Source: Cellulophaga sp. BC115SP | GTDB lineage: Bacteria; Bacteroidota; Bacteroidia; Cytophagales; Spirosomataceae | Assembly (NCBI RefSeq): GCF_009905545.1 | Contig: NZ_JAAALB010000008.1 | Location: 62,001 to 126,000, forward strand | Length of the DNA stretch: 64,000 bases | Direction of reading: 5' to 3' | Shown here: positions 1 through 64,000 of the stretch, one piece after another | Layout of the letters: every line of letters begins with the position of its first letter | How positions within the stretch are numbered: the stretch's first letter is position 1 | Program-made: the position numbers and the translations under genes | Notes under the pieces: model-generated | What the model was told of the DNA's origin: nothing | The model's input: the letters and a program-made list of their open reading frames with translations, nothing else | Databases searched by the model: none

Positions 1-1
1 T

Positions 2-85
2 TCCCACGTAGAAGATTTACAGCAAGAAATAGAAAGCTATATCACCGTAGAAAACCACCCAGAAATGGGAAGCCAAGTTAAGTGA
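2..85 (+). CDS. 3' end of an unidentified CDS (partial)
   Basis: The frame starting at base 2 is open from the window edge and ends in TGA at 83-85, giving 27 residues rich in Glu and Gln that end in GSQVK. It lies on the same strand as the glycosyltransferase genes that follow, so it may be the last gene of an upstream polysaccharide operon, but the fragment is too short to assign to a family. It could also be chance open frame; codon choice looks coding (gaa, gat, aaa rich). Confidence 0.45.
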   Translation, partial: SHVEDLQQEIESYITVENHPEMGSQVK

Positions 86-231
86 TATCGGATTTTAGAT
101 TTTTGATTTTTGATATCGGATTTGATTAAAGAATATAGAGGGATATTCATTGCTAAATAGTAAAACTAAATGGTGTTAAAATTTGAGAGTATTAATCCAA
201 AATCAAAAATCCGACATCAGCAATACTCAAT
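86..231. repeat. intergenic inverted repeat of the GATTTCGGATTTTTGAT family
   Basis: The left arm (about 86-127) is a run of GGATTT / GATTTTTGAT words. The right arm (about 197-228) carries the reverse-complement words (CCAAAATCAAAAATCCGACATC). The two arms flank about 70 bp of AT-rich spacer. Related words recur near 8849-8880, 32941-33094 and 61533-61650, so this looks like one member of a degenerate dispersed family rather than a gene-specific terminator. Confidence 0.55.
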
Positions 232-978
232 ATGATTTCCGTAACAATACTTACCAAAAATAGTGAGGCGCGATTGGCGCAGTGTTTGGATGCCTTGAAG
301 GGATTCGATGAAGTAATTGTGCTCGATAATGGGTCGACCGACCAGACTTTGGCAATTGCTCGCCAATATCCCAATGTATGTGTGCATGAGCATCCATTTT
401 TGGGCTTTGGTAAGATGCGCAATTTGTCTGTGAGCTTTTGTAAAAATGATTGGATTTTGTGGGTTGATTCCGATGAGGTATTAGACCCGATTTTGATTCA
501 AAATATTCAGAATCTTTCGCTTAATCCTAACCATCTATATCGTTTTTTACGAAAACAATATTACAATGGCAAATACATCAACGGAGCAGGTTGGGGAAAC
601 GACAAAGTAACACGACTTTTTCATAAAAAAAGCACACAGTTTAATGACAAAGATGTTCATGAAGGATTGAATACTAAAGGTTTACAAGTTGTAGATATTG
701 AGGGAGTTATTCATCATTATTCTTATGAAACGGCTGATCAGCTTTTGGCAAAAATGAACTATTACTCGACCCTTTTTGCGGTGCAGAATCAGCATAAAAA
801 AGGTACACATCCCGTGATTGCCTATTTCAAGAAGACCTTTCATTTTTGGAATTACTATTTACTCAAAAAAGGATTTTTGTATGGCTACGAAGGCTATTTG
901 ATTTCGTATTGCAACGCACAAGGCGCATTTTTCAAATACATGAAGCTTTATGAAATGAATCAGAAAGAAAAATCATAA
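232..978 (+). CDS. family 2 glycosyltransferase, WaaE/KdtX-like
   Basis: A 248-residue GT-A fold sugar transferase. The N-terminal strand SVTILTKN is followed by the nucleotide-binding VLDNGSTDQT loop (residues 30-39) and a D-x-D type motif in WVDSDE (D79, D81) that would hold the divalent metal and nucleotide-sugar. The short length and the NGSTDQT/WVDSDEVL pair resemble the lipopolysaccharide core transferases of the WaaE/KdtX group. It has no membrane anchor and should act at the inner face of the cytoplasmic membrane. The next transferase gene starts 33 bp downstream, so they are probably co-transcribed. Donor and acceptor cannot be read from sequence. The family call is secure; the WaaE resemblance is inference. 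Confidence 0.85.
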   Translation: MISVTILTKNSEARLAQCLDALKGFDEVIVLDNGSTDQTLAIARQYPNVCVHEHPFLGFGKMRNLSVSFCKNDWILWVDSDEVLDPILIQNIQNLSLNPNHLYRFLRKQYYNGKYINGAGWGNDKVTRLFHKKSTQFNDKDVHEGLNTKGLQVVDIEGVIHHYSYETADQLLAKMNYYSTLFAVQNQHKKGTHPVIAYFKKTFHFWNYYLLKKGFLYGYEGYLISYCNAQGAFFKYMKLYEMNQKEKS

Positions 979-1011
979 CTTGCGCCTTTATTTTTTTGCT
1001 CTCTTTAAACA

Positions 1012-1737
1012 GTGAACCGAACTACTAAATTGGATGTCGTACATCCGTGCTACAATCCCCACGAAGGTTGGGAAAAGGAGCTTTTACATTATTATAAAAT
1101 ATTTGTTTCGCAACTCCCTTCACAAGTGGAGGTTAAATTGTATTTGGTTGATGATGGTTCTATAAGAGGCGTGACAGAAGCCCATTTACAATATCTCCGA
1201 GAAAATATCCCTGCTTTCGAGTATGTTACGTATTCCCAAAATAGGGGAAAAGGATTTGCTTTGCGTACTGCCATTGCTAAAACGCAAGGTGATTTGATTA
1301 TTTATACCGATGCCGATTATCCCTATCGTATGGAAAACGCTTGGGAGATGTTTAGGTTATTGAACGACGAAAATTATGATGTGGTTTTGGGCGTTCGTGA
1401 CGACCATTATTATAGTCAATTACCGTTTTTGAGAAAAATATTTTCCCTGTCTTTACGCACGATGAATCATATTTTTTTTCCATCGATGTTCGTAAAAGAC
1501 ACTCAATCTGGTTTAAAAGGATTTAATCAAAAAGGGAAAGAAGTATTTCTCAAAACTCATATCAACTCGTTTTTATTTGATATGGAGTTTGTGGTATTGG
1601 CGTCACGTCGTAAAGATTTACGCTTGGCCAAAATACAAGTACATGTGCGTGATGGAATTAGTTTTTCACAAATGAGCTGGAAAACGATAAAACAAGAACT
1701 ACTGAGTTTTCAAAATATTTTTAGTCGAAGTAAGTAA
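1012..1737 (+). CDS. family 2 glycosyltransferase, DPM1-like
   Basis: A 241-residue GT2 enzyme. It has YLVDDGS (residues 44-50) as the nucleotide-binding loop and TDADYPY with D100-x-D102 as the metal site. The segment with KDTQSGLKGF near residues 163-172 is the pattern seen in dolichol/polyprenyl-phosphate hexose synthases, so the acceptor may be a lipid phosphate. The protein ends without the C-terminal membrane pair that some polyprenyl-phosphate transferases carry. The start is GTG at 1012; no in-frame ATG lies upstream. It follows the first transferase by 33 bp and probably shares its transcript. The exact acceptor is unknown. Confidence 0.82.
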   Translation: MNRTTKLDVVHPCYNPHEGWEKELLHYYKIFVSQLPSQVEVKLYLVDDGSIRGVTEAHLQYLRENIPAFEYVTYSQNRGKGFALRTAIAKTQGDLIIYTDADYPYRMENAWEMFRLLNDENYDVVLGVRDDHYYSQLPFLRKIFSLSLRTMNHIFFPSMFVKDTQSGLKGFNQKGKEVFLKTHINSFLFDMEFVVLASRRKDLRLAKIQVHVRDGISFSQMSWKTIKQELLSFQNIFSRSK

Positions 1738-1746
1738 GAAATAGAA

Positions 1747-1918
1747 GTGATGAGTTGTGAGTTTTGAGTGATGAGTTGTCCTTTACTGCCCTTCACCGCC
1801 CTTGTTGGAGTTTTCTCCAACAAGTATTTTGCGTCAGCTACTGAGCAATTACGAGATGATTAACTTGTTGGTTTTTAGTGATTTATATTCACAATTCATA
1901 ACTCGTAATTCAGCACTA
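1747..1918. repeat. composite intergenic inverted repeat (GAGTGATGAGTTGTGAG words) with inner hairpin
   Basis: The outer left arm at 1747-1780 is built of GTGATGAGTTGTGAG-like words. Degenerate reverse-complement words lie at 1889-1918. Inside is a perfect 10-bp hairpin at 1801-1824 (CTTGTTGGAG, TTTT loop, CTCCAACAAG). The hairpin could end the transferase transcript, but no T-run follows it. The outer words recur in other gaps of this window. Confidence 0.55.
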
Positions 1919-1949
1919 ATACGTAAGTCTACTAATTTTTTTTATTATT

Positions 1950-2735
1950 ATGCTAAAAGCAATCTTAACATTTGACGTAGAAGAGTTTGATGTGCCTTTG
2001 GAATACGGTCAACAAATCACGATGGAGGAACAGATAGAGGTTTCGACTCGTGGGACATTGCTTTTGAAGGCATTATTAGATAAACATCAAGTAAAAAGCA
2101 CTATTTTTTGCACAGGACAATATGCACTTTCTCAGCCTGAGTTAATGAAAACTTTGGCCGAGAAACATGAGATTGCTTCTCATGGAATGTATCATAGTAG
2201 CTTCGATGCAAAGATTGATTTACCTGCTTCCAAGAAATTACTTTCCCAAATCACAGGACAGTCTGTTGAAGGATTCAGAATGGCAAGGATGATGCCTGTC
2301 GAAAATCAGGATATTGCAGATGCTGGTTATGTGTATAATGCTTCGTTGAATCCTACTTTTTTGCCAGGACGTTACAACCATTTAGACAAACCGAAGCTCC
2401 CTTTTGTGCAGGATAGATTATGGCAAATTCCTGCGACGGTTACCCCAAATTTGCGTTTTCCGATGTTTTGGTTGAGTTTTAAAAACTTACCATTTAGTAT
2501 TTACAAAATGTTTTCGAATAGCGCCCTCAATCGCTATGGGATTATTAATTTGTATTTCCACCCTTGGGAGTTTACCGACCTTTCGGCTTATACCACCATT
2601 CCTGCGTATGTACGTAAGCACTCAGACAGAGTACTTTTACAGCGTTTGGATGACTATATTACTTGGCTAAAAGCTAAAGGAGTAACCTTCATCACCATGA
2701 AGGAATATGTGGAGGAGTTGAAGCTGAAGAAATAA
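1950..2735 (+). CDS. polysaccharide deacetylase (NodB homology domain)
   Basis: A 261-residue protein with the NodB fold motifs of carbohydrate esterase family 4. Its first motif is TFDVEE (residues 7-12, catalytic and metal Asp), followed by the His-x3-His metal motif in SHGMYHS (H78 and H82) and the GFRMAR loop. A later HPWEF segment supplies a further conserved His. Such enzymes remove N-acetyl or formyl groups from cell-surface sugars, often while polymers or glycolipids are being built. There is no signal peptide, which fits a cytoplasmic deacetylase acting on a precursor. It sits between glycosyltransferase genes in the same direction, so a role in surface polysaccharide synthesis is the natural reading. 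Confidence 0.85.
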   Translation: MLKAILTFDVEEFDVPLEYGQQITMEEQIEVSTRGTLLLKALLDKHQVKSTIFCTGQYALSQPELMKTLAEKHEIASHGMYHSSFDAKIDLPASKKLLSQITGQSVEGFRMARMMPVENQDIADAGYVYNASLNPTFLPGRYNHLDKPKLPFVQDRLWQIPATVTPNLRFPMFWLSFKNLPFSIYKMFSNSALNRYGIINLYFHPWEFTDLSAYTTIPAYVRKHSDRVLLQRLDDYITWLKAKGVTFITMKEYVEELKLKK

Positions 2736-2821
2736 ACCTCTGTAAAAAACGCTCAAGTAAAGCCATTGAATATCTAATAAAATTCTCTTTCCAACCGCTA
2801 GATACATAGATAGTAATTTTT

Positions 2822-3982
2822 ATGAAATTCGACTTTTTGCTCAATAAGCGCAACATCCTGTTGATTTGGATTGCAGTGGCAGTGGCAATAGCCATGAAGC
2901 AATACTTTACGGGCGATAATCCTCACGCACATATCAACAACTTCATTATTTTTAAGACCAGCTTCTGGCACTTGATTCATCAAGAGCACTTGTATGCCTA
3001 TCATCCTGACGAATACGTAGATTTGTTTTTGTATGGGCCGCCTTTTGCGGTAATGATAGCACCTTTTGCCTTAGTGCCGACTTTGCTTGGGGTAATTTTG
3101 TGGAATGTGGCCAATGCCGTTGCACTACTCTTCGCGATTTATGAATTACCTTCTTTCGACGAAAAAACCAAAGCTATTATGTCATGGCTTTGTCTCAATA
3201 GCTGTATTACCAGCCTTATCAATGTGCAGTATCATGGTATTGTGACCGCTTTGATTATTTTGGCTTATACTTTTATCAAGAAAGAAAAAGACTTCTGGGC
3301 AGCCTTTTGTATTGTGTTGGGTACTATGACCAAGCTATATGGAGTAGTAGGGCTGGCATTTTTCTTTTTCTCCAAAAATAAACTCAAACTTATTGCTTAT
3401 GGCTTGTTTTGGATAGCGGTATTGTTTGTATTACCAATGGCGTTTAGTTCGCCAGCTTACATCCTTCAGACTTACCAAGAATGGCTTGAAGTATTGGTGA
3501 AAAAGAATGATATCAACGAAGTTTTGACGAATCCTTATCAAGACCTTTCGGTGATGGGTATGGTACGAAGATTGGCGCAAGATGCCAGTATTTCAAATTT
3601 ATGGTATATCCTACCAGCGGTTTTGGTATTTGCGCTGTCATATATACGAATCAACTTGTTTTTCAATACCCGTTATCAATTATTGCTTTTATGCTCGACG
3701 TTGATGTTGGTCGTATTGGCAAGTACAGGCACCGAAGCATCCACCTTGTTGATTGGGTTTGTAGGCGCAGTGATTTGGTATATGCAAAGTGCTAAAACCA
3801 CGACTGACAAAGCGTTGTTTATTTTTGCTTTATTGGTGACAAGTTTTGGTCCTACTGACTTGATGCCCAAATATATTAGAAATGAATTTTTAAGAAAATA
3901 TGCTCTAATGGTATTACCCATGTTACTAGTTTGGGTAAAAGTACATTGGGAAATGTTGGCGAGTAAGAAAGAGGAGTTTTGA
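2822..3982 (+). CDS. GT87-type (DUF2029) polytopic mannosyltransferase-like membrane protein
   Basis: A 386-residue membrane protein with about ten hydrophobic segments. The first is at residues 11-25. A long loop follows, containing NNFIIFK and YPPF-like FLYGPPF at about residues 65-72; this layout resembles GT-C glycosyltransferases of the GT87/DUF2029 group, which use polyprenyl-phosphate sugars on the outer membrane leaflet. The DxD-like acidic residues are not clear. It follows the deacetylase by 86 bp on the same strand. Assigning mannose as the donor would go beyond the evidence. The protein may well be the last gene of this polysaccharide block, since a convergent gene and a large inverted repeat follow. 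Confidence 0.7.
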   Translation: MKFDFLLNKRNILLIWIAVAVAIAMKQYFTGDNPHAHINNFIIFKTSFWHLIHQEHLYAYHPDEYVDLFLYGPPFAVMIAPFALVPTLLGVILWNVANAVALLFAIYELPSFDEKTKAIMSWLCLNSCITSLINVQYHGIVTALIILAYTFIKKEKDFWAAFCIVLGTMTKLYGVVGLAFFFFSKNKLKLIAYGLFWIAVLFVLPMAFSSPAYILQTYQEWLEVLVKKNDINEVLTNPYQDLSVMGMVRRLAQDASISNLWYILPAVLVFALSYIRINLFFNTRYQLLLLCSTLMLVVLASTGTEASTLLIGFVGAVIWYMQSAKTTTDKALFIFALLVTSFGPTDLMPKYIRNEFLRKYALMVLPMLLVWVKVHWEMLASKKEEF

Positions 3983-3984
3983 GA

Positions 3985-4247
3985 GGAGGCACAAAGTAGC
4001 AAAGGCACAAAGTGATTTGAGTGCTGAGTTAGGAATGTGGAGTTTTGAGTGAAGGCATAATTGCATTTAGGCTTATCTAGTCCGAGACTTAGTCTCGGAC
4101 TAGATATTGTTACAGTTTCTAAACTGTTTTAAAAAATGAGTCCAAGACTAAGTCTTGAACTAGGGATGTAATAATTCACTTTGTGCCTCTGTGCCTTTGC
4201 CACTTTGCGCCTTCACTCAAAACTCTATACTCCTCACTCAGCACTTA
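3985..4247. repeat. large composite inverted repeat between convergent genes
   Basis: The gap contains words such as GGCACAAAGTAGCAAAGG (left, 3987-4015) and their reverse complement (TTTGTGCCTCTGTGCC, right, 4180-4210). It also holds GTGCTGAGTTAGGAATGTGG (4020-4040), matched in reverse complement at 4213-4247. The two modules appear in inverted orientation but swapped order. In the middle lies a perfect palindrome at 4077-4103 (CTAGTCCGAGACT, T, AGTCTCGGACTAG), with a diverged second copy at 4139-4163. It may serve as a bidirectional terminator for the convergent genes. Confidence 0.6.
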
Positions 4248-4251
4248 ATAC

Positions 4252-5061
4252 CTATTCTGCAAAAGCAATAATATCGAAGTGTTTCCAATCTAACATATTT
4301 TGTTTTTGAGGAATAGGCGTAATGGCTGCATCTTCTTCAAAATCATCCATTTTGTTGATTTTATAGCCTTTTTGACTAATATAGTTAAACAAATCGTGGC
4401 GATCTTGCTCAGATAAATCTTTGAAACATTCAAAAATCAAGGTGGGCTTGTACTGGTCAAGAAGCTTACTGATTGATTTCAAAATTTGAATATCATACCC
4501 TTCTGCATCTACTTTAATTAAGGAGATTTTACTCACTTCGGGATATTGAGTGTGAATAAAGTTTTGAAGGTTGACGCCTTTCACTTTTTCTCCTAAACCA
4601 AATTTTCCATTTTTTCCACTGATTCCACCATTGTTGAAGCTGGCCTCAGAAGAAGCATACGAATACTCGCCTTCTTCCACTGCAATAGCGTAAGGTAAAG
4701 GAATGATGTTGGAAATGTGACGATTTTGGTCGGCGTTTTTCTGTAAAATTTTAAAAACGTGAGGGTTGGGGTCGAAAGCTAGAACTGTGCCTTGTGCACC
4801 AACTGCCAAAGCCATTGGAAGAGTAGTGTCGCCAATGTGCGCGCCAATGTCAATGACAAAATCGCCAGTTTTGAGGAATTTACGATAGAAATTAACCTGA
4901 CTGAGTGAGATAGTTTTCTCTTGTTCTAAAGGATTTAACCAACAAGTGAAGTTGATATTGCCGATTCCTTGGATTGAGATGACAGAGGTCGCGTCACCAT
5001 AATCACTAAATTTGCGTTTGGCCACAAACTTAGTGTACTTCTTTTTTAGGTAATTGAACAT
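4252..5061 (-). CDS. FkbM family methyltransferase
   Basis: A 269-residue SAM-dependent methyltransferase. The SAM-binding motif I is VIDIGAHIGDTTLP at about residues 91-104, followed by the acidic LAFDPNP loop. The later KVDAEGYD motif is characteristic of the FkbM family. Members methylate hydroxyl groups, often on the sugars of surface glycans or on secondary metabolites. It is transcribed towards the GT87 gene and divergently from the GT4 gene (116 bp gap), so it forms its own unit in the polysaccharide region. O-methylation of a surface sugar is the likely role, by context only. Confidence 0.85.
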   Translation of the reverse strand: MFNYLKKKYTKFVAKRKFSDYGDATSVISIQGIGNINFTCWLNPLEQEKTISLSQVNFYRKFLKTGDFVIDIGAHIGDTTLPMALAVGAQGTVLAFDPNPHVFKILQKNADQNRHISNIIPLPYAIAVEEGEYSYASSEASFNNGGISGKNGKFGLGEKVKGVNLQNFIHTQYPEVSKISLIKVDAEGYDIQILKSISKLLDQYKPTLIFECFKDLSEQDRHDLFNYISQKGYKINKMDDFEEDAAITPIPQKQNMLDWKHFDIIAFAE

Positions 5062-5177
5062 TAATATATTGTTTAAAACTAATAAGTAACTATAACAAAT
5101 GACTATTGTTTAATGCACAAAATTAAAGTTAATATGAAGAATTAACTAGATAAACTTTGAAATAATATTTTAGCGAA

Positions 5178-6158
5178 ATGAATATACTAATTTTTCATAA
5201 CGCAGTTTTGCCAGTCATTGAATATGGTGGAACTGAAAGAGCTCTTTGGTGGCTTACTAATGATTTAGTTAGATTAGGACATAGGGTTACTTTACTAGTA
5301 GCAAAAGGCTCTACTTGTCCTTTTGCAGAAGTCCTATTCTATAATCCCAATATATCTCTGACTGAACAAATTCCTGACTATATAGATGTCGTACATTTGA
5401 GTATTCCTCCTCCCGCTGATTTTCATAAGCCTTATATTCTTATGGTTCAAGGAAATCCAAAATCTGATGAGGTTTTAGACCAGAATACAGTTTTTGTTTC
5501 ACAAAACCATGCGTTTAGGCATAATTCTAATGCTTTTGTATATAATGGTTTGGATTTCGATGAATATCCTACTCCATCATTTTCAAATCAACGGAAACAT
5601 GTACATTTTCTTGCTAATGCTTCTTGGAAAGTTAAAAATCTAAATGGAGCTGTAAACATTTCCAAAAAGGCAAATGAAAAATTAATGGTAATGGGAGGTT
5701 CACGTATTAATTTTAGAATGGGCTTTCGTTTCACACCGGATTTGCATGTCAAGTTTTTCGGTATGGTTGGAGGAAAAATTAAATTCCACTTGATGGATTA
5801 TTCAAAAGCTTTACTATTCCCTGTTTTGTGGCATGAACCTTTTGGAATTGCAATTATTGAAAGTTTATATATGGGTGCATTTGTTTTAGGTACTCCTTAC
5901 GGTTCACTTCCAGAGTTAATTACGTCAGAGGTTGGTTTTTTGTCAAATAAAGAGGATGAGTTAATTGAAAAATTAAAGTATTCTGAATCCTTCAATCCTA
6001 AGATAAGCCATGAATATGTGAGAGATACTTTTTCGTCTCGTAAAATGGCACTGAATTATCTAAAATATTATGAATTAGTTTTATCAGGTAAGAAAATTAA
6101 TCCTGTTGCTCCCAAAGCAACTTTTGATACTCCAAAATATTTACCTTATTACACTTAA
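5178..6158 (+). CDS. family 4 glycosyltransferase
   Basis: A 326-residue GT-B fold transferase. The N-terminal domain opens with ILIFHNAVLP and the glycine-bearing EYGGTERALWWL acceptor loop (residues 17-28). The C-terminal donor domain has the E-x7-E motif in HEPFGIAIIE, the hallmark of GT4 enzymes that retain the anomeric configuration, followed by GTPYGSLPELI. The protein is short for the family (usually 350-400) but both domains are present. Its gene stands alone between divergent FkbM and convergent XRE genes. The codons are noticeably more A/T-rich than the neighbouring transferases, which may hint at a different origin. The sugar is unknown. Confidence 0.85.
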   Translation: MNILIFHNAVLPVIEYGGTERALWWLTNDLVRLGHRVTLLVAKGSTCPFAEVLFYNPNISLTEQIPDYIDVVHLSIPPPADFHKPYILMVQGNPKSDEVLDQNTVFVSQNHAFRHNSNAFVYNGLDFDEYPTPSFSNQRKHVHFLANASWKVKNLNGAVNISKKANEKLMVMGGSRINFRMGFRFTPDLHVKFFGMVGGKIKFHLMDYSKALLFPVLWHEPFGIAIIESLYMGAFVLGTPYGSLPELITSEVGFLSNKEDELIEKLKYSESFNPKISHEYVRDTFSSRKMALNYLKYYELVLSGKKINPVAPKATFDTPKYLPYYT

Positions 6159-6161
6159 TCA

Positions 6162-6255
6162 TACAAGGTGATATTATGAGATGAGCTGTTCTAAATTTTC
6201 AAATAATGATCTATAGAATGTAGTAAGTATCTTCATAATAATTTTACACCTTGTA
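6162..6255. terminator. imperfect long hairpin between convergent genes
   Basis: TACAAGGTG (6162-6170) is the exact reverse complement of CACCTTGTA (6247-6255). The inner flanks (ATATTATGA and TTCATAATAAT) extend the pairing imperfectly. It fills the gap between the GT4 gene and the convergent XRE gene and could end both transcripts. There is no clean T-run, so the terminator call is tentative. Confidence 0.45.
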
Positions 6256-6281
6256 CGGCATTATTAATGAAAATAAAAAGA

Positions 6282-6479
6282 CTAAGCTGTATTAAGTATG
6301 TCTTTAATATCTAATTCAAAAACTTCTAAAATTTTAGCTAAATACTTAGTATTTGGCGTATAGTTACCTGTTTCCCAATTGTGATAAGTACTTTGTGAAA
6401 TATTTAGCTGAAAAGCAACTTCTTCTTGAGACATTCTTTTTGCTTTTCTAGAGCGAATTAATAATGTAGATAAATTCAT
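6282..6479 (-). CDS. small XRE-family helix-turn-helix regulator
   Basis: Read from the ATG at 6479 this is a 65-residue single-domain Cro/CI-type DNA-binding protein: SRKAKRMSQEEVAFQLNISQ then STYHNWETGNYTPN, with recognition helix around SQSTYHNWE. A longer open frame reaches 6614, but its extra 45 residues are translated from a hairpin and have no protein character, so I chose the internal start. The gene is divergent from the lipoprotein gene. The gap between them holds two 14-bp palindromes spaced 21 bp apart, plausible operators for this protein. It most likely controls itself and the neighbour; that part is inference. Confidence 0.8.
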   Translation of the reverse strand: MNLSTLLIRSRKAKRMSQEEVAFQLNISQSTYHNWETGNYTPNTKYLAKILEVFELDIKDILNTA

Positions 6480-6540
6480 AAAATATATTTGTATATAAGT
6501 AGAGAAAACGTTTCCAAGTAAATGATAATTGTTCAAAAAA

Positions 6541-6589
6541 GCTATCAAAAATTTGATAATTTTTATCAAATTTTTGATAGCTTTTTTTT
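6541..6589. promoter_or_regulatory. paired 14-bp palindromes forming a 17-bp hairpin (candidate XRE operators or terminator)
   Basis: Two palindromes with the form ATCAAA-NN-TTTGAT lie at 6544-6557 and 6565-6578, with centres 21 bp apart (two helical turns). Together with flanking GCT/AGC they form a perfect inverted repeat: 6541-6557 pairs with 6565-6581, followed by a run of T on the plus strand and preceded by a run of A. This fits either an operator pair for the adjacent XRE protein or a bidirectional intrinsic terminator. A -7-like TAATTTTG box lies 3' of it at 6601-6608. Confidence 0.55.
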
Positions 6590-6667
6590 CGTAGAGAGAA
6601 TAATTTTGAATCAATAACTATATGCGCATGTGGTTTTTTCTTTTTTTAAAATTTAAATTCTTCATTT

Positions 6668-7696
6668 ATGAAATCGTTTAAATACAAGTTGTCTCTATTT
6701 ATTTTCTCATTTGTAGTGTTATTATCCTCATGTACAAATGATTTAATTCAGCCTCAGGAAAACCCTGTTAATTCTACTCAAAATGATAAAATTACGGTAG
6801 AAAAAGGACGTTTGGTTTTTAAAAGTATCGAGCATTTTAATAAGGTTGTAGCTTCCCTCGAAGGGAAAACACAAGAGGAGTTGAATGCTTGGGAAAAGCA
6901 AAACTCTTTTGTTTCACTTCGCTCTATTAATAACTCTATTCAAGATACTGAGAGTAAAAAGCTATCATTGTTTAATTTTCCTAGTTATTATGAAACTCTG
7001 TTAAATGCTGATGGTGAGTACGTTATTGGTGAAAACCTTGTTTGGTTTAATAATGGTCAGAAGCATTTTATCCCTAACAGAGATGAAAAGGTATTAAGTG
7101 AGGTTAAATTGAACCCTTCATTAAGTAAGATACATGGTGCTGTAGGTATTGTAAAATCAGAGATACTAAATCCTGAAATTAAAACAGATGCTTCAAACTG
7201 GAGTTTTGGTAATGCCTATAATGTATATGTAAAATATTTTAACCAATGGGGCGACTCGGGTAGTAGAAGACGTTCTACTTATCAATTTAATATTTGGAGA
7301 GATTACAACTGGGAAGATAATGCCGCTGTATATTATTTCGATAGAATATTTGTGAAAGTTATTTATGAGTATCAGGGCTCACAATGGAGACGAGCAGGCG
7401 AACCTAGAAAAATTTCATGGAATTTTTCATATACGACAATTTTGAATGGCGTTTATGGAGCTGTACTGGTAGGAGTACCCACAAATGGGTCTAGATCAAG
7501 TAATGAAATTGAGACATCTTCAGATTATGATATTATTGTTTCTGGAGGACCAGTTACGGTAGGTAAAGGTACAGGCATAACTGGTGATAGTTACAACGTA
7601 TCAATAGCAGGTCGTTTCACAACATATACTACGAATGACCAAACAAATTCTTTTCACGAAGTTAATGGAAGTGGATTATTTGATTATCATCCATAA
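6668..7696 (+). CDS. hypothetical lipoprotein (DUF4848-like N-terminus)
   Basis: A 342-residue predicted lipoprotein: a basic start, a hydrophobic stretch, then the lipobox LLSSC with Cys22. The following segment (KGRLVFKSIEHFNKVVASL, residues 46-64) resembles the start of a group of Bacteroidota outer-surface lipoproteins annotated DUF4848. The rest is rich in Tyr, Trp and Asn, suggests a beta-rich secreted domain, and gives no enzyme motif. Its divergent neighbour is the XRE regulator, and a strong terminator follows at 7733-7780, so it is a single-gene unit. Function is unknown; a surface role is inferred only from the lipid anchor. Confidence 0.7.
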   Translation: MKSFKYKLSLFIFSFVVLLSSCTNDLIQPQENPVNSTQNDKITVEKGRLVFKSIEHFNKVVASLEGKTQEELNAWEKQNSFVSLRSINNSIQDTESKKLSLFNFPSYYETLLNADGEYVIGENLVWFNNGQKHFIPNRDEKVLSEVKLNPSLSKIHGAVGIVKSEILNPEIKTDASNWSFGNAYNVYVKYFNQWGDSGSRRRSTYQFNIWRDYNWEDNAAVYYFDRIFVKVIYEYQGSQWRRAGEPRKISWNFSYTTILNGVYGAVLVGVPTNGSRSSNEIETSSDYDIIVSGGPVTVGKGTGITGDSYNVSIAGRFTTYTTNDQTNSFHEVNGSGLFDYHP

Positions 7697-7732
7697 CTAG
7701 TGATAAAATATTCTATTTAGATTAGAATTTAT

Positions 7733-7780
7733 AATTTTACCTAGAGATGAACTTTGTGTTCAGTATCTCTAGGTAAAATT
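7733..7780 (+). terminator. intrinsic terminator of the lipoprotein gene
   Basis: A perfect 16-bp stem: AATTTTACCTAGAGAT (7733-7748) pairs with ATCTCTAGGTAAAATT (7765-7780), then TTTTG. It lies 37 bp after the lipoprotein stop codon. Confidence 0.8.
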
Positions 7781-7887
7781 TTTGTATCACCTTACTTGAA
7801 ATTATCTTCATAAAGGTTTAAATAAAATTTGATTCCTCCAGATGATGGTTGAGAAATACTCAAAAAGTATTTGACTTCATTCTGTAT

Positions 7888-8760
7888 TTAGAATATTTTA
7901 TAATTTTTATATTCTCCAATTCTCCAACCTGTTGTTTTTTCAATCCACATTTTTATTGAGTTTTTAAAATTGAGTTTCTTTTCTTTAATATCAAAATCAA
8001 AAAGCCAGTTCATTCGCTCTACACGGGCCTGCATGACTTGCGGATGAGAGCCGTCGAAATGTGTTAATGAGTCAATTTCGGAATAGTCAAAATCCTCTAA
8101 TTCCTGTGAAATCTTTTCCACTTTTTGTTCGCTATGCCAAAAGCGACTAGAGCTTTTAATCTTTTCTTTTTGGATTTCGGGAGGTTTTACCCAACCATAA
8201 TGATAGATAAAGGCATCAATGAGTTTGACTTTGAGCTTCTGGTTATCTTTTGTTCTAAAGCCTTGCGCATCACGGTAAGACAAGACATTGCCTGTATTGC
8301 GCACTACTCGAATCTCGCGACGATACCAACGATGTGCATCGGCTACATAATTGTAAGAGCCATAAAAGTGCAAGTATTTGAATAATAGTCCTTCTATTTC
8401 AGATTTGTGAAGGTTATCCTCCATGGCTTTTTTAATGACAGGAAGGTACTTTTCATGTACCACTTCATCGCCTTGGATATAAAAACACCAGTCAGCATCG
8501 GGCGAAATAGCTGCCAGAGCCTTATCGGTTTCGACTGCTAGCACACGTCCACCTTCACGTAAAGAATCGTCCCAAATCGTTTCAATGATTTTGATTTTAG
8601 GTGAATCTATACTTTGTATTAGTTCTAAGGTACCATCTTCCGAATCTCCTACGGCAACTACCAGTTCGTCACATATTGGCAATATCGAAGTAATAGCCTC
8701 GATGATGGGATAGTCGTATTTGATAGCATTTCGGACAAAAGTAAATCCTGCAATCTTCAT
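7888..8760 (-). CDS. family 2 glycosyltransferase
   Basis: A 290-residue glycosyltransferase from the ATG at 8760. Motifs are GFTFVRNAIKYDYPI at the N-terminus, the DELVVAVGDSEDGT nucleotide-binding loop and WCFYIQGDE, where the D-x-D motif is represented by QGDE. Similar proteins annotated as GT2 occur in Bacteroidota LPS regions. The open frame extends 26 residues further to 8838, but that part is translated from the intergenic repeat (words like GAGTGATTGAGTGATT), so it was excluded. It lies 121 bp downstream of msbA on the same strand, with a repeat between. A role in surface glycan assembly is likely; the substrate is unknown. Confidence 0.78.
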   Translation of the reverse strand: MKIAGFTFVRNAIKYDYPIIEAITSILPICDELVVAVGDSEDGTLELIQSIDSPKIKIIETIWDDSLREGGRVLAVETDKALAAISPDADWCFYIQGDEVVHEKYLPVIKKAMEDNLHKSEIEGLLFKYLHFYGSYNYVADAHRWYRREIRVVRNTGNVLSYRDAQGFRTKDNQKLKVKLIDAFIYHYGWVKPPEIQKEKIKSSSRFWHSEQKVEKISQELEDFDYSEIDSLTHFDGSHPQVMQARVERMNWLFDFDIKEKKLNFKNSIKMWIEKTTGWRIGEYKNYKIF

Positions 8761-8789
8761 TTTTTTTGATAGCTTTAATATTGTAGTGG

Positions 8790-8880
8790 AACCCAATTGA
8801 GTGATTGAGTGATTTGGCGAATGAGTGATTTTTAACAAGATTTATACTTCCAAAATCAAAAATCCCCAATCCGAAATCGT
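8790..8880. repeat. intergenic repeat words (GAGTGATTGAGTGATT and GATTTCGGATTGGGGATTT families)
   Basis: At 8795-8835 the minus strand reads as repeated TCACTCAATCACTCAATT-type words. At 8849-8880 lies a part-copy of the GGATTTTTGATTTTGG family also seen at 61594-61650. Both families appear here side by side. The repeat sits between msbA and the glycosyltransferase gene and generates a false upstream extension of the latter. Confidence 0.55.
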
Positions 8881-8881
8881 A

Positions 8882-10717
8882 TCAGCTTTGTAGGCTGCTT
8901 AGTTTGGCATAATAGCCATTTGGAATTTGCACAAGTTCTTCGTGTGTTCCTTCTTCTACGATTTGTCCTTTACTAATAACGATAATTTTATCCGCATTTT
9001 GGATAGTACTCAAACGGTGAGCAATGACCAAGGTGGTACGGTTTTTCATCAAATTAGTCAATGCTTCTTGTACCAATTTTTCTGATTCCGTATCTAGTGC
9101 GGAAGTGGCTTCGTCCAAAATCAAAATTGGAGGGTTTTTCAGTACCGCTCTCGCAATACTCAAGCGTTGACGTTGTCCACCCGACAAACGACTTCCTCGG
9201 TCACCAATAACGGTTTGATAACCTTCTGGAGACTGAGAAATAAACTGATGAGCATTCGCAATTTTGGCAGCTTCGATAATTTGCGCTTCTGTGGCGTTGG
9301 CACCAAATACGATATTATTTTCAATGGTATCGTTAAACAATATAGATTCTTGTGTCACAATCCCCATTTGACGATGTAGCGATTCAGCCGAAATAGCTTT
9401 TAGGTCGATACCATCGAGGAGAATTTCGCCACCTGTAGGGTCATAAAAACGAGGAACTAAATCGGCTAGGGTAGATTTTCCCCCGCCCGACTCACCAACT
9501 AGTGCAACGGTTTGACCTTTTGGAATAGTAAATGAAATATTTTTTAACACATCATTTTCACCATTATAGCTAAATGACACATTTTTAAATTCAATTCCTT
9601 TTTCGAAGCTTGGTAAATTAATGGCATTCGGTTGGTCTTGTACTTGTGGCGTTGTGTTCATTAATATGAGCAACCTCTCTGCTGAAGCTATTCCTCGTTG
9701 AATACCACTAAATGCATCGGCTATTACTTTTGCTGGGCGCTGTACCTGAGAAAAGAGCGCTAAATAACTGATAAATGCGGAAGCTGTAAGACCTCCCTCC
9801 GTGTTTATAACCAAAGAGCCTCCATATAGTAAAATCCCTGCAATAACAATTACACCCAATGTTTCTGAAGTGGGTGAGGTCATTTCTTGTCGATATAACA
9901 TCCTTTGGACAGATTTTTTATATTTTGTATTTAAAGTCTCAAATTGCTTTAGAATGGTAACTTCCGCATTAAATGCCTTTACCACTCTCATTCCACCAAG
10001 TACCTCATCAATTGTACTGATGATCGTACTAAGATTTTCCTGAACTTCATGAGCCTTTTTACGTAGTCTTCGTGCAATTGCTGCAATAGTTCCTCCTGAA
10101 AGAGGTAATATAAGAATAGAAAAAAGTGTTAGTTTAGCTGAAATCATAAACAAGAATACAAAATATACCACCAAGGCAAACACCTCTTTTAATGAAGCGG
10201 TAAATGCACGAGCAATAGAGTTTTCGATTTCTTGAATATCGGTTGTCAGGTGCGACATCAAATTACCTTTGCGCTCATTGTTGAAAAAGCCCAAATGCAG
10301 ACTAACTGTTTTCTGAAAAACGGCATGTCTCAAACTCGCAATCGTTTCGGATTCAACAGTTTTAAGGATTCTTTGAGAAAGGTAACGGAATACGTTTGAA
10401 AGGAAAACGGATACCACAATGATAGCACAGGCAAACTGGAGCGCGCCCATACGACCATATACATCCAACATATTGTACAAATAGTAGTTGAAAGTATCAG
10501 AGAAAAACTCTTTACTCAAGCTAAAATCAGGAAGTTGCGTAACTCTTTTTTCTGCTTCTCCGCTTTCGACCTGATTAAACAAAACCTTCAATAAAGGTGA
10601 AAGTAGAGCAAAGTTGAGTACTCCAAATATGCTGGCTAATAAAGATAGTATAAAATAGGGCGCAATATACTTTTTGAGTGAAGTGGTATATTGTAAGATA
10701 CTTAAATATGTTTTCAA
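8882..10717 (-). CDS. msbA: ABC exporter with fused membrane and ATPase domains, MsbA-type
   Basis: A 611-residue half-transporter. The N-terminal half has about six transmembrane segments. The C-terminal nucleotide-binding domain has Walker A GESGGGKST, the signature LSGGQRQR, Walker B ILILDEATSALD and the switch His in VIAHRL. This full-length exporter architecture matches MsbA, which flips lipid A-core across the inner membrane using ATP; related exporters move other lipids or peptides. Its place beside several glycosyltransferase genes supports a lipid-linked glycan or lipid A substrate. The gene symbol is by family resemblance; specificity within type IV exporters cannot be read from sequence. 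Confidence 0.85.
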   Translation of the reverse strand: MKTYLSILQYTTSLKKYIAPYFILSLLASIFGVLNFALLSPLLKVLFNQVESGEAEKRVTQLPDFSLSKEFFSDTFNYYLYNMLDVYGRMGALQFACAIIVVSVFLSNVFRYLSQRILKTVESETIASLRHAVFQKTVSLHLGFFNNERKGNLMSHLTTDIQEIENSIARAFTASLKEVFALVVYFVFLFMISAKLTLFSILILPLSGGTIAAIARRLRKKAHEVQENLSTIISTIDEVLGGMRVVKAFNAEVTILKQFETLNTKYKKSVQRMLYRQEMTSPTSETLGVIVIAGILLYGGSLVINTEGGLTASAFISYLALFSQVQRPAKVIADAFSGIQRGIASAERLLILMNTTPQVQDQPNAINLPSFEKGIEFKNVSFSYNGENDVLKNISFTIPKGQTVALVGESGGGKSTLADLVPRFYDPTGGEILLDGIDLKAISAESLHRQMGIVTQESILFNDTIENNIVFGANATEAQIIEAAKIANAHQFISQSPEGYQTVIGDRGSRLSGGQRQRLSIARAVLKNPPILILDEATSALDTESEKLVQEALTNLMKNRTTLVIAHRLSTIQNADKIIVISKGQIVEEGTHEELVQIPNGYYAKLSSLQS

Positions 10718-10836
10718 CGAATGATGATTTTGAGTTTGTTTTGAGTTATGAATAATTTGAGCAGTTAGGAGTCTCTAGTTTTAAATATTATATCAAACTT
10801 TGCCAATAGCCGAATATCAATAGCCCATACCCTAAA

Positions 10837-11325
10837 CTAATACTTCACCTGAATACCGTGATAATATTCTTGTGCTTGATAGTCTTTGCGGAGTGGGTGT
10901 CCGTCCCAATCTTCTGGTAATAGGATTCTTCGTAAATCTGGATGTCCCTCAAAACGAATACCTACTAGATCAAACGCTTCGCGCTCGTGCCAGTCTGCTG
11001 TACGCCAGATATGGCTTAGCGTAGGTATGCTTGGAGCAGGTTCGTCTTTGGCATTGCGTGGGACAATCACCTTAAGCATCATTTTGTGCTCATAAGGAAT
11101 GGAGTACAAATTATAAATTACTTCCATTGTCGCTTTTTCAACACCATTATCTAAGGCTGTAATGCACGACAACATATCGAAATAACAGTTTTCATTTTCG
11201 AATAAAAACTTTGCTACAACAGCAATTTTATCCGTTGTAATATGTAGACATTGATGGTCTTTTCCTAGAATGATATCTGAACCTAATTCAGAAATAATTA
11301 GGTCATTGATTTGGTCGAAAGTCAT
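10837..11325 (-). CDS. nuoC: NADH-quinone oxidoreductase subunit C
   Basis: A 162-residue complex I subunit of the 30-kDa family. The family signature is clear: [19 protein letters not shown], then a [19 protein letters not shown] segment. It is part of the hydrophilic Q module at the membrane interface, next to NuoB and NuoD, and is not fused to NuoD here. It starts 28 bp after nuoB, so both come from one transcript. Downstream lies msbA instead of nuoD, so the operon that usually runs nuoA to nuoN is broken at this point. Confidence 0.95.
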
Positions 11326-11353
11326 GTTTGAGGGCGCTAAGTTTGGCTATTGA

Positions 11354-11905
11354 TTAAGCTGAAGCAAACGCTGGTTTTTGGTTACGAGCTTCTTCCTGTT
11401 CCATATCTAAAATGGCTTTAGGTGCTACGATAGTTTCTTGACGGATTTTTTCTTGCAATTTCAAAAAACCACCAATCAAAGCTTCTGGACGAGGAGGACA
11501 GCCTGGCACATACACATCCACAGGAATAATGCGGTCGACACCTTTTACCACATGGTAACCGTGTTCCCAGTAAGGTCCACCACAATTAGAGCAACTACCC
11601 ATCGAAATCACATAGCGAGGTTCAGGCATTTGTTCGTACAAACGACGAATACGGTCAGCCATTTTGAAGGTAACAGTACCCGCTACAATCATCACATCTG
11701 ATTGGCGCGGCGAAGGGCGTGGAAATACCCCAAAACGGTCGAGGTCATAGCCCGAAGCCATGGTCTGCATCATTTCGATTGCACAGCAGGCTAAGCCAAA
11801 GCCCATGGGCCATAACGAACTCAAACGTGCCCAATTGAGCAAGTCTTCTACTTGACTAAGTACAATATTATTTTCTTCGAATTGCTGGTCGAGTAATCCC
11901 TTCAT
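11354..11905 (-). CDS. nuoB: NADH-quinone oxidoreductase subunit B
   Basis: A 183-residue subunit that carries the terminal [4Fe-4S] cluster N2 of complex I and passes electrons to quinone. All ligand positions are visible: adjacent C40 and C41 in [10 protein letters not shown]105 in [10 protein letters not shown] and C136 in VPGCPPRPE. The [13 protein letters not shown] segment is also typical. It is the first gene of a two-gene unit with nuoC. A -7-like box (TATCTTTG on the minus strand, 11998-12005) lies about 95 bp upstream, though without a good -33 element. nuoA, the usual upstream partner, is absent from this window. Confidence 0.95.
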
Positions 11906-12039
11906 ATCTGAAAATGTTAGATTGAGGTATGTGATTGATGTTAAGGAATACCAATTCTAAATCAACAGCACAATATCGTTTTTGATTCCCTAGCCTGCAA
12001 AGATACAAACCCCTCTGCAATTATGATGAAGGAAGGGGA

Positions 12040-12190
12040 AAAAAGGCGTTTTAAGGAGGCATTAGTAGTGAGGCATTAGGCACCAGTGATGGAGTTTATT
12101 TAACATTTTTTACGCTATGTCAATTCTTAAGTATCAGTTATGTAATATTTTACTTAAACTCTAACTCCTTGCCTAACCCCTAATCCCTGC
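12040..12190. repeat. intergenic inverted repeat with GGCATTAGGCA words
   Basis: The left side (12056-12090) has GGCATTAGTAGTGAGGCA-like words. The right side (12155-12190) has the reverse complement form (CTCCTTGCCTAACCCC and CCCTAATCCC). Related words occur at 30049-30139. The pairing is degenerate. It separates nuoB from the 3' end of the first T9SS protein gene. Confidence 0.4.
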
Positions 12191-12203
12191 CCCCTCAAAA
12201 AAA

Positions 12204-14633
12204 CTACTTCACCACCGTCACATATCCTGTTAGCGCAGGGAGGTTTACGTTGGGTTTGATGACGTAGTAATAGGTTCCTGTAGGAATGCGTTGGCCCTCT
12301 TGGATACCGTCAAAAGGTTGATTGTATCCTTTTGAATAAAAGATTTCATTGCCCCATCGGTTATAAATCTTTACTTCAATATTAGGATATTCATCGATGC
12401 CATCCAATTCCCAAGTATCATTCATTCTGTCGCCATTAGGGGTGAAAGAATTAGGAATGTCGATTTTGGGATAAACAAAAACATTGATTTTATCACTTGC
12501 CTTACATCTACTAGTATTGGCTACGACTTCAAGGGTATATTCTTGATGCGAAATAGGCGCAGCTATAGGAGAAAAATCTGTCGGATTCAATAAGCCAGTT
12601 GTAGGCGACCAAGTAAAACTATATCCCGAACCTTGACTACCCACTACGGGAATTTGGACTTGTTGCCCTCTGAAAATCGTAATATCTTCTCCTAATTGAA
12701 CTCTAGGAACTCTATCAACGATAGCATTGCTAGTAGCAGAATTTTTACAGCCATCAGCCGAGGTGTATTCATATACAATTGGCCACACTCCCGAACCCGC
12801 TTTGGATGGGTCAAATACCGAACCTGTCATCCCTTTTCCAGTAAATACTCCTGCATTGGAGCTAACAGGTGTAACATAGATGCTCAAATCTGTTGAAAGA
12901 TTCTTGGCTTCGCAAAATGAAGGAATAGGAGCAAAGGTAACTGTTGGTTTAGGGGATACCGTAATCGCAACCTCGGGAGCGTTCTTTTTACAGCCCTTAT
13001 CTGAGGTAGCCTGCAACTGATAATTTCCTGATTGAGTTACATTGATGGTTTGATCAGTACTAAAATTGGCACCGTCTTTTTGCCACAGCCACGTTGTACC
13101 AGCATTCACTTCGGCTTTAAGCGTTACCACGTCACCTTCACAGATATAAGTTTTATTTGAAACATTTTGAGCATCAACTTGAGGTAGTGGATTTACGGCA
13201 ATATTGAGTGAAGCATCAAAAGTACAGAATGGACTATTTTTCTGGGTAATCACCAATCTGTAAACACCTGAACGGTCGTAGTCGATGGTGCTGTTGCTAT
13301 TAAGAGTTAGACCATCAAGTGTCCATTCGAAGGTAAAGTTTGCTGATGTCGCTCCAGAAATATTCGGGGTAATCGTCCCTGGCGATTTGTCCTCACATAT
13401 TGTTGTACCTAAAGATGGCGTTAACGACAGTCCAACACCTCCATCGCCGATAACTCTGGTTAACAGTGAGGTATCTGTAGGCTTACATGTAGCAGTAGGA
13501 TCCTTGATTTCAACCCTATAATCACCAGTAACATCGTCGTTGATACGAAGTTTGTTGGTGGTAGCACCAGATAGAGGGTTACCGTTATAATACCATTGGT
13601 AGGTAGCGTTTGGGTTTGCCTGTGTTTCGAGTACTCGGTAACTTTTCTGACAAAGGGTTATCGTATTTTTATGAGCAGTACTGGTACTTCCTGCTTCATA
13701 TATTCTTGGCTTTTCTACTTCTTTACAGTCTTTTACCAAAACATCATATTCAACCTGAGCTTGACTAATGATATTTCCGCCCATTTTCTGGGTAGCCATA
13801 ATTTTCATGGCATATAATCCCTCTTTATTAGGCTGAAACTGCACTGTTCCTGCGTTGGATAACACAATCGGAATGCTTGAGGCAATCGGAGAACTAGTTG
13901 AATATCCCGACATCCAACTTACTTCTTTGGGAGAAGCCAACTGTGGTAATACCAGAGGCGAACTCGGTGAGCTTAAGCCTTTATAGAGTGGCTCAAAAGA
14001 ATATTCTATGCTAGTACCACCAGAGTTAATCACAGGTAGATTAACAAAGTTGGCTTGGTTTAAGCAATAAAAACTTCCTTGTGCTTCTTGAAATGCAGGA
14101 GTTTCGTTAATAGCATTAGTGAAGAAAAGATACAGTATCAAACTCGAACTGCTAGGATTAGCAATATTAATCAACTGACTACTTCGACAACAACGCTCTG
14201 CAATGACATAATAACCATCTGGGTCTGAGAGTCGGGTAAAGTCGAGTGTGATATTTTTGCCTAATACTAAATCTTTTGACTTTAAGGTACCAATATTGCA
14301 ATTGTTGGGATAGGTCAAGTCGATACCCGTAGAAGACCCTCCTGAAAAATCAATAACTCCAGAAGCATCAATACTGGTGGTGACATCTACATTATCTCTT
14401 TTTCGAAAAACCTTAGCTCTTAAATCTTTAGTGAGTGCGCCAGATGCTAAGTCTGCCTGATTGGTAGCATTATGTAAAGAGATGTATAAATGAACAGTAA
14501 GTTGAAATTGATTGGTTGTTCCCGCAACTTTCGAAAGCTGCAAATACCCTCCAACAAAAGGGTCTTGAGCAAACATCTGTTGCACGGTTGTTAAACAAAG
14601 TAGGATGATTAATAAACGTAACCTCATTAGCAA
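12204..14633 (-). CDS. secreted PKD/Ig-like protein with T9SS type B (gliding motility-associated, CHU_C) C-terminal signal
   Basis: An 809-residue exported protein. It has a signal peptide (residues about 1-22, ending MFAQ), an extended N-terminal beta-rich part and several Ig/PKD-like modules with paired Cys. The C-terminal region of about 90 residues has IPNSFTPNGDRMNDTW, then EVKIYNRWGNEIFYS and PTGTYYYVI. These are hallmarks of the CHU_C/type B sorting domain that directs export through T9SS and retention at the surface. It is a paralogue of the next gene upstream with the same order of parts. Likely roles are adhesion or gliding; no catalytic motif is visible. Confidence 0.85.
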   Translation of the reverse strand: MLMRLRLLIILLCLTTVQQMFAQDPFVGGYLQLSKVAGTTNQFQLTVHLYISLHNATNQADLASGALTKDLRAKVFRKRDNVDVTTSIDASGVIDFSGGSSTGIDLTYPNNCNIGTLKSKDLVLGKNITLDFTRLSDPDGYYVIAERCCRSSQLINIANPSSSSLILYLFFTNAINETPAFQEAQGSFYCLNQANFVNLPVINSGGTSIEYSFEPLYKGLSSPSSPLVLPQLASPKEVSWMSGYSTSSPIASSIPIVLSNAGTVQFQPNKEGLYAMKIMATQKMGGNIISQAQVEYDVLVKDCKEVEKPRIYEAGSTSTAHKNTITLCQKSYRVLETQANPNATYQWYYNGNPLSGATTNKLRINDDVTGDYRVEIKDPTATCKPTDTSLLTRVIGDGGVGLSLTPSLGTTICEDKSPGTITPNISGATSANFTFEWTLDGLTLNSNSTIDYDRSGVYRLVITQKNSPFCTFDASLNIAVNPLPQVDAQNVSNKTYICEGDVVTLKAEVNAGTTWLWQKDGANFSTDQTINVTQSGNYQLQATSDKGCKKNAPEVAITVSPKPTVTFAPIPSFCEAKNLSTDLSIYVTPVSSNAGVFTGKGMTGSVFDPSKAGSGVWPIVYEYTSADGCKNSATSNAIVDRVPRVQLGEDITIFRGQQVQIPVVGSQGSGYSFTWSPTTGLLNPTDFSPIAAPISHQEYTLEVVANTSRCKASDKINVFVYPKIDIPNSFTPNGDRMNDTWELDGIDEYPNIEVKIYNRWGNEIFYSKGYNQPFDGIQEGQRIPTGTYYYVIKPNVNLPALTGYVTVVK

Positions 14634-14922
14634 TTGGGTTTATTATAAGTAATAGTACGTTATTAGTTAATAGGGTATCTGTTATTGGAAAATGCTCGTA
14701 ATCAAAAAAAACTTTTGTGCTACCGCCAGTTATCGAGTGATACACTCGACACGGATAGAATAAATCATGTTTGACATCTTTTGAAATACGATCTAGCTAA
14801 TAAACGAAAAAAGTGTATCCAATTGGATAAAAGGTGTTTGTAAAAATACATAAAAACCTTCTATCTTATTGAATACACTTCTTTTCTTTGAAAACTATAG
14901 GGTTGTTTTCTGTCGAAAATGG
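14634..14922. other. gap between the two T9SS type B genes, with two hairpins
   Basis: The gap is 289 bp. A perfect 7-bp hairpin lies at 14733-14749 (TCGAGTG, ATA, CACTCGA). A longer imperfect hairpin spans 14811-14880, where AAGTGTAT at the left end pairs with ATACACTT at the right end, plus inner AGGT/ACCT pairing. The latter lies just after the stop of the upstream minus-strand gene and is probably its terminator. I see no gene here. Confidence 0.5.
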
Positions 14923-17406
14923 TTACTTTATTACGGTCAAATATCCTGTAAGCGTAGGCCAATCTTTTCGGATTTCGATAACATAATAATAGGTTGATGA
15001 TTTGACTTCTTTATCATCTATAATTCCTTTGAATGGATTACTTGCGTAGTCATTGGTATTAAATACTTCGTTGCCCCAACGATTAAATAGCTTTACCGAA
15101 GCATTGGGAAATGAGGTTGTGATGTCTGACAAATCCCAAAAATCATTGATTCCATCCTCGTTTGGCGTAAATGTATTCACAACTTTTCCACTGACAAAAA
15201 CCTTTACGATTTTTTCATCGGCACATTGGGTGGCGTTATCCGTTACTTTCAACGCATAATTGGTCGATTGGTTGGGCGTTGCTACCGTCACAGGCGTGTT
15301 TACCTCACTAAGTCCCGTCGCTGGTGACCATAGTAAAGTATAATCCGCAAGGTTGGTACTGGTTGCCAAGCTACTAGTTAAAGTTGTAGATTCTCCCGCT
15401 TGAATAACTACATCAGGACTTAGCGTAAATACAGGTGCTGCACCAATCTTGAGGTTAGCTGTAGCTTTGGATTGACAGCCCGCATTAGCGCCAAAGGTGT
15501 AAGTAATGTCATACGAACCAGCTCCGTAGGTAGTAGGATTGATGGTTGTACTGGTCAAAGTTGTTCCTCGTGAGTCCTTAAAAACTCCTCCAGAGTTATA
15601 TGGATTAACAAATTTTGTTAAATCAATTGTTGCAGTAGTTGGCAAACAAATAGGATCTAAACTAAAAGTAACTGGGGTTGAGGCTGTGCCTGTGACAGTG
15701 ATGTCGCTTGTTTTGGTACAACCTGATACTGTTGAGACCTTTAATTGAAAAGTATTTGTACCTAAATCTTTTACTTTGATAGAATTACTTTTTTCGTTTG
15801 GCATAATAGCATTATTCTTACTCCAAACGTAATCGAAGTCTGAGCTATTAAGAGCACTTATTACAAAGTCATCCGAATCACAATAATCAGTCAGACCGCT
15901 ACTAGTAGTTAGTGTGGCATTGGGTTGAGTAGGGTAATCAATTGTTTTTTTCAGAATATAGGTACAATTATTTGCATTAGTAGCTGCATTTCTCAATGTA
16001 ACAGTATATTCAATTTTTTGAGCCTGAGTAGGGAGTGGAAATTCATCTACAGCGAAATTCGTAATATCGTATTGAATACCATTAAATGTTTTTGTTTGCT
16101 TTACACCATCTATATACCATGTATAAAGAAAATCAGTTTCTTGAAAAGTAGAACCAGGAGGGTTTTCTTTCACATTTAGGAGAAACTTGGTACAAGCATC
16201 ACGATATACATGACTTAGATATAAATCCAACCCAGGTCTTTCTGTCAAGGTAACATTTGAGGAGGCTTTAGGAAGTCCGCAACCATTTTTGGCTGATACC
16301 AAAACGGTATATGTTCCTGCACCTTCAGCCTTCACCTTAGAATCCGTTGCACCAGCGATATTTAAACCATCTTTTTGCCATTGATAAGTATAATTGCTAC
16401 TAGCTGTAGTCGACAAGTCGATATAACCATTTTTACAAACGGTTCCTGTACTGATAGGACTTCCAGAAGCATCGCTAATGACAGGTGTGGCAGATACTGT
16501 TGCTGAACAATCTATCACTTTCAATACAAAATCTCTACGAGTTTTGCCAATCGTTACACCATTCCTTTTTTCTGTAACTTCCACACAAAACAAATATGTG
16601 CCCACTGTACTGGCTGTAACCGACAATATACCCGAAGCATTAACACTCAGTGCAGGACTCCCTGGGATTTGTGCGGAGGCACTGCTTCCACCTGCCCAGC
16701 TTACGGTCGCATAACTACCCGAACCTGTTGGTGTAGGATTGCTATTGGAGCTTGTCGATGAGCCTTTGTAGGGTGTTACCAAGGCATAAGAGAGTTGGTC
16801 GTTGTCACGGTCGTTTGCCCCGAAGTCATAGCTAAATGCTTGTCCTTTACAAATATACGCACCTGTAATAGCATGAAATTCGGGGGAGGAATTATAAAAC
16901 TCATTGCCCGACTGCTTGAGCGCAGGAAACTCCAAATAAAATAATGCTCCTGTCGATGTTGGACTGCTAATATTGGTTACGTTGGCTCTACAGCATTTTT
17001 CTACAACAACATAGTAACCGCCCGCATCAGCGTAGTCTGCCGAGGACACCACAAAGTCACCTTCGTAGTCTACTTGCAAAATGCCAAGTTGCTGACTATT
17101 AGCACAATCTTGATTGTTGAAAGACACCTCTTTTCCTGTGAGCGAGGAAGCCTTGAGTGTAAGCGAAGCCTTGAGTGTGTTATTACTTTTCTGAAAAATA
17201 CCTACCTTGAGATTATCATCACTGCTAGTTGGCGCGCCACCAGATTTGTCATAATACACATGAAGTAATAGACGAAATTTTCCATTTGTAGTGCTACTTC
17301 TGCTGATTAGTTCTAAATTACCCCCCAGCACCGAAGCTGCGTGTACATAATTTGAGATAATCATACATAAACAAAAGCTTAAACACCTGAAAATGTGCTT
17401 GGTCAT
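14923..17406 (-). CDS. secreted Ig-like protein with T9SS type B (CHU_C) C-terminal signal
   Basis: A protein of 827 residues from the ATG at 17406. A frame open to 17451 adds 15 residues, but the signal peptide (MTKHIFRCLSFCLCMIIS to VHAA) fits the later start. The middle has several Ig/PKD-like modules with Cys pairs and SVSG-like strands. The end shows NTFTPNEDGINDFWDL, SVKLFNRWGNEVFN and STYYYVIEI, the type B T9SS sorting signature. It resembles the adjacent downstream gene in its N-terminal 200 residues (a VVEKCCR / VIAERCC motif appears in both), so the pair arose by duplication. Probable surface adhesin or motility-linked protein. Confidence 0.85.
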   Translation of the reverse strand: MTKHIFRCLSFCLCMIISNYVHAASVLGGNLELISRSSTTNGKFRLLLHVYYDKSGGAPTSSDDNLKVGIFQKSNNTLKASLTLKASSLTGKEVSFNNQDCANSQQLGILQVDYEGDFVVSSADYADAGGYYVVVEKCCRANVTNISSPTSTGALFYLEFPALKQSGNEFYNSSPEFHAITGAYICKGQAFSYDFGANDRDNDQLSYALVTPYKGSSTSSNSNPTPTGSGSYATVSWAGGSSASAQIPGSPALSVNASGILSVTASTVGTYLFCVEVTEKRNGVTIGKTRRDFVLKVIDCSATVSATPVISDASGSPISTGTVCKNGYIDLSTTASSNYTYQWQKDGLNIAGATDSKVKAEGAGTYTVLVSAKNGCGLPKASSNVTLTERPGLDLYLSHVYRDACTKFLLNVKENPPGSTFQETDFLYTWYIDGVKQTKTFNGIQYDITNFAVDEFPLPTQAQKIEYTVTLRNAATNANNCTYILKKTIDYPTQPNATLTTSSGLTDYCDSDDFVISALNSSDFDYVWSKNNAIMPNEKSNSIKVKDLGTNTFQLKVSTVSGCTKTSDITVTGTASTPVTFSLDPICLPTTATIDLTKFVNPYNSGGVFKDSRGTTLTSTTINPTTYGAGSYDITYTFGANAGCQSKATANLKIGAAPVFTLSPDVVIQAGESTTLTSSLATSTNLADYTLLWSPATGLSEVNTPVTVATPNQSTNYALKVTDNATQCADEKIVKVFVSGKVVNTFTPNEDGINDFWDLSDITTSFPNASVKLFNRWGNEVFNTNDYASNPFKGIIDDKEVKSSTYYYVIEIRKDWPTLTGYLTVIK

Positions 17407-17451
17407 TTGAAATAAGGGCTTATAGTGTTGTGTTACATTAAGCGGATTCAC

Positions 17452-17929
17452 TAAAGCTGGCGGGCCTTAAGGGATTTCTAGCAATAATTGTGCTAGAACA
17501 ACTCATTCATACTCATTGACGATAGAAACTATAAAGTAATTGAGGATAAAAGGGTAGATGGGAGAACGGAGTATTTACTACAAAACTCTTAAAATATGGA
17601 GCAAATTAGTAAATGAATGTTTTTGTAAATATAATCTATTCAATGACAGAAATCGACTTCAGTGGTATTGATATTGCTCTTTTGTAAATGATTAATAGTC
17701 AGATACAAAAGGGTGTTTATAACTTTTTGAGATAGTTACTTGTTAAAATCTAATCATACTAAATTTACAAAATATTTAGGAAGATAAAAAGCGCTCAATG
17801 GCTGTTTCGCATGAAAGATATGTGAGAAGAAGTTAAATTTGTAAATATTTTACATCATATTTACCTGAGACCCAATTGACGAAAGTTCAGAGGCTTGAAG
17901 CTGTGCCCTTGTCATTTAAAAATAACAAC
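17452..17929. other. divergent intergenic region upstream of recG
   Basis: About 520 bp lie between the T9SS gene start and recG. A perfect 8-bp inverted repeat (CTTTTGTA at 17679-17686, TACAAAAG at 17704-17711) is present. A -7-like TAAATTTG box lies at 17834-17841, 88 bp before the recG ATG, with no good -33 partner. I see no gene or other structure. Confidence 0.4.
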
Positions 17930-20026
17930 ATGCAAAACGATTTTTTTGAAACTAGAATTGAGTTACTCCGAAACGTTGGACCACAGCGTGGACAATTACT
18001 CAATACAGAGTTGCAGATTTTTACTTTTGGGGATTTGATTCAGTATTATCCATTTCGATATGAAGACCGAACGCAGTTTCACTATATATCCGACTTGACT
18101 GAAGATATGGAATATGCCCAAATCAAAGGTCGTTTGCGCACGCTTGAGAAGGTAGGAGAGGGTTTCAAACAAAGATTGACAGGGACTTTTACCGATGGTA
18201 CAGGTTCAATGGAATTGACTTGGTTTCAGGGGATTACTTGGCTCGAAAAGCACCTTCGTATGGGAGCTGAATATGTACTTTTTGGTAAACCATCCTTTTT
18301 TCAGGGACGCCCACAAATGCAACATCCCGAACTGGAGTTACTCAATGGGACAAATGAAAAAGGAGGCTATTACCAACCCGTTTATAGTGTTACCGAAAAA
18401 CTCCGCAAAAAGTACATCGAATCCAAACAGATTGCATTAATGCAAAGGGCTTTGTTGGAAAAAGCCTATCCTCTGATTCGAGAAAATTTACCTACGTTTT
18501 TGCTACAAAAATATCGTTTGGTCGCCAAGCGAGACGCCATTTATAATATTCACCTGCCACATTCTGACCAGTGGCTTCATCAGGCTCGTCGACGCTTGAA
18601 GTTTGAAGAATTATTTTATAATCAACTTCGCTTAATCAAACAAAAAGTGCTACGCCGAGTTGATTATGAAGGTCAGATATTTAAAAGTGCAGCTTTACTA
18701 AAAACTTTTTACGATGAGTATCTTCCCTTTCCGTTGACAAATGCGCAAAAGCGAGTCATTAAAGAAATCTTTGCCGATATGCGCATGGGGCGACAAATGA
18801 ACCGCCTTTTGCAAGGAGATGTAGGTTCGGGGAAAACTATTGTGGCTTTTATCTGTATGTTGTTGGCAATCGACAATGGAGCACAGGCTTGTTTAATGGC
18901 GCCAACCGAAATTTTGGCCGATCAACATTATCAAGGGTTGAAAGAGTTTGCCGAATTGCTAGGAATAAGAATCGAAAAACTTACTGGTTCGACTAAGAAA
19001 AAAGCTCGTGCCTTGATTCACGAAGGCTTACTAGATGGCTCTGTAAAAATCATCGTTGGAACGCACGCTTTGTTGGAGGATATAGTGCAATTCCAAAATT
19101 TAGGACTTTGTGTAATTGATGAACAACACCGTTTTGGTGTAGCACAGCGAGCTAAACTTTGGGAGAAAAACAAATATATGCACCCACATATCTTGGTCAT
19201 GACGGCCACGCCTATTCCAAGAACCTTGGCAATGACGCTCTACGGTGATTTGGATGTTTCGGTGATAGATGAACTACCCAAAGGTCGTAAACCTATTAAA
19301 ACTGTTCATCGCTATGATTCTCATCGTCTCAATGTTTTCGGTTTTATGCGTGATGAAATCCAGAAAGGGCGACAGGTGTATGTGGTTTATCCTTTGATAG
19401 AAGAATCCGAAAAGTTGGATTATAAAGACTTGATGGATGGCTATGAAAGTATAGTGAGAGCTTTTCCAGAATATCAAGTAAGTATTGTGCATGGAAAAAT
19501 GAAGCCTGCCGATAAGGATTTTGAAATGCAAAGATTCGTAAAGGCAGAAACCCAAATTATGGTTGCAACCACAGTAATTGAAGTAGGTGTGAATGTGCCT
19601 AATGCTTCAGTCATGGTGATTGAAAGTGCCGAAAAGTTTGGATTAGCACAGTTGCATCAGCTTAGAGGAAGGGTAGGGCGTGGCGCCGAACAAAGCTTTT
19701 GTATTTTGATGACCGACTTCAAATTGTCGAAGGATAGTCGTACTCGTATCGAAACAATGGTGCGCACCACCGACGGTTTCGAAATAGCCGATGTAGACTT
19801 ACAGTTACGAGGTCCTGGTGATATTTCGGGTACACAGCAAAGTGGTATTATCGATTTACAAATTGCAGATTTGGCGAAAGATGGCGAAATACTGAAAGTA
19901 GCAAGAGAGTGTGCTCAAGCCATTTTAGAAGCCGATCCCAATTTGAGTGCAGAAGAACATTCAATGATTCGTGAGCAAATAGATTCGCTAAAAACGAATC
20001 AAAGTAACTGGTCGAGAATTAGTTAA
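17930..20026 (+). CDS. recG: ATP-dependent DNA helicase RecG
   Basis: A 698-residue superfamily 2 helicase that regresses stalled replication forks and migrates Holliday junctions. The N-terminal wedge/OB domain includes LLRNVGPQRG near residue 12 and the TFGDLIQYYPFRYEDRT motif. The helicase core has Walker A GDVGSGKT, VIDEQHRFG (the DEQH box that separates RecG from most helicases), MTATPIPRT, and the later TTVIEVGVNVPNA and LHQLRGRVGRG motifs. Length matches the family (about 690). I chose the ATG at 17930; a TTG 18 codons upstream is in frame, but the added residues lack family character. Confidence 0.95.
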   Translation: MQNDFFETRIELLRNVGPQRGQLLNTELQIFTFGDLIQYYPFRYEDRTQFHYISDLTEDMEYAQIKGRLRTLEKVGEGFKQRLTGTFTDGTGSMELTWFQGITWLEKHLRMGAEYVLFGKPSFFQGRPQMQHPELELLNGTNEKGGYYQPVYSVTEKLRKKYIESKQIALMQRALLEKAYPLIRENLPTFLLQKYRLVAKRDAIYNIHLPHSDQWLHQARRRLKFEELFYNQLRLIKQKVLRRVDYEGQIFKSAALLKTFYDEYLPFPLTNAQKRVIKEIFADMRMGRQMNRLLQGDVGSGKTIVAFICMLLAIDNGAQACLMAPTEILADQHYQGLKEFAELLGIRIEKLTGSTKKKARALIHEGLLDGSVKIIVGTHALLEDIVQFQNLGLCVIDEQHRFGVAQRAKLWEKNKYMHPHILVMTATPIPRTLAMTLYGDLDVSVIDELPKGRKPIKTVHRYDSHRLNVFGFMRDEIQKGRQVYVVYPLIEESEKLDYKDLMDGYESIVRAFPEYQVSIVHGKMKPADKDFEMQRFVKAETQIMVATTVIEVGVNVPNASVMVIESAEKFGLAQLHQLRGRVGRGAEQSFCILMTDFKLSKDSRTRIETMVRTTDGFEIADVDLQLRGPGDISGTQQSGIIDLQIADLAKDGEILKVARECAQAILEADPNLSAEEHSMIREQIDSLKTNQSNWSRIS

Positions 20027-20175
20027 AGTTATATTAAGCGCAGAAAAATGTATAGTAGCTTAGGTAAAGTTGCTATATTTGATTGCGTCAATCTAAGTAA
20101 ATACCTTTCTCGTAAATAATAATATTGTAAAATTTAAAATCAGCAATCCCAAATCTACAATTGCAAAAGTTTGTC

Positions 20176-20955
20176 ATGAATAATTCAATCAATAAAATCC
20201 AAGAAGCAATAGCCCCTTTAAGAGAGGCATTGACCGATCACTCAGTATATCATCAAATCAATCAAATCGAGCATTTGCAGCTTTTTATGCAAGACCATAT
20301 TTTTGCAGTATGGGATTTTATGTCGATTCTCAAAGCTCTTCAGCGCAACCTTACGTGTGTCGAAGTACCTTGGGTTCCTGTAGGAAGTGCCGAAACCCGT
20401 TATTTAATTAACGAAATTGTCAATGGCGAAGAAAGTGATGTTGACGAAGAAGGCGTTCGTATGAGCCATTTTGAGTTATATTTGGATGCCATGAGACAAT
20501 CAGGTGCAGACTTATCTCAAATTGAACAGTTTTTAGCGTTATTATCTCAAAAAACAAGTGTTTCAGAGGCGTTGGATACTGTAGGAGTAAGCCAAAGTGT
20601 AAAGGATTTTGTCAATTTTACCTTTGAAGTAATTGCTACCAACCAGCCACATATTCAAGCCGCGGTGTTTACATTTGGTCGTGAAGATTTGATTCCAGAC
20701 ATGTTTATTGCCATGGTGAAAGACCTACACGCCGAAATGCCTGAGCGTATTGCCAAGTTTAGATATTACCTAGAGCGCCATATCGAAGTAGATGGCGATC
20801 ACCACAGTCATTTGGCGATTCAGATGGTAACAGAACTTTGCGGAACAGATGAAACAAAATGGCAAGAAGCACTAACCTATTCGGTAAAGGCTTTACAAAT
20901 GCGAAAAGTACTTTGGGACGGAGTAGAAGCTAAAGTACAAGCCGTTGAGGTATAG
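20176..20955 (+). CDS. DUF3050 family protein (haem-oxygenase-like fold)
   Basis: A 259-residue all-helical protein. LREALTDHSVYHQI (near residue 18) and MQDHIFAVWDFMSILKALQ (residues 38-56) are typical of the DUF3050 family, which belongs to the haem-oxygenase-like superfamily of metal-binding enzymes. Scattered His and Glu/Asp residues (VYHQI, EHLQLFMQDH, YYLERHIEVDGDHHSH) could bind a di-metal site. The precise reaction is unknown. The ATG at 20176 is used; an in-frame TTG lies five codons upstream. It is a single-gene unit between recG and adk, with its own terminator. Confidence 0.82.
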   Translation: MNNSINKIQEAIAPLREALTDHSVYHQINQIEHLQLFMQDHIFAVWDFMSILKALQRNLTCVEVPWVPVGSAETRYLINEIVNGEESDVDEEGVRMSHFELYLDAMRQSGADLSQIEQFLALLSQKTSVSEALDTVGVSQSVKDFVNFTFEVIATNQPHIQAAVFTFGREDLIPDMFIAMVKDLHAEMPERIAKFRYYLERHIEVDGDHHSHLAIQMVTELCGTDETKWQEALTYSVKALQMRKVLWDGVEAKVQAVEV

Positions 20956-21067
20956 TAATTAAGCAAAGAATGAATAAGATTAAGGATTCTTGAAATAATA
21001 TGGTGACTTTTGGGAAAACCTCCATATTAGTAGAACCCATTTTTTTAAGATAGTTAATAGATTGATA

Positions 21068-21108
21068 AAAAGCGGAAAACCCTGTATAACAAGGTTTTCC
21101 GCTTTTTG
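21068..21108 (+). terminator. intrinsic terminator of the DUF3050 gene
   Basis: AAAAAGCGGAAAACC (21068-21082) pairs with GGTTTTCCGCTTTTT (21094-21108) and is followed by GTTTTTG. The stem is perfect over 15 bp. Confidence 0.85.
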
Positions 21109-21291
21109 TTTTTGAGATATTCCCCAAAAACATCAAAAGACAGATTTCAAGATGCCTGATTCTAGGAAATGTAAAATAATTCCTTTTGCTAAATAATTAG
21201 TAGATAGGACGGTAATTCAAAGTGCTTCTTGTAAATTTGCAACTCTTATAACAAAACACAATTTTCAATTCACAAAACAACGTTTAAACCA

Positions 21292-21864
21292 ATGTTAAAT
21301 CTCGTCTTGTTTGGACCTCCGGGGGCAGGTAAAGGAACACAGTCAGCCAAATTGATTGAAAAATACAATTTAGTACACATTTCTACGGGCGATATGTTCC
21401 GTGGGCATATTGCCAACGATACTGAGCTTGGTAAGCGTGTAAAACAAATTCTTGCAGATGGACTTTTAGTTCCAGATTCGATTACTATCGAAATGTTGGA
21501 AGAAGAAGTAAAAAATAATCCACAAGCAGAAGGATTTATTTTTGACGGATTCCCAAGAACAGTTCCTCAGGCTGAAGCTTTAGATGCTTTCTTAGTGAAA
21601 AACGGACAAAGTATCAACGGAGTAGTTCAGTTGGATGTTACAGAAGACGAAATCAAAACTCGTATTGCTGAGCGCCAAAAAGTAAGTGGACGCGCAGACG
21701 ACGATGCAGAGAAACTTTTGAAAAGAATTGACGAATATTTCTCAAAAACAATCCACGTGTTGCCATACTACGAAGCACAAGGTAAAGTGAGTAAAGTAGA
21801 CGGTATTGGTGCTATTGAAGAAATTTTTCAAAATATTTGTAGTGCAATCGATGCAGTAAAATAG
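21292..21864 (+). CDS. adk: adenylate kinase
   Basis: A 190-residue nucleotide kinase (ATP + AMP to 2 ADP). The P-loop is GPPGAGKGTQS (residues 8-18), the AMP-binding region is STGDMFR, and the conserved FDGFPRT motif occurs near residue 84. The LID is the short type (GRADDDAEKLLKRI) without Zn-binding Cys, which accounts for 190 residues instead of about 215. A TAAATTTG -7 box at 21232-21239 suits a promoter about 50 bp upstream, with no clear -33. A terminator follows. Confidence 0.95.
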   Translation: MLNLVLFGPPGAGKGTQSAKLIEKYNLVHISTGDMFRGHIANDTELGKRVKQILADGLLVPDSITIEMLEEEVKNNPQAEGFIFDGFPRTVPQAEALDAFLVKNGQSINGVVQLDVTEDEIKTRIAERQKVSGRADDDAEKLLKRIDEYFSKTIHVLPYYEAQGKVSKVDGIGAIEEIFQNICSAIDAVK

Positions 21865-21908
21865 TTAGCTATTTGTAACTACGCACGCATCATTTACCAC
21901 TCATAAAG

Positions 21909-21956
21909 CTAGGCTTTGGACAAATCAAATCATCGATTCCTTTGTCTAAAGCCTAG
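21909..21956 (+). terminator. terminator-like hairpin after adk
   Basis: CTAGGCTTTGGACAAA (21909-21924) pairs with TTTGTCTAAAGCCTAG (21941-21956) with one G-T wobble, then TTTATT. It lies 45 bp after the adk stop. Confidence 0.75.
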
Positions 21957-22395
21957 TTTATTATAACCCAGTAGACCCAAGCGTAAAATAGAAGAACTGC
22001 TTTACGAAATAACGTAATTTGCTATCCCGATTAATTAGTTATTTACTTCCTTATAGGTCAATGCCTTATAATTGCTTATTTTTGCAAAAGGATACAATAG
22101 AAGCTGCCAATTCTTATTCAATCTCGCTGAAAATATGTCTATAGCCGTGGCTATGGGTCTTCAGCTAGGTCAAAAACCTAACCCCAAGTTTTATAGGAGA
22201 TATTCTGTCAATAAAGTTGAAATGTTGAATAAGACTTTATTATGACAAATTCCCTTATTGAACTATCAAATAGCAGAAGGGGTTTTCTAAAAACTGACAA
22301 CTCCTGACCACTCTGCTTGAAAATCTCAATAAATAGTATTTAATCATTACAATTGGCCACAATCATAGGCCCTTTATAAATCTCAATTAGTAATT
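21957..22395 (+). other. 440-bp gap upstream of obgE with serial small hairpins
   Basis: A -7-like TATTTTTG lies at 22077-22084 without a clear -33 partner. After it come a perfect hairpin ATAGCC-GT-GGCTAT (22141-22154), a nested AGGT/CCTA-ACCC stem (about 22155-22184) and a longer stem (GTCA-ATAAAGT near 22207-22217 with ACTTTAT-TATGAC near 22233-22246). No gene is visible. It may be a structured obgE leader or a small RNA; this is weak. Confidence 0.3.
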
Positions 22396-23469
22396 ATGAC
22401 ATCAAACTTCATTGACTACGTAAAAATCAACGTTCGCTCTGGACATGGTGGTGCAGGTTCAACTCACTTTCGTCGTGAAAAGCACGTTCCCAAAGGTGGA
22501 CCAGACGGTGGCGATGGTGGTCGTGGAGGACATATTATCCTCAAAGGGAATGCCCAACACTGGACACTTCTCCACTTAAAATATCAAAAACACATTTTTG
22601 CCAAAGACGGAAACGGAGGCGAAGGTGGCCGACGTACTGGCGCACAAGGTCAAGATATGTATATCGAAGTTCCGCTAGGAACGATTGCAAAAGACCCTGA
22701 GACAGGAGAAGTTTTGGCAGAAGTTACCAAAGATGGGCAAGAAGTAATCTTGTTGCATGGCGGTAGAGGAGGCTTGGGTAATGTGCACTTCAAAAGCTCA
22801 ACCAATCAAGCACCACATCATTCTCAGCCTGGTGAAGATGGCGAAGATATGTGGGTGATTCTTGAACTAAAAGTATTGGCCGATGTAGGTCTTGTTGGTT
22901 TCCCAAATGCAGGAAAATCAACTTTATTGTCAGTGCTTTCAGCTGCAAAACCAGAAATCGCTGATTATCCCTTTACCACTTTGGTTCCAAACCTTGGTGT
23001 AGTTTCTTATCGTGATTTCAAATCATTTGTTATGGCTGATATTCCTGGTATTATCGAGGGAGCAGCTGAAGGCAAAGGATTAGGAACACGCTTTTTGCGC
23101 CATATCGAGCGTAACTCTATCTTATTGTTTTTGATTCCAGCTACGGCCGAAGACATTACAGAAGAATACAGAATTTTGCTGAATGAGCTCAAAGAATACA
23201 ATCCAGCTTTGTTGGATAAAGAACGCATGATTGCCATTTCGAAGATGGACTTAGTTACGGAAGATGAAGATTTAGCAAGAATTAAAACACAGATTCCAGA
23301 AAATCTTCCTTATGTAATGATTTCATCAGTAATGCAACAAGGACTTATGGAATTGAAAGATATGATTTGGGGCTCATTACAGAAAGCTCAAGAATCATTC
23401 GTACAACCAGAAGAAGAACAAAATGAGGAAGAAATCGAAGAAGGCAACGATCACGATTTCGCTGAATAA
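22396..23469 (+). CDS. obgE: GTPase Obg/CgtA
   Basis: A 357-residue P-loop GTPase that binds the large ribosomal subunit and acts in ribosome assembly and stress control. The Gly-rich Obg domain spans about residues 1-158 ([44 protein letters not shown]). The G domain follows with GFPNAGKST (G1), TTLVPNLG (G2), DIPGIIEGA (G3), SKMD (G4) and ISSVMQQG (G5). The C-terminal tail is acidic ([12 protein letters not shown]). Everything needed for function is in place. It is a single-gene unit preceded by a long leader. Confidence 0.95.
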
Positions 23470-23497
23470 TCTATAATATTAATAGCTCACCTAAGAA

Positions 23498-23534
23498 AAG
23501 ATGTACTTATTCTCTTGCAAAATAAGTACATCTT
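23498..23534 (+). terminator. hairpin after obgE
   Basis: AAGATGTACTTATT (23498-23511) is the perfect reverse complement of AATAAGTACATCTT (23521-23534). No T-run follows, but the stem is long and immediately behind the gene, so a role in ending or protecting the transcript is likely. Confidence 0.6.
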
Positions 23535-23648
23535 GCCAACCCCATCTAATTGCTTTTTAAAGAAGAAATATAATAAAGTACTTTGACCCATATAAAGAAT
23601 GCACATCTCATTTAGAAAGCATCCCAAAAGAGTAAAATATTAGCAATT

Positions 23649-26600
23649 ATGAAACAAATTTTCAAACTCTTCTTTTTCGTATTGTTGAATTGTTTGACGA
23701 TACTATACGGAATTTCACAAGTTACCATCACACCTGTATCAGGAACTTATATTTGTACTGGAAACGGCACGGTAAAGCTTAGACTACCTAAAAGTAAAGC
23801 CGCCTATGAATGGACTAATACACAAACATCGACTGTTATTGGTTCTGATAGTACTATTATCGTGAGCCCTGGTACCTATTCGGCTAGATACAAAGAAACA
23901 GTTGGAGGAGCATGGCTTTCGGTGAGCGCTTATACGGTTGCTCAAATTGTACCTACCACTCCTGTAATTTCTGCAAATGGCTCTACTTCTGGTGTTTTTT
24001 GTGGGACTGGTAGTATAACACTTTCCTCTACAACCGCTGCCAATTACTCATGGAGCAGAAATGGCACTTCGGTTGGTTCATTACAAAGCTTATCAATTGC
24101 AGGTAACTCTATTGTAACTGGGGGTAATTATTCCTTTTCAGTTAGTACTACAGATGCAACTTCTAATTGCTCTGCAACCTCTAATGTGATTACCTTATCA
24201 CTATATCCTTCTGCACCAGCAAAACCTACCATTACTCCCGATGGAAGTTTGTCTTTGTGTACTGGCGGTTCGGTAGGACTTAGTTCATCATATACAGCTG
24301 GAAGCAATATCTGGTCAAGAACTGTGGGTGGTTCGACAACTACAACTGGTTCTGCCAAATTAACAGTGAGTGACGCCAACTCTGTATATGTTGTTGCAAG
24401 GGATGCCAATGGTTGTGTGTCACCTGCTTCAGATGCTGTTACAACAACAATGAGTAGTTATCCATCTGCTCCTGTTGTAACGCCAAGCGGAAGCGTAAGT
24501 ATTTGTGCAGGAGATAGTACCTTACTTAGTTCAGATAATAAAGGTACAGGTACTTATACATGGAGTAACGCATCGTTGGGTCAAAGTATTTATGCAAAAA
24601 CAGCAGGTACCTATTCTGTTAAGTTTAAAAATGCTAGTGGATGTGAGTCAGTTTCATCAAATGTAGTAACTGTTGTTGTAAATGCTTTACCAGCAAAACC
24701 CACGATTTCAGCGGGTGGAGTAACTACATTTTGTAACGGTGGAAATGTCACGTTAACTTCGTCTTATAGTGCTGGTAGTAACTTGTGGAGTCGTTCGATT
24801 GGTGGAGATACAACAACAACTGGTGCTAATACTATTCGAGTATCAATTTCTAATTCAGTTACAGTGCGTGCAGTAAATAGCAGTGGTTGTAAATCACCTG
24901 CATCAAACCCAATGGTAATTACTGTAAATCCCGTACCAACGGCACCAGTAATAACACCAAATGGAACTGTTAAAATTTGTGCAGGAGATAGTATTTTGCT
25001 AAGTTCTGACAATAAAGGATCGGGTTCATATTTATGGAGTAATACCAAAACTACCCAGACTATATATGTGAAAACTGCGGGAACATACAACCTTACCTTT
25101 ACTAATTCGTTTGGTTGTTTGTCTCCAGTGTCTAACTCTGTAGTAGTTGTCGTTAATACACTTCCTGCTAAACCTACCATTACAGTTGATGCTCCGATTA
25201 TTTTTTGTGAAGGCTTTACTGTAGGACTATCTTCATCTTATACTGCCAATAAAAATGTCTGGTATAGAAACACAGATGCAGACACAGTTACCAATACGAC
25301 AACAAAGTTGATTATTAGAAAATCTTCTATCATTACCGTACGTGCCTTGGATGCAAATGGTTGCTACTCTGTTGCTTCTGATCCTGTAACAACTAAGATG
25401 AATGCTCGACCTGCTACACCAGCTTTGAGTCTTGTAACTTTTACTAATAACCCTATTCTTCAAAATGGCCTTAACTTAGGGGTTTGTACAGGCGATAGTG
25501 TTCAGCTTGGTGTTACAAATAACTATGTAAAAGGAACATTTCTATGGACAGATAGCAGAACTACAAAAAATATTGTTATAAAAAATGCAGGTAATTATTC
25601 TGTTGTTTATACAGATACATTAGGCTGTAAATCGATAGTTTCATCAGTGTATGCAGTCACAATTAATGGCAGACCTGCTCAGCCTGTGATTGGATATTCC
25701 TCAGCGTTGGAGTTTTGTGATGGTGGACAAGTAGTGCTTACGTCTTCTCAGTCAGATAACTATCTTTGGAATACAGGTGAAACAACACCATTTATCACGG
25801 TTCGTACTACAGGTAATTATAATGTCATTGCGATTAACGATAAAGGATGTCGTTCGGTCTTAGCATCAACCAATGTACCAGTAGTTGTTAACCCTCTTCC
25901 TGTTAAACCAGTGATAACTGCTAGTGGTCCATTGACATTCTGTCCTGATAAAAGTGTTATACTAACCTCATCTGTTTCTGAAACTCAATATATCTGGACG
26001 GATTCTACAAGTGCTACTCAAAGTACAAGTTTTGATAGAGCAATTACTATTAATAAAGCAGGAGTGTATAGTGTACAAACAAGATCTGCCAAAGGGTGTA
26101 TTTCTCCAAATTCTGATAAATCAAGAATTGTAGTATTAGTTGCTCCGCTTGCTCCTACTATTTTTGCAGTGACTCCTACGAGTGTGTGTGAAGGGAATAC
26201 AGTTACTTTAGTAGCGCTCTATGCCAACGGTAATGTTGAAAAGTTTAGTTGGAGAAATGAAGAAACTCAGCAAGAGATAGCGACAACAAGTACAGTTATT
26301 TTAAAAGCATCGGGTCAATATAGCGTGAAGGTACAGGACTCACAAACTTGTAATTCTGCATATTCAACAGCACAGGTTGTTAAAATCAATGCCCTACCAG
26401 CCAAGCCTGTTATTCAAGCTGTAAATGGTAAAATTATATGTGATGGCGATAGTGCTTTGTTACGTTCTAGTTTGCCAAATACATTACCTAATAATACAGC
26501 ATCTTACAAATGGACTTTTAATGGTGCTGCATTGTCAGTAGTAACAAGAGATTTGTATGCCAAAGGAGCAGGAGGGTATGCTGTACAGGTTACAGATGCT

Positions 26601-27620
26601 AATGGTTGTCAATCTGTTGCGTATTCTGATACTGCAAAAATTACGGTAAATCCATTGCCAACTGTTCCAATTATTACAGCAGTAGGACAAAATCCTTTCT
26701 GTGCTGATAAAAGTCTTACGCTCAATTCGTCTGCTGATGTAGGCTACAAATGGAGTAATGGCGCTAGTACCAGAAGTATTACGATTAATCAAGCAGGTTT
26801 ATATACGGTTCAAACTATCAATGGTTTTAAGTGTTTGTCTAAGCCTTCTAATCCAATCGAAGCTAAGGTAAATGCGCTTCCTGCTTCAACAAATATTTTT
26901 GCAAATGGTAATACCATATTTTGTTCTGGTGATAGTGTTCAAATTAGTACTATAAGTAACTTCAAAGCTTATTGGTGGGTTGGTGCTGATTCATTAGGAT
27001 ATGGTGCCAATAATGTTTGGTATGCCAAACGTGGGGGTAATTATACAGTACGTGTTCAGGACTTTAACGGATGTTTTTCTCCTGCCTCTACACAGAGATT
27101 TATCGATGTCAGAGCAACTCCTGTGACACCTGTAGTTACACAAGTAGGTTCTTATACTATTGAGTCGACAGGTGATGGCGATACAAACGGATATGAGTGG
27201 CTGTTGAATGGAAAAGTAATTACAGGTAATGCTAAAAATATCAAAGTAAGAATGGATGGCAATTACCAAGTTCGTTCTAGCTTTACCTATACTCCTATAG
27301 CTTTGCCTGATAATAAGCTGGTTTGTTTCTCAAAAACTTCGGTAGTGAAGGCTTTCAAAGCTGACCCTAATCTTGATGGATTAAGTATTTATCCAAACCC
27401 TTCCACTACTGGTATCTTTACGGTTGAAGTGGCTGATGATTTGGTAGGTGCTCAGGTTGCGGTATATGATTTAGTAGGTCGTTTACTCTCTTCCTACGTA
27501 GTCGAAAAATTTGATTCACGTAAACAAATTGATTTGAGTAATATACCTTTCAATTCATTTATTGTTCGCGTAAAACTAGATGGTTACGAAAAAACAAAAC
27601 ATGTATCTGTAATTAGATAG
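23649..27620 (+). CDS. giant Ig-like repeat protein with T9SS type A sorting signal
   Basis: A 1323-residue secreted protein. The signal peptide covers residues 1-24 (MKQIFKLFFFVLLNCL to ISQ). About 14 repeats of 75-90 residues follow, each with the pattern P-x-x-P-x-I then F/V-C-x-G, L-x-S-S, W-S, V-x-x-x-G-x-Y, G-C-x-S. The conserved Cys pair likely forms one disulfide per Ig-like module. Repeats around residues 190-520 show a two-module period, a sign of recent tandem duplication. The C-terminus (LSIYPNPSTTGIFTVE, VAVYDLVGRLL, KTKHVSVIR) is a type A T9SS sorting domain. Likely a surface stalk or adhesin; no catalytic domain is present. Confidence 0.88.
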   Translation: MKQIFKLFFFVLLNCLTILYGISQVTITPVSGTYICTGNGTVKLRLPKSKAAYEWTNTQTSTVIGSDSTIIVSPGTYSARYKETVGGAWLSVSAYTVAQIVPTTPVISANGSTSGVFCGTGSITLSSTTAANYSWSRNGTSVGSLQSLSIAGNSIVTGGNYSFSVSTTDATSNCSATSNVITLSLYPSAPAKPTITPDGSLSLCTGGSVGLSSSYTAGSNIWSRTVGGSTTTTGSAKLTVSDANSVYVVARDANGCVSPASDAVTTTMSSYPSAPVVTPSGSVSICAGDSTLLSSDNKGTGTYTWSNASLGQSIYAKTAGTYSVKFKNASGCESVSSNVVTVVVNALPAKPTISAGGVTTFCNGGNVTLTSSYSAGSNLWSRSIGGDTTTTGANTIRVSISNSVTVRAVNSSGCKSPASNPMVITVNPVPTAPVITPNGTVKICAGDSILLSSDNKGSGSYLWSNTKTTQTIYVKTAGTYNLTFTNSFGCLSPVSNSVVVVVNTLPAKPTITVDAPIIFCEGFTVGLSSSYTANKNVWYRNTDADTVTNTTTKLIIRKSSIITVRALDANGCYSVASDPVTTKMNARPATPALSLVTFTNNPILQNGLNLGVCTGDSVQLGVTNNYVKGTFLWTDSRTTKNIVIKNAGNYSVVYTDTLGCKSIVSSVYAVTINGRPAQPVIGYSSALEFCDGGQVVLTSSQSDNYLWNTGETTPFITVRTTGNYNVIAINDKGCRSVLASTNVPVVVNPLPVKPVITASGPLTFCPDKSVILTSSVSETQYIWTDSTSATQSTSFDRAITINKAGVYSVQTRSAKGCISPNSDKSRIVVLVAPLAPTIFAVTPTSVCEGNTVTLVALYANGNVEKFSWRNEETQQEIATTSTVILKASGQYSVKVQDSQTCNSAYSTAQVVKINALPAKPVIQAVNGKIICDGDSALLRSSLPNTLPNNTASYKWTFNGAALSVVTRDLYAKGAGGYAVQVTDANGCQSVAYSDTAKITVNPLPTVPIITAVGQNPFCADKSLTLNSSADVGYKWSNGASTRSITINQAGLYTVQTINGFKCLSKPSNPIEAKVNALPASTNIFANGNTIFCSGDSVQISTISNFKAYWWVGADSLGYGANNVWYAKRGGNYTVRVQDFNGCFSPASTQRFIDVRATPVTPVVTQVGSYTIESTGDGDTNGYEWLLNGKVITGNAKNIKVRMDGNYQVRSSFTYTPIALPDNKLVCFSKTSVVKAFKADPNLDGLSIYPNPSTTGIFTVEVADDLVGAQVAVYDLVGRLLSSYVVEKFDSRKQIDLSNIPFNSFIVRVKLDGYEKTKHVSVIR

Positions 27621-27635
27621 GTTTTTCAATATACC

Positions 27636-28012
27636 ATTGAGTGATTTGTGATTGAGTGCATGAGTAATTATTTTTAATATGAATTTTACTGGTAGAGATG
27701 CAATGCTTTGCGTCTAAAGGTATCATTCGAAGTATAGTATCAAAAAAGGCGTTCGAAATCAATTTTTCGAACGCCTTTTTAAGTGATAGTCAAGATACTT
27801 CTAATATCTGAGCAAATTTTAGCCTTCTTTAAAATTCAATTATCTAAATGTCGAATCCAGACAAACAAAAACAGGATCTCTTTCCCAAAATACACTAGAA
27901 TTAGGGATGACTCATGCTTTGATACTACTATGTAAGACGCAAAGCATTGCGTCTCTACAATTAGAATACAAATTTTAGAATAATCGCTCATTCACTCAAT
28001 TGTAAATCACTA
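27636..28012. repeat. composite inverted element: 80-bp arms flanking a terminator
   Basis: The left arm is 27636-27715 and the right arm is 27935-28012. Reverse-complemented, the right arm reads through the same modules in the same order: GAGTGATTT/ATTGAGTG/ATGAG words, an AATTATTTTTAATATG stretch and the GTAGAGACGCAATGCTTTG module (27692-27715 on the left). Between them lie a terminator (27742-27780) and 155 bp of plain sequence. GGATGACTCATGCTT occurs twice (27904-27918 and 28018-28032). A shorter relative is at 44931-45064. It looks like a miniature non-autonomous element or two insertions in opposite orientation. Confidence 0.65.
27742..27780 (+). terminator. intrinsic terminator of the Ig-like repeat protein gene
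   Basis: AAAAAAGGCGTTCGAAA (27742-27758) pairs with TTTCGAACGCCTTTTT (27765-27780). It resembles the terminator at 54611-54657, which shares the TATCAAAAAAGGCG start, so the two may have been copied from one another. Confidence 0.8.
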
Positions 28013-28036
28013 AACTAAGGATGACTCATGCTTGTA

Positions 28037-28948
28037 TTACTGCTGAATTTCTTTGAGTTGTTTGACCATCACAGAGATTCCTTCCTCAAAACTAACAGGA
28101 TTATACCCCAATTGATTAATAGCTTTGTCTAAAATAAAGCCTGTTCGAGGAGGTCGCTTAGCTTCCTGTGTAAAAGTATCTGCGGTAACTTCAGTAATGA
28201 GGGTTTTGTCTAAGGCAAAATAATTGGCAGTGGCAATAGCCATATCATAAGGACTCATAAAGTCTTTTCCCGAAATATGATAAATACCTTGAGCTTGCTT
28301 TTGGGTAGCCAGCCAACAACCTATAGCTAAATCTTCAGCCAAAGTTGGTGTCCGAAGCTGGTCGCTAACTACTTTAATTGCTTGACCTTTTTCCAAAGAG
28401 CTTTTTACCCAAAGAATAATATTGCTTCGGCTCATATCAGGCACAATTCCATAGACCAAAACCGTGCGGATAATACTCCACCGTAACCCAGACGCTTGTA
28501 CACGCAATTCGGCTTCGTATTTACTTTTACCATAAATCGAAATAGGAGCGGGCTGGTCTTCTTCTTGGTAAGGGCCATTTTCTCCGTCAAAAACAAAGTC
28601 GGTAGATACATGGCATAAATAGATATTGTGGCGTTGGCATTGCTCAATCAAATACTCAACCGCCGTTACATTGGCCTCCCAACAACCTTCAGGATTTTGG
28701 TGGCATATATCCACATTGGTCATAGCTGCTGTGTGGATAATACTATCAGGACGCACTTTATCGATTACCTCTTGTATCTGGACAGGATTGCTTAAGTCCA
28801 TCTCTTGATAGCTAAATCCCTCCGAAATGCTAAGTCTACTTTTACCTCTTGCCGTAGCAATTAGGTCAATCTCTGGATTATTTGCCAATAATTGAACTAG
28901 TTTTTGCCCTAATAGTCCATTGGCTCCTGTAATCAAAATTTTTTGCAT
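28037..28948 (-). CDS. SDR family reductase, RmlD (dTDP-4-dehydrorhamnose reductase)-like
   Basis: A 303-residue NAD(P)-binding protein from the ATG at 28948 (a frame open to 28972 adds eight residues). Motifs are the Rossmann ITGANGLLGQKL near residue 5, a HTAAMTNVD segment, the STDFVFDGENGPY segment and the Y-x-x-x-K catalytic pair in YGKSKYEAE. This layout is that of RmlD-type extended SDRs, which reduce a 4-keto sugar nucleotide to dTDP-rhamnose, but the other rml genes are not nearby, so it might act in another pathway. It stands alone, next to a repeat element. Confidence 0.82.
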   Translation of the reverse strand: MQKILITGANGLLGQKLVQLLANNPEIDLIATARGKSRLSISEGFSYQEMDLSNPVQIQEVIDKVRPDSIIHTAAMTNVDICHQNPEGCWEANVTAVEYLIEQCQRHNIYLCHVSTDFVFDGENGPYQEEDQPAPISIYGKSKYEAELRVQASGLRWSIIRTVLVYGIVPDMSRSNIILWVKSSLEKGQAIKVVSDQLRTPTLAEDLAIGCWLATQKQAQGIYHISGKDFMSPYDMAIATANYFALDKTLITEVTADTFTQEAKRPPRTGFILDKAINQLGYNPVSFEEGISVMVKQLKEIQQ

Positions 28949-29344
28949 TTTATCCAATATAAAATAAGTCAAATCAATCTGTTATTTGCCCAGAATGTGT
29001 CATGCCGCAATGATAGAGTATTACCGTTTTATTCACAAATCAAAAAAATAGAAAAAAATAGAAAAAAATAGATTTATGTAAATCCGAACTTTCAGATAAG
29101 CCGTAGATATGTTTGTAAGTCGAAAATAACTATCGGTTTACCTGCCGATGGTTGTTTGTGGCCTTTACGCAATCAGCCAGTAGTTATAAATTATCTTTAA
29201 ATCATTATTAACCCTATTTCTCTGTTAAAACTTCCACTAATAATTGAAGAAAAATAGTAATTGACTATCCTTGACAACAAGTACCATTTACCTTGAAAAT
29301 ACGTGTAGATAATCCTTACAATTGATTTAAATCCTGAAATATAT
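28949..29344. other. divergent intergenic region with phased A-tracts
   Basis: AAAAAAATAG is repeated exactly three times at 29042-29071, giving A7 tracts every 10 bp, the geometry of intrinsically curved DNA. A small hairpin (ATCGG at about 29132, CCGAT at about 29145) follows. The 396-bp gap holds no recognisable gene. The curved stretch lies about 275 bp before the small anchored protein gene. Confidence 0.5.
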
Positions 29345-29770
29345 ATGAAAACTTTATTAAAAATAGTAAAAGCAGTTTCGGTATCTGTAGGCGTTCTCTT
29401 TTTGGCCTTTGTAGTATATGCAAACTGGGAAGAACCATCGTTAGCAGATAAATTGAACTTGAAACCCATCCAATTGGTGGTATTCAATCTCTCAAAGCCC
29501 CTTTCAACGACCGATAGCACATCCTTGGCATCTTCGTTGGAAAGTACTACAGGAGTAACAGCCTCAACTGTGAATCCTAAGAATCAGACAGTTAGTGTGA
29601 CTTATCATGCTGATGAAGTAAATGAGGAAATACTCAAAGAGAAAGTTGAGAAGTTTCCTGTCATGGCAACAAAACTTGAATTTAGCCAAATGGAGGGACC
29701 CAAATGTCCGATTCCGATGGGTTACATTGACTTTGTATTAGATGCCAAGAAAGCTTTATGTTTTAGATAA
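29345..29770 (+). CDS. small anchored protein with HMA-like fold, function unknown
   Basis: A 141-residue protein. A hydrophobic N-terminal segment at residues 9-27 (VKAVSVSVGVLFLAFVVYA) would anchor it or act as an uncleaved signal. Residues about 46-105 have the length and hydrophobic spacing of a heavy-metal-associated (HMA, ferredoxin-like) domain, including SLESTTGVTASTV and TVSVTYHADEV, but the Cys-x-x-Cys metal site is missing. Two Cys occur near the C-terminus (GPKCPIP, KALCFR). The next gene on the strand encodes the tandem truncated haemoglobin lipoprotein 504 bp away. The HMA assignment is by eye only. Confidence 0.55.
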   Translation: MKTLLKIVKAVSVSVGVLFLAFVVYANWEEPSLADKLNLKPIQLVVFNLSKPLSTTDSTSLASSLESTTGVTASTVNPKNQTVSVTYHADEVNEEILKEKVEKFPVMATKLEFSQMEGPKCPIPMGYIDFVLDAKKALCFR

Positions 29771-30274
29771 TTCTTAGCGACAAGATCCGTCCTTTGTTTG
29801 TCGTAAAAGATTACGTATAGTCATTAAATTTCTGTATCATTTAACAGAAATGTGGCTTCTTGTTATTATTAATTGATAAAGAAGAAAGTACATAGAATGC
29901 CTTGCTAAGTTTTGTGTACTTTCTTCTTTAACCCCAATTCCTTACTCTATATCAAACAACACCATTGTAATGTATTAATCCTACTTTGTTTCAAGTGTTG
30001 AGCGTATCGACATGAGTATTAATGCAAAATGAAATTGCCTTAATACACTTTAGGCAGTAAGCATTAGGCAAAAAAACTTAAATTATTTCATGAGAAATTC
30101 TTTTCAACTTTTAGCCTACAGCATAAAGCCTAGAGCTTAAAGCGGGTAAAATTATTTTTATTTGCCCACTAACTTAAGTAAAATTAGCCCGTTTTCTCTC
30201 TATTTTAATTCGCAAAGGTTGACCGTTGCGGGTGTGGACAACTTTTGTAATCACCAATCAAATTTCAAAGAAAT
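29771..30274 (+). other. 504-bp gap: hairpin terminator, repeat and palindrome upstream of the haemoglobin lipoprotein
   Basis: Three items are visible. A terminator-like hairpin at 29879-29928 has a perfect 14-bp stem (AAGAAGAAAGTACA / TGTACTTTCTTCTT). A degenerate inverted repeat has TTTAGGCAGTAAGCATTAGG words at 30049-30070 and reverse words at 30112-30139. A 20-bp near-palindrome lies at 30211-30230, with half-sites CGCAAAGGT and ACCGTTGCG, 44 bp before the next ATG. No further gene is visible. Confidence 0.5.
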
Positions 30275-31108
30275 ATGAAAAAATCTGCGCAACTATGGGG
30301 AGCTATCCTCATGTCTGGAATGCTCATGTTTACATCTTGTAAAAAAGATGATGATACGATGCAACCAACACAGTCATTGTATCTGCGTCTTGGAGGAAAC
30401 ACAGCCATTTCTGCTGTAATTGACCAATTTATTGCCAATGTAGCAAGTGATAGTCGAATCAATGCCTATTTTGCAGATGCTGCTGCTGATCCAACTCGTT
30501 TGACTAAACTTCGTAACAACCTTATCAACCAAGTTGGTATGGCAACTGGTGGTTCAGAAAAATATACTGGACTAGACATGAAAACAGCTCATAAAGGAAT
30601 GGGTATTACCGATGGCGAGTTTGGTGCTTTGGTAGAAGATTTAACGTCTTCTTTAGACAAATTTAAAGTAGGAGCAACCGAAAAAACTGAATTATTGACA
30701 GCCTTGGCTAGTATGAAAGGCGATATCGTTGAAGGACAGGTATCTTTGTATAACAGATTAGGTGCCAATGCGGGTATTTCGGCTGTGATTGATGACTTTA
30801 TCGGTAAAGTAGCTGCTGATACTCGTATCAACTCGTTTTTTGCTGCTGCTGCCGCTGATCAAGCTCGTTTGATGAAGTTACGCAATAATCTTATCAACCA
30901 AGTGGGACAGGCTTCTGGTGGTCCTGAAAAGTACACAGGCTTAGACATGAAAACTGCTCACAAAGGAATGAAAATCACTGATGCACATTTCAATGCGTTA
31001 GTAGAAGATTTGCAAGCTTCTTTGGTGAAATACAACGTTCAGTCTAAAGCTAAAATCGAATTGTTGACTGCTTTGGGTGGTATGCGTGCCGATATCGTTG
31101 GTCAATAG
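30275..31108 (+). CDS. lipoprotein with two tandem group 1 truncated haemoglobin domains
   Basis: A 277-residue lipoprotein. The lipobox MFTSC puts Cys22 at the mature start. Residues about 36-154 and 158-277 are two truncated-haemoglobin domains that are highly similar to each other (both contain KLRNNLINQVG and TGLDMKTAHKGM). The proximal haem His is H106 and H229, in the same place as in group 1 truncated haemoglobins. The CD1 Phe (AYFAD, SFFAA) is kept, but the B10 Tyr that normally helps bind O2 or NO is Ile in both (I53, I176). Placing two haem domains on the periplasmic or surface side suggests gas or redox chemistry. Function is inferred. Confidence 0.8.
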   Translation: MKKSAQLWGAILMSGMLMFTSCKKDDDTMQPTQSLYLRLGGNTAISAVIDQFIANVASDSRINAYFADAAADPTRLTKLRNNLINQVGMATGGSEKYTGLDMKTAHKGMGITDGEFGALVEDLTSSLDKFKVGATEKTELLTALASMKGDIVEGQVSLYNRLGANAGISAVIDDFIGKVAADTRINSFFAAAAADQARLMKLRNNLINQVGQASGGPEKYTGLDMKTAHKGMKITDAHFNALVEDLQASLVKYNVQSKAKIELLTALGGMRADIVGQ

Positions 31109-31138
31109 TTGAGTAAAGTGAAAGATGTCTTTTAATGA

Positions 31139-31197
31139 TTTTGAGAATGAGCTTTTGATAAAAGTTCAGATGGTTTATCAATAGCTCGTTCTCAAAA
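31139..31197 (+). terminator. long hairpin after the haemoglobin lipoprotein
   Basis: TTTTGAGAATGAGCT with TTGATAAA (from 31139) pairs with TTTATCAA and AGCTCGTTCTCAAAA (to 31197), giving about 23 pairs with a few mismatches. It lies 30 bp behind the stop codon. Confidence 0.7.
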
Positions 31198-31530
31198 GTT
31201 CATCCTTGCGTTTAAACTTCTTCCTGTTTTTCTATCAAAATTGAATAGCTACCTTCTTATCATCAACCTAATTTTGGAGTACTAGCAAAAATTGTCATGT
31301 CTGAATGTGACAAAAGTCATATTCGTGAGCGATAAATTTTACTAACTCGCAGTATGAAATTTTACGGAAGATTAAGCCTTAAAATAGTACATTTCCAAGT
31401 TTTAATCTTTCAAAATCTTGTAATTATTTATACTCATTCTAAATTATGTTTAAGTATAAATAATTAGCGAAAAATGGAGTTATTAATGTCTATTCATGTT
31501 GTAATTTTGTGCTTGGAATAGTTAAGTGTT
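31198..31530 (+). other. gap upstream of hemA with a TTGTCA-N10-TGACAA palindrome
   Basis: TTGTCA (31292-31297) and TGACAA (31308-31313) form a palindrome with a 10-bp spacer, about 220 bp before hemA. A -7-like TAATTTTG lies at 31502-31509, 22 bp before the ATG, with no clear -33. No gene is visible. The palindrome is short enough to be chance. Confidence 0.35.
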
Positions 31531-32808
31531 ATGCAAAATCAATTCAAATCAATCAGTTTATCATATAAGTCAGCTCCCTTAGCGGTACGTGAGCAAGTGG
31601 CTTTGAATGAGGATGAAATCAAAAATTTCTCCCTCAGAATCAGAGATATGTTCGATATCCAAGAAGTTATTTTGGTGTCGACTTGCAATCGTACGGAAGT
31701 TTACTATGTGTCAGAGGAAAACCGCAATACTGACATTATAAAGCTTTTGTTGCTTGATAAAGGCATTGCTACGACTGACGAATATTTTGCATATTTCCAA
31801 CAATACAATGCTCAAGCAGATGCTGTACAGCATTTGTTTGAAGTGGCTACTGGTCTACACTCACAAGTAGTAGGCGACCTTCAAATTCCGAATCAGGTAA
31901 AACAATCGTATCAAATTGCGGCTGACTTAAATATGGCTGGTCCATTTTTGCACCGTTTGATGCATACGATTTTCTTTGCTAACAAACGTGTCGCGCAAGA
32001 AACTGCCTTCCGTGATGGAGCAGCTTCTACGTCGTATGCAGCCGTAGCATTGACTGAGGAGATGACTCAAAATATTGCTTTACCAAAAGTATTAATTCTA
32101 GGGCTTGGTGAAATCGGTATCGATGTTTGCAAGAATATGGCAGACAAAGAATTTGCTGAGATTACGGTTATGAACCGTACTCGTGCTAAAGCCGAAGCCA
32201 TTGCCGAAGGACATAATTTCCGTATTGCTGATTTTGTGGATATGGAAGAAGAAATCAAACGTGCTGATGTGATTATCTCATCTGTCATGATTGATAAACC
32301 ATTGATTACTAAAGAGATGATTCAATCAATGGAAATTCTTACTTTCAAATATTTTATTGACTTATCTGTACCTCGTAGTGTGGAGGAAAATCTGGAAGAG
32401 ATCCCAGGTGTATTGGTTTACAATATTGATACGCTACGCCAAAGAGCGGATGAGGCTTTACAAACTCGTTTGGAATCTATTCCTCACGTTCAACAAATTA
32501 TCTCAGAAGCTACTGCTGGTTTTGAAGATTGGTCAAAAGAAATGGTGGTTTCTCCAACCATCAATAAATTGAAAAATGCCCTAGAGCAAATCCGTAAAGA
32601 AGAGCTTGCACGTCATTTGAAAAATCTTTCTCCAGAAGAGTCAGAGAAACTTGATAAAATCACGATGGGTATCGTTCAGAAAATTATCAAGATGCCAGTT
32701 TTACAACTTAAAGCTGCATGTAAACGTGGCGAAGCTGACCAATTGGTAGATGTTATCAACGAGATTTTTGATTTAGAAAAACAAAATGAATCGTCTTATT
32801 CTCATTAA
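31531..32808 (+). CDS. hemA: glutamyl-tRNA reductase
   Basis: A 425-residue enzyme that reduces glutamyl-tRNA to glutamate-1-semialdehyde, the first committed step of C5-pathway haem synthesis. The active-site Cys is C52 in VSTCNRTEVY. The Gly-rich GLGEIGIDVC loop (NADPH domain) is near residue 192. The dimerisation helix lies at the C-terminus. The family signature (VATGLHSQVVGDLQIPNQVK) is clear. Other haem genes of this window (hemC) are 10 kb away, so this is not a hem operon. A terminator follows at 32854-32883. Confidence 0.95.
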   Translation: MQNQFKSISLSYKSAPLAVREQVALNEDEIKNFSLRIRDMFDIQEVILVSTCNRTEVYYVSEENRNTDIIKLLLLDKGIATTDEYFAYFQQYNAQADAVQHLFEVATGLHSQVVGDLQIPNQVKQSYQIAADLNMAGPFLHRLMHTIFFANKRVAQETAFRDGAASTSYAAVALTEEMTQNIALPKVLILGLGEIGIDVCKNMADKEFAEITVMNRTRAKAEAIAEGHNFRIADFVDMEEEIKRADVIISSVMIDKPLITKEMIQSMEILTFKYFIDLSVPRSVEENLEEIPGVLVYNIDTLRQRADEALQTRLESIPHVQQIISEATAGFEDWSKEMVVSPTINKLKNALEQIRKEELARHLKNLSPEESEKLDKITMGIVQKIIKMPVLQLKAACKRGEADQLVDVINEIFDLEKQNESSYSH

Positions 32809-32853
32809 TTTTTTGCGATTAAGAGATAGCGTTTAATAAAGATAATATTCCTC

Positions 32854-32883
32854 AAGCCTACAATTATTTGTAGGCTTTTTTTG
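32854..32883 (+). terminator. intrinsic terminator of hemA
   Basis: AAGCCTACAA (32854-32863) and TTGTAGGCTT (32868-32877) form a 10-bp stem with a four-base loop, followed by a T-run. Confidence 0.85.
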
Positions 32884-32940
32884 TTACCTTGATAAATGTA
32901 AAAATGTCGAATACCCTATTTACATTTACCGATACACAAT

Positions 32941-33094
32941 TAGTACTGTACGAAGGATTTTAAACAATTTCAGATTTTGGATTTCAGATTTCGGAAAAAA
33001 CTAAAATACCTTTTTTGTCAAAAAAAAGAAGCTTACACTTCCGAAATCCAACATCCGATATCCGAAATAAATGATTTTTATGATCCTTCGTACA
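32941..33094. repeat. inverted-repeat miniature element, copy 1
   Basis: The outer arms are TGTACGAAGGAT (32947-32958) and its exact reverse complement ATCCTTCGTACA (33083-33094), spanning 148 bp. Bases 32941-32997 match 61594-61650 on the opposite strand at 53 of 57 positions, so this is one copy of a dispersed element. The inner part has GATTTCGG-type words in opposite orientation. It covers the first part of a longer reading frame of the DUF4230 gene, so that the extra N-terminal residues are repeat-derived. Confidence 0.75.
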
Positions 33095-33123
33095 AGCCTA
33101 ATACACAATTAATTTTTAAGGCT

Positions 33124-33726
33124 ATGCTCAAAACAATCATCCGTTTGCTATTGCTGTTTCTCCTTATTGCTGGTGGAATTTGGCTTTGGGAACAATATAA
33201 ATTTTTGAAAAATGACAATGCTGAAGCGCCAGAGGTAAGTCATAATATTTTACTTCAAGAGATTACCTCAATGGGTAAAATAGAACTGGTAAAATATAAT
33301 TTTAGGGATGTAGTAGAATCTAAAATCAAGAAGAATTTTTTACCAGATGCCAAAGTCTTGCTAATTGTGACAGGTGAAGCCACAGGTTGTATCGATTTAA
33401 CAAAAATCAAAGTAGCCGATTTACAGGAATTAAAGGATACAGTAGTTGTACATCTGCCTGAACCTGAGATTTGTAACTACAAAATAGACCATTCCAAATC
33501 GAAGGTTTATGATACACAATTTGCCTTCATGGATGAGGCAAAATTAGTAGATGAAGCTTTTCAAAAAGCCGAAGTTCAGGTGCAACAATCAGCTCAATCG
33601 ATGGGTATTTTGGAACAAACTAAAGAATCCGCTGAGCAGATGTTGAAACCTTTTATCGAAAAAGTTTCTGGAAAAAAAGTAGTCCTTAAATATGCCATGA
33701 AGGATACGCCAAGAAGATTGAAATAA
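33124..33726 (+). CDS. DUF4230-like protein
   Basis: From the ATG at 33124 this is a 200-residue protein. A strongly hydrophobic N-terminal segment (IIRLLLLFLLIAGGIWLW, residues 4-21) would anchor the rest outside the cytoplasm. The soluble part includes ELVKYNFRDVVESK, VLLIVTGEATGCIDLTKIK and VVVHLPEPEICNYKID, the pattern of DUF4230 proteins. Function is unknown. An upstream frame starts at 32977, but its 49 extra residues are translated from the repeat element and are discarded. A strong bidirectional terminator follows, facing convergent tyrA. Confidence 0.75.
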   Translation: MLKTIIRLLLLFLLIAGGIWLWEQYKFLKNDNAEAPEVSHNILLQEITSMGKIELVKYNFRDVVESKIKKNFLPDAKVLLIVTGEATGCIDLTKIKVADLQELKDTVVVHLPEPEICNYKIDHSKSKVYDTQFAFMDEAKLVDEAFQKAEVQVQQSAQSMGILEQTKESAEQMLKPFIEKVSGKKVVLKYAMKDTPRRLK

Positions 33727-33735
33727 AGTCAAAAC

Positions 33736-33778
33736 AGAAGAAAGGGGCAATAGAATAATTCTATTGCCCCTTTCTTCT
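33736..33778. terminator. bidirectional terminator between DUF4230 gene and tyrA
   Basis: A perfect 20-bp stem: AGAAGAAAGGGGCAATAGAA (33736-33755) pairs with TTCTATTGCCCCTTTCTTCT (33759-33778). It lies directly between the two convergent genes, 9 and 4 bp from their stops. Confidence 0.9.
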
Positions 33779-33782
33779 TCTC

Positions 33783-34631
33783 TTATTTATTCAAAATACG
33801 TTTAATATCGTTAGCTTGAGTCAAATAGTCTTTGAATTTGTCGTAACCGTCGGCTAACATCAAACCTTTAAATTTTAATAAGGTATTGATATACTCGTCC
33901 AGTACATCGATGATATTATCTTGATTTTGTCTGAAAATCGGAATCCAAGTATCAGGGTTCGATTTTGCCAAACGTACTGTTGACTCAAAACCAGAACTTG
34001 CTAAGTTAAAGATACTTTCTTCATCTTTTTCCTTTTGCAAAACTGTAGAGGCCAAAGCAAATGAACAAATATGCGAGATATGCGAGATATAGGCAGTATG
34101 CACATCATGTGCAGCCGAGTCAAGATAAGTCAATCGCATTTTTAGTCCCTCGGTGTACATTTTTTCAATCATCTTCACGAGCTCTGGCTTCGAATCTTGT
34201 ACATCACAGAGCACACAAGTTTTATTATCGAACAAATTTCGAATCGCCGCTTCTGGTCCCGAAAACTCAGTACCTGCCATGGGGTGAGTAGCAATGAAAT
34301 TTCCACGATTAGGGTGATTTCTGACAGAATCTACCGCAGGTTTTTTGGTGGAACCTACTTCTATGACTACCTGATTTTCAGAAACATGATTCAAAACTTC
34401 AGGTAAAAGCTTTACCAAAGCATCTACAGGGACAGCCAAGATAATAATGTCTGATTGTTTGATGGCATCATTAAGCAAAGCCACACGGTCGACCAACTGG
34501 AGTTCGAGGGCTTTGATAACGTGTTCGGTTTTGTTATCTACGCCAATAACCGAATCCGCAAACCCACTTTCTTTAAGACTTAAGGCCATTGATCCACCAA
34601 TAAGACCAAGTCCGACTACTGATATATTCAT
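33783..34631 (-). CDS. tyrA: prephenate dehydrogenase
   Basis: A 282-residue enzyme that makes 4-hydroxyphenylpyruvate, the tyrosine precursor, from prephenate. The Rossmann GLGLIGGS lies at residues 7-14, the NAD-binding VVGVDN-like region follows, and ATHPMAGTE (about residue 114) contains the conserved catalytic His. No chorismate mutase or ACT domain is fused. It follows the aminotransferase gene by 75 bp, with the leader attenuator upstream of both. The two together would take prephenate to tyrosine, which matches the Tyr-rich leader peptide. Confidence 0.92.
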   Translation of the reverse strand: MNISVVGLGLIGGSMALSLKESGFADSVIGVDNKTEHVIKALELQLVDRVALLNDAIKQSDIIILAVPVDALVKLLPEVLNHVSENQVVIEVGSTKKPAVDSVRNHPNRGNFIATHPMAGTEFSGPEAAIRNLFDNKTCVLCDVQDSKPELVKMIEKMYTEGLKMRLTYLDSAAHDVHTAYISHISHICSFALASTVLQKEKDEESIFNLASSGFESTVRLAKSNPDTWIPIFRQNQDNIIDVLDEYINTLLKFKGLMLADGYDKFKDYLTQANDIKRILNK

Positions 34632-34706
34632 TTTTGTAAATGCTCAATGATGGAATTATCGTTTCCGATAAATGTTGAAATATATTTAAAAACTTAGCCC
34701 GCTGTC

Positions 34707-35879
34707 CTAAGAACAGATTCCCTTCGATTGACGAATGCGTTGGATAGCTTGGTCAAACAGAGTGATTTCGGCACATAGCGAGATACGAATATATCTTTCA
34801 CCAGCCGTTCCGAAAATACCTCCTGGGGTAATAAATACTGCCGAGCCCAATAGAATTTCGTCTGAAAGCTCATAGCAATTGGTATATGAATCAGGAATCT
34901 TAGCCCATACAAACATTCCTATTTGTTTTGGGTCATATTTGCAATCCAACAACTCCATAATTTCAAACACCTTGGTTTGACGTTGTCTATAAATCTCGTT
35001 TAAAGAGTCATACCAAGATTGAGGATTTTGGAGTGCCTTTACTGCTGCCATTTGCAATGGTAAAAACATACCAGAGTCCATATTCGATTTGAATCTTAAC
35101 ACATGACTTATTAATTCGGCATTTCCAACTAAAACCCCCATACGCCAGCCAGCCATATTATGTGATTTTGAAAGAGAGTTCAACTCAATCGCCACATCTT
35201 TCATGCCTTCAACCGCCAAAATACTTTGTGGAGAATCATTTAGGATAAAGCTATATGGGTTGTCGTTTACAATCAGGATGTTATGAGCAATCGCAAAATC
35301 TCTGAGTTTTTCGAAAAATGCAGTATTAGCTTGTGCACCCGTTGGCATGTGTGGATAATTGACCCACATCAATTTTACTTTTGACAAATCTCTCTGTGCC
35401 AAAGCATCCAAATCAGGCAACCAGCCATTGTCTTCAGCCAAGTCATAATCTACCACAGTAGCACCTGTTAGGAGCGACGCTGCTCGGTAGGTTGGGTAGC
35501 CAGGGTTGGGTACCAATACCTCGTCGCCAGCTTCCAGATATGCCATCGCAATGTGCATAATACCTTCTTTCGAACCAATCAAAGGCAATACTTCATTAAC
35601 AGGATTGAGTGTTACGCCATAGAATTTTTGATAAAACTGAGCAAAACCTTCACGCAAAGCAGGAATCCCCACATAGCTTTGATAGGCGTGGTGTTTGGGA
35701 TGTGCAGCACTGTCTGTCAATGCGTCGATGGTTTCGACAGACGGTGGCAAATCTGGGCTTCCAATACCTAAATTGAGCACATCAATGCCTGATGCACGCA
35801 TATCTGCTATTTGTTTTAGTTTGGTAGAGAAGTAGTACTCCTGAACCAAGTTCATGCGGGATGCTGGTTTTATGTTCAT
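34707..35879 (-). CDS. class I/II PLP-dependent aminotransferase
   Basis: A 390-residue fold-type I aminotransferase. GIGSPDLPPS (residues 38-47), YVGIPALREGFAQFY, NPGYPTYRA and NSLSKSHNMAGWRMG are visible, the last with the PLP-binding Lys at about K238. Such genes next to tyrA in Bacteroidota are believed to transaminate 4-hydroxyphenylpyruvate or phenylpyruvate, and related LL-diaminopimelate aminotransferases exist, so specificity is uncertain. It is the first gene of the operon, and the attenuator leader with the Tyr codons ends 81 bp before its ATG. This strongly supports tyrosine synthesis as its job. Confidence 0.88.
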   Translation of the reverse strand: MNIKPASRMNLVQEYYFSTKLKQIADMRASGIDVLNLGIGSPDLPPSVETIDALTDSAAHPKHHAYQSYVGIPALREGFAQFYQKFYGVTLNPVNEVLPLIGSKEGIMHIAMAYLEAGDEVLVPNPGYPTYRAASLLTGATVVDYDLAEDNGWLPDLDALAQRDLSKVKLMWVNYPHMPTGAQANTAFFEKLRDFAIAHNILIVNDNPYSFILNDSPQSILAVEGMKDVAIELNSLSKSHNMAGWRMGVLVGNAELISHVLRFKSNMDSGMFLPLQMAAVKALQNPQSWYDSLNEIYRQRQTKVFEIMELLDCKYDPKQIGMFVWAKIPDSYTNCYELSDEILLGSAVFITPGGIFGTAGERYIRISLCAEITLFDQAIQRIRQSKGICS

Positions 35880-35895
35880 TGTTTTACTAGGACAT

Positions 35896-35929
35896 ATTAT
35901 TTAGTAAAAGTTTTTCTTTACTAAATAAT
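35896..35929 (-). promoter_or_regulatory. hairpin between attenuator terminator and aminotransferase start
   Basis: ATTATTTAGTAAA (35896-35908) pairs perfectly with TTTACTAAATAAT (35917-35929). It lies 16 bp before the start codon of the aminotransferase gene on the minus strand. It may affect translation of the gene or be a by-product of AT-rich sequence. Confidence 0.45.
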
Positions 35930-35954
35930 CAGGGCTATCGAATAATTGGTTAAC

Positions 35955-35980
35955 AAAAAAGCCGACTCACTGAGTCGGCT
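35955..35980 (-). terminator. attenuator terminator of the tyrosine operon leader
   Basis: On the minus strand AGCCGACTCA is followed by its reverse complement TGAGTCGGCT (35960-35980) and then six T (35955-35960). It lies between the leader ORF and the operon. Its 5' arm also pairs with the antiterminator arm at 36023-36034. Confidence 0.85.
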
Positions 35981-36034
35981 TGTGTATTATTAGTTTTTTG
36001 ATTTTTTCAAATTAAAGTCATAACACAACCGACT
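35973..36034 (-). promoter_or_regulatory. tyrosine attenuator antiterminator
   Basis: On the minus strand AGTCGGTTGTGT (36034-36023), which begins inside the last codons of the leader peptide, pairs with ACACAAGCCGACT (35985-35973) over 12 bp with one bulged G. The second segment overlaps the 5' arm of the terminator, so only one of the two structures can form. A ribosome at the leader stop codon (36035-36033) would cover the first segment and allow termination. Confidence 0.8.
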
Positions 36035-36089
36035 AAGCCTGCAAAGCGTAGTAATAATAAGCACGGTATGTGTTGATTGACTGGTTCAT
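36033..36089 (-). CDS. tyrosine-rich leader peptide (18 codons)
   Basis: The minus strand encodes MNQSINTYRAYYYYALQA then TAG. Five of 18 residues are Tyr, four of them consecutive (codons 11-14, TAT TAT TAC TAC). The ATG lies only about five bases after a consensus -7 box, so the transcript may have almost no 5' UTR before it. The ORF ends exactly where the antiterminator segment begins, as needed for ribosome-mediated attenuation. It is too short for a functional protein; its translation rate would be the signal. Confidence 0.82.
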   Translation of the reverse strand: MNQSINTYRAYYYYALQA

Positions 36090-36094
36090 GACTT

Positions 36095-36126
36095 CAAAGG
36101 TAGTCTGAAAAAAATTATTTGACAAA
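36095..36126 (-). promoter_or_regulatory. promoter of the tyrosine operon leader
   Basis: On the minus strand TTTG (36126-36123), 20-bp spacer, TACCTTTG (36102-36095). This matches the Bacteroidota housekeeping pattern in both elements and in spacing. The start of transcription should fall within a few bases of the leader ATG at 36089. Confidence 0.82.
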
Positions 36127-36190
36127 AAAAAAGAGAATTTGTTGAAAAGAGCTAAAAATCTCAATGCCAAAGACATGGTTCTACAAGTTA

Positions 36191-36643
36191 TTAAAGTACG
36201 ATTCGACCTAGGGCATCCCAAATTAAATCCTGCTCGTATCCTTTACTCAGAGCGTAACGAAGCAATTTTTGTTTGACTACTAATGGATTGGTATCTTTAA
36301 TCTCACCTCTTTTTTTGTGAAGAACATCTTCCAACGTTTGAATATATTCATCGGGGTCGATTTCTTTCATGCCCACCTGTAAGCAATAATCGGATACGCC
36401 ACGCATCTTTAGTTCTTGACGAATTTTGAGTCTACCCCATTTTTTGACTCTAAATTTAGACCCTGCGAAAATTTTGGCAAATCGCTCTTCGTTGAGATAG
36501 TTATTCTCAATAAGCCAAACTACTATTTCATCGGCTTCATCACCCCACACGCCCCATTCGTCGAGTCGCTCTTTGACTTCTCGATGGGTTCTTTCCTGAT
36601 ACGCACAGAATCCTGCGGCTTTTTTGAGAATTTCTTTATTCAT
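36191..36643 (-). CDS. recX: RecX family regulatory protein
   Basis: A 150-residue helical protein from the ATG at 36643. It contains ILKKAAGFCAYQERTHREVKERL and IENNYLNEERFAKIFAGSK then WGRLKIRQELKMRGVSD, the three-helix repeats of the RecX family that bind and inhibit RecA filaments. A frame open to 36775 adds 44 residues, but they overlap the nrdA terminator at 36764-36798 and lack RecX character. recA is not in this window. The gene lies downstream of nrdA on the same strand, but behind that terminator, so probably has its own promoter. The Tyr leader lies 102 bp downstream. Confidence 0.82.
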   Translation of the reverse strand: MNKEILKKAAGFCAYQERTHREVKERLDEWGVWGDEADEIVVWLIENNYLNEERFAKIFAGSKFRVKKWGRLKIRQELKMRGVSDYCLQVGMKEIDPDEYIQTLEDVLHKKRGEIKDTNPLVVKQKLLRYALSKGYEQDLIWDALGRIVL

Positions 36644-36763
36644 AGAAATGTAGGTAAGTGTAAGTAGTGATTCAGGATTTAGGCAGTTAGCTATCGGGTA
36701 GTTTAGCATAACATCCTCAATAACATATATGCCTTTTCTTTTGTAACCTTTCAATTTTAACAC

Positions 36764-36798
36764 AAAATCCCTCAATCCATGACAGATTGAGGGATTTT
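36764..36798 (-). terminator. terminator of nrdA
   Basis: AAAATCCCTCAATC (36764-36777) is the reverse complement of GATTGAGGGATTTT (36785-36798), a 14-bp perfect stem with T-runs readable in both directions. It lies 59 bp after the nrdA stop. Confidence 0.85.
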
Positions 36799-36856
36799 AG
36801 ATTGCTTTAGCTAGTACAGCAAACTAATAGCTCGCTACAAAGCCCCAAGCCAATAA

Positions 36857-39328
36857 TTAAGACCCGCATGCTTCACAACCGTCTGGGTCGTCAAGAGAGC
36901 ATTGCATCGCAGACCAGTTTTGTTCTGTTACGTTGTTCAGTCCTGGAATGTTGAACGTGCTGGCACTAGCTTTCGCATTGGCAGCATAGGCCTCATAATT
37001 AAGGTCATGTTCGTGTACAACGTTTGCGTGCTCGATGGCTACATCGGCTTGCTTCTCAACTGTAAATTTGATAGCATCAGCTGCGGCCTTAGTACGTAGG
37101 TAATACATACCTGTTTTAAGACCTTTCTCCCATGCATAGAAGTGCATAGAAGTCAGCTTACCGAAGTTCGGGTCTTGAATGTGGATATTCAATGACTGAG
37201 ACTGGCAGATATAAGCACCACGGTCAGCAGCCATTTCGATAATTGCTTTTTGTTTGATTTCCCAAACTGTTTTGTAAAGCTCTTTTAAGTCTTGTGGGAT
37301 TTCTGGAATACCTTGAACCGAACCATTAGCCGAAATCAATTTATTCTTCATAGAATCACTCCACAAACCTAATTTCACTAAGTCTTTCAACAAGTGTTTG
37401 TTTACCACCGCAAATTCACCCGACAATACACGACGAGCATAAATATTTGAAGTATATGGTTCGAAACATTCGTTGTTACCCAAAATTTGAGAAGTAGAAG
37501 CTGTTGGCATTGGAGCTACCAATAAAGAGTTACGAACGCCATTTTCAACTACTTTTTTACGAAGCGATTCCCAGTCCCAACGATTTGAATCAGGCGTTAC
37601 ATCCCACATATCAAATTGGAAAATACCTTGTGAGATAGGTGAGCCTTCCCATGTTTCGTAAGAACCTTCTTTGATGGCAAGTTCCATCGAAGCTTCCATC
37701 GAAGCATAGTAAATCGTTTCGAAAATATCTTTATTCAATCGACGAGCTTCATCAGATTCGAATGGCATACGCAACAAGATAAAGGCATCTGCCAAACCTT
37801 GCACACCCAAACCAATCGGACGGTGACGCATATTTGAGCGACGAGCCTCTTCTACTGGATAGTAGTTGCGGTCGATGATTTTATTGAGGTTTTTAGTCGC
37901 CACTTTTGTTACTTCATACAAACGTTGGTGGTCGAATTCTAAGAACCCTCTTTCATTTTGCTTAATGAATTTTGGTAAAGCCAAAGAAGCCAAATTACAT
38001 ACCGCTACTTCGTCTTTTGAAGTATATTCGATAATCTCAGTACATAAGTTTGAAGACTTGATAGTACCTAGGTTCTTTTGGTTTGACTTACGGTTTGCGT
38101 GGTCTTTGAAAAGCATGAACGGAGTACCTGTCTCAGTTTGTGCTTCCAAAATTTCGAACCATAAATCTTGTGCTTTTACTACACGACGAGCCTTACCTGC
38201 TTTTTCGTAGCTAGTGTAAAGTTCTTCGAATTTTTCACCGTAAGATTCATCCATGCCAGGGCATTCGTGAGGACAGAACAACGACCAAACATCATTGTCT
38301 TTCACACGCTTCATGAATAAATCTGGTACCCAAAGTGCATAGAATAAGTCACGTGCACGAACTTCTTCTTTACCGTGGTTTTTACGAAGTTGTAAGAAAT
38401 CGAATACATCAGCATGCCAAGGTTCCAAATAAATAGCAAAAGAACCTTTACGTTTTCCACCTCCTTGGTCAACATAACGAGCTGTATCGTTGAATACACG
38501 AAGCATTGGGATAATACCATTTGAAGTACCGTTGGTTCCTTTGATATAAGAACCCATAGCACGGATATTATGAATGCTCAAGCCAATTCCACCCGCTGAT
38601 TGTGAAATTTTAGCACATTGTTTCAATGTATCATAAATACCTTCAATAGAGTCGTCTTGCATTGTTAATAAGAAACAAGATGACATTTGAGGTTTTGGCG
38701 TACCAGCATTGAAAAGGGTAGGAGTAGCATGAGTAAACCAACGCTCAGAAAGAAGGTTGTAAGTATCAAGTACTGATTCTATATCATCGAAATGAATACC
38801 TACAGCTACACGCATCAACATGTGTTGTGGACGTTCAGCGATTTTACCGTCTAGTTTGAGCAAATATGATTTTTCTAAAGTTTTGAAACCAAAATAATCA
38901 TAGCCAAAATCACGATCATAAATGATAGCAGCGTCTAGTTCACCAGCGTGTTTTTTGATGACATCATAAACTTCTTTCGATAAAAGAGCTGCATTTTCAC
39001 CAGTCTTAGGATCGACGTAGTTGTACAACTTCTTCATCGTTGCTGAGAAGGACTTTTGGGTATTCTTGTGCAAGTTCGAAATAGCGATTCTCGCTGCCAA
39101 CACCGCATAGTCAGGGTGCTTGGTAGTCATCGAAGCCGCTGTTTCGGCAGCCAAGTTATCTAATTCAGTCGTTGTCACACCGTCGTACAAGCCAGTAATT
39201 ACTTTTTTGGCTACTTCCAACGGTTGCACAAAGTAAGGGTCGAGGCTGTAGCAAAGTTTTTCGATTCGAGCGGTAATCTTGTCAAACTTTACAGACTCAC
39301 GTCTGCCATCTCTTTTAATAACGTACAT
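36857..39328 (-). CDS. nrdA: class I ribonucleoside-diphosphate reductase, alpha subunit
   Basis: An 823-residue catalytic subunit that makes deoxyribonucleotides together with NrdB, which is not in this window. An N-terminal ATP-cone ([18 protein letters not shown]) implies dATP control. The active-site cysteines appear in [17 protein letters not shown] and AVCNLAS, with the radical-site region [12 protein letters not shown] and a C-terminal CEACGS pair for re-reduction. Length fits class Ia. The upstream gap to rpmE2 is 821 bp; the best -7 match on this strand (TAACTTTG, 39765-39758) would give a 420-nt leader. It is separated from recX by a terminator. Confidence 0.93.
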
Positions 39329-39967
39329 ATCAACTATTGATTTTAGGGGTTAAAGCATTAGCCACTAATTTTCTTCTAAAAGGATTTTTGGGTGATAGAC
39401 ACATTTTAAACTTTCACTTAAAAGATTATAACATTATCTATCGAATATCTTGTAAACGATGAACATTTGAAATTTAGCGTAGCTGTCCACGTAAGCTACG
39501 AATTTATTAGCTTTTACTAATTGCAAATCTTTTTTCAATTTGCAGATTATTAATGTATTAGCAGTAAAATGGCCTAGATGCTCTACTTACCAAACTAAGG
39601 AAATTTGGAGTAGGCGTTTTTTAACGAGATTGTTCATTATTGAGCTGTACAAATCTGATGCATCAAGAAACTTGTCAGTCAAAATGATTTAATAATAAAC
39701 AATAGTTAGCTCAAACTGAGCGGAGATGTTTGGTTTTCTGTGAGGCTCTCTCTTCTTCAAAGTTAGTAATTTTATCTACCCAACGCAATGAAAAAAAATA
39801 GTTCTCGCAAGGCCATCTCTAGCGATTATTTATAATGTACAACTCAAACTTTAGATAATCAGTTCACTAGACAAAGTGCAACTTGGAATATTACTACAAT
39901 ATTTTTTTCAAAAAAAAATCTTTAGCGAGTAAACGGCTGTCTATTAATATTTTCATGAAAAAAAGTT
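39329..39967. other. long divergent gap between nrdA and the rpmE2 promoter
   Basis: Of the 821 bp between nrdA and rpmE2, about 640 bp lie here. Two hairpins are visible: CGTAGCT with AGCTACG (about 39479-39501) and TGCAAAT with ATTTGCA (39521-39544). A possible minus-strand promoter has -7 TAACTTTG at 39765-39758 with ATTG at 39789-39786, 20 bp away. I see no gene. Confidence 0.4.
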
Positions 39968-39997
39968 TTTGAAAGCACTAAAAAAAATGTAAATTTG
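39968..39997 (+). promoter_or_regulatory. promoter of rpmE2
   Basis: TTTG (39968-39971), 18-bp spacer, TAAATTTG (39990-39997). Transcription should start near 40002, giving a leader of about 148 nt before the rpmE2 ATG. Confidence 0.75.
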
Positions 39998-40002
39998 CGT
40001 CC

Positions 40003-40132
40003 CGTTTCGAGACTCTTGTTTGTGAAACGTTATCGCCTTATCTTCAGATAATTGGCCTACTGATAACGCTAACCTCCCAGCCACGACTTGTCGAAACGCT
40101 TCAATTTAACCGAGACGGCAGGGAATCGTCTC
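40003..40132 (+). promoter_or_regulatory. structured leader of rpmE2, candidate ribosomal-protein autoregulatory RNA
   Basis: CGTTTCGA (40003-40010) pairs with TCGAAACG (40091-40098), closing a region with an inner stem of CGTTATC (from 40028) and GATAACG (to about 40068) topped by GCC/GGC and TTATC/GATAA. A separate 6-bp hairpin, GAGACG / CGTCTC, lies at 40112-40132, 17 nt before the start codon. The 5' arm can instead pair with GAAACG (40024-40029), so two folds compete. Ribosomal L31 leaders that bind their own protein are known in other phyla. Confidence 0.5.
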
Positions 40133-40149
40133 AAAACTAAAAAATAGAA

Positions 40150-40395
40150 ATGAAAAAAGACATTCACCCAAATTACAGACCAGTTGTTTTCCATGACTTG
40201 TCTGCTGACTTTAAATTTTTGACTCAGTCTTGCGTTAACACTACTGAAACAACAGAATTTGAAGGCGAAACGTACCCAGTATTCAAACTAGAGGTTTCTT
40301 CTTTATCTCACCCATTCTATACTGGTAAAAACGTATTGCTTGATACTGCTGGACGTGTTGATAAATTCTACAAACGTTTCGGTCAGAAGAAATAA
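40150..40395 (+). CDS. rpmE2: ribosomal protein L31, type B
   Basis: An 81-residue ribosomal protein. [18 protein letters not shown] and [21 protein letters not shown] are clear L31 type B motifs. The Cys pairs that bind Zn in type A proteins are absent (only one Cys, C28 in TQSCVNTT), so this is the Zn-independent form, often made when Zn is scarce. It forms a single-gene unit with a consensus promoter, a long folded leader and a terminator right behind it. The leader makes autoregulation plausible. Confidence 0.95.
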
Positions 40396-40432
40396 TTTCA
40401 CAACAAAGTCTCTTTGGCTTACATGTTGTACC

Positions 40433-40466
40433 AAAAAGCCTCTTAGTTTCGTGCTAAGAGGCTTTT
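40433..40466 (+). terminator. intrinsic terminator of rpmE2
   Basis: AAAAAGCCTCTTAG (40433-40446) pairs with CTAAGAGGCTTTT (40454-40466), then GTTTTT. A strong hairpin, 38 bp after the stop. Confidence 0.88.
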
Positions 40467-40491
40467 GTTTTTAAAAATCAATTCAAAGACG

Positions 40492-40739
40492 TTTACAACA
40501 AGTAATATATTGCGTATTTTTGAGGCAAAATCAAACACAATAAAAAAAGTACTGAATTTTTGAGAAACTTAGAAAAGTACTATGAATCAGATTGGGCTAT
40601 TCTTAACACATCGTTATCGTCGATAGCTCATTAATTTAATTCGAAAATTTAGTATTCTCTCCAAGAATCTTTTAGGTTTGCTGGAACACAGCAAAAATTC
40701 GGTGCAACACACTCATTCTATTCAAATTTATATATACCG
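40492..40739 (+). promoter_or_regulatory. candidate promoter and leader of the GlmU-like gene
   Basis: TTTA (40492-40495), 19-bp spacer, TATTTTTG (40515-40522), giving a leader of about 210 nt before the GlmU-like gene. Inside lies a perfect 7-bp hairpin (TTTGCTG at 40677-40683, CAGCAAA at 40689-40695) and two AGTACT palindromes at about 40548 and 40575. The -33 element deviates by one base. Confidence 0.45.
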
Positions 40740-41918
40740 ATGAATTATATCATATTTGATGACTCCTCAATTAGAGCGATTTTGCTTCCTCTTACCTTTG
40801 TGCGTCCAGTTAGCGAAATCCGTTTTGGAATAGATACCATTACCGAAAAATGGCAAGACTATCTCGACGATTCGGTTTCTTTTGCGACACAAGATTATCT
40901 GCAAGAGAAATATCCACTCCAACTTCAATCAGATAATATCTTTATCAACGGAGCCGTTTGCCCTAATGCAGCTTTATTGGAGGCTATTCGAGGGTTAAGC
41001 TCAGGACAACTTTTAAGCTTAGAGGGTGTTACTTTGGCGTACCGATCGGCATCTTTGCTTGACACGCTCGATACCATTGAGGTGATAGAGTGGGATGGTA
41101 CTGCGACGATTATTCGCCAATTGACTGATATATTTCTTTTAAATGGGGAACAAATCAAAGCCGATTTTGCTCGAATAACTCGTGGACGAACTTCTCAGCC
41201 AATAACTGACCGTTTTACAGCGGTATATAACGAATCGCAAATTTTTGTAGAAGAAGGAGTCAATATTAAAGCTGCTACACTCAATGCCGAGAAAGGACCT
41301 ATCTACCTTGGCAAAGATGTCATTATCATGGAAGGTGCCAAAATTCAAGGACCCTTTGCTATTTTGGAAGGTTCTGTCGTAAATCTTGATGGCAAAATGC
41401 GACCTAATACTACCATAGGTCCAGGTTGTAAGGTGGGCGGAGAGGTAAGTAATGTCGTCATATTTGGGAACTCGAATAAAGGACATGAAGGTTTTATGGG
41501 AAATTCGGTCATTGCTGAATGGTGCAATTGGGGAGCAGATACCAATAATTCAAACCTGAAGAATGACTATTCGAAAGTAGAGCTCTGGAGTTACGTTACA
41601 AATCGTTTCGAAAACTCAGGGTTGCAGTTTGCAGGACTGATTATGGGTGACCATTCTAAGTGTGGTATCAATACAATGTTCAATACAGGTACGGTGGTTG
41701 GCATAAATTGTAATATCTTTGGAGCAGATTTCCAGCCAAAGCATATACCATCCTTCGCTTGGGGTGGTAGCGCAGGGTTCAAAACCTACCATTTGCGCAA
41801 AGCCAACCAAGTGGCTCGTGCAGTATTGGAGCGCCGAGGGCGTGTTTTTGAAGGAATAGAAGAAAATATTCTAAAAGCAGTATTTGAACAAACTGAAGCG
41901 CATCGTAGCGCATTCTAA
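40740..41918 (+). CDS. GlmU-like sugar nucleotidyltransferase with left-handed beta-helix
   Basis: A 392-residue protein. The N-terminal part (IIFDDSSIRAILLPLTFVRPV, then RFGIDTI) resembles a reduced nucleotidyltransferase domain seen in a Bacteroidota GlmU-family protein. The C-terminal half has hexapeptide repeats of a left-handed beta-helix (GPIYLGKDVIIMEGAKIQG, NTTIGPGCKVGGEV, GDHSKCGINTMFNTGTVVG) like the acetyltransferase half of GlmU. The usual LxxGxGTRM uridylyltransferase loop is absent, so activity on UTP cannot be assumed. It is probably in the same unit as holB and hemC downstream. Confidence 0.72.
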   Translation: MNYIIFDDSSIRAILLPLTFVRPVSEIRFGIDTITEKWQDYLDDSVSFATQDYLQEKYPLQLQSDNIFINGAVCPNAALLEAIRGLSSGQLLSLEGVTLAYRSASLLDTLDTIEVIEWDGTATIIRQLTDIFLLNGEQIKADFARITRGRTSQPITDRFTAVYNESQIFVEEGVNIKAATLNAEKGPIYLGKDVIIMEGAKIQGPFAILEGSVVNLDGKMRPNTTIGPGCKVGGEVSNVVIFGNSNKGHEGFMGNSVIAEWCNWGADTNNSNLKNDYSKVELWSYVTNRFENSGLQFAGLIMGDHSKCGINTMFNTGTVVGINCNIFGADFQPKHIPSFAWGGSAGFKTYHLRKANQVARAVLERRGRVFEGIEENILKAVFEQTEAHRSAF

Positions 41919-42016
41919 GATTCAATGCTTCCTAAATATTTTCAGGAAAATAAATAGAAAGTCTAAAAGGGTAAAGCAATTTGTTTTCCCAATAGCTCAA
42001 AGCCAGTTCAAAAGTT

Positions 42017-43141
42017 ATGTTATTTAGAGAAATACCCGGTTTATCATCCATTAAAAAGACCCTTATTCATTCGGTGCAGAGCAATCATGTTGCGCATGCG
42101 CAGTTGTTTCATGGGCCAGTGGGGTCGGGTAATTTGGCATTGGCTTGGGCGTACGCTACCTATATCAATTGTGAGGACAAACAACCCGATGATGCTTGTG
42201 GGCGTTGTGCTTCTTGTGCTAAAATGCGCAAGTTAGTTCACCCTGATTTTTACCATATTTTCCCAACAGCAACGACAAAGAAGGTAAAAGAAGCAGAATC
42301 TGACGCCTATTTGCCTCTTTGGCGTGAGTTTACAGCTGAACAACCATACGGGGCATTGCCCAATTGGCTTGAACATATAGGAGTAGAAGGAAACAAACAA
42401 GGCAATATTTCGGCAGAGGAAGCCAGAAAAATTATACAAAAATTATCCTTAAAAGCATTTGAGGCTGAATATAAAATCTTGTTGATTTGGCAACCCGAAA
42501 TGCTCAACCAAAGCTCTGCGAATGCTTTGCTCAAAATCCTTGAAGAACCACCAGCCAAAACGCTTTTTTTATTGGTTTGCAATGACGCCAACAAGTTGTT
42601 GACTACTATTTTATCAAGGACTCAACGTGTGAGTATCCCACAATTTTCGGATGAGGATATTACTTCGTATTTAGCCGGGAAGGCTCATGTGGAAAGTTCT
42701 CGTGCCAAGCAGGTCGCTTATTTGTCGGAAGGTAATCTCAATAAGGCTTTGGCCTTGAGTAAAAATCAAGGACAAGGAAAACATCAATGGTTTGCCAATT
42801 GGATGCGAATGGCTTACAAGCCCGATGTGGCAGCATTGGTTAAATTGGCAGATGAGTTTGATGCTTTTTCAAAAGAAGACCAAAAAGGTATGATGGAGTA
42901 TGGACTGAATATCTTTAGAGATTTGTTGATGTGGAAAAGCGGTGCAGAAAGTCTCGTGAGACTTGAAGGCGATGAGTTAACTTTTGTACAAAATTTTTCA
43001 AAAGCGGTTAATTTACGTGCCTTAGAGTTGATTAGTGGTGAGTTTTCACAAACACATTATTACCTTGAAAGAAATGCTCGTGCCAAAATCCTGCACTTAG
43101 ATTTGTCTTTACAGATTGCCAAATTATTTAAACAGAAATAA
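42017..43141 (+). CDS. holB: DNA polymerase III subunit delta prime-like clamp-loader protein
   Basis: A 374-residue AAA+ clamp-loader subunit. The P-loop position is HGPVGSGNLALA, where the Lys and Thr/Ser of a working Walker A (GKT/S) are missing, so it should not hydrolyse ATP, as for delta prime. The Zn-binding Cys4 motif is present (NCEDKQPDDACGRCASCAK). The Ser-Arg sensor is ILSRTQR, and ALLKILEEPPA is conserved in delta prime and gamma/tau. It belongs to the unit from the GlmU-like gene to hemC. The symbol is by motif; dnaX-type genes carry similar features but an intact P-loop. Confidence 0.85.
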   Translation: MLFREIPGLSSIKKTLIHSVQSNHVAHAQLFHGPVGSGNLALAWAYATYINCEDKQPDDACGRCASCAKMRKLVHPDFYHIFPTATTKKVKEAESDAYLPLWREFTAEQPYGALPNWLEHIGVEGNKQGNISAEEARKIIQKLSLKAFEAEYKILLIWQPEMLNQSSANALLKILEEPPAKTLFLLVCNDANKLLTTILSRTQRVSIPQFSDEDITSYLAGKAHVESSRAKQVAYLSEGNLNKALALSKNQGQGKHQWFANWMRMAYKPDVAALVKLADEFDAFSKEDQKGMMEYGLNIFRDLLMWKSGAESLVRLEGDELTFVQNFSKAVNLRALELISGEFSQTHYYLERNARAKILHLDLSLQIAKLFKQK

Positions 43142-43200
43142 AGAAATTCTGGTGGATGAAAACAATCTCACTCATCACAACATACTAATTATATATCAGC

Positions 43201-44127
43201 ATGCAAACGATTAAACTAGGAACGAGAGGGTCGAAATTAGCTTTGTGGCAGGCCTATTTTGTTAAAGAAACATTAGAGGCAGGTGGTTTACCAGTCGAAA
43301 TTGTGATTATTGAAACAAAAGGCGACCAAATTTTGGATCGTTCTTTATCAAAAATTGGCTCAAAAGGTGTTTTCACAGAAGAGTTAGAAGAAAAACTTCT
43401 TTCTGGTGAAATCCATATTGCTCAACACTCGGCGAAAGATTTGCAGTCTGATTTAGGTGAAAATTTCGAAATTATTGCGTTTTCAGAACGCGAAAAAGTC
43501 AACGATGTCTTGATTAGTTTTGACAAAAGCTTGACCTTGGAAAGCGGACAGCCTTTTGTTGTTGGAACGTCCTCTACTCGTCGTGTGGCAATGCTCAAGC
43601 ATTTTTATCCGCATATCAAAACCGTAGATATGCGTGGTAATTTACAAACTCGTATGGGCAAACTCGAAAGTGGTGTTTGTGATGCTTTATTGTTGGCATT
43701 TGCAGGTGTGCATCGCATGGGATACGAAGAGCATATTGCTCAACTGATTACCACAGATACTTTTACGCCTGCTGTAGGACAAGGTTCGGTAGCGATTGAA
43801 TGTGCGGTAAATTTGGATGCAGACATCAAAGGCAAGATTAGAAGTTTATTGAATCACCCACATACTGAAAAACAATTATTGGCCGAACGAGCATTTTTGA
43901 AGCGTTTGCAAGGTGGTTGTAGTATTCCTGTGTTTGGTTTGGCTCAATATGATGCCGAAACAAATACCATTTCGATGACAGGAGGTATCATTAGTTTGGA
44001 CGGAAAAGAAATTATCAAAGAGGTTCTTTCAGGCTCAAATCCAGAGGAAGTTGGTTTTGCTTTGGCCGAGAAAATTTTAGATTTGGGTGGAGGACGTATT
44101 TTGCAAGAGATAAAAGCAAATTTATAA
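43201..44127 (+). CDS. hemC: hydroxymethylbilane synthase (porphobilinogen deaminase)
   Basis: A 308-residue enzyme that joins four porphobilinogen units into hydroxymethylbilane. TRGSKLALWQA near residue 8, the Arg-rich TSSTRRVA (about residue 123), TVDMRGNLQTR and FLKRLQGGCSIPV are present, the last with C240 as the dipyrromethane-cofactor Cys. Length matches the family (about 310). It starts 59 bp after holB and 67 bp before the cyclophilin gene. The committing enzyme hemA is 10 kb away, so the haem genes are spread. Confidence 0.95.
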   Translation: MQTIKLGTRGSKLALWQAYFVKETLEAGGLPVEIVIIETKGDQILDRSLSKIGSKGVFTEELEEKLLSGEIHIAQHSAKDLQSDLGENFEIIAFSEREKVNDVLISFDKSLTLESGQPFVVGTSSTRRVAMLKHFYPHIKTVDMRGNLQTRMGKLESGVCDALLLAFAGVHRMGYEEHIAQLITTDTFTPAVGQGSVAIECAVNLDADIKGKIRSLLNHPHTEKQLLAERAFLKRLQGGCSIPVFGLAQYDAETNTISMTGGIISLDGKEIIKEVLSGSNPEEVGFALAEKILDLGGGRILQEIKANL

Positions 44128-44194
44128 ACCGATTAGGCAAAGTATCTCGTCTTTTAGATACCTCTAATTCGTCATCAACAAACTAGAGCTATAT

Positions 44195-44911
44195 ATGAAA
44201 CTAAACCGATTGTTGTTATTAAGTCTATTGTGTTTTGGAATTAGTCAGGTCACATCGGCGCAATTATTCAAAAAACGTAGAGATTATTTATTGACTATTA
44301 GTACTCCCTGGGGAGATATGCATGGGATTTTGTATAACTCAACACCTTTGCACAAAAAGAATTTTTTGAAATTAGTCAATAAAAAATTCTATGATGGCCT
44401 ACTTTTCCACCGAGTTATCAACACATTTATGATTCAAGGTGGTGACCCTAAGTCAAAAGGAGCAGCACAAGGAACCATGCTAGGCGAAGGCGATGTAGGA
44501 TATAGAGTTCCAGCTGAAATTTTACCCAATATCTTTCATAAAAAAGGAGTAATCGCGGCTGCTAGAGATAATAACCCAGAAAAAGCGTCTTCAGGATGTC
44601 AGTTTTATGTAGTACAGGGTAAAGTTTGGGATGACAAAACACTAGCAGAACAAATGAAAAGAAGTCCTTTGCGTACTTATACACCCGAGCAACAGCAAGT
44701 GTATAAAACAATAGGAGGGACGCCACATTTGGATGGGAATTATACAGTATTCGGACAGGTGTTAGATAACCTTTGGGTAATTGACTCGGTGGCTACTCAA
44801 AAAAGAGATAGCAATAACCGCCCTTTGAAGGATATTGCGATGAAGATTTCTTGTAAGAAAATAAAGAAGAAAAAGATTACGGCTCAATATGGTTACACAG
44901 ATTGGTTGTAA
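44195..44911 (+). CDS. secreted cyclophilin-type peptidyl-prolyl isomerase
   Basis: A 238-residue protein. The signal peptide is residues 1-23 (NRLLLLSLLCFGIS to TSAQ), so it should act in the periplasm. The cyclophilin core has FHRVINTFMIQGGDPKSKG near residue 69, and SSGCQFYV and YTVFGQVLD further on. Such enzymes catalyse cis-trans isomerisation of prolyl bonds during protein folding. An insertion near residues 150-170 (a KRSPLRTYTPEQQQVYK stretch) is larger than in short bacterial forms. The gene is last in the unit with hemC. Confidence 0.88.
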   Translation: MKLNRLLLLSLLCFGISQVTSAQLFKKRRDYLLTISTPWGDMHGILYNSTPLHKKNFLKLVNKKFYDGLLFHRVINTFMIQGGDPKSKGAAQGTMLGEGDVGYRVPAEILPNIFHKKGVIAAARDNNPEKASSGCQFYVVQGKVWDDKTLAEQMKRSPLRTYTPEQQQVYKTIGGTPHLDGNYTVFGQVLDNLWVIDSVATQKRDSNNRPLKDIAMKISCKKIKKKKITAQYGYTDWL

Positions 44912-44930
44912 TAGGAGTCATCTTGAATTT

Positions 44931-45064
44931 AGTGAGTGGTGATTGAGTAAATGAGTGATTATTTTTATATGAATTTTGCCTGTAAAAACGTAATACTTTG
45001 TGTCTTCACGGGTATGTAAATTAAAAATAATCACTCAGTCACTAAATCGCACAATCACTCAATT
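44931..45064. repeat. composite inverted element, short copy
   Basis: The left arm (44931-44967) and the right arm (45021-45064) are inverted copies of GAGTGATTGAGT/ATGAGTGATTATTTTTA words. The middle contains GTAAAAACGTAATACTTTG, a diverged form of the module at 27692-27715. It is about 134 bp and ends exactly at the stop codon of yggS, between two convergent genes. It is a relative of the longer element at 27636-28012. Confidence 0.6.
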
Positions 45065-45730
45065 TTATCTATGTCCAAAGATAGCAGAGCCCACTCTCAC
45101 AAGAGTTGACCCTTCTTCGGCGGCAATCAAAAAATCTCCTGACATTCCCATCGAAATCTCTTTCCAAGCCGTGTTAGGTAATTGATAAGTCTTTGCAATA
45201 CGGTCGAAAAGCTGTTTTAAGCTTTTAAATTCTACCCTAATTTGTTCTTGATTATCGGTATTACTTGCCATTCCCATCAATCCAACCAAGCGGATATGTT
45301 GGAGTTCCTTTAATTCTGGAGATTCTAGTAGTTCAATAGCCTCTTCTTCGGAAAGTCCAAATTTGGTATCTTCTTGGGCAATATAGATTTGAAGCAAACA
45401 ATCGATAACCCGTTCATTTTTAACAGCTTGCTTGTTGATTTCTTGTAACAACTTAAAAGAATCTACCGAATGAATCAAACTAACGAACGGAGCTATATAT
45501 TTTACCTTATTGGATTGCAAGTGCCCAATAAGATGCCATTGAATATCCTTGGGTAACACTTCCCATTTAGATACCATTTCTTGAACTTTATTTTCTCCAA
45601 ATACCTTACAACCAGCTTGATAAGCTTGTTCTAAATCGCTTATGGGTTTGGTTTTGGTCACAGCAATCAAGTGTGCTTGGGTGCCTTGAAGTTGCGTATT
45701 AATATCAGCTATATTTTGAGCAATAGTCAT
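45065..45730 (-). CDS. yggS: YggS/PLPBP family PLP homeostasis protein
   Basis: A 221-residue single-domain alanine-racemase-like (fold type III) PLP-binding protein. LIAVTKTKP (PLP Lys, residue 26 or 28) is followed by FGENKVQEM, WHLIGHLQSNK and LVGLMGMASN. The C-terminal SMGMSGDFLIAAEEGSTLVRVGSAIFG contains the phosphate-binding loop. Such proteins lack clear catalytic activity and keep free PLP levels in balance. A -7 box (TATCTTTG, minus strand at 45767-45760) lies 30 bp upstream. It is divergent from the coiled-coil gene. Confidence 0.92.
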   Translation of the reverse strand: MTIAQNIADINTQLQGTQAHLIAVTKTKPISDLEQAYQAGCKVFGENKVQEMVSKWEVLPKDIQWHLIGHLQSNKVKYIAPFVSLIHSVDSFKLLQEINKQAVKNERVIDCLLQIYIAQEDTKFGLSEEEAIELLESPELKELQHIRLVGLMGMASNTDNQEQIRVEFKSLKQLFDRIAKTYQLPNTAWKEISMGMSGDFLIAAEEGSTLVRVGSAIFGHR

Positions 45731-45947
45731 CTTGAGTAGGATTGTTTTGCAATATGATACAAAGATAAAGCACAGAAAGCGTAAAATTTGACTACTTTGT
45801 CGTAATACCCTACAAGTTCTTTTAGTTTTTGCGGTAATATCTTAGCTTTGTAAAATTAAATATGCTCATATAACGTTTTTTTTATACTTTTAAGAGCTTT
45901 TGTAATTGCTCATTAAAGATTATCAAACTCATAAATATCAAATAACA

Positions 45948-46916
45948 ATGGAGTATAATCCAAATCGACAAAGTGAACAAAAACTAAAAGTAGCCGTTGC
46001 TGTACTCGCCATGCTGACTGTTGCTTTGGGGTATTTGTATTTGCGTGAGAGGCAACACAATAAAGATATTGAAGATTTGAAACTAGAGCACGCGGAGGAA
46101 TTATTGACGGCCAATACAAAGTTAGACTCGATTGCCAATCAGCTCAATATGAAAATTGCCGAAATACAGCGTTTGGGAGGAGATGTACGAGAGTTAGAAC
46201 GAGCTAAAAAACAACTAAGTGAAGACAAACTTGCACTTGAAAAGTTGGATAAAGGTTTTTCAATGAAGCAATATGAAGCAAAGATTAAAAAGTACGAAGC
46301 ATTATTAGGCCAAAAAGAACATGAAATAACTCGTTTACGTAAAGAAAATGGCATTTTGGTAGCTCAAAATGATTCATTAAGCCGTGAGGCGGAGTTGTTG
46401 CGTGAAGGTATTTCGTCAGCGCAAAAAGCCTTATTTGATTCAGCTAATAACTTCACTGCTCGTCAGCGTGAAATGGAAGCAAAAAATAAAGAACTATCCG
46501 ATAAGGTTACACAAGCCGCAGCGCTTCGTGCCGAAAATATCAACGTCTATGCTATTTCTAATAAAGGAAAAGAGAGCGATGGAGGGGTGTATAAATCGAA
46601 AAAGGTAGATAAAATTAGAATTACCTTCTATTTACAAGAAAATCCGTTGACCAACAAAGAAGCAAAAGTGATTTACTTAAGAATCATCGATCCTTCAGGT
46701 AGTACTGTTGCTGATATGGCTACAGGGTCAGGTAATTTTGGGTATCGCGGTCGTGATTTGACTTACACAGCCAAACAACGTATTGTATATGATGACTCGC
46801 ATCAATCAGTAGAATTTATCTACAGTCGTGGACAGGCTTATAAAGAGGGCAAACACACCATAGAGTTGTATGCAGAAGGCTTTAAGATTGGAGAAGGAAC
46901 TTTTGAAGTGAAGTAG
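45948..46916 (+). CDS. membrane-anchored coiled-coil protein, function unknown
   Basis: A 322-residue protein from the ATG at 45948 (a TTG 14 codons upstream is in frame). An N-terminal membrane segment (VAVAVLAMLTVALGYLYL, about residues 15-32) is followed by a long coiled coil of about 160 residues with heptads rich in Lys, Glu and Leu. The C-terminal 120 residues form a beta-rich domain (VDKIRITFYLQENPLTNKE to KIGEGTFEVK). The protein is probably periplasmic with one anchor. It is upstream of the ribosomal rpsF operon but separated from it by a hairpin, so it is probably a single unit. I do not recognise the family with certainty. Confidence 0.65.
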   Translation: MEYNPNRQSEQKLKVAVAVLAMLTVALGYLYLRERQHNKDIEDLKLEHAEELLTANTKLDSIANQLNMKIAEIQRLGGDVRELERAKKQLSEDKLALEKLDKGFSMKQYEAKIKKYEALLGQKEHEITRLRKENGILVAQNDSLSREAELLREGISSAQKALFDSANNFTARQREMEAKNKELSDKVTQAAALRAENINVYAISNKGKESDGGVYKSKKVDKIRITFYLQENPLTNKEAKVIYLRIIDPSGSTVADMATGSGNFGYRGRDLTYTAKQRIVYDDSHQSVEFIYSRGQAYKEGKHTIELYAEGFKIGEGTFEVK

Positions 46917-46940
46917 AAAAAGGGTTCATCATTCCAATAT

Positions 46941-47004
46941 AATAAGCGGTAGAAGATAGGTTGTAGGTGCTAAATTGCCCGATACTTATTTTCTATCGCT
47001 TATT
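46941..47004 (+). terminator. hairpin between coiled-coil gene and rpsF
   Basis: AATAAGCGGTAGAA (46941-46954) pairs with TTCTATCGCTTATT (46991-47004) with one mismatch. It lies 24 bp after the coiled-coil gene. Confidence 0.6.
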
Positions 47005-47025
47005 ATTTTAGGGTATATTAGCTTG

Positions 47026-47059
47026 ATTGTCAAAACTTTCGTAAGAAAATTTTGACAAT
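47026..47059 (+). promoter_or_regulatory. inverted repeat overlapping the rpsF promoter
   Basis: ATTGTCAAAA (47026-47035) is the reverse complement of TTTTGACAAT (47050-47059). The right arm overlaps the -33 element of rpsF (47051-47054). It may be an operator. Confidence 0.5.
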
Positions 47060-47081
47060 TGTTTGAAAATAATTACCTTTG
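47051..47081 (+). promoter_or_regulatory. promoter of rpsF-rpsR-rplI
   Basis: TTTG (47051-47054), 19-bp spacer, TACCTTTG (47074-47081), consensus in both parts. Transcription should start near 47086, 36 bases before the rpsF ATG. Confidence 0.82.
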
Positions 47082-47121
47082 CAATCCTTTTAAAAAACAG
47101 TTTATAAAATATATCATTTTT

Positions 47122-47484
47122 ATGGAATTACGTAATTATGAAACGGTGTTCATCTTAACTCCCGTTTTGTCAGAACAGCAGACAAAGGACGCCGTTGAAA
47201 AATTCAAAAAAGTTTTGACCGATAACGGTGCTGAAATCGTTAACGAAGAAGCATGGGGAATTCGTAAGCTGGCGTACCCTATTCAGAACAAAAACACTGG
47301 ATTTTACCAAATTTTTGAGTTCACTGCAGCACCAACAATCGTTGCTAAATTGGAACTTGAATACAAGCGTGATGAAAAAGTAATTCGTTACTTGACAACA
47401 GTACTTGACAAACATGCGATTGAATACAACGACCGCAAGAGAAAAGGTTTAGTAGGTAAAAAACAAGAAGCGAAAGCTGAATAA
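47122..47484 (+). CDS. rpsF: ribosomal protein S6
   Basis: A 120-residue protein of the small ribosomal subunit. [20 protein letters not shown] is a typical N-terminus and [24 protein letters not shown] is the central motif. A frame open 63 bp upstream (47059) covers the promoter, so the ATG at 47122 is used. The C-terminal tail is basic and acidic mixed (KQEAKAE). It forms an operon with rpsR and rplI, as in many bacteria, but without the ssb gene that lies between them in some phyla. Confidence 0.95.
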
Positions 47485-47549
47485 GCTGTTGAATTGAAAT
47501 GTTTTAGCATTTCTAAAAAACACGATTCACAACTTAAACTTAAGAAATC

Positions 47550-47801
47550 ATGACTTTAGTAAACGAACCAGTTGACAAAAGCGTAGTACGCAAAAAATAT
47601 TGCCGTTTCAAAAAATCAGGCATCAAGTATATCGACTACAAAAACCCAGACTTCTTATTGAAGTTGGTTAACGAACAAGGAAAAATTCTTCCTCGTCGTA
47701 TCACAGGTACTTCTTTGAAATACCAAAGAAAAGTAGCTCAAGCTGTTAAACGTGCTCGTCACTTGGCTTTAATGCCATTCGTAGCAGACGGTTTGAAATA
47801 G
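47550..47801 (+). CDS. rpsR: ribosomal protein S18
   Basis: An 83-residue protein. [31 protein letters not shown] then [33 protein letters not shown] matches S18, which pairs with S6 on the platform of the 30S subunit. It begins 65 bp after rpsF and is followed 87 bp later by rplI. Confidence 0.95.
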
Positions 47802-47888
47802 TAATTGTCGCGTTGTCGATACGCAAAAAATTAGAGTTAGAAGTTTAGGATTGTCTTTGCAATCATTGACTAAAAATCTTTTACAAAA

Positions 47889-48332
47889 ATGGAAATCATC
47901 TTAAAGACTGACATCGCAGGTCTTGGCTATAAAAACGACGTTGTTACGGTAAAGCCTGGTTATGGTCGTAACTATCTCATTCCGCAAGGTTTCGCAGTAA
48001 TGGCAACGCCATCAAACAAGAAAATTCTTGCTGAGAACATTAAACAAATCGCTCACAAACTTGAGAAAATCAAGTTAGATGCTCAGACATTGTCTGACTC
48101 AATCGGAGAGTTAGCACTTGAAATCGCTGCTAAAGTTGGTGAAAGTGGTAAAATCTTTGGTCGTGTTACGACTCTTCAAATTTCTGAAGCATTGAAGGAA
48201 AAAGGTTTTGAAGTAGATCGTAAGAAAATCTCTTTGGATTCTGAAGTTAAGTTTGTAGGCGAATACGCTGCAACACTTGACCTTCACAAAGATGTGAAAC
48301 ATAAAGTGAAATTCACAGTAGTAGCTGACTAA
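47889..48332 (+). CDS. rplI: ribosomal protein L9
   Basis: A 147-residue protein. MEIILKTDIAGLGYKNDVVTVKPGYGRNYLIPQG is the N-terminal L9 signature, followed by a long connecting helix and the C-terminal domain (GKIFGRVTTLQISEALKEKGFEVDRKKI). Length matches the family. Last gene of the S6-S18-L9 operon; a strong terminator follows. Confidence 0.95.
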   Translation: MEIILKTDIAGLGYKNDVVTVKPGYGRNYLIPQGFAVMATPSNKKILAENIKQIAHKLEKIKLDAQTLSDSIGELALEIAAKVGESGKIFGRVTTLQISEALKEKGFEVDRKKISLDSEVKFVGEYAATLDLHKDVKHKVKFTVVAD

Positions 48333-48364
48333 TCATTACGATGCCATCTACTCGAATTTTGTAG

Positions 48365-48410
48365 AAAAATAAGAAAAGCATCCCAATACTGGGATGCTTT
48401 TCTTATTTTT
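48365..48410 (+). terminator. intrinsic terminator of the rpsF-rpsR-rplI operon
   Basis: A perfect 21-bp stem: the left arm at 48365-48385 ends in GCATCCCA and the right arm at 48390-48410 starts with TGGGATGC. The loop is ATAC and the right end is TTTTT. Confidence 0.92.
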
Positions 48411-48618
48411 GTTGGATTATTCTAAAACACTGGTTTTTTGAATATTGTCTCTTGAATCACAAAAGAAAGATAAGTTTTATGAATTCTTAGAGCAACCAAA
48501 TCGACTAAAATGCCGTCTATGTAAAATGGATATAACAAATATCGGTTTTCTTGATGTCTTTATAGAAATTCTAATAAACGTTCGACTCAAACCCTCCATT
48601 ATTTAATCTAAAGTGGAT

Positions 48619-51447
48619 ATGCTTAAAAAATTACCATTACTACTATGCTTCTGGTTTATAAGCCATGCTGTAGTAAGCCAGATTACCATCACCTCTCCTG
48701 TACAACGTCAAGTAATTCAAAGAGATTTAGCCAATAAGGCTATTGTTACTATTGTAGGAAGTTATTCACAACCCGTAGACGAACTTCAAGTAAGATTTAT
48801 TCCTGTAAAAACTGGACAAGGAACAGCTCTTGATTGGACTGTTTTTAAAACAAACCCAAGAGGAGGACTTTTTAAAGGGACCGTAACTTTAACAGGAGGA
48901 TGGTATTCGATGGAAGTACGAGGTTTACTTCGTGGTGCTGTTGTAGGTAATGTAAGCCGTATTGAACGAGTAGGCGTTGGAGAGGTCTTTGTAATCGCAG
49001 GTCAGTCTAATGCTGGCGGTAGTGGCTTGAGATCGGCAAATGAGACTGCCTCTTCAGATGATCGTGTCAATTGCGCAAACTTTATTAATGACCCCGGGTA
49101 CGGTACACCTTCTTCCTATATTAAGAACTTTGACTCTAAAAATAAAAGTTTTGTTACTACTACTACAGATTCGTTTTCTATTATTGAGTTTTCTCAGCTA
49201 TCTAAAGATGTAACCATTGGACCTTTGGGTATTGGTCCCTATTATTGGGGAAAAGTAGGAGATGCACTTGCCGCTAAATTAAATGTACCTATTGTATTCT
49301 TTAATGTGGCTTGGGGTGGCGCATCTGTACGAGTTTGGCGTGAAAGTGCTGAAAACCCTACTGTTGGGGTACCGAGTGATTTTCAATTTGATTCAAGTAA
49401 CATAAATAGATATGCTCCTGGTTACCCTTATGCTAATTTAAAAGCAGTATTGGGATACTATGGGATTAATATGGGTATAAGGGCAATTTTGTGGATGGAA
49501 GGGGAAACTCAAAACCTCCTAAATCTTTCGGTAGAGCAACAAAATGCTTCGTTGCCACTTTCTCAACAAAAACCTTTGCCTGTAACAGAAGCCAGTTATC
49601 TAGATAATTTAAAGCGATTGATTACTAGAACTCGTCAAGATTTAGGAAACGATAACTTAACATGGGTGGTGGCTAGAACATCTTATTCAGGTGTACTAAA
49701 TTGTGGCGTTGCTGGAGCTTTGCCTCCAAAACCATCTCCTGTTATTGTTCGTGCTCAAAATCTTGCGATTGCTGATCAATCATTTTCTCCTATTTTCCCA
49801 GGACCTTTTACAGATAATATCCAAGTTGATAAAATTGGAGATAGAGATCAATGCGTTCACTTCACAGGAGCTGGTTTAGATGATGCCGCTAATTCTTGGA
49901 TTAGTTCTTTAACTAGCCCAGTGAGTAGTAATGACTCTAGGAATTTCTTTGATTTAAATGCACCAATTATGGCAGATACAATTCCTGCTGTAAATCTGAC
50001 CTGTATTTCAGATCAAAAGCTTGGCTTAAGTTTACCTGCTGGATATTCTGCTTATCAATGGGTAAGTAGTAATTATGAAATTATGGGTAATACCAAAGAT
50101 GTAACAGTTGGTTCGGGTACATATTTTGCCAAAATTACCAAGCCCAATGGTAACATTATTCAAATCCCATCATTTACAGTAAAGGCCAATACTTCTCCTG
50201 CAGCACCGACTGTTTCGGTCAATGCTGATTTGAATTATTGTGAAGGTACAACGGTTGGACTTACTTCGTCTGATGGTGCGTTATATGAATGGGTTGCAAG
50301 TAATTCTAATACTATTATTGCAAGAACTAAAACATTGAACATTGGAATCAATGGCACCTATTCTGTTCGTATTATTGATCAAAATGCTTGTTTGTCACCA
50401 CTATCAAATGGTGTAACACTAGTTTCTAAACCAAGACCTGTACAACCAACGATAGCATTAAAAAGCTCAACAGAATTTTGTGATGGACAAAGTGCTAAGT
50501 TAAGTTCTTCAAATGTAAATGCTGTAGGGTACCTTTGGAGCAATGGTTTAACAACACAAGATGTAGATATTAAAACAGCAGGAACATTCAGTGTGCGTAC
50601 ACTTGGAGCAAACGGGTGTTATTCGGCATCATCGATTGGTGTACCTACTGTAGTGAATCCTTTGCCTACTAGCCCAACCATTAGGGCTACTTCAGATACT
50701 GTGTTTTGTGAAGGTTCTAAAACACGTATTACGTTGACTCCTGCTAACGCCAATTATGTTGGGTTTAATTGGGAGAGAAATGCAGCTTTGAGTGGAGAGA
50801 ATGCTTCATCCATTGATATATCTACAACAGCATTGGTTAAAGGATACGTAGTGGATGCGAAAGGCTGTTACTCTAAACCTTCTAATGCTATTTGGGCTGT
50901 TCGTAAAGCGAAGCCTGTACCTCCAGTTATTTACAGAGTAGGACCATATTTATTGGCCGCACGCTCAATACAACCTGTTGATGAATACACGTGGAGTCTA
51001 AGTGGGCAAGCGCTTGCTACAAAGGATACTTTGATTCGTGCTATAACTGAAGGAGTTTATACATTGCAGTCAAAAAGAAGATATCCAATATTAGCATCAA
51101 CGTCTCCATTGGTATGTTTATCCTCAGAAACATCATTGGTAACTTATTTTGATACTAAATCTAGTTCGATATTAGAGACAACTGAATTTAAGTTTCCTGA
51201 TGATAAAGGGGTTTCTATTTATCCAAATCCAACAAGTGGAGTGTTTAGTGTAGATAGTAAATATAATCTAGAAGGTGTCGTTATAAAAGTATATACAATG
51301 GCTGGCATAGAAGTATATGCAACCGAAAAATTTGATTTTAATAGCCGTCGAACGTTAGATTTAAGCAACCTGCCAACTGGTAATTATTTACTAAGAGTAG
51401 ATTCTCAAAATTACCGTTTAACTAAGCAGCTTATTATTACACGTTAG
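48619..51447 (+). CDS. secreted SGNH/sialate O-acetylesterase-like protein with Ig-like repeats and T9SS type A signal
   Basis: A 942-residue exported protein; the ATG at 48619 is preferred to the in-frame GTG at 48613. The signal peptide (LLLCFWFISHAVVS) is followed by a beta module (residues about 22-115). Then comes a catalytic domain of the sialate O-acetylesterase type: AGQSNAGGSG with Ser about 130, later WMEGETQ, and DQCVHFTGAG with the likely catalytic His. Three or four Ig-like repeats follow, then a type A T9SS sorting signal (VSIYPNPTSGVFSV to LTKQLIITR). It probably removes acetyl groups from surface or environmental glycans. A paralogue lies directly downstream. Confidence 0.8.
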   Translation: MLKKLPLLLCFWFISHAVVSQITITSPVQRQVIQRDLANKAIVTIVGSYSQPVDELQVRFIPVKTGQGTALDWTVFKTNPRGGLFKGTVTLTGGWYSMEVRGLLRGAVVGNVSRIERVGVGEVFVIAGQSNAGGSGLRSANETASSDDRVNCANFINDPGYGTPSSYIKNFDSKNKSFVTTTTDSFSIIEFSQLSKDVTIGPLGIGPYYWGKVGDALAAKLNVPIVFFNVAWGGASVRVWRESAENPTVGVPSDFQFDSSNINRYAPGYPYANLKAVLGYYGINMGIRAILWMEGETQNLLNLSVEQQNASLPLSQQKPLPVTEASYLDNLKRLITRTRQDLGNDNLTWVVARTSYSGVLNCGVAGALPPKPSPVIVRAQNLAIADQSFSPIFPGPFTDNIQVDKIGDRDQCVHFTGAGLDDAANSWISSLTSPVSSNDSRNFFDLNAPIMADTIPAVNLTCISDQKLGLSLPAGYSAYQWVSSNYEIMGNTKDVTVGSGTYFAKITKPNGNIIQIPSFTVKANTSPAAPTVSVNADLNYCEGTTVGLTSSDGALYEWVASNSNTIIARTKTLNIGINGTYSVRIIDQNACLSPLSNGVTLVSKPRPVQPTIALKSSTEFCDGQSAKLSSSNVNAVGYLWSNGLTTQDVDIKTAGTFSVRTLGANGCYSASSIGVPTVVNPLPTSPTIRATSDTVFCEGSKTRITLTPANANYVGFNWERNAALSGENASSIDISTTALVKGYVVDAKGCYSKPSNAIWAVRKAKPVPPVIYRVGPYLLAARSIQPVDEYTWSLSGQALATKDTLIRAITEGVYTLQSKRRYPILASTSPLVCLSSETSLVTYFDTKSSSILETTEFKFPDDKGVSIYPNPTSGVFSVDSKYNLEGVVIKVYTMAGIEVYATEKFDFNSRRTLDLSNLPTGNYLLRVDSQNYRLTKQLIITR

Positions 51448-51499
51448 GAAGTGGCAAGTATTTATTTCCTATAAAGTTATCCACTATATATTACCTGTA

Positions 51500-51553
51500 A
51501 CAAACATCATTTTATAGATGACAACCTTAAATCATCTATAAAGTGATGTTTGT
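51500..51553 (+). terminator. long hairpin after the first esterase-like gene
   Basis: ACAAACATCATTTTATAGAT (from 51500) pairs with ATCTATAAAGTGATGTTTGT (to 51553), a stem of over 20 bp with one mismatch. No T-run follows. Confidence 0.6.
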
Positions 51554-51740
51554 TTGTAAATGTTCATTACCAGTTACTAAGTTTGATTATGATTAGGATA
51601 GTAATATGCCAGATAAGCGATTTCTTTGTAAGATTTTTGCATTTAGAAATAATATAATTAACCGTGCATTAACTTAAAATAAACAAGTTTTGCAAAAGCC
51701 TTAGTAGATTTTAGAAGGAATAAAAACTGAATATAGATTT

Positions 51741-54572
51741 ATGCTTTTTTTGAAAAAATTATTAGGTGTCATTATTATTTTATTGGGAAGTGTTAGTGTA
51801 AGTTTAGGGCAGTTTACTGTTACTTCCCCGCTAAACCGTGCTGTTTATCAACGTAATAATGCTGGTGTTGCCACAATTACTGTTTCAGGAACATACGAAC
51901 AGCAAGTAGACCGAATTGAAGCTAGATTAATTGCTATCAATACAGGTCAAGGTAATCCTGGGGAATGGAGTGATTGGAAAACGCTGAAGGACTTTCCAAC
52001 GAATGGAGGATTTTCAAGTTCGATGACCATTAATCAAGGATGGTATAGAATGGAAATTAGAGGTGTGCTCAACAATAATGTTGTAGGAAATATTACTTCT
52101 GTCGATAGATTTGGAGTAGGTGAGGTGTTTATTATTGCAGGGCAATCCAATGCTGAAGGTCTGTTTAATATGGGGCAGCAAGGGGCTCAAGACGATAGAG
52201 TAAATACGTTTGGCAACGCCAATGACCAAATAAACGGAGGGACTTCTTATGCGACATTGAGTCCATTTACGCAACTAAGTGCCGATACCTATATTGCTCC
52301 TAGAGGGAAAGGTGCCTATTGTTGGGGAAAACTTGGGGATTTGTTGGCTGCTAGGCTCAATGTTCCTATTCTTTTCCTAAATGCTGGATTTAATGGTACT
52401 TCTATTGATTCTTGGTTTGTGACCTCTATTGGAGGTAGTGCATATAATATATATCTTGGAGGGTACTATCCTAACCAATTACCTTACAGTAGCTTAGAGT
52501 CAGTTTTACATTATTTTGTTCCATTGCTGGGGGCTCGGTCAATATTGTGGTGTCAGGGAGAAACAGATAACTTCCCATACAAAACATCCCAATTTGATTA
52601 CACGGCAAAACTTCAAGTTATCATTTCAAAAACAAGAGAACACCTTGGAAAAAATATTGCTTGGGTTATTTCACAAACCTCTGCTAGTGTTGCGCCCAAT
52701 AATTGTAACCCTTCCAATGCATCTGAGTCATGGGAGCCTGTATTGGCTGCACAACGCACTGTAGCGTCTAGTATGACCAATGCATTCCTAGGCCCCTATA
52801 CCGATAATATACAAAATCCCGGTCGCTCGGATTGTTTACACTTTTATGGTGATGGGCTATTACAGTTAGGACAAGCTTGGAGTAACTCTCTTAATGATAG
52901 TTTTTTCCAGAATTCAGTGCCACAAGCACCAACAGTACAGCCTCAATTGTCTTTTGCCTGTGGAAATAATACCCTGGATGTAACAATGCCATCTGGTTAT
53001 AATCAATATCAATGGTCTCGCAGTGTGAATTTCGAAAGTGCTATTTTCTCTACTCAACAAAAAGTAACACTTTCTAATGGTACCTATTACGCTCGTGCAA
53101 TTGACAGCCGTGGAAATGTGATGCAGTTCTCGCCCATTTTAGTAAGAACCACTAGTCCTCAAACTGTTACAACAAACCCTTCAGGAACTGTTGGGGTATG
53201 TCAGAACGATGGGTTGACCGTTTCGGCTTCAAATGGCGTTGCATTTCGTTGGAGTACTGGAGCCTCAGGACAAAGTATTTCTCTTAATAATGCAGGAAAC
53301 TATACCGTTACAGCTGTCGATAATTTTGGCTGTTTGACGCAATCAGCTCCGTTAACAACTTTCATGAAAGCTTCTCCTGCTCAACCAACAGTTAGTGCTA
53401 ATAGTGCCTTAGAGTTTTGCGCAGACTCACAGGTTACTTTAACATCTTCGGGACAAAATTTAGCCTATCGCTGGTCTACAGGATCCACTTCTGCAGCGAT
53501 TTCTGTAAATCAGTCAGGAGCATATACCGTTCAAACTATCAACTCGGAGGGTTGCTCGTCCTTTGCTTCCAATGCTGTTGTTGTAAAGGTCAATCCTTTA
53601 CCCACTACTCCTAATATTGTCCCAAATGGTCCAACTACCTTTTGTTCGGATACTAGTGTCGATTTAATTTCTTCAAATACAGGAGCTGTAAGTTATAAAT
53701 GGAATACTGGTACTACAACGAGAACTCTCAATGTTCGTCAAAGTGGAAATTATACGGTACAAACCGTAGATGCTAAAGGTTGTTTCTCTTTGAGTTCATC
53801 GCCATTAACGATTAAGGTCAATCAAATTCCTGCAACACCTATAACCTCTTGGAGCAAGGATACTGTTTTTTGTGATGGTGATAACACTGTGCTACAAATG
53901 GCTTTGGCGAATGGAAACTATCCTACTTGGGTAGCAGTGCAAGGTGGCAAAACAGCTCAATATCTCGTACAGAATCTTAATGTGACTTTATCTGGAACAT
54001 TTAAAGCTTTCCAAACGGATAATAACAACTGTAATTCGGCTCTATCTTCACCGATTTACGTAGCAGTAAAACCTACTCCTGCTAAAGTTTCGGTAGATGA
54101 AATTGTGCGTTATAGTCCTTATTCTATTGGCGTGGCTAATCCTCAAACAGAACAATACATTTGGACATTAAATGGTACGCAGCTAGACGGCTCGACTAGC
54201 CAAATTAAGTTAAGTGACCCAGGCGATGTTCAAGTAACAGCCAAAAAGCTTTATTCAACTCTGAGCTACGGAACGAAATTTTGTCTTTCTCCCGTTTCCG
54301 ACAGAAAAAATATACAGTTGTATGAAGATGGAGGCTTTTCAGTGTATCCAAATCCAAGTAATGGAGCTTTTACTTTAGATACTCGCTACCCTTGGGCAAA
54401 TCTTAAAGTTGAAGTGTACACCAACCGTGGTTCGCTTGTTTATGCATCTGATATAGCAACTTTCGAAACTAAAAAGGATATTAATTTAACACAGTTGCCC
54501 GAAGGTCCGTATCTGATACGAATCAGGAATGATAATTTTACGGCAACTAAACATGTACAAATTAATCGCTAG
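51741..54572 (+). CDS. secreted SGNH/sialate O-acetylesterase-like protein with T9SS type A signal, paralogue
   Basis: A 943-residue exported protein with the same layout as the gene before it: signal peptide (LLGVIIILLGSVSVSLGQ), beta module with the shared TSPLNRAVYQRN start, catalytic domain (VFIIAGQSNAEGL, ILWCQGETDN, SDCLHFYGDG), Ig-like repeats with paired Cys, and a type A T9SS end (FSVYPNPSNGAFTL to ATKHVQINR). The two proteins share their overall order and differ across the catalytic domain, so the tandem pair may have different glycan substrates. Confidence 0.8.
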   Translation: MLFLKKLLGVIIILLGSVSVSLGQFTVTSPLNRAVYQRNNAGVATITVSGTYEQQVDRIEARLIAINTGQGNPGEWSDWKTLKDFPTNGGFSSSMTINQGWYRMEIRGVLNNNVVGNITSVDRFGVGEVFIIAGQSNAEGLFNMGQQGAQDDRVNTFGNANDQINGGTSYATLSPFTQLSADTYIAPRGKGAYCWGKLGDLLAARLNVPILFLNAGFNGTSIDSWFVTSIGGSAYNIYLGGYYPNQLPYSSLESVLHYFVPLLGARSILWCQGETDNFPYKTSQFDYTAKLQVIISKTREHLGKNIAWVISQTSASVAPNNCNPSNASESWEPVLAAQRTVASSMTNAFLGPYTDNIQNPGRSDCLHFYGDGLLQLGQAWSNSLNDSFFQNSVPQAPTVQPQLSFACGNNTLDVTMPSGYNQYQWSRSVNFESAIFSTQQKVTLSNGTYYARAIDSRGNVMQFSPILVRTTSPQTVTTNPSGTVGVCQNDGLTVSASNGVAFRWSTGASGQSISLNNAGNYTVTAVDNFGCLTQSAPLTTFMKASPAQPTVSANSALEFCADSQVTLTSSGQNLAYRWSTGSTSAAISVNQSGAYTVQTINSEGCSSFASNAVVVKVNPLPTTPNIVPNGPTTFCSDTSVDLISSNTGAVSYKWNTGTTTRTLNVRQSGNYTVQTVDAKGCFSLSSSPLTIKVNQIPATPITSWSKDTVFCDGDNTVLQMALANGNYPTWVAVQGGKTAQYLVQNLNVTLSGTFKAFQTDNNNCNSALSSPIYVAVKPTPAKVSVDEIVRYSPYSIGVANPQTEQYIWTLNGTQLDGSTSQIKLSDPGDVQVTAKKLYSTLSYGTKFCLSPVSDRKNIQLYEDGGFSVYPNPSNGAFTLDTRYPWANLKVEVYTNRGSLVYASDIATFETKKDINLTQLPEGPYLIRIRNDNFTATKHVQINR

Positions 54573-54610
54573 GTATAGTTGTGTGGAAAGAATAGCATTT
54601 TAAAATATGG

Positions 54611-54657
54611 TATCAAAAAAGGCGGTCGAAAACTAATTTCGACCGCCTTTTTTGATA
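54611..54657 (+). terminator. intrinsic terminator of the second esterase-like gene
   Basis: A perfect 21-bp stem: the left arm (54611-54631) contains GGCGGTCGAAA and the right arm (54637-54657) contains TTTCGACCGCC then TTTTTT. It resembles the terminator at 27742-27780. Confidence 0.9.
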
Positions 54658-54750
54658 CTGAAATCAAGAAGATGAGTATTTAGATATATTGATGTCTCAT
54701 CAAATAGAATCTATAATAAACAATAATCGCTTATTCTCTCAATCTCAAAT

Positions 54751-55344
54751 CTAAAACACCCATGTGATGGATATCCTCTGTCCATCAAAAGCTATTTGGT
54801 TGAGGAGCTTGCTGTGCTTTACACCATGTTTATGGTGAAGTAAGTACATGGCACCATCGAATAAGAATAAGAATCCTCCCTGTAAAATCAGTGATTGTCC
54901 ATATCCTTTGAGCATTTCGGAGGAACTACAGCTCGCTGAGCTTTTATCCAGTAAATATGCTCCTGTACCGATATACACTAAGTCAAGCCCTGTATTGATG
55001 AGAAAAAGCTTTTCAATTTTCTTCTGTGTAACTCTATTTGCTTCCCAATTGTTGGGTAGATGTTGAAGCTGTTTATTTGCTTGCAGCGTACTAAGTGCCA
55101 CTAAGCCCCCATTCACGATATTCCAATAAATATTCATTTGATGGAAATACTTGACACTTCCTTGTGTTTGTCCAGTGGCTATGCCACTAGCAATCATATT
55201 CGCTGCTGCCCAACCTCCCAATACTTTCATACCGTCTTGATTGATTCGAACTTGCTCTTTATAAAACAAATTAGGGTCTGTTGTTTGTGAAAAACAACCA
55301 GACCCTAAAAGTACACCAACGAATATGGTAAGATATTTTAGCAT
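54751..55344 (-). CDS. hypothetical membrane protein
   Basis: A 197-residue protein from the ATG at 55344 (a frame open to 55401 adds 19 residues). The N-terminus is a signal-like hydrophobic stretch (LTIFVGVLLGSGCFSQ) that could include a lipobox-like GSGC. Three further hydrophobic segments follow: MKVLGGWAAANMIASGIATG, YWNIVNGGLVALSTLQA, and LFLINTGLDLVYIGTGAYLL, with a fourth near ILQGGFLFLFDGAMYLL. It resembles small Bacteroidota membrane proteins of unknown function. It lies downstream of the peroxiredoxin gene (67 bp), so they may share a transcript. Confidence 0.55.
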   Translation of the reverse strand: MLKYLTIFVGVLLGSGCFSQTTDPNLFYKEQVRINQDGMKVLGGWAAANMIASGIATGQTQGSVKYFHQMNIYWNIVNGGLVALSTLQANKQLQHLPNNWEANRVTQKKIEKLFLINTGLDLVYIGTGAYLLDKSSASCSSSEMLKGYGQSLILQGGFLFLFDGAMYLLHHKHGVKHSKLLNQIAFDGQRISITWVF

Positions 55345-55411
55345 AAGTAAAAGATATGGATGTGAATGAATGGTAGTTGTAAAAAATAAACTACCATTCA
55401 TTACTCTTAAA

Positions 55412-55882
55412 CTAAGCCAGTGATGCTAATGTTTCTTTTACATTGGCAAAATTTGGAACATCGCCAGCGCTTTCCAATACTTCAGCGTATTGAATAATAC
55501 CTTCGCCATCAATCACGAATGCTGAACGTTTTGAAACACCTTTGGTACCGAAAGCAAATGTATCGTAAATACTTTCATAAGCTGTTGAAACTTCTTTATT
55601 GAAGTCTGAAAGCAAATGGAACGGAAGATTTTGCTCTTCTTTATATTTTCCTAAAGTAAATAAAGAATCTACCGATACCGCCAAAATTTCAGCTTTAAGG
55701 CTTGAGTAGGTAAGAATATTATCGCGCATTTCACATAATTCTGCTGTGCATACGCTCGTAAATGCAAATGGGAAAAACAACAATACTACGTTTTTGCCTT
55801 GATAATCTGCCAATGAAATTTCAGCTTTCTCTGTGTTATAAAGCGTGAATGCTGGAGCTTTATCGCCTTTTTGTAATGCCAT
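55412..55882 (-). CDS. peroxiredoxin (AhpC/TSA family)
   Basis: A 156-residue thiol peroxidase from the ATG at 55882. ALQKGDKAPAFTLYN (N-terminus), the peroxidatic Cys in FPFAFTSVCTAELCEMRD (Cys about 48) and a second Cys four residues later are visible, along with SVDSLFT and KRSAFVIDGEG. The C-x-x-x-C spacing could allow an intramolecular disulfide, as in atypical 2-Cys enzymes. It reduces peroxides with an external thiol donor in the cytoplasm. Substrate subclass is not assigned. Confidence 0.9.
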   Translation of the reverse strand: MALQKGDKAPAFTLYNTEKAEISLADYQGKNVVLLFFPFAFTSVCTAELCEMRDNILTYSSLKAEILAVSVDSLFTLGKYKEEQNLPFHLLSDFNKEVSTAYESIYDTFAFGTKGVSKRSAFVIDGEGIIQYAEVLESAGDVPNFANVKETLASLA

Positions 55883-55997
55883 TTTGATAATTGTTTTAGA
55901 TGTGAAATCAAGCAAACCTTGATTTTATAAAATAACTAAGTGATTGCAAAAATGTTTTTGGATAGCTTTTAGCACTAATAAAAGCTCTTTCCACAAA

Positions 55998-58061
55998 TTA
56001 TTTGAAAAATCTCACTAGTAAGATTTCTATTGCCAAAAAGATAAGTGCTCCAATCAAGAAATAACGCCACAAAGCTTTTCCAAAGTTTTGTTCTTTAAAT
56101 GTTTTGACAAAATCTGTATCGTCAATTTGGTCAAAAACCTGTACGTTTTTCTGAGTACCAAAAATAGATTTTAACTCTTCACTCGAATAAAATTCCATTT
56201 GTGATTCGCTATGGTCATGATTGAAGGCTAAAATACGATCAACTTTTCCATTATTCATCAACTCATAGTAGCCTGATTCAATTTCTTGACCCTCGTTGAG
56301 TTGGTTTGCTTTAGGAAGTTCAATCGTTAGTTGCTTGCCATTGAGTTGCTGAATTGGAATTAGCTCAAGTTTTCCTTTTTTGAGTTTAAAGCTTGTGTTA
56401 GCATTGGCATTGTCTACTTCAAGTGTAAAAGTATTGTCTTTGAATGAATACGCTGAAGGTTCTTGACGCACACTAAGCGCACCGATTTTGTACATAATAG
56501 GTACAAATAAAGCATTTCGAGCAAAATCTCCCCATTCTTTGGCGAGTGGAGATGCCACCAAATATATTTCACCTTGACCTACGCTAGTACTGCTCAAATA
56601 AGGCATACCATTGCGAAACTGTAAGAGCTTTTCACCAGCAACTTGCCATGTCAAATTCGCCGATTGCGAAGGCATTTGTAGCATAGCACGAAGATTTGAA
56701 CTATCGAAAATGTCTCCAAAGAATCCCCCAGCTTTACTTGGTTCTGCCAAAATACTTAACTCTGATGGTGTGTTCGACTTAAGTTGAATATTACGAATAC
56801 CATATTTCCCCAAAAATGAATTATAATTGGCTATATCTGGTGCACTAGGAGGAATAATCATGACCGAACCGCCAGCTTTGATAAAATCTTGTAAACTAAC
56901 GCTCAAACTACCATCTATTACCTGTACTCCTTCGAGTACCACCAAATCTGCAGTTCTGATTTGGCCCACATCTACATTACTAGCAGAAATACTGCGTAAG
57001 ACAAACACACTATCATTTTCAAAAACGTGTTGTACAAATTTTTCTGGAGCGCTTTGTCCAAACAAATGTAATACTCGAATTTTGGGAGCAGCGTGCAAAA
57101 CAAAGTAATAGTCATTATCAAAGGTAACAGGCGTATCATCAAATGAAATTCTTCCTTTTTTGAAGCCTTTATCTTTTACAGTAAAATTAAAATTAGCAGT
57201 GGTAGTGCCATGAGCATCTATATTGGCTATGGCAGAGGCAATTTGTACTTCGTCGACAAATAATTTTACGGGAAGATTTTGTACTGCTCTTTCGCCAGTA
57301 TTGGAGAGTTTTACCGTCAACGTATTTACTTGCATTTCTCTGATAAAAGGAGTATTCAACCAAACCGAATCTACAAAAACGTTTTGGATAGCTTTGGCCT
57401 GCACAGGAACTAAAAAAACCGTACTCGAAGTATCTACTTTTAAGCGATTAAGAGTGCCAGCAGTACTTTTTTGAAAATCAGAAAAAAGAATAAATTGATT
57501 GCCACCTTGAGATTGATGTTTGGCTGCAAGACTGATTTGGCGCTTGAGCACGTTTTCGACGGTGCGAGGTGTGTGTGTATAATCAATCGTTGTAGTACGC
57601 TCTTTGATTTGTTGGGCATTATTCAAACTGTGTTCTTGTGCTGAAAAATCATTAGTAACCAATTGAAGTCTCGAACCCTGTGGAAATGCCGTTAACAGTT
57701 CTTCTACTTTACTGATTGCCTTATCGAGATAACTTTTCTTGTTCAATTCATTTTGCATCGATAAAGAGTTATCGATGTAAATACTCGTCAAACCAGCACT
57801 TTTAGCAATATTCCCTGATTTTGGTGTAAGAATAGGCTGCGCAAAAGCCAATACCAAGCAAATAATCGCAAGGATTCGAGCCGCCATAATGAGCAAATGC
57901 TTGAGTCTACGAAAAGATGAAGTGGTCGTATTAACGGCTTTTAAAAAAGCGACATTGGTAAAGTAAACCTTTTTGGTCCTGCGGAAATTAAACAAGTGAA
58001 TAATAACAGGAATGGCTGCCGCTAGCAAAGCCCACAAAAAACTAGGATATAAAAATTGCAT
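55998..58061 (-). CDS. BatA-domain (aerotolerance-type) membrane protein with VWA-like domain
   Basis: A 687-residue protein. The N-terminal BatA region has a hydrophobic segment (FLYPSFLWALLAAAIPVIIHLFNFRRTKK, residues 3-31) and a second one (LLIMAARILAIICLVLAFAQPIL, about 57-79). A VWA-type domain follows with a D-x-S-x-S metal site (YIDNSLSMQ). The large middle is likely extracytoplasmic beta-rich, and a C-terminal membrane segment (YFLIGALIFLAIEILLVRFF) ends the protein. Such proteins occur with BatB-E and MoxR ATPases in Bacteroidota; none of these is nearby. It may help stabilise the cell envelope. Confidence 0.8.
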   Translation of the reverse strand: MQFLYPSFLWALLAAAIPVIIHLFNFRRTKKVYFTNVAFLKAVNTTTSSFRRLKHLLIMAARILAIICLVLAFAQPILTPKSGNIAKSAGLTSIYIDNSLSMQNELNKKSYLDKAISKVEELLTAFPQGSRLQLVTNDFSAQEHSLNNAQQIKERTTTIDYTHTPRTVENVLKRQISLAAKHQSQGGNQFILFSDFQKSTAGTLNRLKVDTSSTVFLVPVQAKAIQNVFVDSVWLNTPFIREMQVNTLTVKLSNTGERAVQNLPVKLFVDEVQIASAIANIDAHGTTTANFNFTVKDKGFKKGRISFDDTPVTFDNDYYFVLHAAPKIRVLHLFGQSAPEKFVQHVFENDSVFVLRSISASNVDVGQIRTADLVVLEGVQVIDGSLSVSLQDFIKAGGSVMIIPPSAPDIANYNSFLGKYGIRNIQLKSNTPSELSILAEPSKAGGFFGDIFDSSNLRAMLQMPSQSANLTWQVAGEKLLQFRNGMPYLSSTSVGQGEIYLVASPLAKEWGDFARNALFVPIMYKIGALSVRQEPSAYSFKDNTFTLEVDNANANTSFKLKKGKLELIPIQQLNGKQLTIELPKANQLNEGQEIESGYYELMNNGKVDRILAFNHDHSESQMEFYSSEELKSIFGTQKNVQVFDQIDDTDFVKTFKEQNFGKALWRYFLIGALIFLAIEILLVRFFK

Positions 58062-58186
58062 GTACGAAATATAGGTCTTATTTCAGGGTTTTAGTTTGAC
58101 AACGATAGATGCTCAAAAAAATTTGCTAAGCAAGCACTTCGTTACATTCTTGAAGGGTAATGTTTTGAATATTATCATAAAACTAC

Positions 58187-58224
58187 AAAAAAGCCCTCAT
58201 TGATTTATCTCAATGAGGGCTTTT
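58187..58224 (-). terminator. terminator of greA
   Basis: On the minus strand, the stem of TCAATGAGGGC (58210-58220) and GCCCTCATTGA (58193-58203) is followed by six T (58187-58192). It lies 73 bp after the greA stop. Confidence 0.88.
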
Positions 58225-58296
58225 GCAAAATTTATTCCAAAATATTTATGGACTTTTCGCTAGATTAAAAGCTTAGAGGAAGTAAAGCAGAGAATA

Positions 58297-58770
58297 TTAG
58301 CGAGAAATTTCCAAAATATCGAATTCTAGTTTTCCAGCAGGAGCAGTGATTTCGGCAACATCACCTACTTTTTTACCAAATAAACCTTTTCCAAATGGCG
58401 AAGAAATAGAGATTTTAAAAGCCTTTAAATCAGCTTCTTCTTCCGATACAATCGTGTAAGTTACTTCCATTCCATTACGACGATTTTTGATTTTTACCTT
58501 CGATAGAATAGAGACTTTAGAAATATCAATAGTAGATTCGTCTAAAGCACGTGCATTAGCCACGATTTCTTCCATTTTAGAAATCTTTAATTCCAATAAT
58601 CCTTGTGCATCTTTGGCCGCATCATACTCCGCATTTTCACTGAGATCACCTTTGTCACGAGCTTCAGCAATTTGTTTAGCCATATCTGCACGCCCCTGAA
58701 TTTTAAGGTAATGAAGTTCTGCTCTTAGCTCATCAAGTTTTTCCTGCGTATAATACTGTACCTTTGCCAT
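58297..58770 (-). CDS. greA: transcription elongation factor GreA
   Basis: A 157-residue factor that rescues backtracked RNA polymerase by helping it cut the 3' RNA end. The N-terminal coiled coil (TQEKLDELRAELHYLKIQGR then EARDKGDLSENAEYDAAKDAQ) carries the conserved acidic tip residues D and E in the GDLSENAEY motif. The C-terminal FKBP-like domain ends in SPFGKGLFGKKVGDV. All expected parts are present. Its leader is about 230 nt, with a promoter, a small ORF and an intrinsic terminator; see separate entries. Confidence 0.95.
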   Translation of the reverse strand: MAKVQYYTQEKLDELRAELHYLKIQGRADMAKQIAEARDKGDLSENAEYDAAKDAQGLLELKISKMEEIVANARALDESTIDISKVSILSKVKIKNRRNGMEVTYTIVSEEEADLKAFKISISSPFGKGLFGKKVGDVAEITAPAGKLEFDILEISR

Positions 58771-58891
58771 ACTTTTCTGCTATGTTTAAAATGTTTTAGA
58801 CTGATTTGGTGGTGAATACAAAAAAAATTACTGACAATTTCTTGCCAGCAAAAAGACGGAATTCCCAATTAAAGTTTCAACTCAGACAAAT

Positions 58892-58917
58892 AAAAAAGAA
58901 CGGCTTCTGACCGTTCT
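58892..58917 (-). terminator. intrinsic terminator inside the greA leader
   Basis: On the minus strand AGAACGG (58917-58911) pairs with CCGTTCT (58903-58897), and the T-run is 58897-58892. It lies about 120 nt before the greA start codon and about 85 nt after the predicted transcript start, so it should end or limit the leader transcript before greA. Confidence 0.75.
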
Positions 58918-58950
58918 ACAAGATTTTAAGACCTTTGTAGAAAATCGAAG

Positions 58951-58986
58951 TTATATTTGTGCCGTTATTGCTTGTGTTCTTTTCAT
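58951..58986 (-). CDS. small ORF in the greA leader (11 codons)
   Basis: The minus strand reads MKRTQAITAQI then TAA. The ATG lies about 14-20 nt after the predicted transcript start and no clear ribosome-binding site precedes it. It has no special residue bias. A six-base part of it (58961-58966) can pair with the 3' arm of the terminator. It may be a leader peptide or chance. Confidence 0.35.
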   Translation of the reverse strand: MKRTQAITAQI

Positions 58987-59005
58987 TTTGTGTGAATTGA
59001 GATTA

Positions 59006-59036
59006 CAAAGATAGCTTATTTTTACGCTTTTTCAAA
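59006..59036 (-). promoter_or_regulatory. promoter of greA
   Basis: On the minus strand TTTG (59036-59033), 19-bp spacer, TATCTTTG (59013-59006), consensus in all parts. Transcription should start near 59000. Confidence 0.8.
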
Positions 59037-59197
59037 AAAGAAATACATTTTGTGTTTTTAAAAGAATAAATATAACTACCTGTTTTTAACCCTGTTTTTC
59101 ATTAACGAAACTTGATGATAAATTGTTTTATAAAATGTGAAAAGAGGCTATCAAAAAGCGTTTTAGATTTTTGAGAAAAATAGACAATCAAAAAAAT

Positions 59198-60121
59198 ATG
59201 AGAATTATATTCATGGGTACGCCCGAATTTGCGGTAGAAAGTTTAAGGATTTTGGTAGACAATGGTTGTGAGGTAGTGGCTGTGGTAACAGCTCCAGATA
59301 AGCCTATTGGTCGTGGACAAAAATTGGGTATGTCGGCTGTGAAAGAATATGTATTGAACAATGCACCACACATTCCGATTCTACAACCTGAAAAGTTGAA
59401 AGCACCTGCATTTTTGGAAGAACTCAAAAGTTATCAGGCAGATTTACAAATTGTAGTTGCTTTTCGAATGTTACCAGAAGTGGTTTGGCAAATGCCACCT
59501 TTGGGTACATTTAACTTACATGGTTCATTGTTGCCTCAGTATCGTGGCGCTGCTCCAATCAACTGGGCCATTATTAACGGAGAAAAAGAAACGGGTGTGA
59601 CTACCTTCTTTTTGAAACATGAAATAGATACAGGTTCTGTGATTTTTCAAGAAAAAGAACCTATTCATGAAGACGATAACGTTGGTACTGTCTATGAGAG
59701 ATTGATGCATACAGGTGCGGAACTGGTTCTCAAAACGGTACGTGCTATCGAGTCGGGGAGTTATCCTCAAGACCCTCAAAACGAAAATCAAGTATTACAT
59801 CATGCACCGAAGATTTTTAAAGAAACCTGCCAGATTGATTGGGAAAAACCTGCTAAAGTAGTGTACGATTTTGTACGTGGTTTGTCGCCTTATCCTGCCG
59901 CATGGACTTTCCTAGGTGATAAGTCTTGTAAAGTTTATAAAACAAGTATTGTGACTGATTTTGAATCCAACGAGGATATTCCAGTTGGGCAGTGGGTAAG
60001 TGATCATAAAAGCTATCTTTATTTTAAATGTGCAGAAGGTTGGCTAGCCATTGAGGAGCTTCAATTAGAAATGAAGAAGCGTATGGGTATTCAAGATTTC
60101 TTGAGAGGATATAAGTTGTAA
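59198..60121 (+). CDS. fmt: methionyl-tRNA formyltransferase
   Basis: A 307-residue enzyme that formylates initiator Met-tRNA with 10-formyl-tetrahydrofolate. MRIIFMGTPEFAVESL is the N-terminus, FNLHGSLLPQYRGAAPINWAI holds the catalytic Asn-His region, and HEIDTGSVIFQE follows. The C-terminal beta-barrel binds tRNA. The ATG at 59198 is used; a TTG nine codons upstream is in frame. The peptide deformylase gene, its functional partner, is 2.5 kb away on the opposite strand. Confidence 0.95.
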   Translation: MRIIFMGTPEFAVESLRILVDNGCEVVAVVTAPDKPIGRGQKLGMSAVKEYVLNNAPHIPILQPEKLKAPAFLEELKSYQADLQIVVAFRMLPEVVWQMPPLGTFNLHGSLLPQYRGAAPINWAIINGEKETGVTTFFLKHEIDTGSVIFQEKEPIHEDDNVGTVYERLMHTGAELVLKTVRAIESGSYPQDPQNENQVLHHAPKIFKETCQIDWEKPAKVVYDFVRGLSPYPAAWTFLGDKSCKVYKTSIVTDFESNEDIPVGQWVSDHKSYLYFKCAEGWLAIEELQLEMKKRMGIQDFLRGYKL

Positions 60122-60206
60122 GTGTGCTGTTATATAAATAGTTAACAAAAGTTTTATCTTAAAAAGGTTGTTTACGGTGATAAAGCGTCTTACATTTGCA
60201 AGACAT

Positions 60207-60228
60207 AAAGTTATGCAAGCATAACTTT
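60207..60228. repeat. perfect 10-bp hairpin after fmt
   Basis: AAAGTTATGC (60207-60216), AA loop, GCATAACTTT (60219-60228). The hairpin may be a terminator for fmt; a short T-run (GATTTTTCC) follows at about 60232. Confidence 0.5.
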
Positions 60229-60290
60229 GAGGATTTTTCCTCTGCTTAATTCACTAATTTTAGCGATAAATACCTAATTACACTAGGCTC

Positions 60291-60322
60291 AACTTTGTCA
60301 AAGTGTAGTCTTTGACAAAGTT
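60291..60322. terminator. hairpin between convergent fmt and M15 peptidase genes
   Basis: AACTTTGTCAAAG (60291-60303) is the reverse complement of CTTTGACAAAGTT (60310-60322), a perfect 13-bp stem with a six-base loop. Confidence 0.65.
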
Positions 60323-60336
60323 GTAAAGCCATTCCG

Positions 60337-61416
60337 TTATCTCCATTTTCCTAGCTCTAGGGTAATAATGCCTTTTGCTGACACAAGTGAAAGCGTTTGA
60401 TGACTCAAATCTCCAATCAATACAATATCGTTTAATGAGTTGTATGGCGTTGTTTGAAGTAATACCTTGACTTTTTCTAAGGTGTTGGTATTTATTTGCT
60501 TTTTGATTTTTCCACAAGCACAAGGTTGATTTCTGCGAAGTTCATTAAGTAAGGTTAATAAATCCGCTGTATCAACTACTCGATTTATTCTTCCCGCTTT
60601 TACTGCTTTTTCTACAGTATTGAGATAAAACTCGCGATAGGGTTCAAATTCAAATCTTAATACAGGGTATTTCTGAACCAAAGTTGCTCCATTCTTAAAA
60701 TATTGGATATGTCCAGGGTCCATAAAGCCTACAAAATTACCTCCCCAAGTGAGTCCATATTGAGCAGTGAGTGTATCCAAAGGTTTGTAGTTGGCAAGCG
60801 TATTCGAGATTCGGTGACCTCTAAAAATGGCAAAATCTGCAGCTAAACCAAAGTTATGCATAGATACAGGCGAGGCGGTACGTTTGCGAGATAGATATTT
60901 GCGTTGGTTGGCAATAGAGCGTAAATCAGAAATAACCTTGATACTACTGTGCTTTTCGGCCATTATGGTTTTGATAGAATCTCGTTTGGCTAGGAAAATG
61001 GCACGGTCATTTTCAAGAATTCTCGTCCAACGGTCGTACAAGTAATGAGGCGTATGAATGAGTGCTCCCAAATAAGCTTGCTCGACCCAAGTAGGTGTTA
61101 CTCCGATAGTTCCTGCTGGATTAGGTATCGCCGTGATTTGATTAAGCGAATCAAGCTTGTAAGCAGTCATTTCAACCTCCTGACGCACTCCCACTGTGGC
61201 TACGTAGATAGCAGTGGGTTTGATATTGAGTTGTAAAAAAGTATCTGTTTCATAAAAAGGATGCACCATGTCATAAATAGCCAAAGTGCTTACTTTTTGT
61301 GTGGTATCACAGCCTAGGTCTTGCCATGTGGCGTCTTCTACAGAATCTTTTAAAAAACTACAGGCAAGCAAAGAAAGAGATAATAAAGGCAATAATAGTT
61401 TAGGGATTCTTAACAT
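60337..61416 (-). CDS. lipoprotein with M15-type (D-Ala-D-Ala carboxypeptidase-like) domain
   Basis: A 359-residue protein. The signal peptide leads to a lipobox (SLSLLACS, Cys19). Later parts carry the M15 peptidase pattern: SMHNFGLAADFAIFRG (metal His and Asp in H-x6-D), LTWGGNFVGFMDPGHIQYF (second metal His in D-P-G-H-I-Q-Y). Such peptidases cut D-Ala bonds or cross-links in peptidoglycan in the periplasm. The N-terminal 150 residues are not recognised. It is next to the EamA gene on the same strand but 281 bp away, with a repeat between. Confidence 0.8.
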   Translation of the reverse strand: MLRIPKLLLPLLSLSLLACSFLKDSVEDATWQDLGCDTTQKVSTLAIYDMVHPFYETDTFLQLNIKPTAIYVATVGVRQEVEMTAYKLDSLNQITAIPNPAGTIGVTPTWVEQAYLGALIHTPHYLYDRWTRILENDRAIFLAKRDSIKTIMAEKHSSIKVISDLRSIANQRKYLSRKRTASPVSMHNFGLAADFAIFRGHRISNTLANYKPLDTLTAQYGLTWGGNFVGFMDPGHIQYFKNGATLVQKYPVLRFEFEPYREFYLNTVEKAVKAGRINRVVDTADLLTLLNELRRNQPCACGKIKKQINTNTLEKVKVLLQTTPYNSLNDIVLIGDLSHQTLSLVSAKGIITLELGKWR

Positions 61417-61532
61417 AAATAGCGTATCGGGATTATAATGGGCTTTCGGTTTTTTATGTGCATTAGGCCGTAAGTGTTCGGCAAAAAATATCTGTTTTGG
61501 GGACGACTAGATTGCGGATGAATTAACTACTT

Positions 61533-61650
61533 TTGGGGATTTTGGAAATGTAAGCTCCTCTATTTTGTAAAAAATTAAGGTATTTTACCTTATTTCCGAA
61601 ATCAGAAATCCCCAATCTGAAATTGTTTAAAATCCTTGGTACAGTACTAG
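61533..61650. repeat. inverted-repeat miniature element, copy 2
   Basis: Bases 61594-61650, read on the minus strand, match 32941-32997 at 53 of 57 positions. The similarity seems to continue through GTAAAATACCTT and GAGCTTACATTTCC to about 61540. The outer right end of copy 1 (ATCCTTCGTACA) is not kept here, so this copy is truncated or diverged. It lies between the EamA and M15 genes. Confidence 0.7.
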
Positions 61651-61697
61651 TTCACCATTCAACATTATTTCTTTAGCCAAATTAATTCAATTCGAGC

Positions 61698-62573
61698 CTA
61701 GGTTGATGATTTAGACTGAAATTTTTCTCGTTGTGCTACATAAAGACCCAAAATTACCAATGCCGTTCCTATGTAAGTATAAGTGGTAATAGGCTCTTCG
61801 AGGAGGACAGAGGCATATAAGAAACCAAAAATAGGGCACAAGAATAACCAAAGTGAAGCCTTGACTGCATCTGTTTTAAGCAAATATAACCAAAGCTGTA
61901 CTGCTGCAATAGACACTGGAACAACCAACCAAAATACCGAGCTCCAGAAGCGTACTGTATAGTGATTGTTTTCCCAGTCTGTCATCAAAAACGTAACAGG
62001 TAGCAACATGACGCCTCCTATAAGCACTTGCCAACCATTGATTGTCAATAATGGTAAATCCCATTTTTGTTGCGAATAATAAATCGTACCTACTGAATAG
62101 GAAATCATACTAGTTGCCAAAATCAATAGTCCATCTACGCTTGCGTAGCTTTTTACTAATAAAGGATAAGTCGCAATAGCTACGCCAGCAATCCCTAAAA
62201 TTAGTCCTGTTAGTTCTCCTTTTTTGATAGCTCGTTTCATCCAAATCGCAGAAATGACACTAATAATCAAAGGATTGGTAGCCGTAGAAAGCGAACCAAT
62301 ACCAGCAGAAACTTTTTTCATAGCCAAGACGAAGCATCCCAAATATAAGGTCACATTCAAAAAGCCGTAAATAGCTAGCTGTTGCCATTCTTTCCCTTGT
62401 GGGAGTCTAGATTTTTGGAAAATCAAACTCGCACTCAACATGATAAACCCCGCAATAAAGAATCGACAGTTGCCTATTACGAATGGCTGGGCATCTAATA
62501 ATCCAATTTTGGTCGCAGCCGATGCCGAAGCCCACAACATCGCAAAGAATAAGCCTGCAAGTATATTTTTCAT
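61698..62573 (-). CDS. EamA family (DMT) transporter
   Basis: A 291-residue membrane protein with about ten hydrophobic segments in two EamA halves (NILAGLFFAMLWASASAATKIGLL at the start, LGIAGVAIATYPLL at the end of half one, IFGFLYASVLLEEPITTYTYIGTALVILGLYV at the end). Such drug/metabolite transporters export amino acids, nucleotides or small metabolites; the substrate is not apparent. It lies 50 bp from def on the same strand, so is probably the second gene of that unit. Confidence 0.85.
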   Translation of the reverse strand: MKNILAGLFFAMLWASASAATKIGLLDAQPFVIGNCRFFIAGFIMLSASLIFQKSRLPQGKEWQQLAIYGFLNVTLYLGCFVLAMKKVSAGIGSLSTATNPLIISVISAIWMKRAIKKGELTGLILGIAGVAIATYPLLVKSYASVDGLLILATSMISYSVGTIYYSQQKWDLPLLTINGWQVLIGGVMLLPVTFLMTDWENNHYTVRFWSSVFWLVVPVSIAAVQLWLYLLKTDAVKASLWLFLCPIFGFLYASVLLEEPITTYTYIGTALVILGLYVAQREKFQSKSST

Positions 62574-62623
62574 GAGTAGTTACAAAAAATCCCAAATCTG
62601 TGTTATTAGATTTGGGATAGATG

Positions 62624-63199
62624 CTATTTGAATTTCATTTTATAGTCAACTTTTACCTTGCCTTTCGAAATGTCACTGAGCTTATTTTTAAGCATACGTT
62701 TTTTGACAGGACTAAGGTGGTCGGTAAACAAAATACCATCGATATGGTCGTATTCGTGTTGGATAATACGAGCTGCTAGACCTTCATAAACTTCTGTGTG
62801 TTCGTTCCAATCGGTATCGTAATAATGGATTTTTACAAATTCTGGTCTGTAAACATCTGCACGAATACCTGGGATAGACAAACAACCTTCTTCAAAACCC
62901 CACTCGTCGCCATCTTCTTCTAAGATTTCAGCATTGATGAATACTTTTTTGAAATCAACTACCGAAGGATCTTTATCTCTTTCGTCAAGATCTTCGCCTT
63001 CATTGAATGGGCGACCATCTACGACAAACATACGGATGCTCATACCAATTTGTGGAGCAGCCAAACCTACGCCAGAAGCCGCATACATGGTTTCGAACAT
63101 ATCTTCGGCTAATTGTTTAACATCAATCGAGCCTTTTTCAATATCTTCAGCTTCTTTTCTGAGAACGGGGTCGCCGTAAGGTATAATCGGATAAATCAT
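62624..63199 (-). CDS. def: peptide deformylase
   Basis: A 191-residue metalloenzyme that removes the formyl group from new proteins. All three motifs are visible: GVGLAAPQIG (motif 1), EEGCLSIPGIR (motif 2, metal Cys) and QHEYDHIDG (motif 3, metal HExxH). The length and the extra loop EGEDLDERDKDPSVV (about residues 70-84) fit the Bacteroidota type. A -7 box (TACCTTTG, minus strand 63274-63267) lies about 70 bp upstream. The gene stands before the EamA gene. Confidence 0.95.
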   Translation of the reverse strand: MIYPIIPYGDPVLRKEAEDIEKGSIDVKQLAEDMFETMYAASGVGLAAPQIGMSIRMFVVDGRPFNEGEDLDERDKDPSVVDFKKVFINAEILEEDGDEWGFEEGCLSIPGIRADVYRPEFVKIHYYDTDWNEHTEVYEGLAARIIQHEYDHIDGILFTDHLSPVKKRMLKNKLSDISKGKVKVDYKMKFK

Positions 63200-63326
63200 T
63201 GTGCTAATTTGCTTTGTGTATAGGTCCTATCATGAGGACTATCTTTGTTATTTCAGAATTTGGATGCAAAGGTACAGAAAAAACCAGCTTTGCACTACAC
63301 TTCTTTGCAATCTAGCTGAGCCTAAA

Positions 63327-64000
63327 TCAAGACTTTTGTTGAAAAGGTATCGCATGTTTTGTCAAAATAGCCTTTTTGTGTTGCTTAACTTCCGATTTGG
63401 CTTTGTGTCCCCAAATCCGCTCCTTTACTTTTTGATGCTCTTTTTCTATATCCATCAAAGGAAAAGGATAGGTTTTTCCGATTTCTATTTGATATAAATG
63501 CTGCTCCATAGGGGTCAATTTCCAAGGCTCATGAATCAATGCTACAGGACAATTGGCTAGCTCTGGAACCCATTGTTTGATAAAAATTCCCTCAGGGTCA
63601 TGATCTTGGGCTTGCTTGGTAGGGTTATAAATCCTGACGGTATTGATGCCTGTTACTCCAGCTTGCATTTGAATTTGTGGATAATGAATGCCAGGCTCAA
63701 AGTCTAGAAATTGTTGAGCCAAAAATAAAGCCGCTGGCTTCCAATGATAGGCAAGATTATGGGTCAAAAATGATACAAGCATAGCACGCATTCGAAAGTT
63801 GAGATACCCAGTACTTACCAAACAGCGCATACAAGCATCCACAAGAGGGTAGCCTGTTTGACCTTTTGTCCAAGCCTCAAAATGTTGATGATTATCAGAA
63901 AAAAATAAATCATCATATCCACGATTGAGGTTTTCAAACTCAATACGTTCTTCAGATTCAAATTTTTGGATAAAATGACAATGCCAGCGTAGTCTCGAAC
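63327..64000 (-). CDS. photolyase/cryptochrome family protein (3' part, partial at the window edge)
   Basis: The frame is open from the window edge to its stop at 63327. The visible 224 residues include [12 protein letters not shown], then a [36 protein letters not shown] stretch, the FAD-binding signature of photolyases and cryptochromes. It runs from the FAD-binding domain to the C-terminus. Whether it is a CPD photolyase or a cryptochrome cannot be told from this part. A longer start than the GTG at 63842 is certain, since motifs continue upstream to base 64000. Confidence 0.85.

Follow-up and report, generated by a model that had tools for sequence, protein, structure and literature searches.

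A very probable tyrosine leader-peptide attenuator in front of an aminotransferase-tyrA operon in Flectobacillus and its relatives

The DNA analysed here, referred to as the window, is a stretch of 64,000 nucleotides from a genome that belongs to Flectobacillus; the aminotransferase of F. longus LYT7W is 99% identical to the window protein. On the minus strand, recX is followed by a putative attenuator, the gene for a class I/II aminotransferase, and tyrA (Table 1). The initial annotation had described the operon genes as those for a prephenate dehydrogenase and an aminotransferase, acting in the last two steps to tyrosine, and matches to NF006307 and PF00155 agree with this gene content. The best NCBIfam match of the aminotransferase is LL-diaminopimelate aminotransferase, with a score under the cut-off of that profile. 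Judged by operon and leader, the protein is probably an aromatic (Tyr) aminotransferase.

Table 1 Features of the attenuator and the neighbouring genes in the window
Feature	Positions	Strand	Remarks
recX	36191-36775	-	
Promoter, sigma-A type, Bacteroidota	36095-36126	-	TTTG 36126-36123, N20, TACCTTTG 36102-36095
Leader peptide ORF MNQSINTYRAYYYYALQA	36033-36089	-	18 codons and TAG (36035-36033), ATG at 36089
Segment 1	36060-36082	-	early leader codons; possible pairing partner of segment 2 (protector hairpin)
Segment 2, antiterminator 5' arm	36020-36034	-	starts within the leader TAG
Segment 3, antiterminator 3' arm	35973-35990	-	overlaps the terminator 5' arm
Intrinsic terminator	35955-35981	-	10-bp stem AAGCCGACTC/GAGTCGGCTT, 3-nt loop, U-run to 35955
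AT-rich inverted repeat	35896-35929		ATTATTTAGTAAAG, 5 nt, CTTTTACTAAATAAT
Class I/II aminotransferase	34707-35879	-	Pfam PF00155
tyrA, prephenate dehydrogenase	33783-34631	-	NCBIfam NF006307, 354.5 bits, cut-off 295

Promoter, leader ORF, stop codon, antiterminator and terminator were all re-read on the minus strand at the positions initially assigned to them. The promoter box is separated by 5 nt from the ATG of a short ORF rich in codons for the amino acid of the operon, with Tyr at codons 8 and 11-14 and no Phe codon. Following TAG, the sequence reads in 5' to 3' direction AGTCGGTTGTGTTAT, which starts within the stop codon, a 29-base spacer, ATAATACACAAGCCGACTC, AGT, GAGTCGGCTT, and the U-run. 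The intrinsic terminator is therefore located between the leader and the first gene, 75 nt from the end of the U-run to the aminotransferase ATG. The antiterminator pairing involves AGTCGGTTGTGT (36034-36023) and ACACAAGCCGACT (35985-35973). This duplex, of -17.2 kcal/mol, has 10 nt in common with the 5' arm of the terminator, by which the two structures exclude each other as had been proposed. The fold of the RNA from 36090 to 35950 beats 200 of 200 dinucleotide shuffles (z -4.39). The inverted repeat located between attenuator and aminotransferase gene has a similar version in L002 and L003, and is absent from L004.

A search of 149 genomes for the aminotransferase revealed 93 with a match at E 1e-110 or better, and 90 of these were read, the 30 nearest loci and 60 more (G071, G081, and G090 were left out). 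Among the 30 nearest orthologous loci, 27 have a leader rich in Tyr with a terminator behind it. Two of the exceptions, L018 and L021, have no leader, and no tyrA was found beside the gene; the third, L030, carries Phe/Tyr leaders before pheA. No Tyr leader was found in the remaining 60 loci; in 40 of these, tyrA is located downstream of an aminotransferase with 47-59% identity. On a longer list, 25 of the best 80 named loci have a Tyr leader, the carriers being Flectobacillus, Arcicella, Pseudarcicella, Siphonobacter, Sandaracinomonas, Aquirufa, and MAGs of Cytophagales/Cytophagaceae; one MAG record with a Tyr leader bears the label Spirosoma fluviale. The Tyr codons appear to drift mostly synonymously: at the four codons that end the Tyr cluster in 12 close sequences, departures from the commonest codon amount to five synonymous changes and one nonsynonymous. 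Both the Tyr codons and the alternative pairing, on whose conservation the proposal had been made to depend, are kept in relatives.

Four Tyr codons in a row are not special by themselves, since 64 such sites were counted in the genome versus 92 for a reversed control. Thirty of the 64 were examined as loci for further modules, and none had one. A covariance model of the Flectobacillus/Arcicella form detected a single copy in its own genome (G000) and matched 8 of 59 genomes under stricter filters. A weak second match in G001, a genome of the same genus (L280), was rejected, as it consists of a terminator without a Tyr-rich ORF before it. The search for a matching Rfam leader, which had been recommended initially, gave no match at the gathering score in the window and 12 related loci, with leader and T-box families included.

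Switching was assessed with an RNA that starts past a ribosome stalled at a middle Tyr codon and ends just before the 3' arm of the terminator. In this truncated RNA, the terminator 5' arm pairs with the post-stop segment at P > 0.5 in 34 of 35 distinct sequences. The mean probability is 0.79 versus 0.43 with the stop-to-arm stretch shuffled, and for 13 of the 35 sequences, taken singly, no more than 10 of 200 shuffles do as well. The start of segment 2 falls 0-4 nt from the stop codon's first base in 29 sequences and 6 nt ahead of that base in six (L024-L029), and antiterminator and terminator arms have 6-12 nt in common across the 35. With the ribosome at the stop codon, the terminator reaches P 0.89 or more in all of them. 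Throughout, the predicted antiterminator is therefore incompatible with the terminator and would be covered by a ribosome positioned at the leader stop, with L019 as the one sequence that is not clear, since it fails the truncated-RNA test (P 0.46, shuffles 0.50).

When the full RNA carries a stalled ribosome, the terminator is often still favoured at equilibrium. Its probability ranges from 0.22 to 0.96 in the window, depending on the stalled codon, and in several relatives, e.g. L005, L009, and L011, it is above 0.9 whichever Tyr codon the ribosome stalls at. The switch would therefore have to be kinetic and set by the order of synthesis. It is also synthesis order that decides between the structures in the trp model. 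Because equilibrium folding of the full RNA is ambiguous as proof of switching, the truncated transcript was used instead. Of the ribosome geometry put forward initially, masking at the stop codon was borne out by folding, and release of the antiterminator by stalling was reproduced in the truncated RNA but is ambiguous at full-RNA equilibrium.

In 12 close sequences, the cells of the terminator are paired to 99.2%, with compensatory change in three pairs and a covariation score reached by none of 500 shuffles. The antiterminator cells are paired to 93.1% versus 21.5-45.8% in slid versions, and compensatory change is confined to one pair, equalled by 53 of 500 shuffles. Hence, of the covarying pairing predicted between 36034-36023 and 35985-35973, the pairing itself is kept, but covariation within the close group does not stand out. 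L008 alters three arms jointly (GTCGG/CCGAC/GTCGG to ATCGG/CCGAT/ATCGG), and the paired words vary between lineages (TCGGTTGTGT, GCCGG..GGAA, GAGTAGG, GCCGGTTA) with the partner following. For the protector hairpin between segments 1 and 2, 3 of 300 synonymous recodings of the window pair equally well; the hairpin is thus clear in the window, but since the 5% level was reached in only 6 of the 35 sequences, it is not general.

The near-absence of a 5' UTR, regarded as an oddity at first, recurs in relatives: in 31 of 38 Tyr-leader loci, just 4-5 nt lie between the end of TAnnTTTG and the leader ATG, measured for L024-L028 to the first ATG of ATGATTATG. The exceptions are Siphonobacter with 18-20 nt (five loci), L023 with 24 nt, and L019, which has no box. 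A box was found within 150 nt of 13 of 45 long ORFs of the window (spurious ones included), in no case at 3-6 nt. Among the first Phe/Tyr modules described below, the box is at 4-5 nt in 3 of 55, and 23 of 55 have no exact box within 80 nt. By these counts, leaderless spacing is typical of the Tyr branch apart from the exceptions named. The promoter box of F. psychrophilum occupies -12 to -5 (PMC9723704), which would place the start of Tyr-leader transcripts on the first base of the ATG or on the base preceding it; the window transcript would then start at 36090 or 36089 as a leaderless mRNA. Of the F. psychrophilum mRNAs examined, 5.5% are leaderless (PMC9723704), and 5' UTRs under 10 nt make up 3.7% in B. 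thetaiotaomicron (PMC7366714). The leaderless trpL transcript of Sinorhizobium meliloti likewise starts with the ATG of the leader ORF (PMC7298713). It belongs to an alphaproteobacterial Trp operon and its 5' end has been reported (PMC7298713), whereas that of the window is deduced from the promoter box.

Together, these features very probably constitute a conserved ribosome-mediated (trp-type) transcription attenuator sensing charged tRNA-Tyr before aminotransferase-tyrA. Transcription would begin at the leader AUG or one base before, and the leader would be translated. With plentiful tyrosine, the ribosome would get to the stop codon and cover segment 2, segment 3 and the terminator 3' arm would pair, and transcription would stop short of the aminotransferase gene. 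If charged tRNA-Tyr ran low, the ribosome would stall at codons 8-14, and pairing of segments 2 and 3 would prevent the terminator, so that aminotransferase and tyrA would be transcribed. Since a Tyr-rich frame and two mutually exclusive hairpins precede genes for tyrosine, these genes are very probably made only when translation is short of tyrosine. The initial reading as a tyrosine attenuator is supported by the retention of Tyr codons, stop position, antiterminator, and terminator and by paired words changing together; a response to tyrosine is predicted.

Related leaders are located before pheA-aminotransferase-tyrA operons. Using five or more Phe/Tyr in nine codons with a terminator behind as detector, 206 loci with 192 distinct upstream regions were searched. 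Modules were detected in 100 of the 192 regions versus 2 of 3840 shuffles and 2 of 192 reverse strands. With redundant loci counted, 71 of 92 operons headed by pheA (prephenate dehydratase) have a module, with an F/(F+Y) of 0.59, compared to 38 of 114 aminotransferase-headed operons with 0.07; two modules were detected in 17 pheA-headed loci and in no aminotransferase-headed one. Fourteen Tyr leaders (Siphonobacter and some Aquirufa-type terminators) escape the strict detector and were added by eye; it also overlooks some Phe/Tyr leaders, e.g. in L033. For further comparison, 145 representatives with under 90% identity were used (L116 was dropped because of a misplaced gene start). A Phe+Tyr leader is present in 54 of the 72 pheA-headed representatives, each of the 54 containing both residues, and 18 have no detected leader. 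The 73 aminotransferase-headed representatives comprise 50 without a detected leader and 23 with a leader, all 23 Tyr-dominated, state 'Y' having been assigned to every Tyr-leader locus read by hand, including L023 with two Phe. The residues of the leaders thus fit the content of the operons, and the Tyr form would be the Tyr branch of aromatic leader attenuators, whose pheA-aminotransferase-tyrA members use Phe and Tyr codons.

Alternative pairing was found in all 65 testable Phe/Tyr modules, and for 58 of these no more than 10 of 200 shuffles do as well. The antiterminator arm begins within the last codons of the leader in 38 of the 65, e.g. in L125 and L121 (KAGTLL, KQGTRLQ). As read from these sequences, this is a second architecture, in which the peptide C-terminus would double as an RNA arm. 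Tandem leaders with a terminator between them were observed in 17 of 73 pheA-headed versus 1 of 73 aminotransferase-headed representatives and in none of 2920 shuffles (L030, L031, L113, L115-L117, L120, L121, L125, L129, L137, L144, L151, L161, L163, L170, and L207). The sole aminotransferase-headed call, L006, is a TTG ORF behind the terminator and was taken as spurious. Named tandem cases are from Chitinophaga, Hymenobacter, and Saprospiraceae/Saprospirales; in L120 (Chitinophaga varians), MTTQATFGFFGFYYFWYQE is followed by MSNRHFNTYYFYYFFFAKKQGTRLQ. In the genus of the window, pheA is encoded separately; with about 358-380 aa, it is by its length presumably a chorismate mutase fusion, and no convincing Phe leader was found before it. 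No His leader was seen before hisG in the window genome. A Trp leader, MTTNFKNTAWWWQLTKLG, with a strong terminator is located 202 to 75 nt upstream of a trpE homologue in the same genome (L268, contig C126).

In aminotransferase trees, the Tyr-leader genes all lie on one side of one branch, with a support of 18 in the tree of 145 rows, where L018 is possibly inside, and of 97 in that of 44 rows. Their nearest neighbours are the pheA-headed Saprospiraceae loci L113 and L117 (support 83, not starred). Grouping them with the leader-less aminotransferases of their own family was rejected (p-AU 0.010, for a clade picked after the first tree). The aminotransferases of the Tyr-leader genera are nearer to genes of Saprospiraceae and Chitinophaga than to those of other genera of their own family, a closeness that suggests transfer or old paralogy. 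The simplest reading would be that pheA was lost once and the leader re-tuned from Phe+Tyr codons to Tyr, the direction being presumed; alternatively, transfer between lineages may have occurred. As the association of Tyr leaders with lack of pheA rests on one clade, the pattern linking codons and gene content is strong but represents a single transition. We lean slightly towards one Bacteroidia attenuator lineage re-tuned by codons to operon content, from Phe+Tyr, sometimes in tandem, to Tyr almost alone without pheA, with most Tyr leaders read without a 5' UTR.

The location of the element downstream of recX on the same strand could indicate that the terminator merely ends the transcript from the recX side and that the ORF is accidental. 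This is extremely unlikely, because promoter and Tyr-rich ORF intervene between recX and terminator and are conserved together with the antiterminator; L019 also has the Tyr leader, though its upstream ORF looks unlike RecX by eye. Similarly, it is very doubtful that the leader governs translation of the aminotransferase instead of termination, with the terminator-like hairpin hiding the start region. In Aquirufa-type loci, the end of the U-run and the aminotransferase ATG are indeed just about 5 nt apart, but in the window this distance is far larger (75 nt), and the hairpin is shaped as an intrinsic terminator. For L024-L029 and other Aquirufa-type loci, the closeness of the U-run to the start codon implies that the hairpin might affect translation too.

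Relationship to the Phe/Tyr leaders raises the question of whether Phe, or general aromatic starvation, is sensed as well. The aminotransferases are related to those of Phe/Tyr-leader operons, and one or two Phe codons occur in some leaders, e.g. L008, L023, L025, and L111 (mean 0.42 per leader). Against this, the modules of aminotransferase-headed operons are nearly devoid of Phe in comparison with pheA-headed ones (F/(F+Y) 0.07 versus 0.59) and the window leader lacks Phe altogether, making sensing beyond tyrosine very improbable. An attenuator responding to tyrosine is the preferred explanation.

Well-known proteobacterial attenuators are those with the leader peptides TrpL, HisL, and PheL of E. 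coli (trpL, hisL, pheL). The window element shares with the trp, his, and phe leaders a short ORF rich in the regulated amino acid, a stop codon beside the antiterminator arm, and mutually exclusive antiterminator and intrinsic terminator; it differs in its Tyr codons, in its Bacteroidota-type promoter, and in the lack of an Rfam match at the gathering score. To our knowledge, no tyrosine-sensing leader peptide has been described. The initial annotation knew of none in Bacteroidota, and none appeared among the matches listed for leader peptides and attenuators, in titles and the beginnings of abstracts. Surveys of attenuation, such as those by the groups of Lyubetsky and Vitreschak, may contain part of these findings. 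Until PMC2965389, demonstrated cases of leader peptides were confined to Proteobacteria and Actinobacteria (PMC2965389). A uORF with Phe codons precedes aroF in Acholeplasma (PMC8632094), and the main text of PMC4833913 contains no word starting with 'tyr'. In Flavobacteriaceae (F. psychrophilum), a conserved structured 5' element upstream of pheA and clues to leader peptides ahead of amino-acid operons have been reported (PMC9723704). This element shares the phylum with that of the window, but the section describing it gives no leader sequence, Tyr codons, or Tyr form; the supplement may describe a Phe/Tyr leader (PMC9723704). The pheA side of the Phe/Tyr leaders is at least partly known already, and with that element in print the Tyr leader represents a new variant of classical attenuation.

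The Bacteroidota have been described as a phylum without Shine-Dalgarno sequences (PMC9723704), and for this phylum the leaders provide a large, testable set of attenuators in which operon content and regulatory codons vary together. The Tyr leader suggests that the aminotransferase, despite best profile matches to LL-diaminopimelate aminotransferase, acts on an aromatic substrate, and the tandem attenuators prompt the question of whether Phe and Tyr are sensed in a graded or combined way. If the interpretation is true, tyrosine would join the amino acids sensed by leader peptides.
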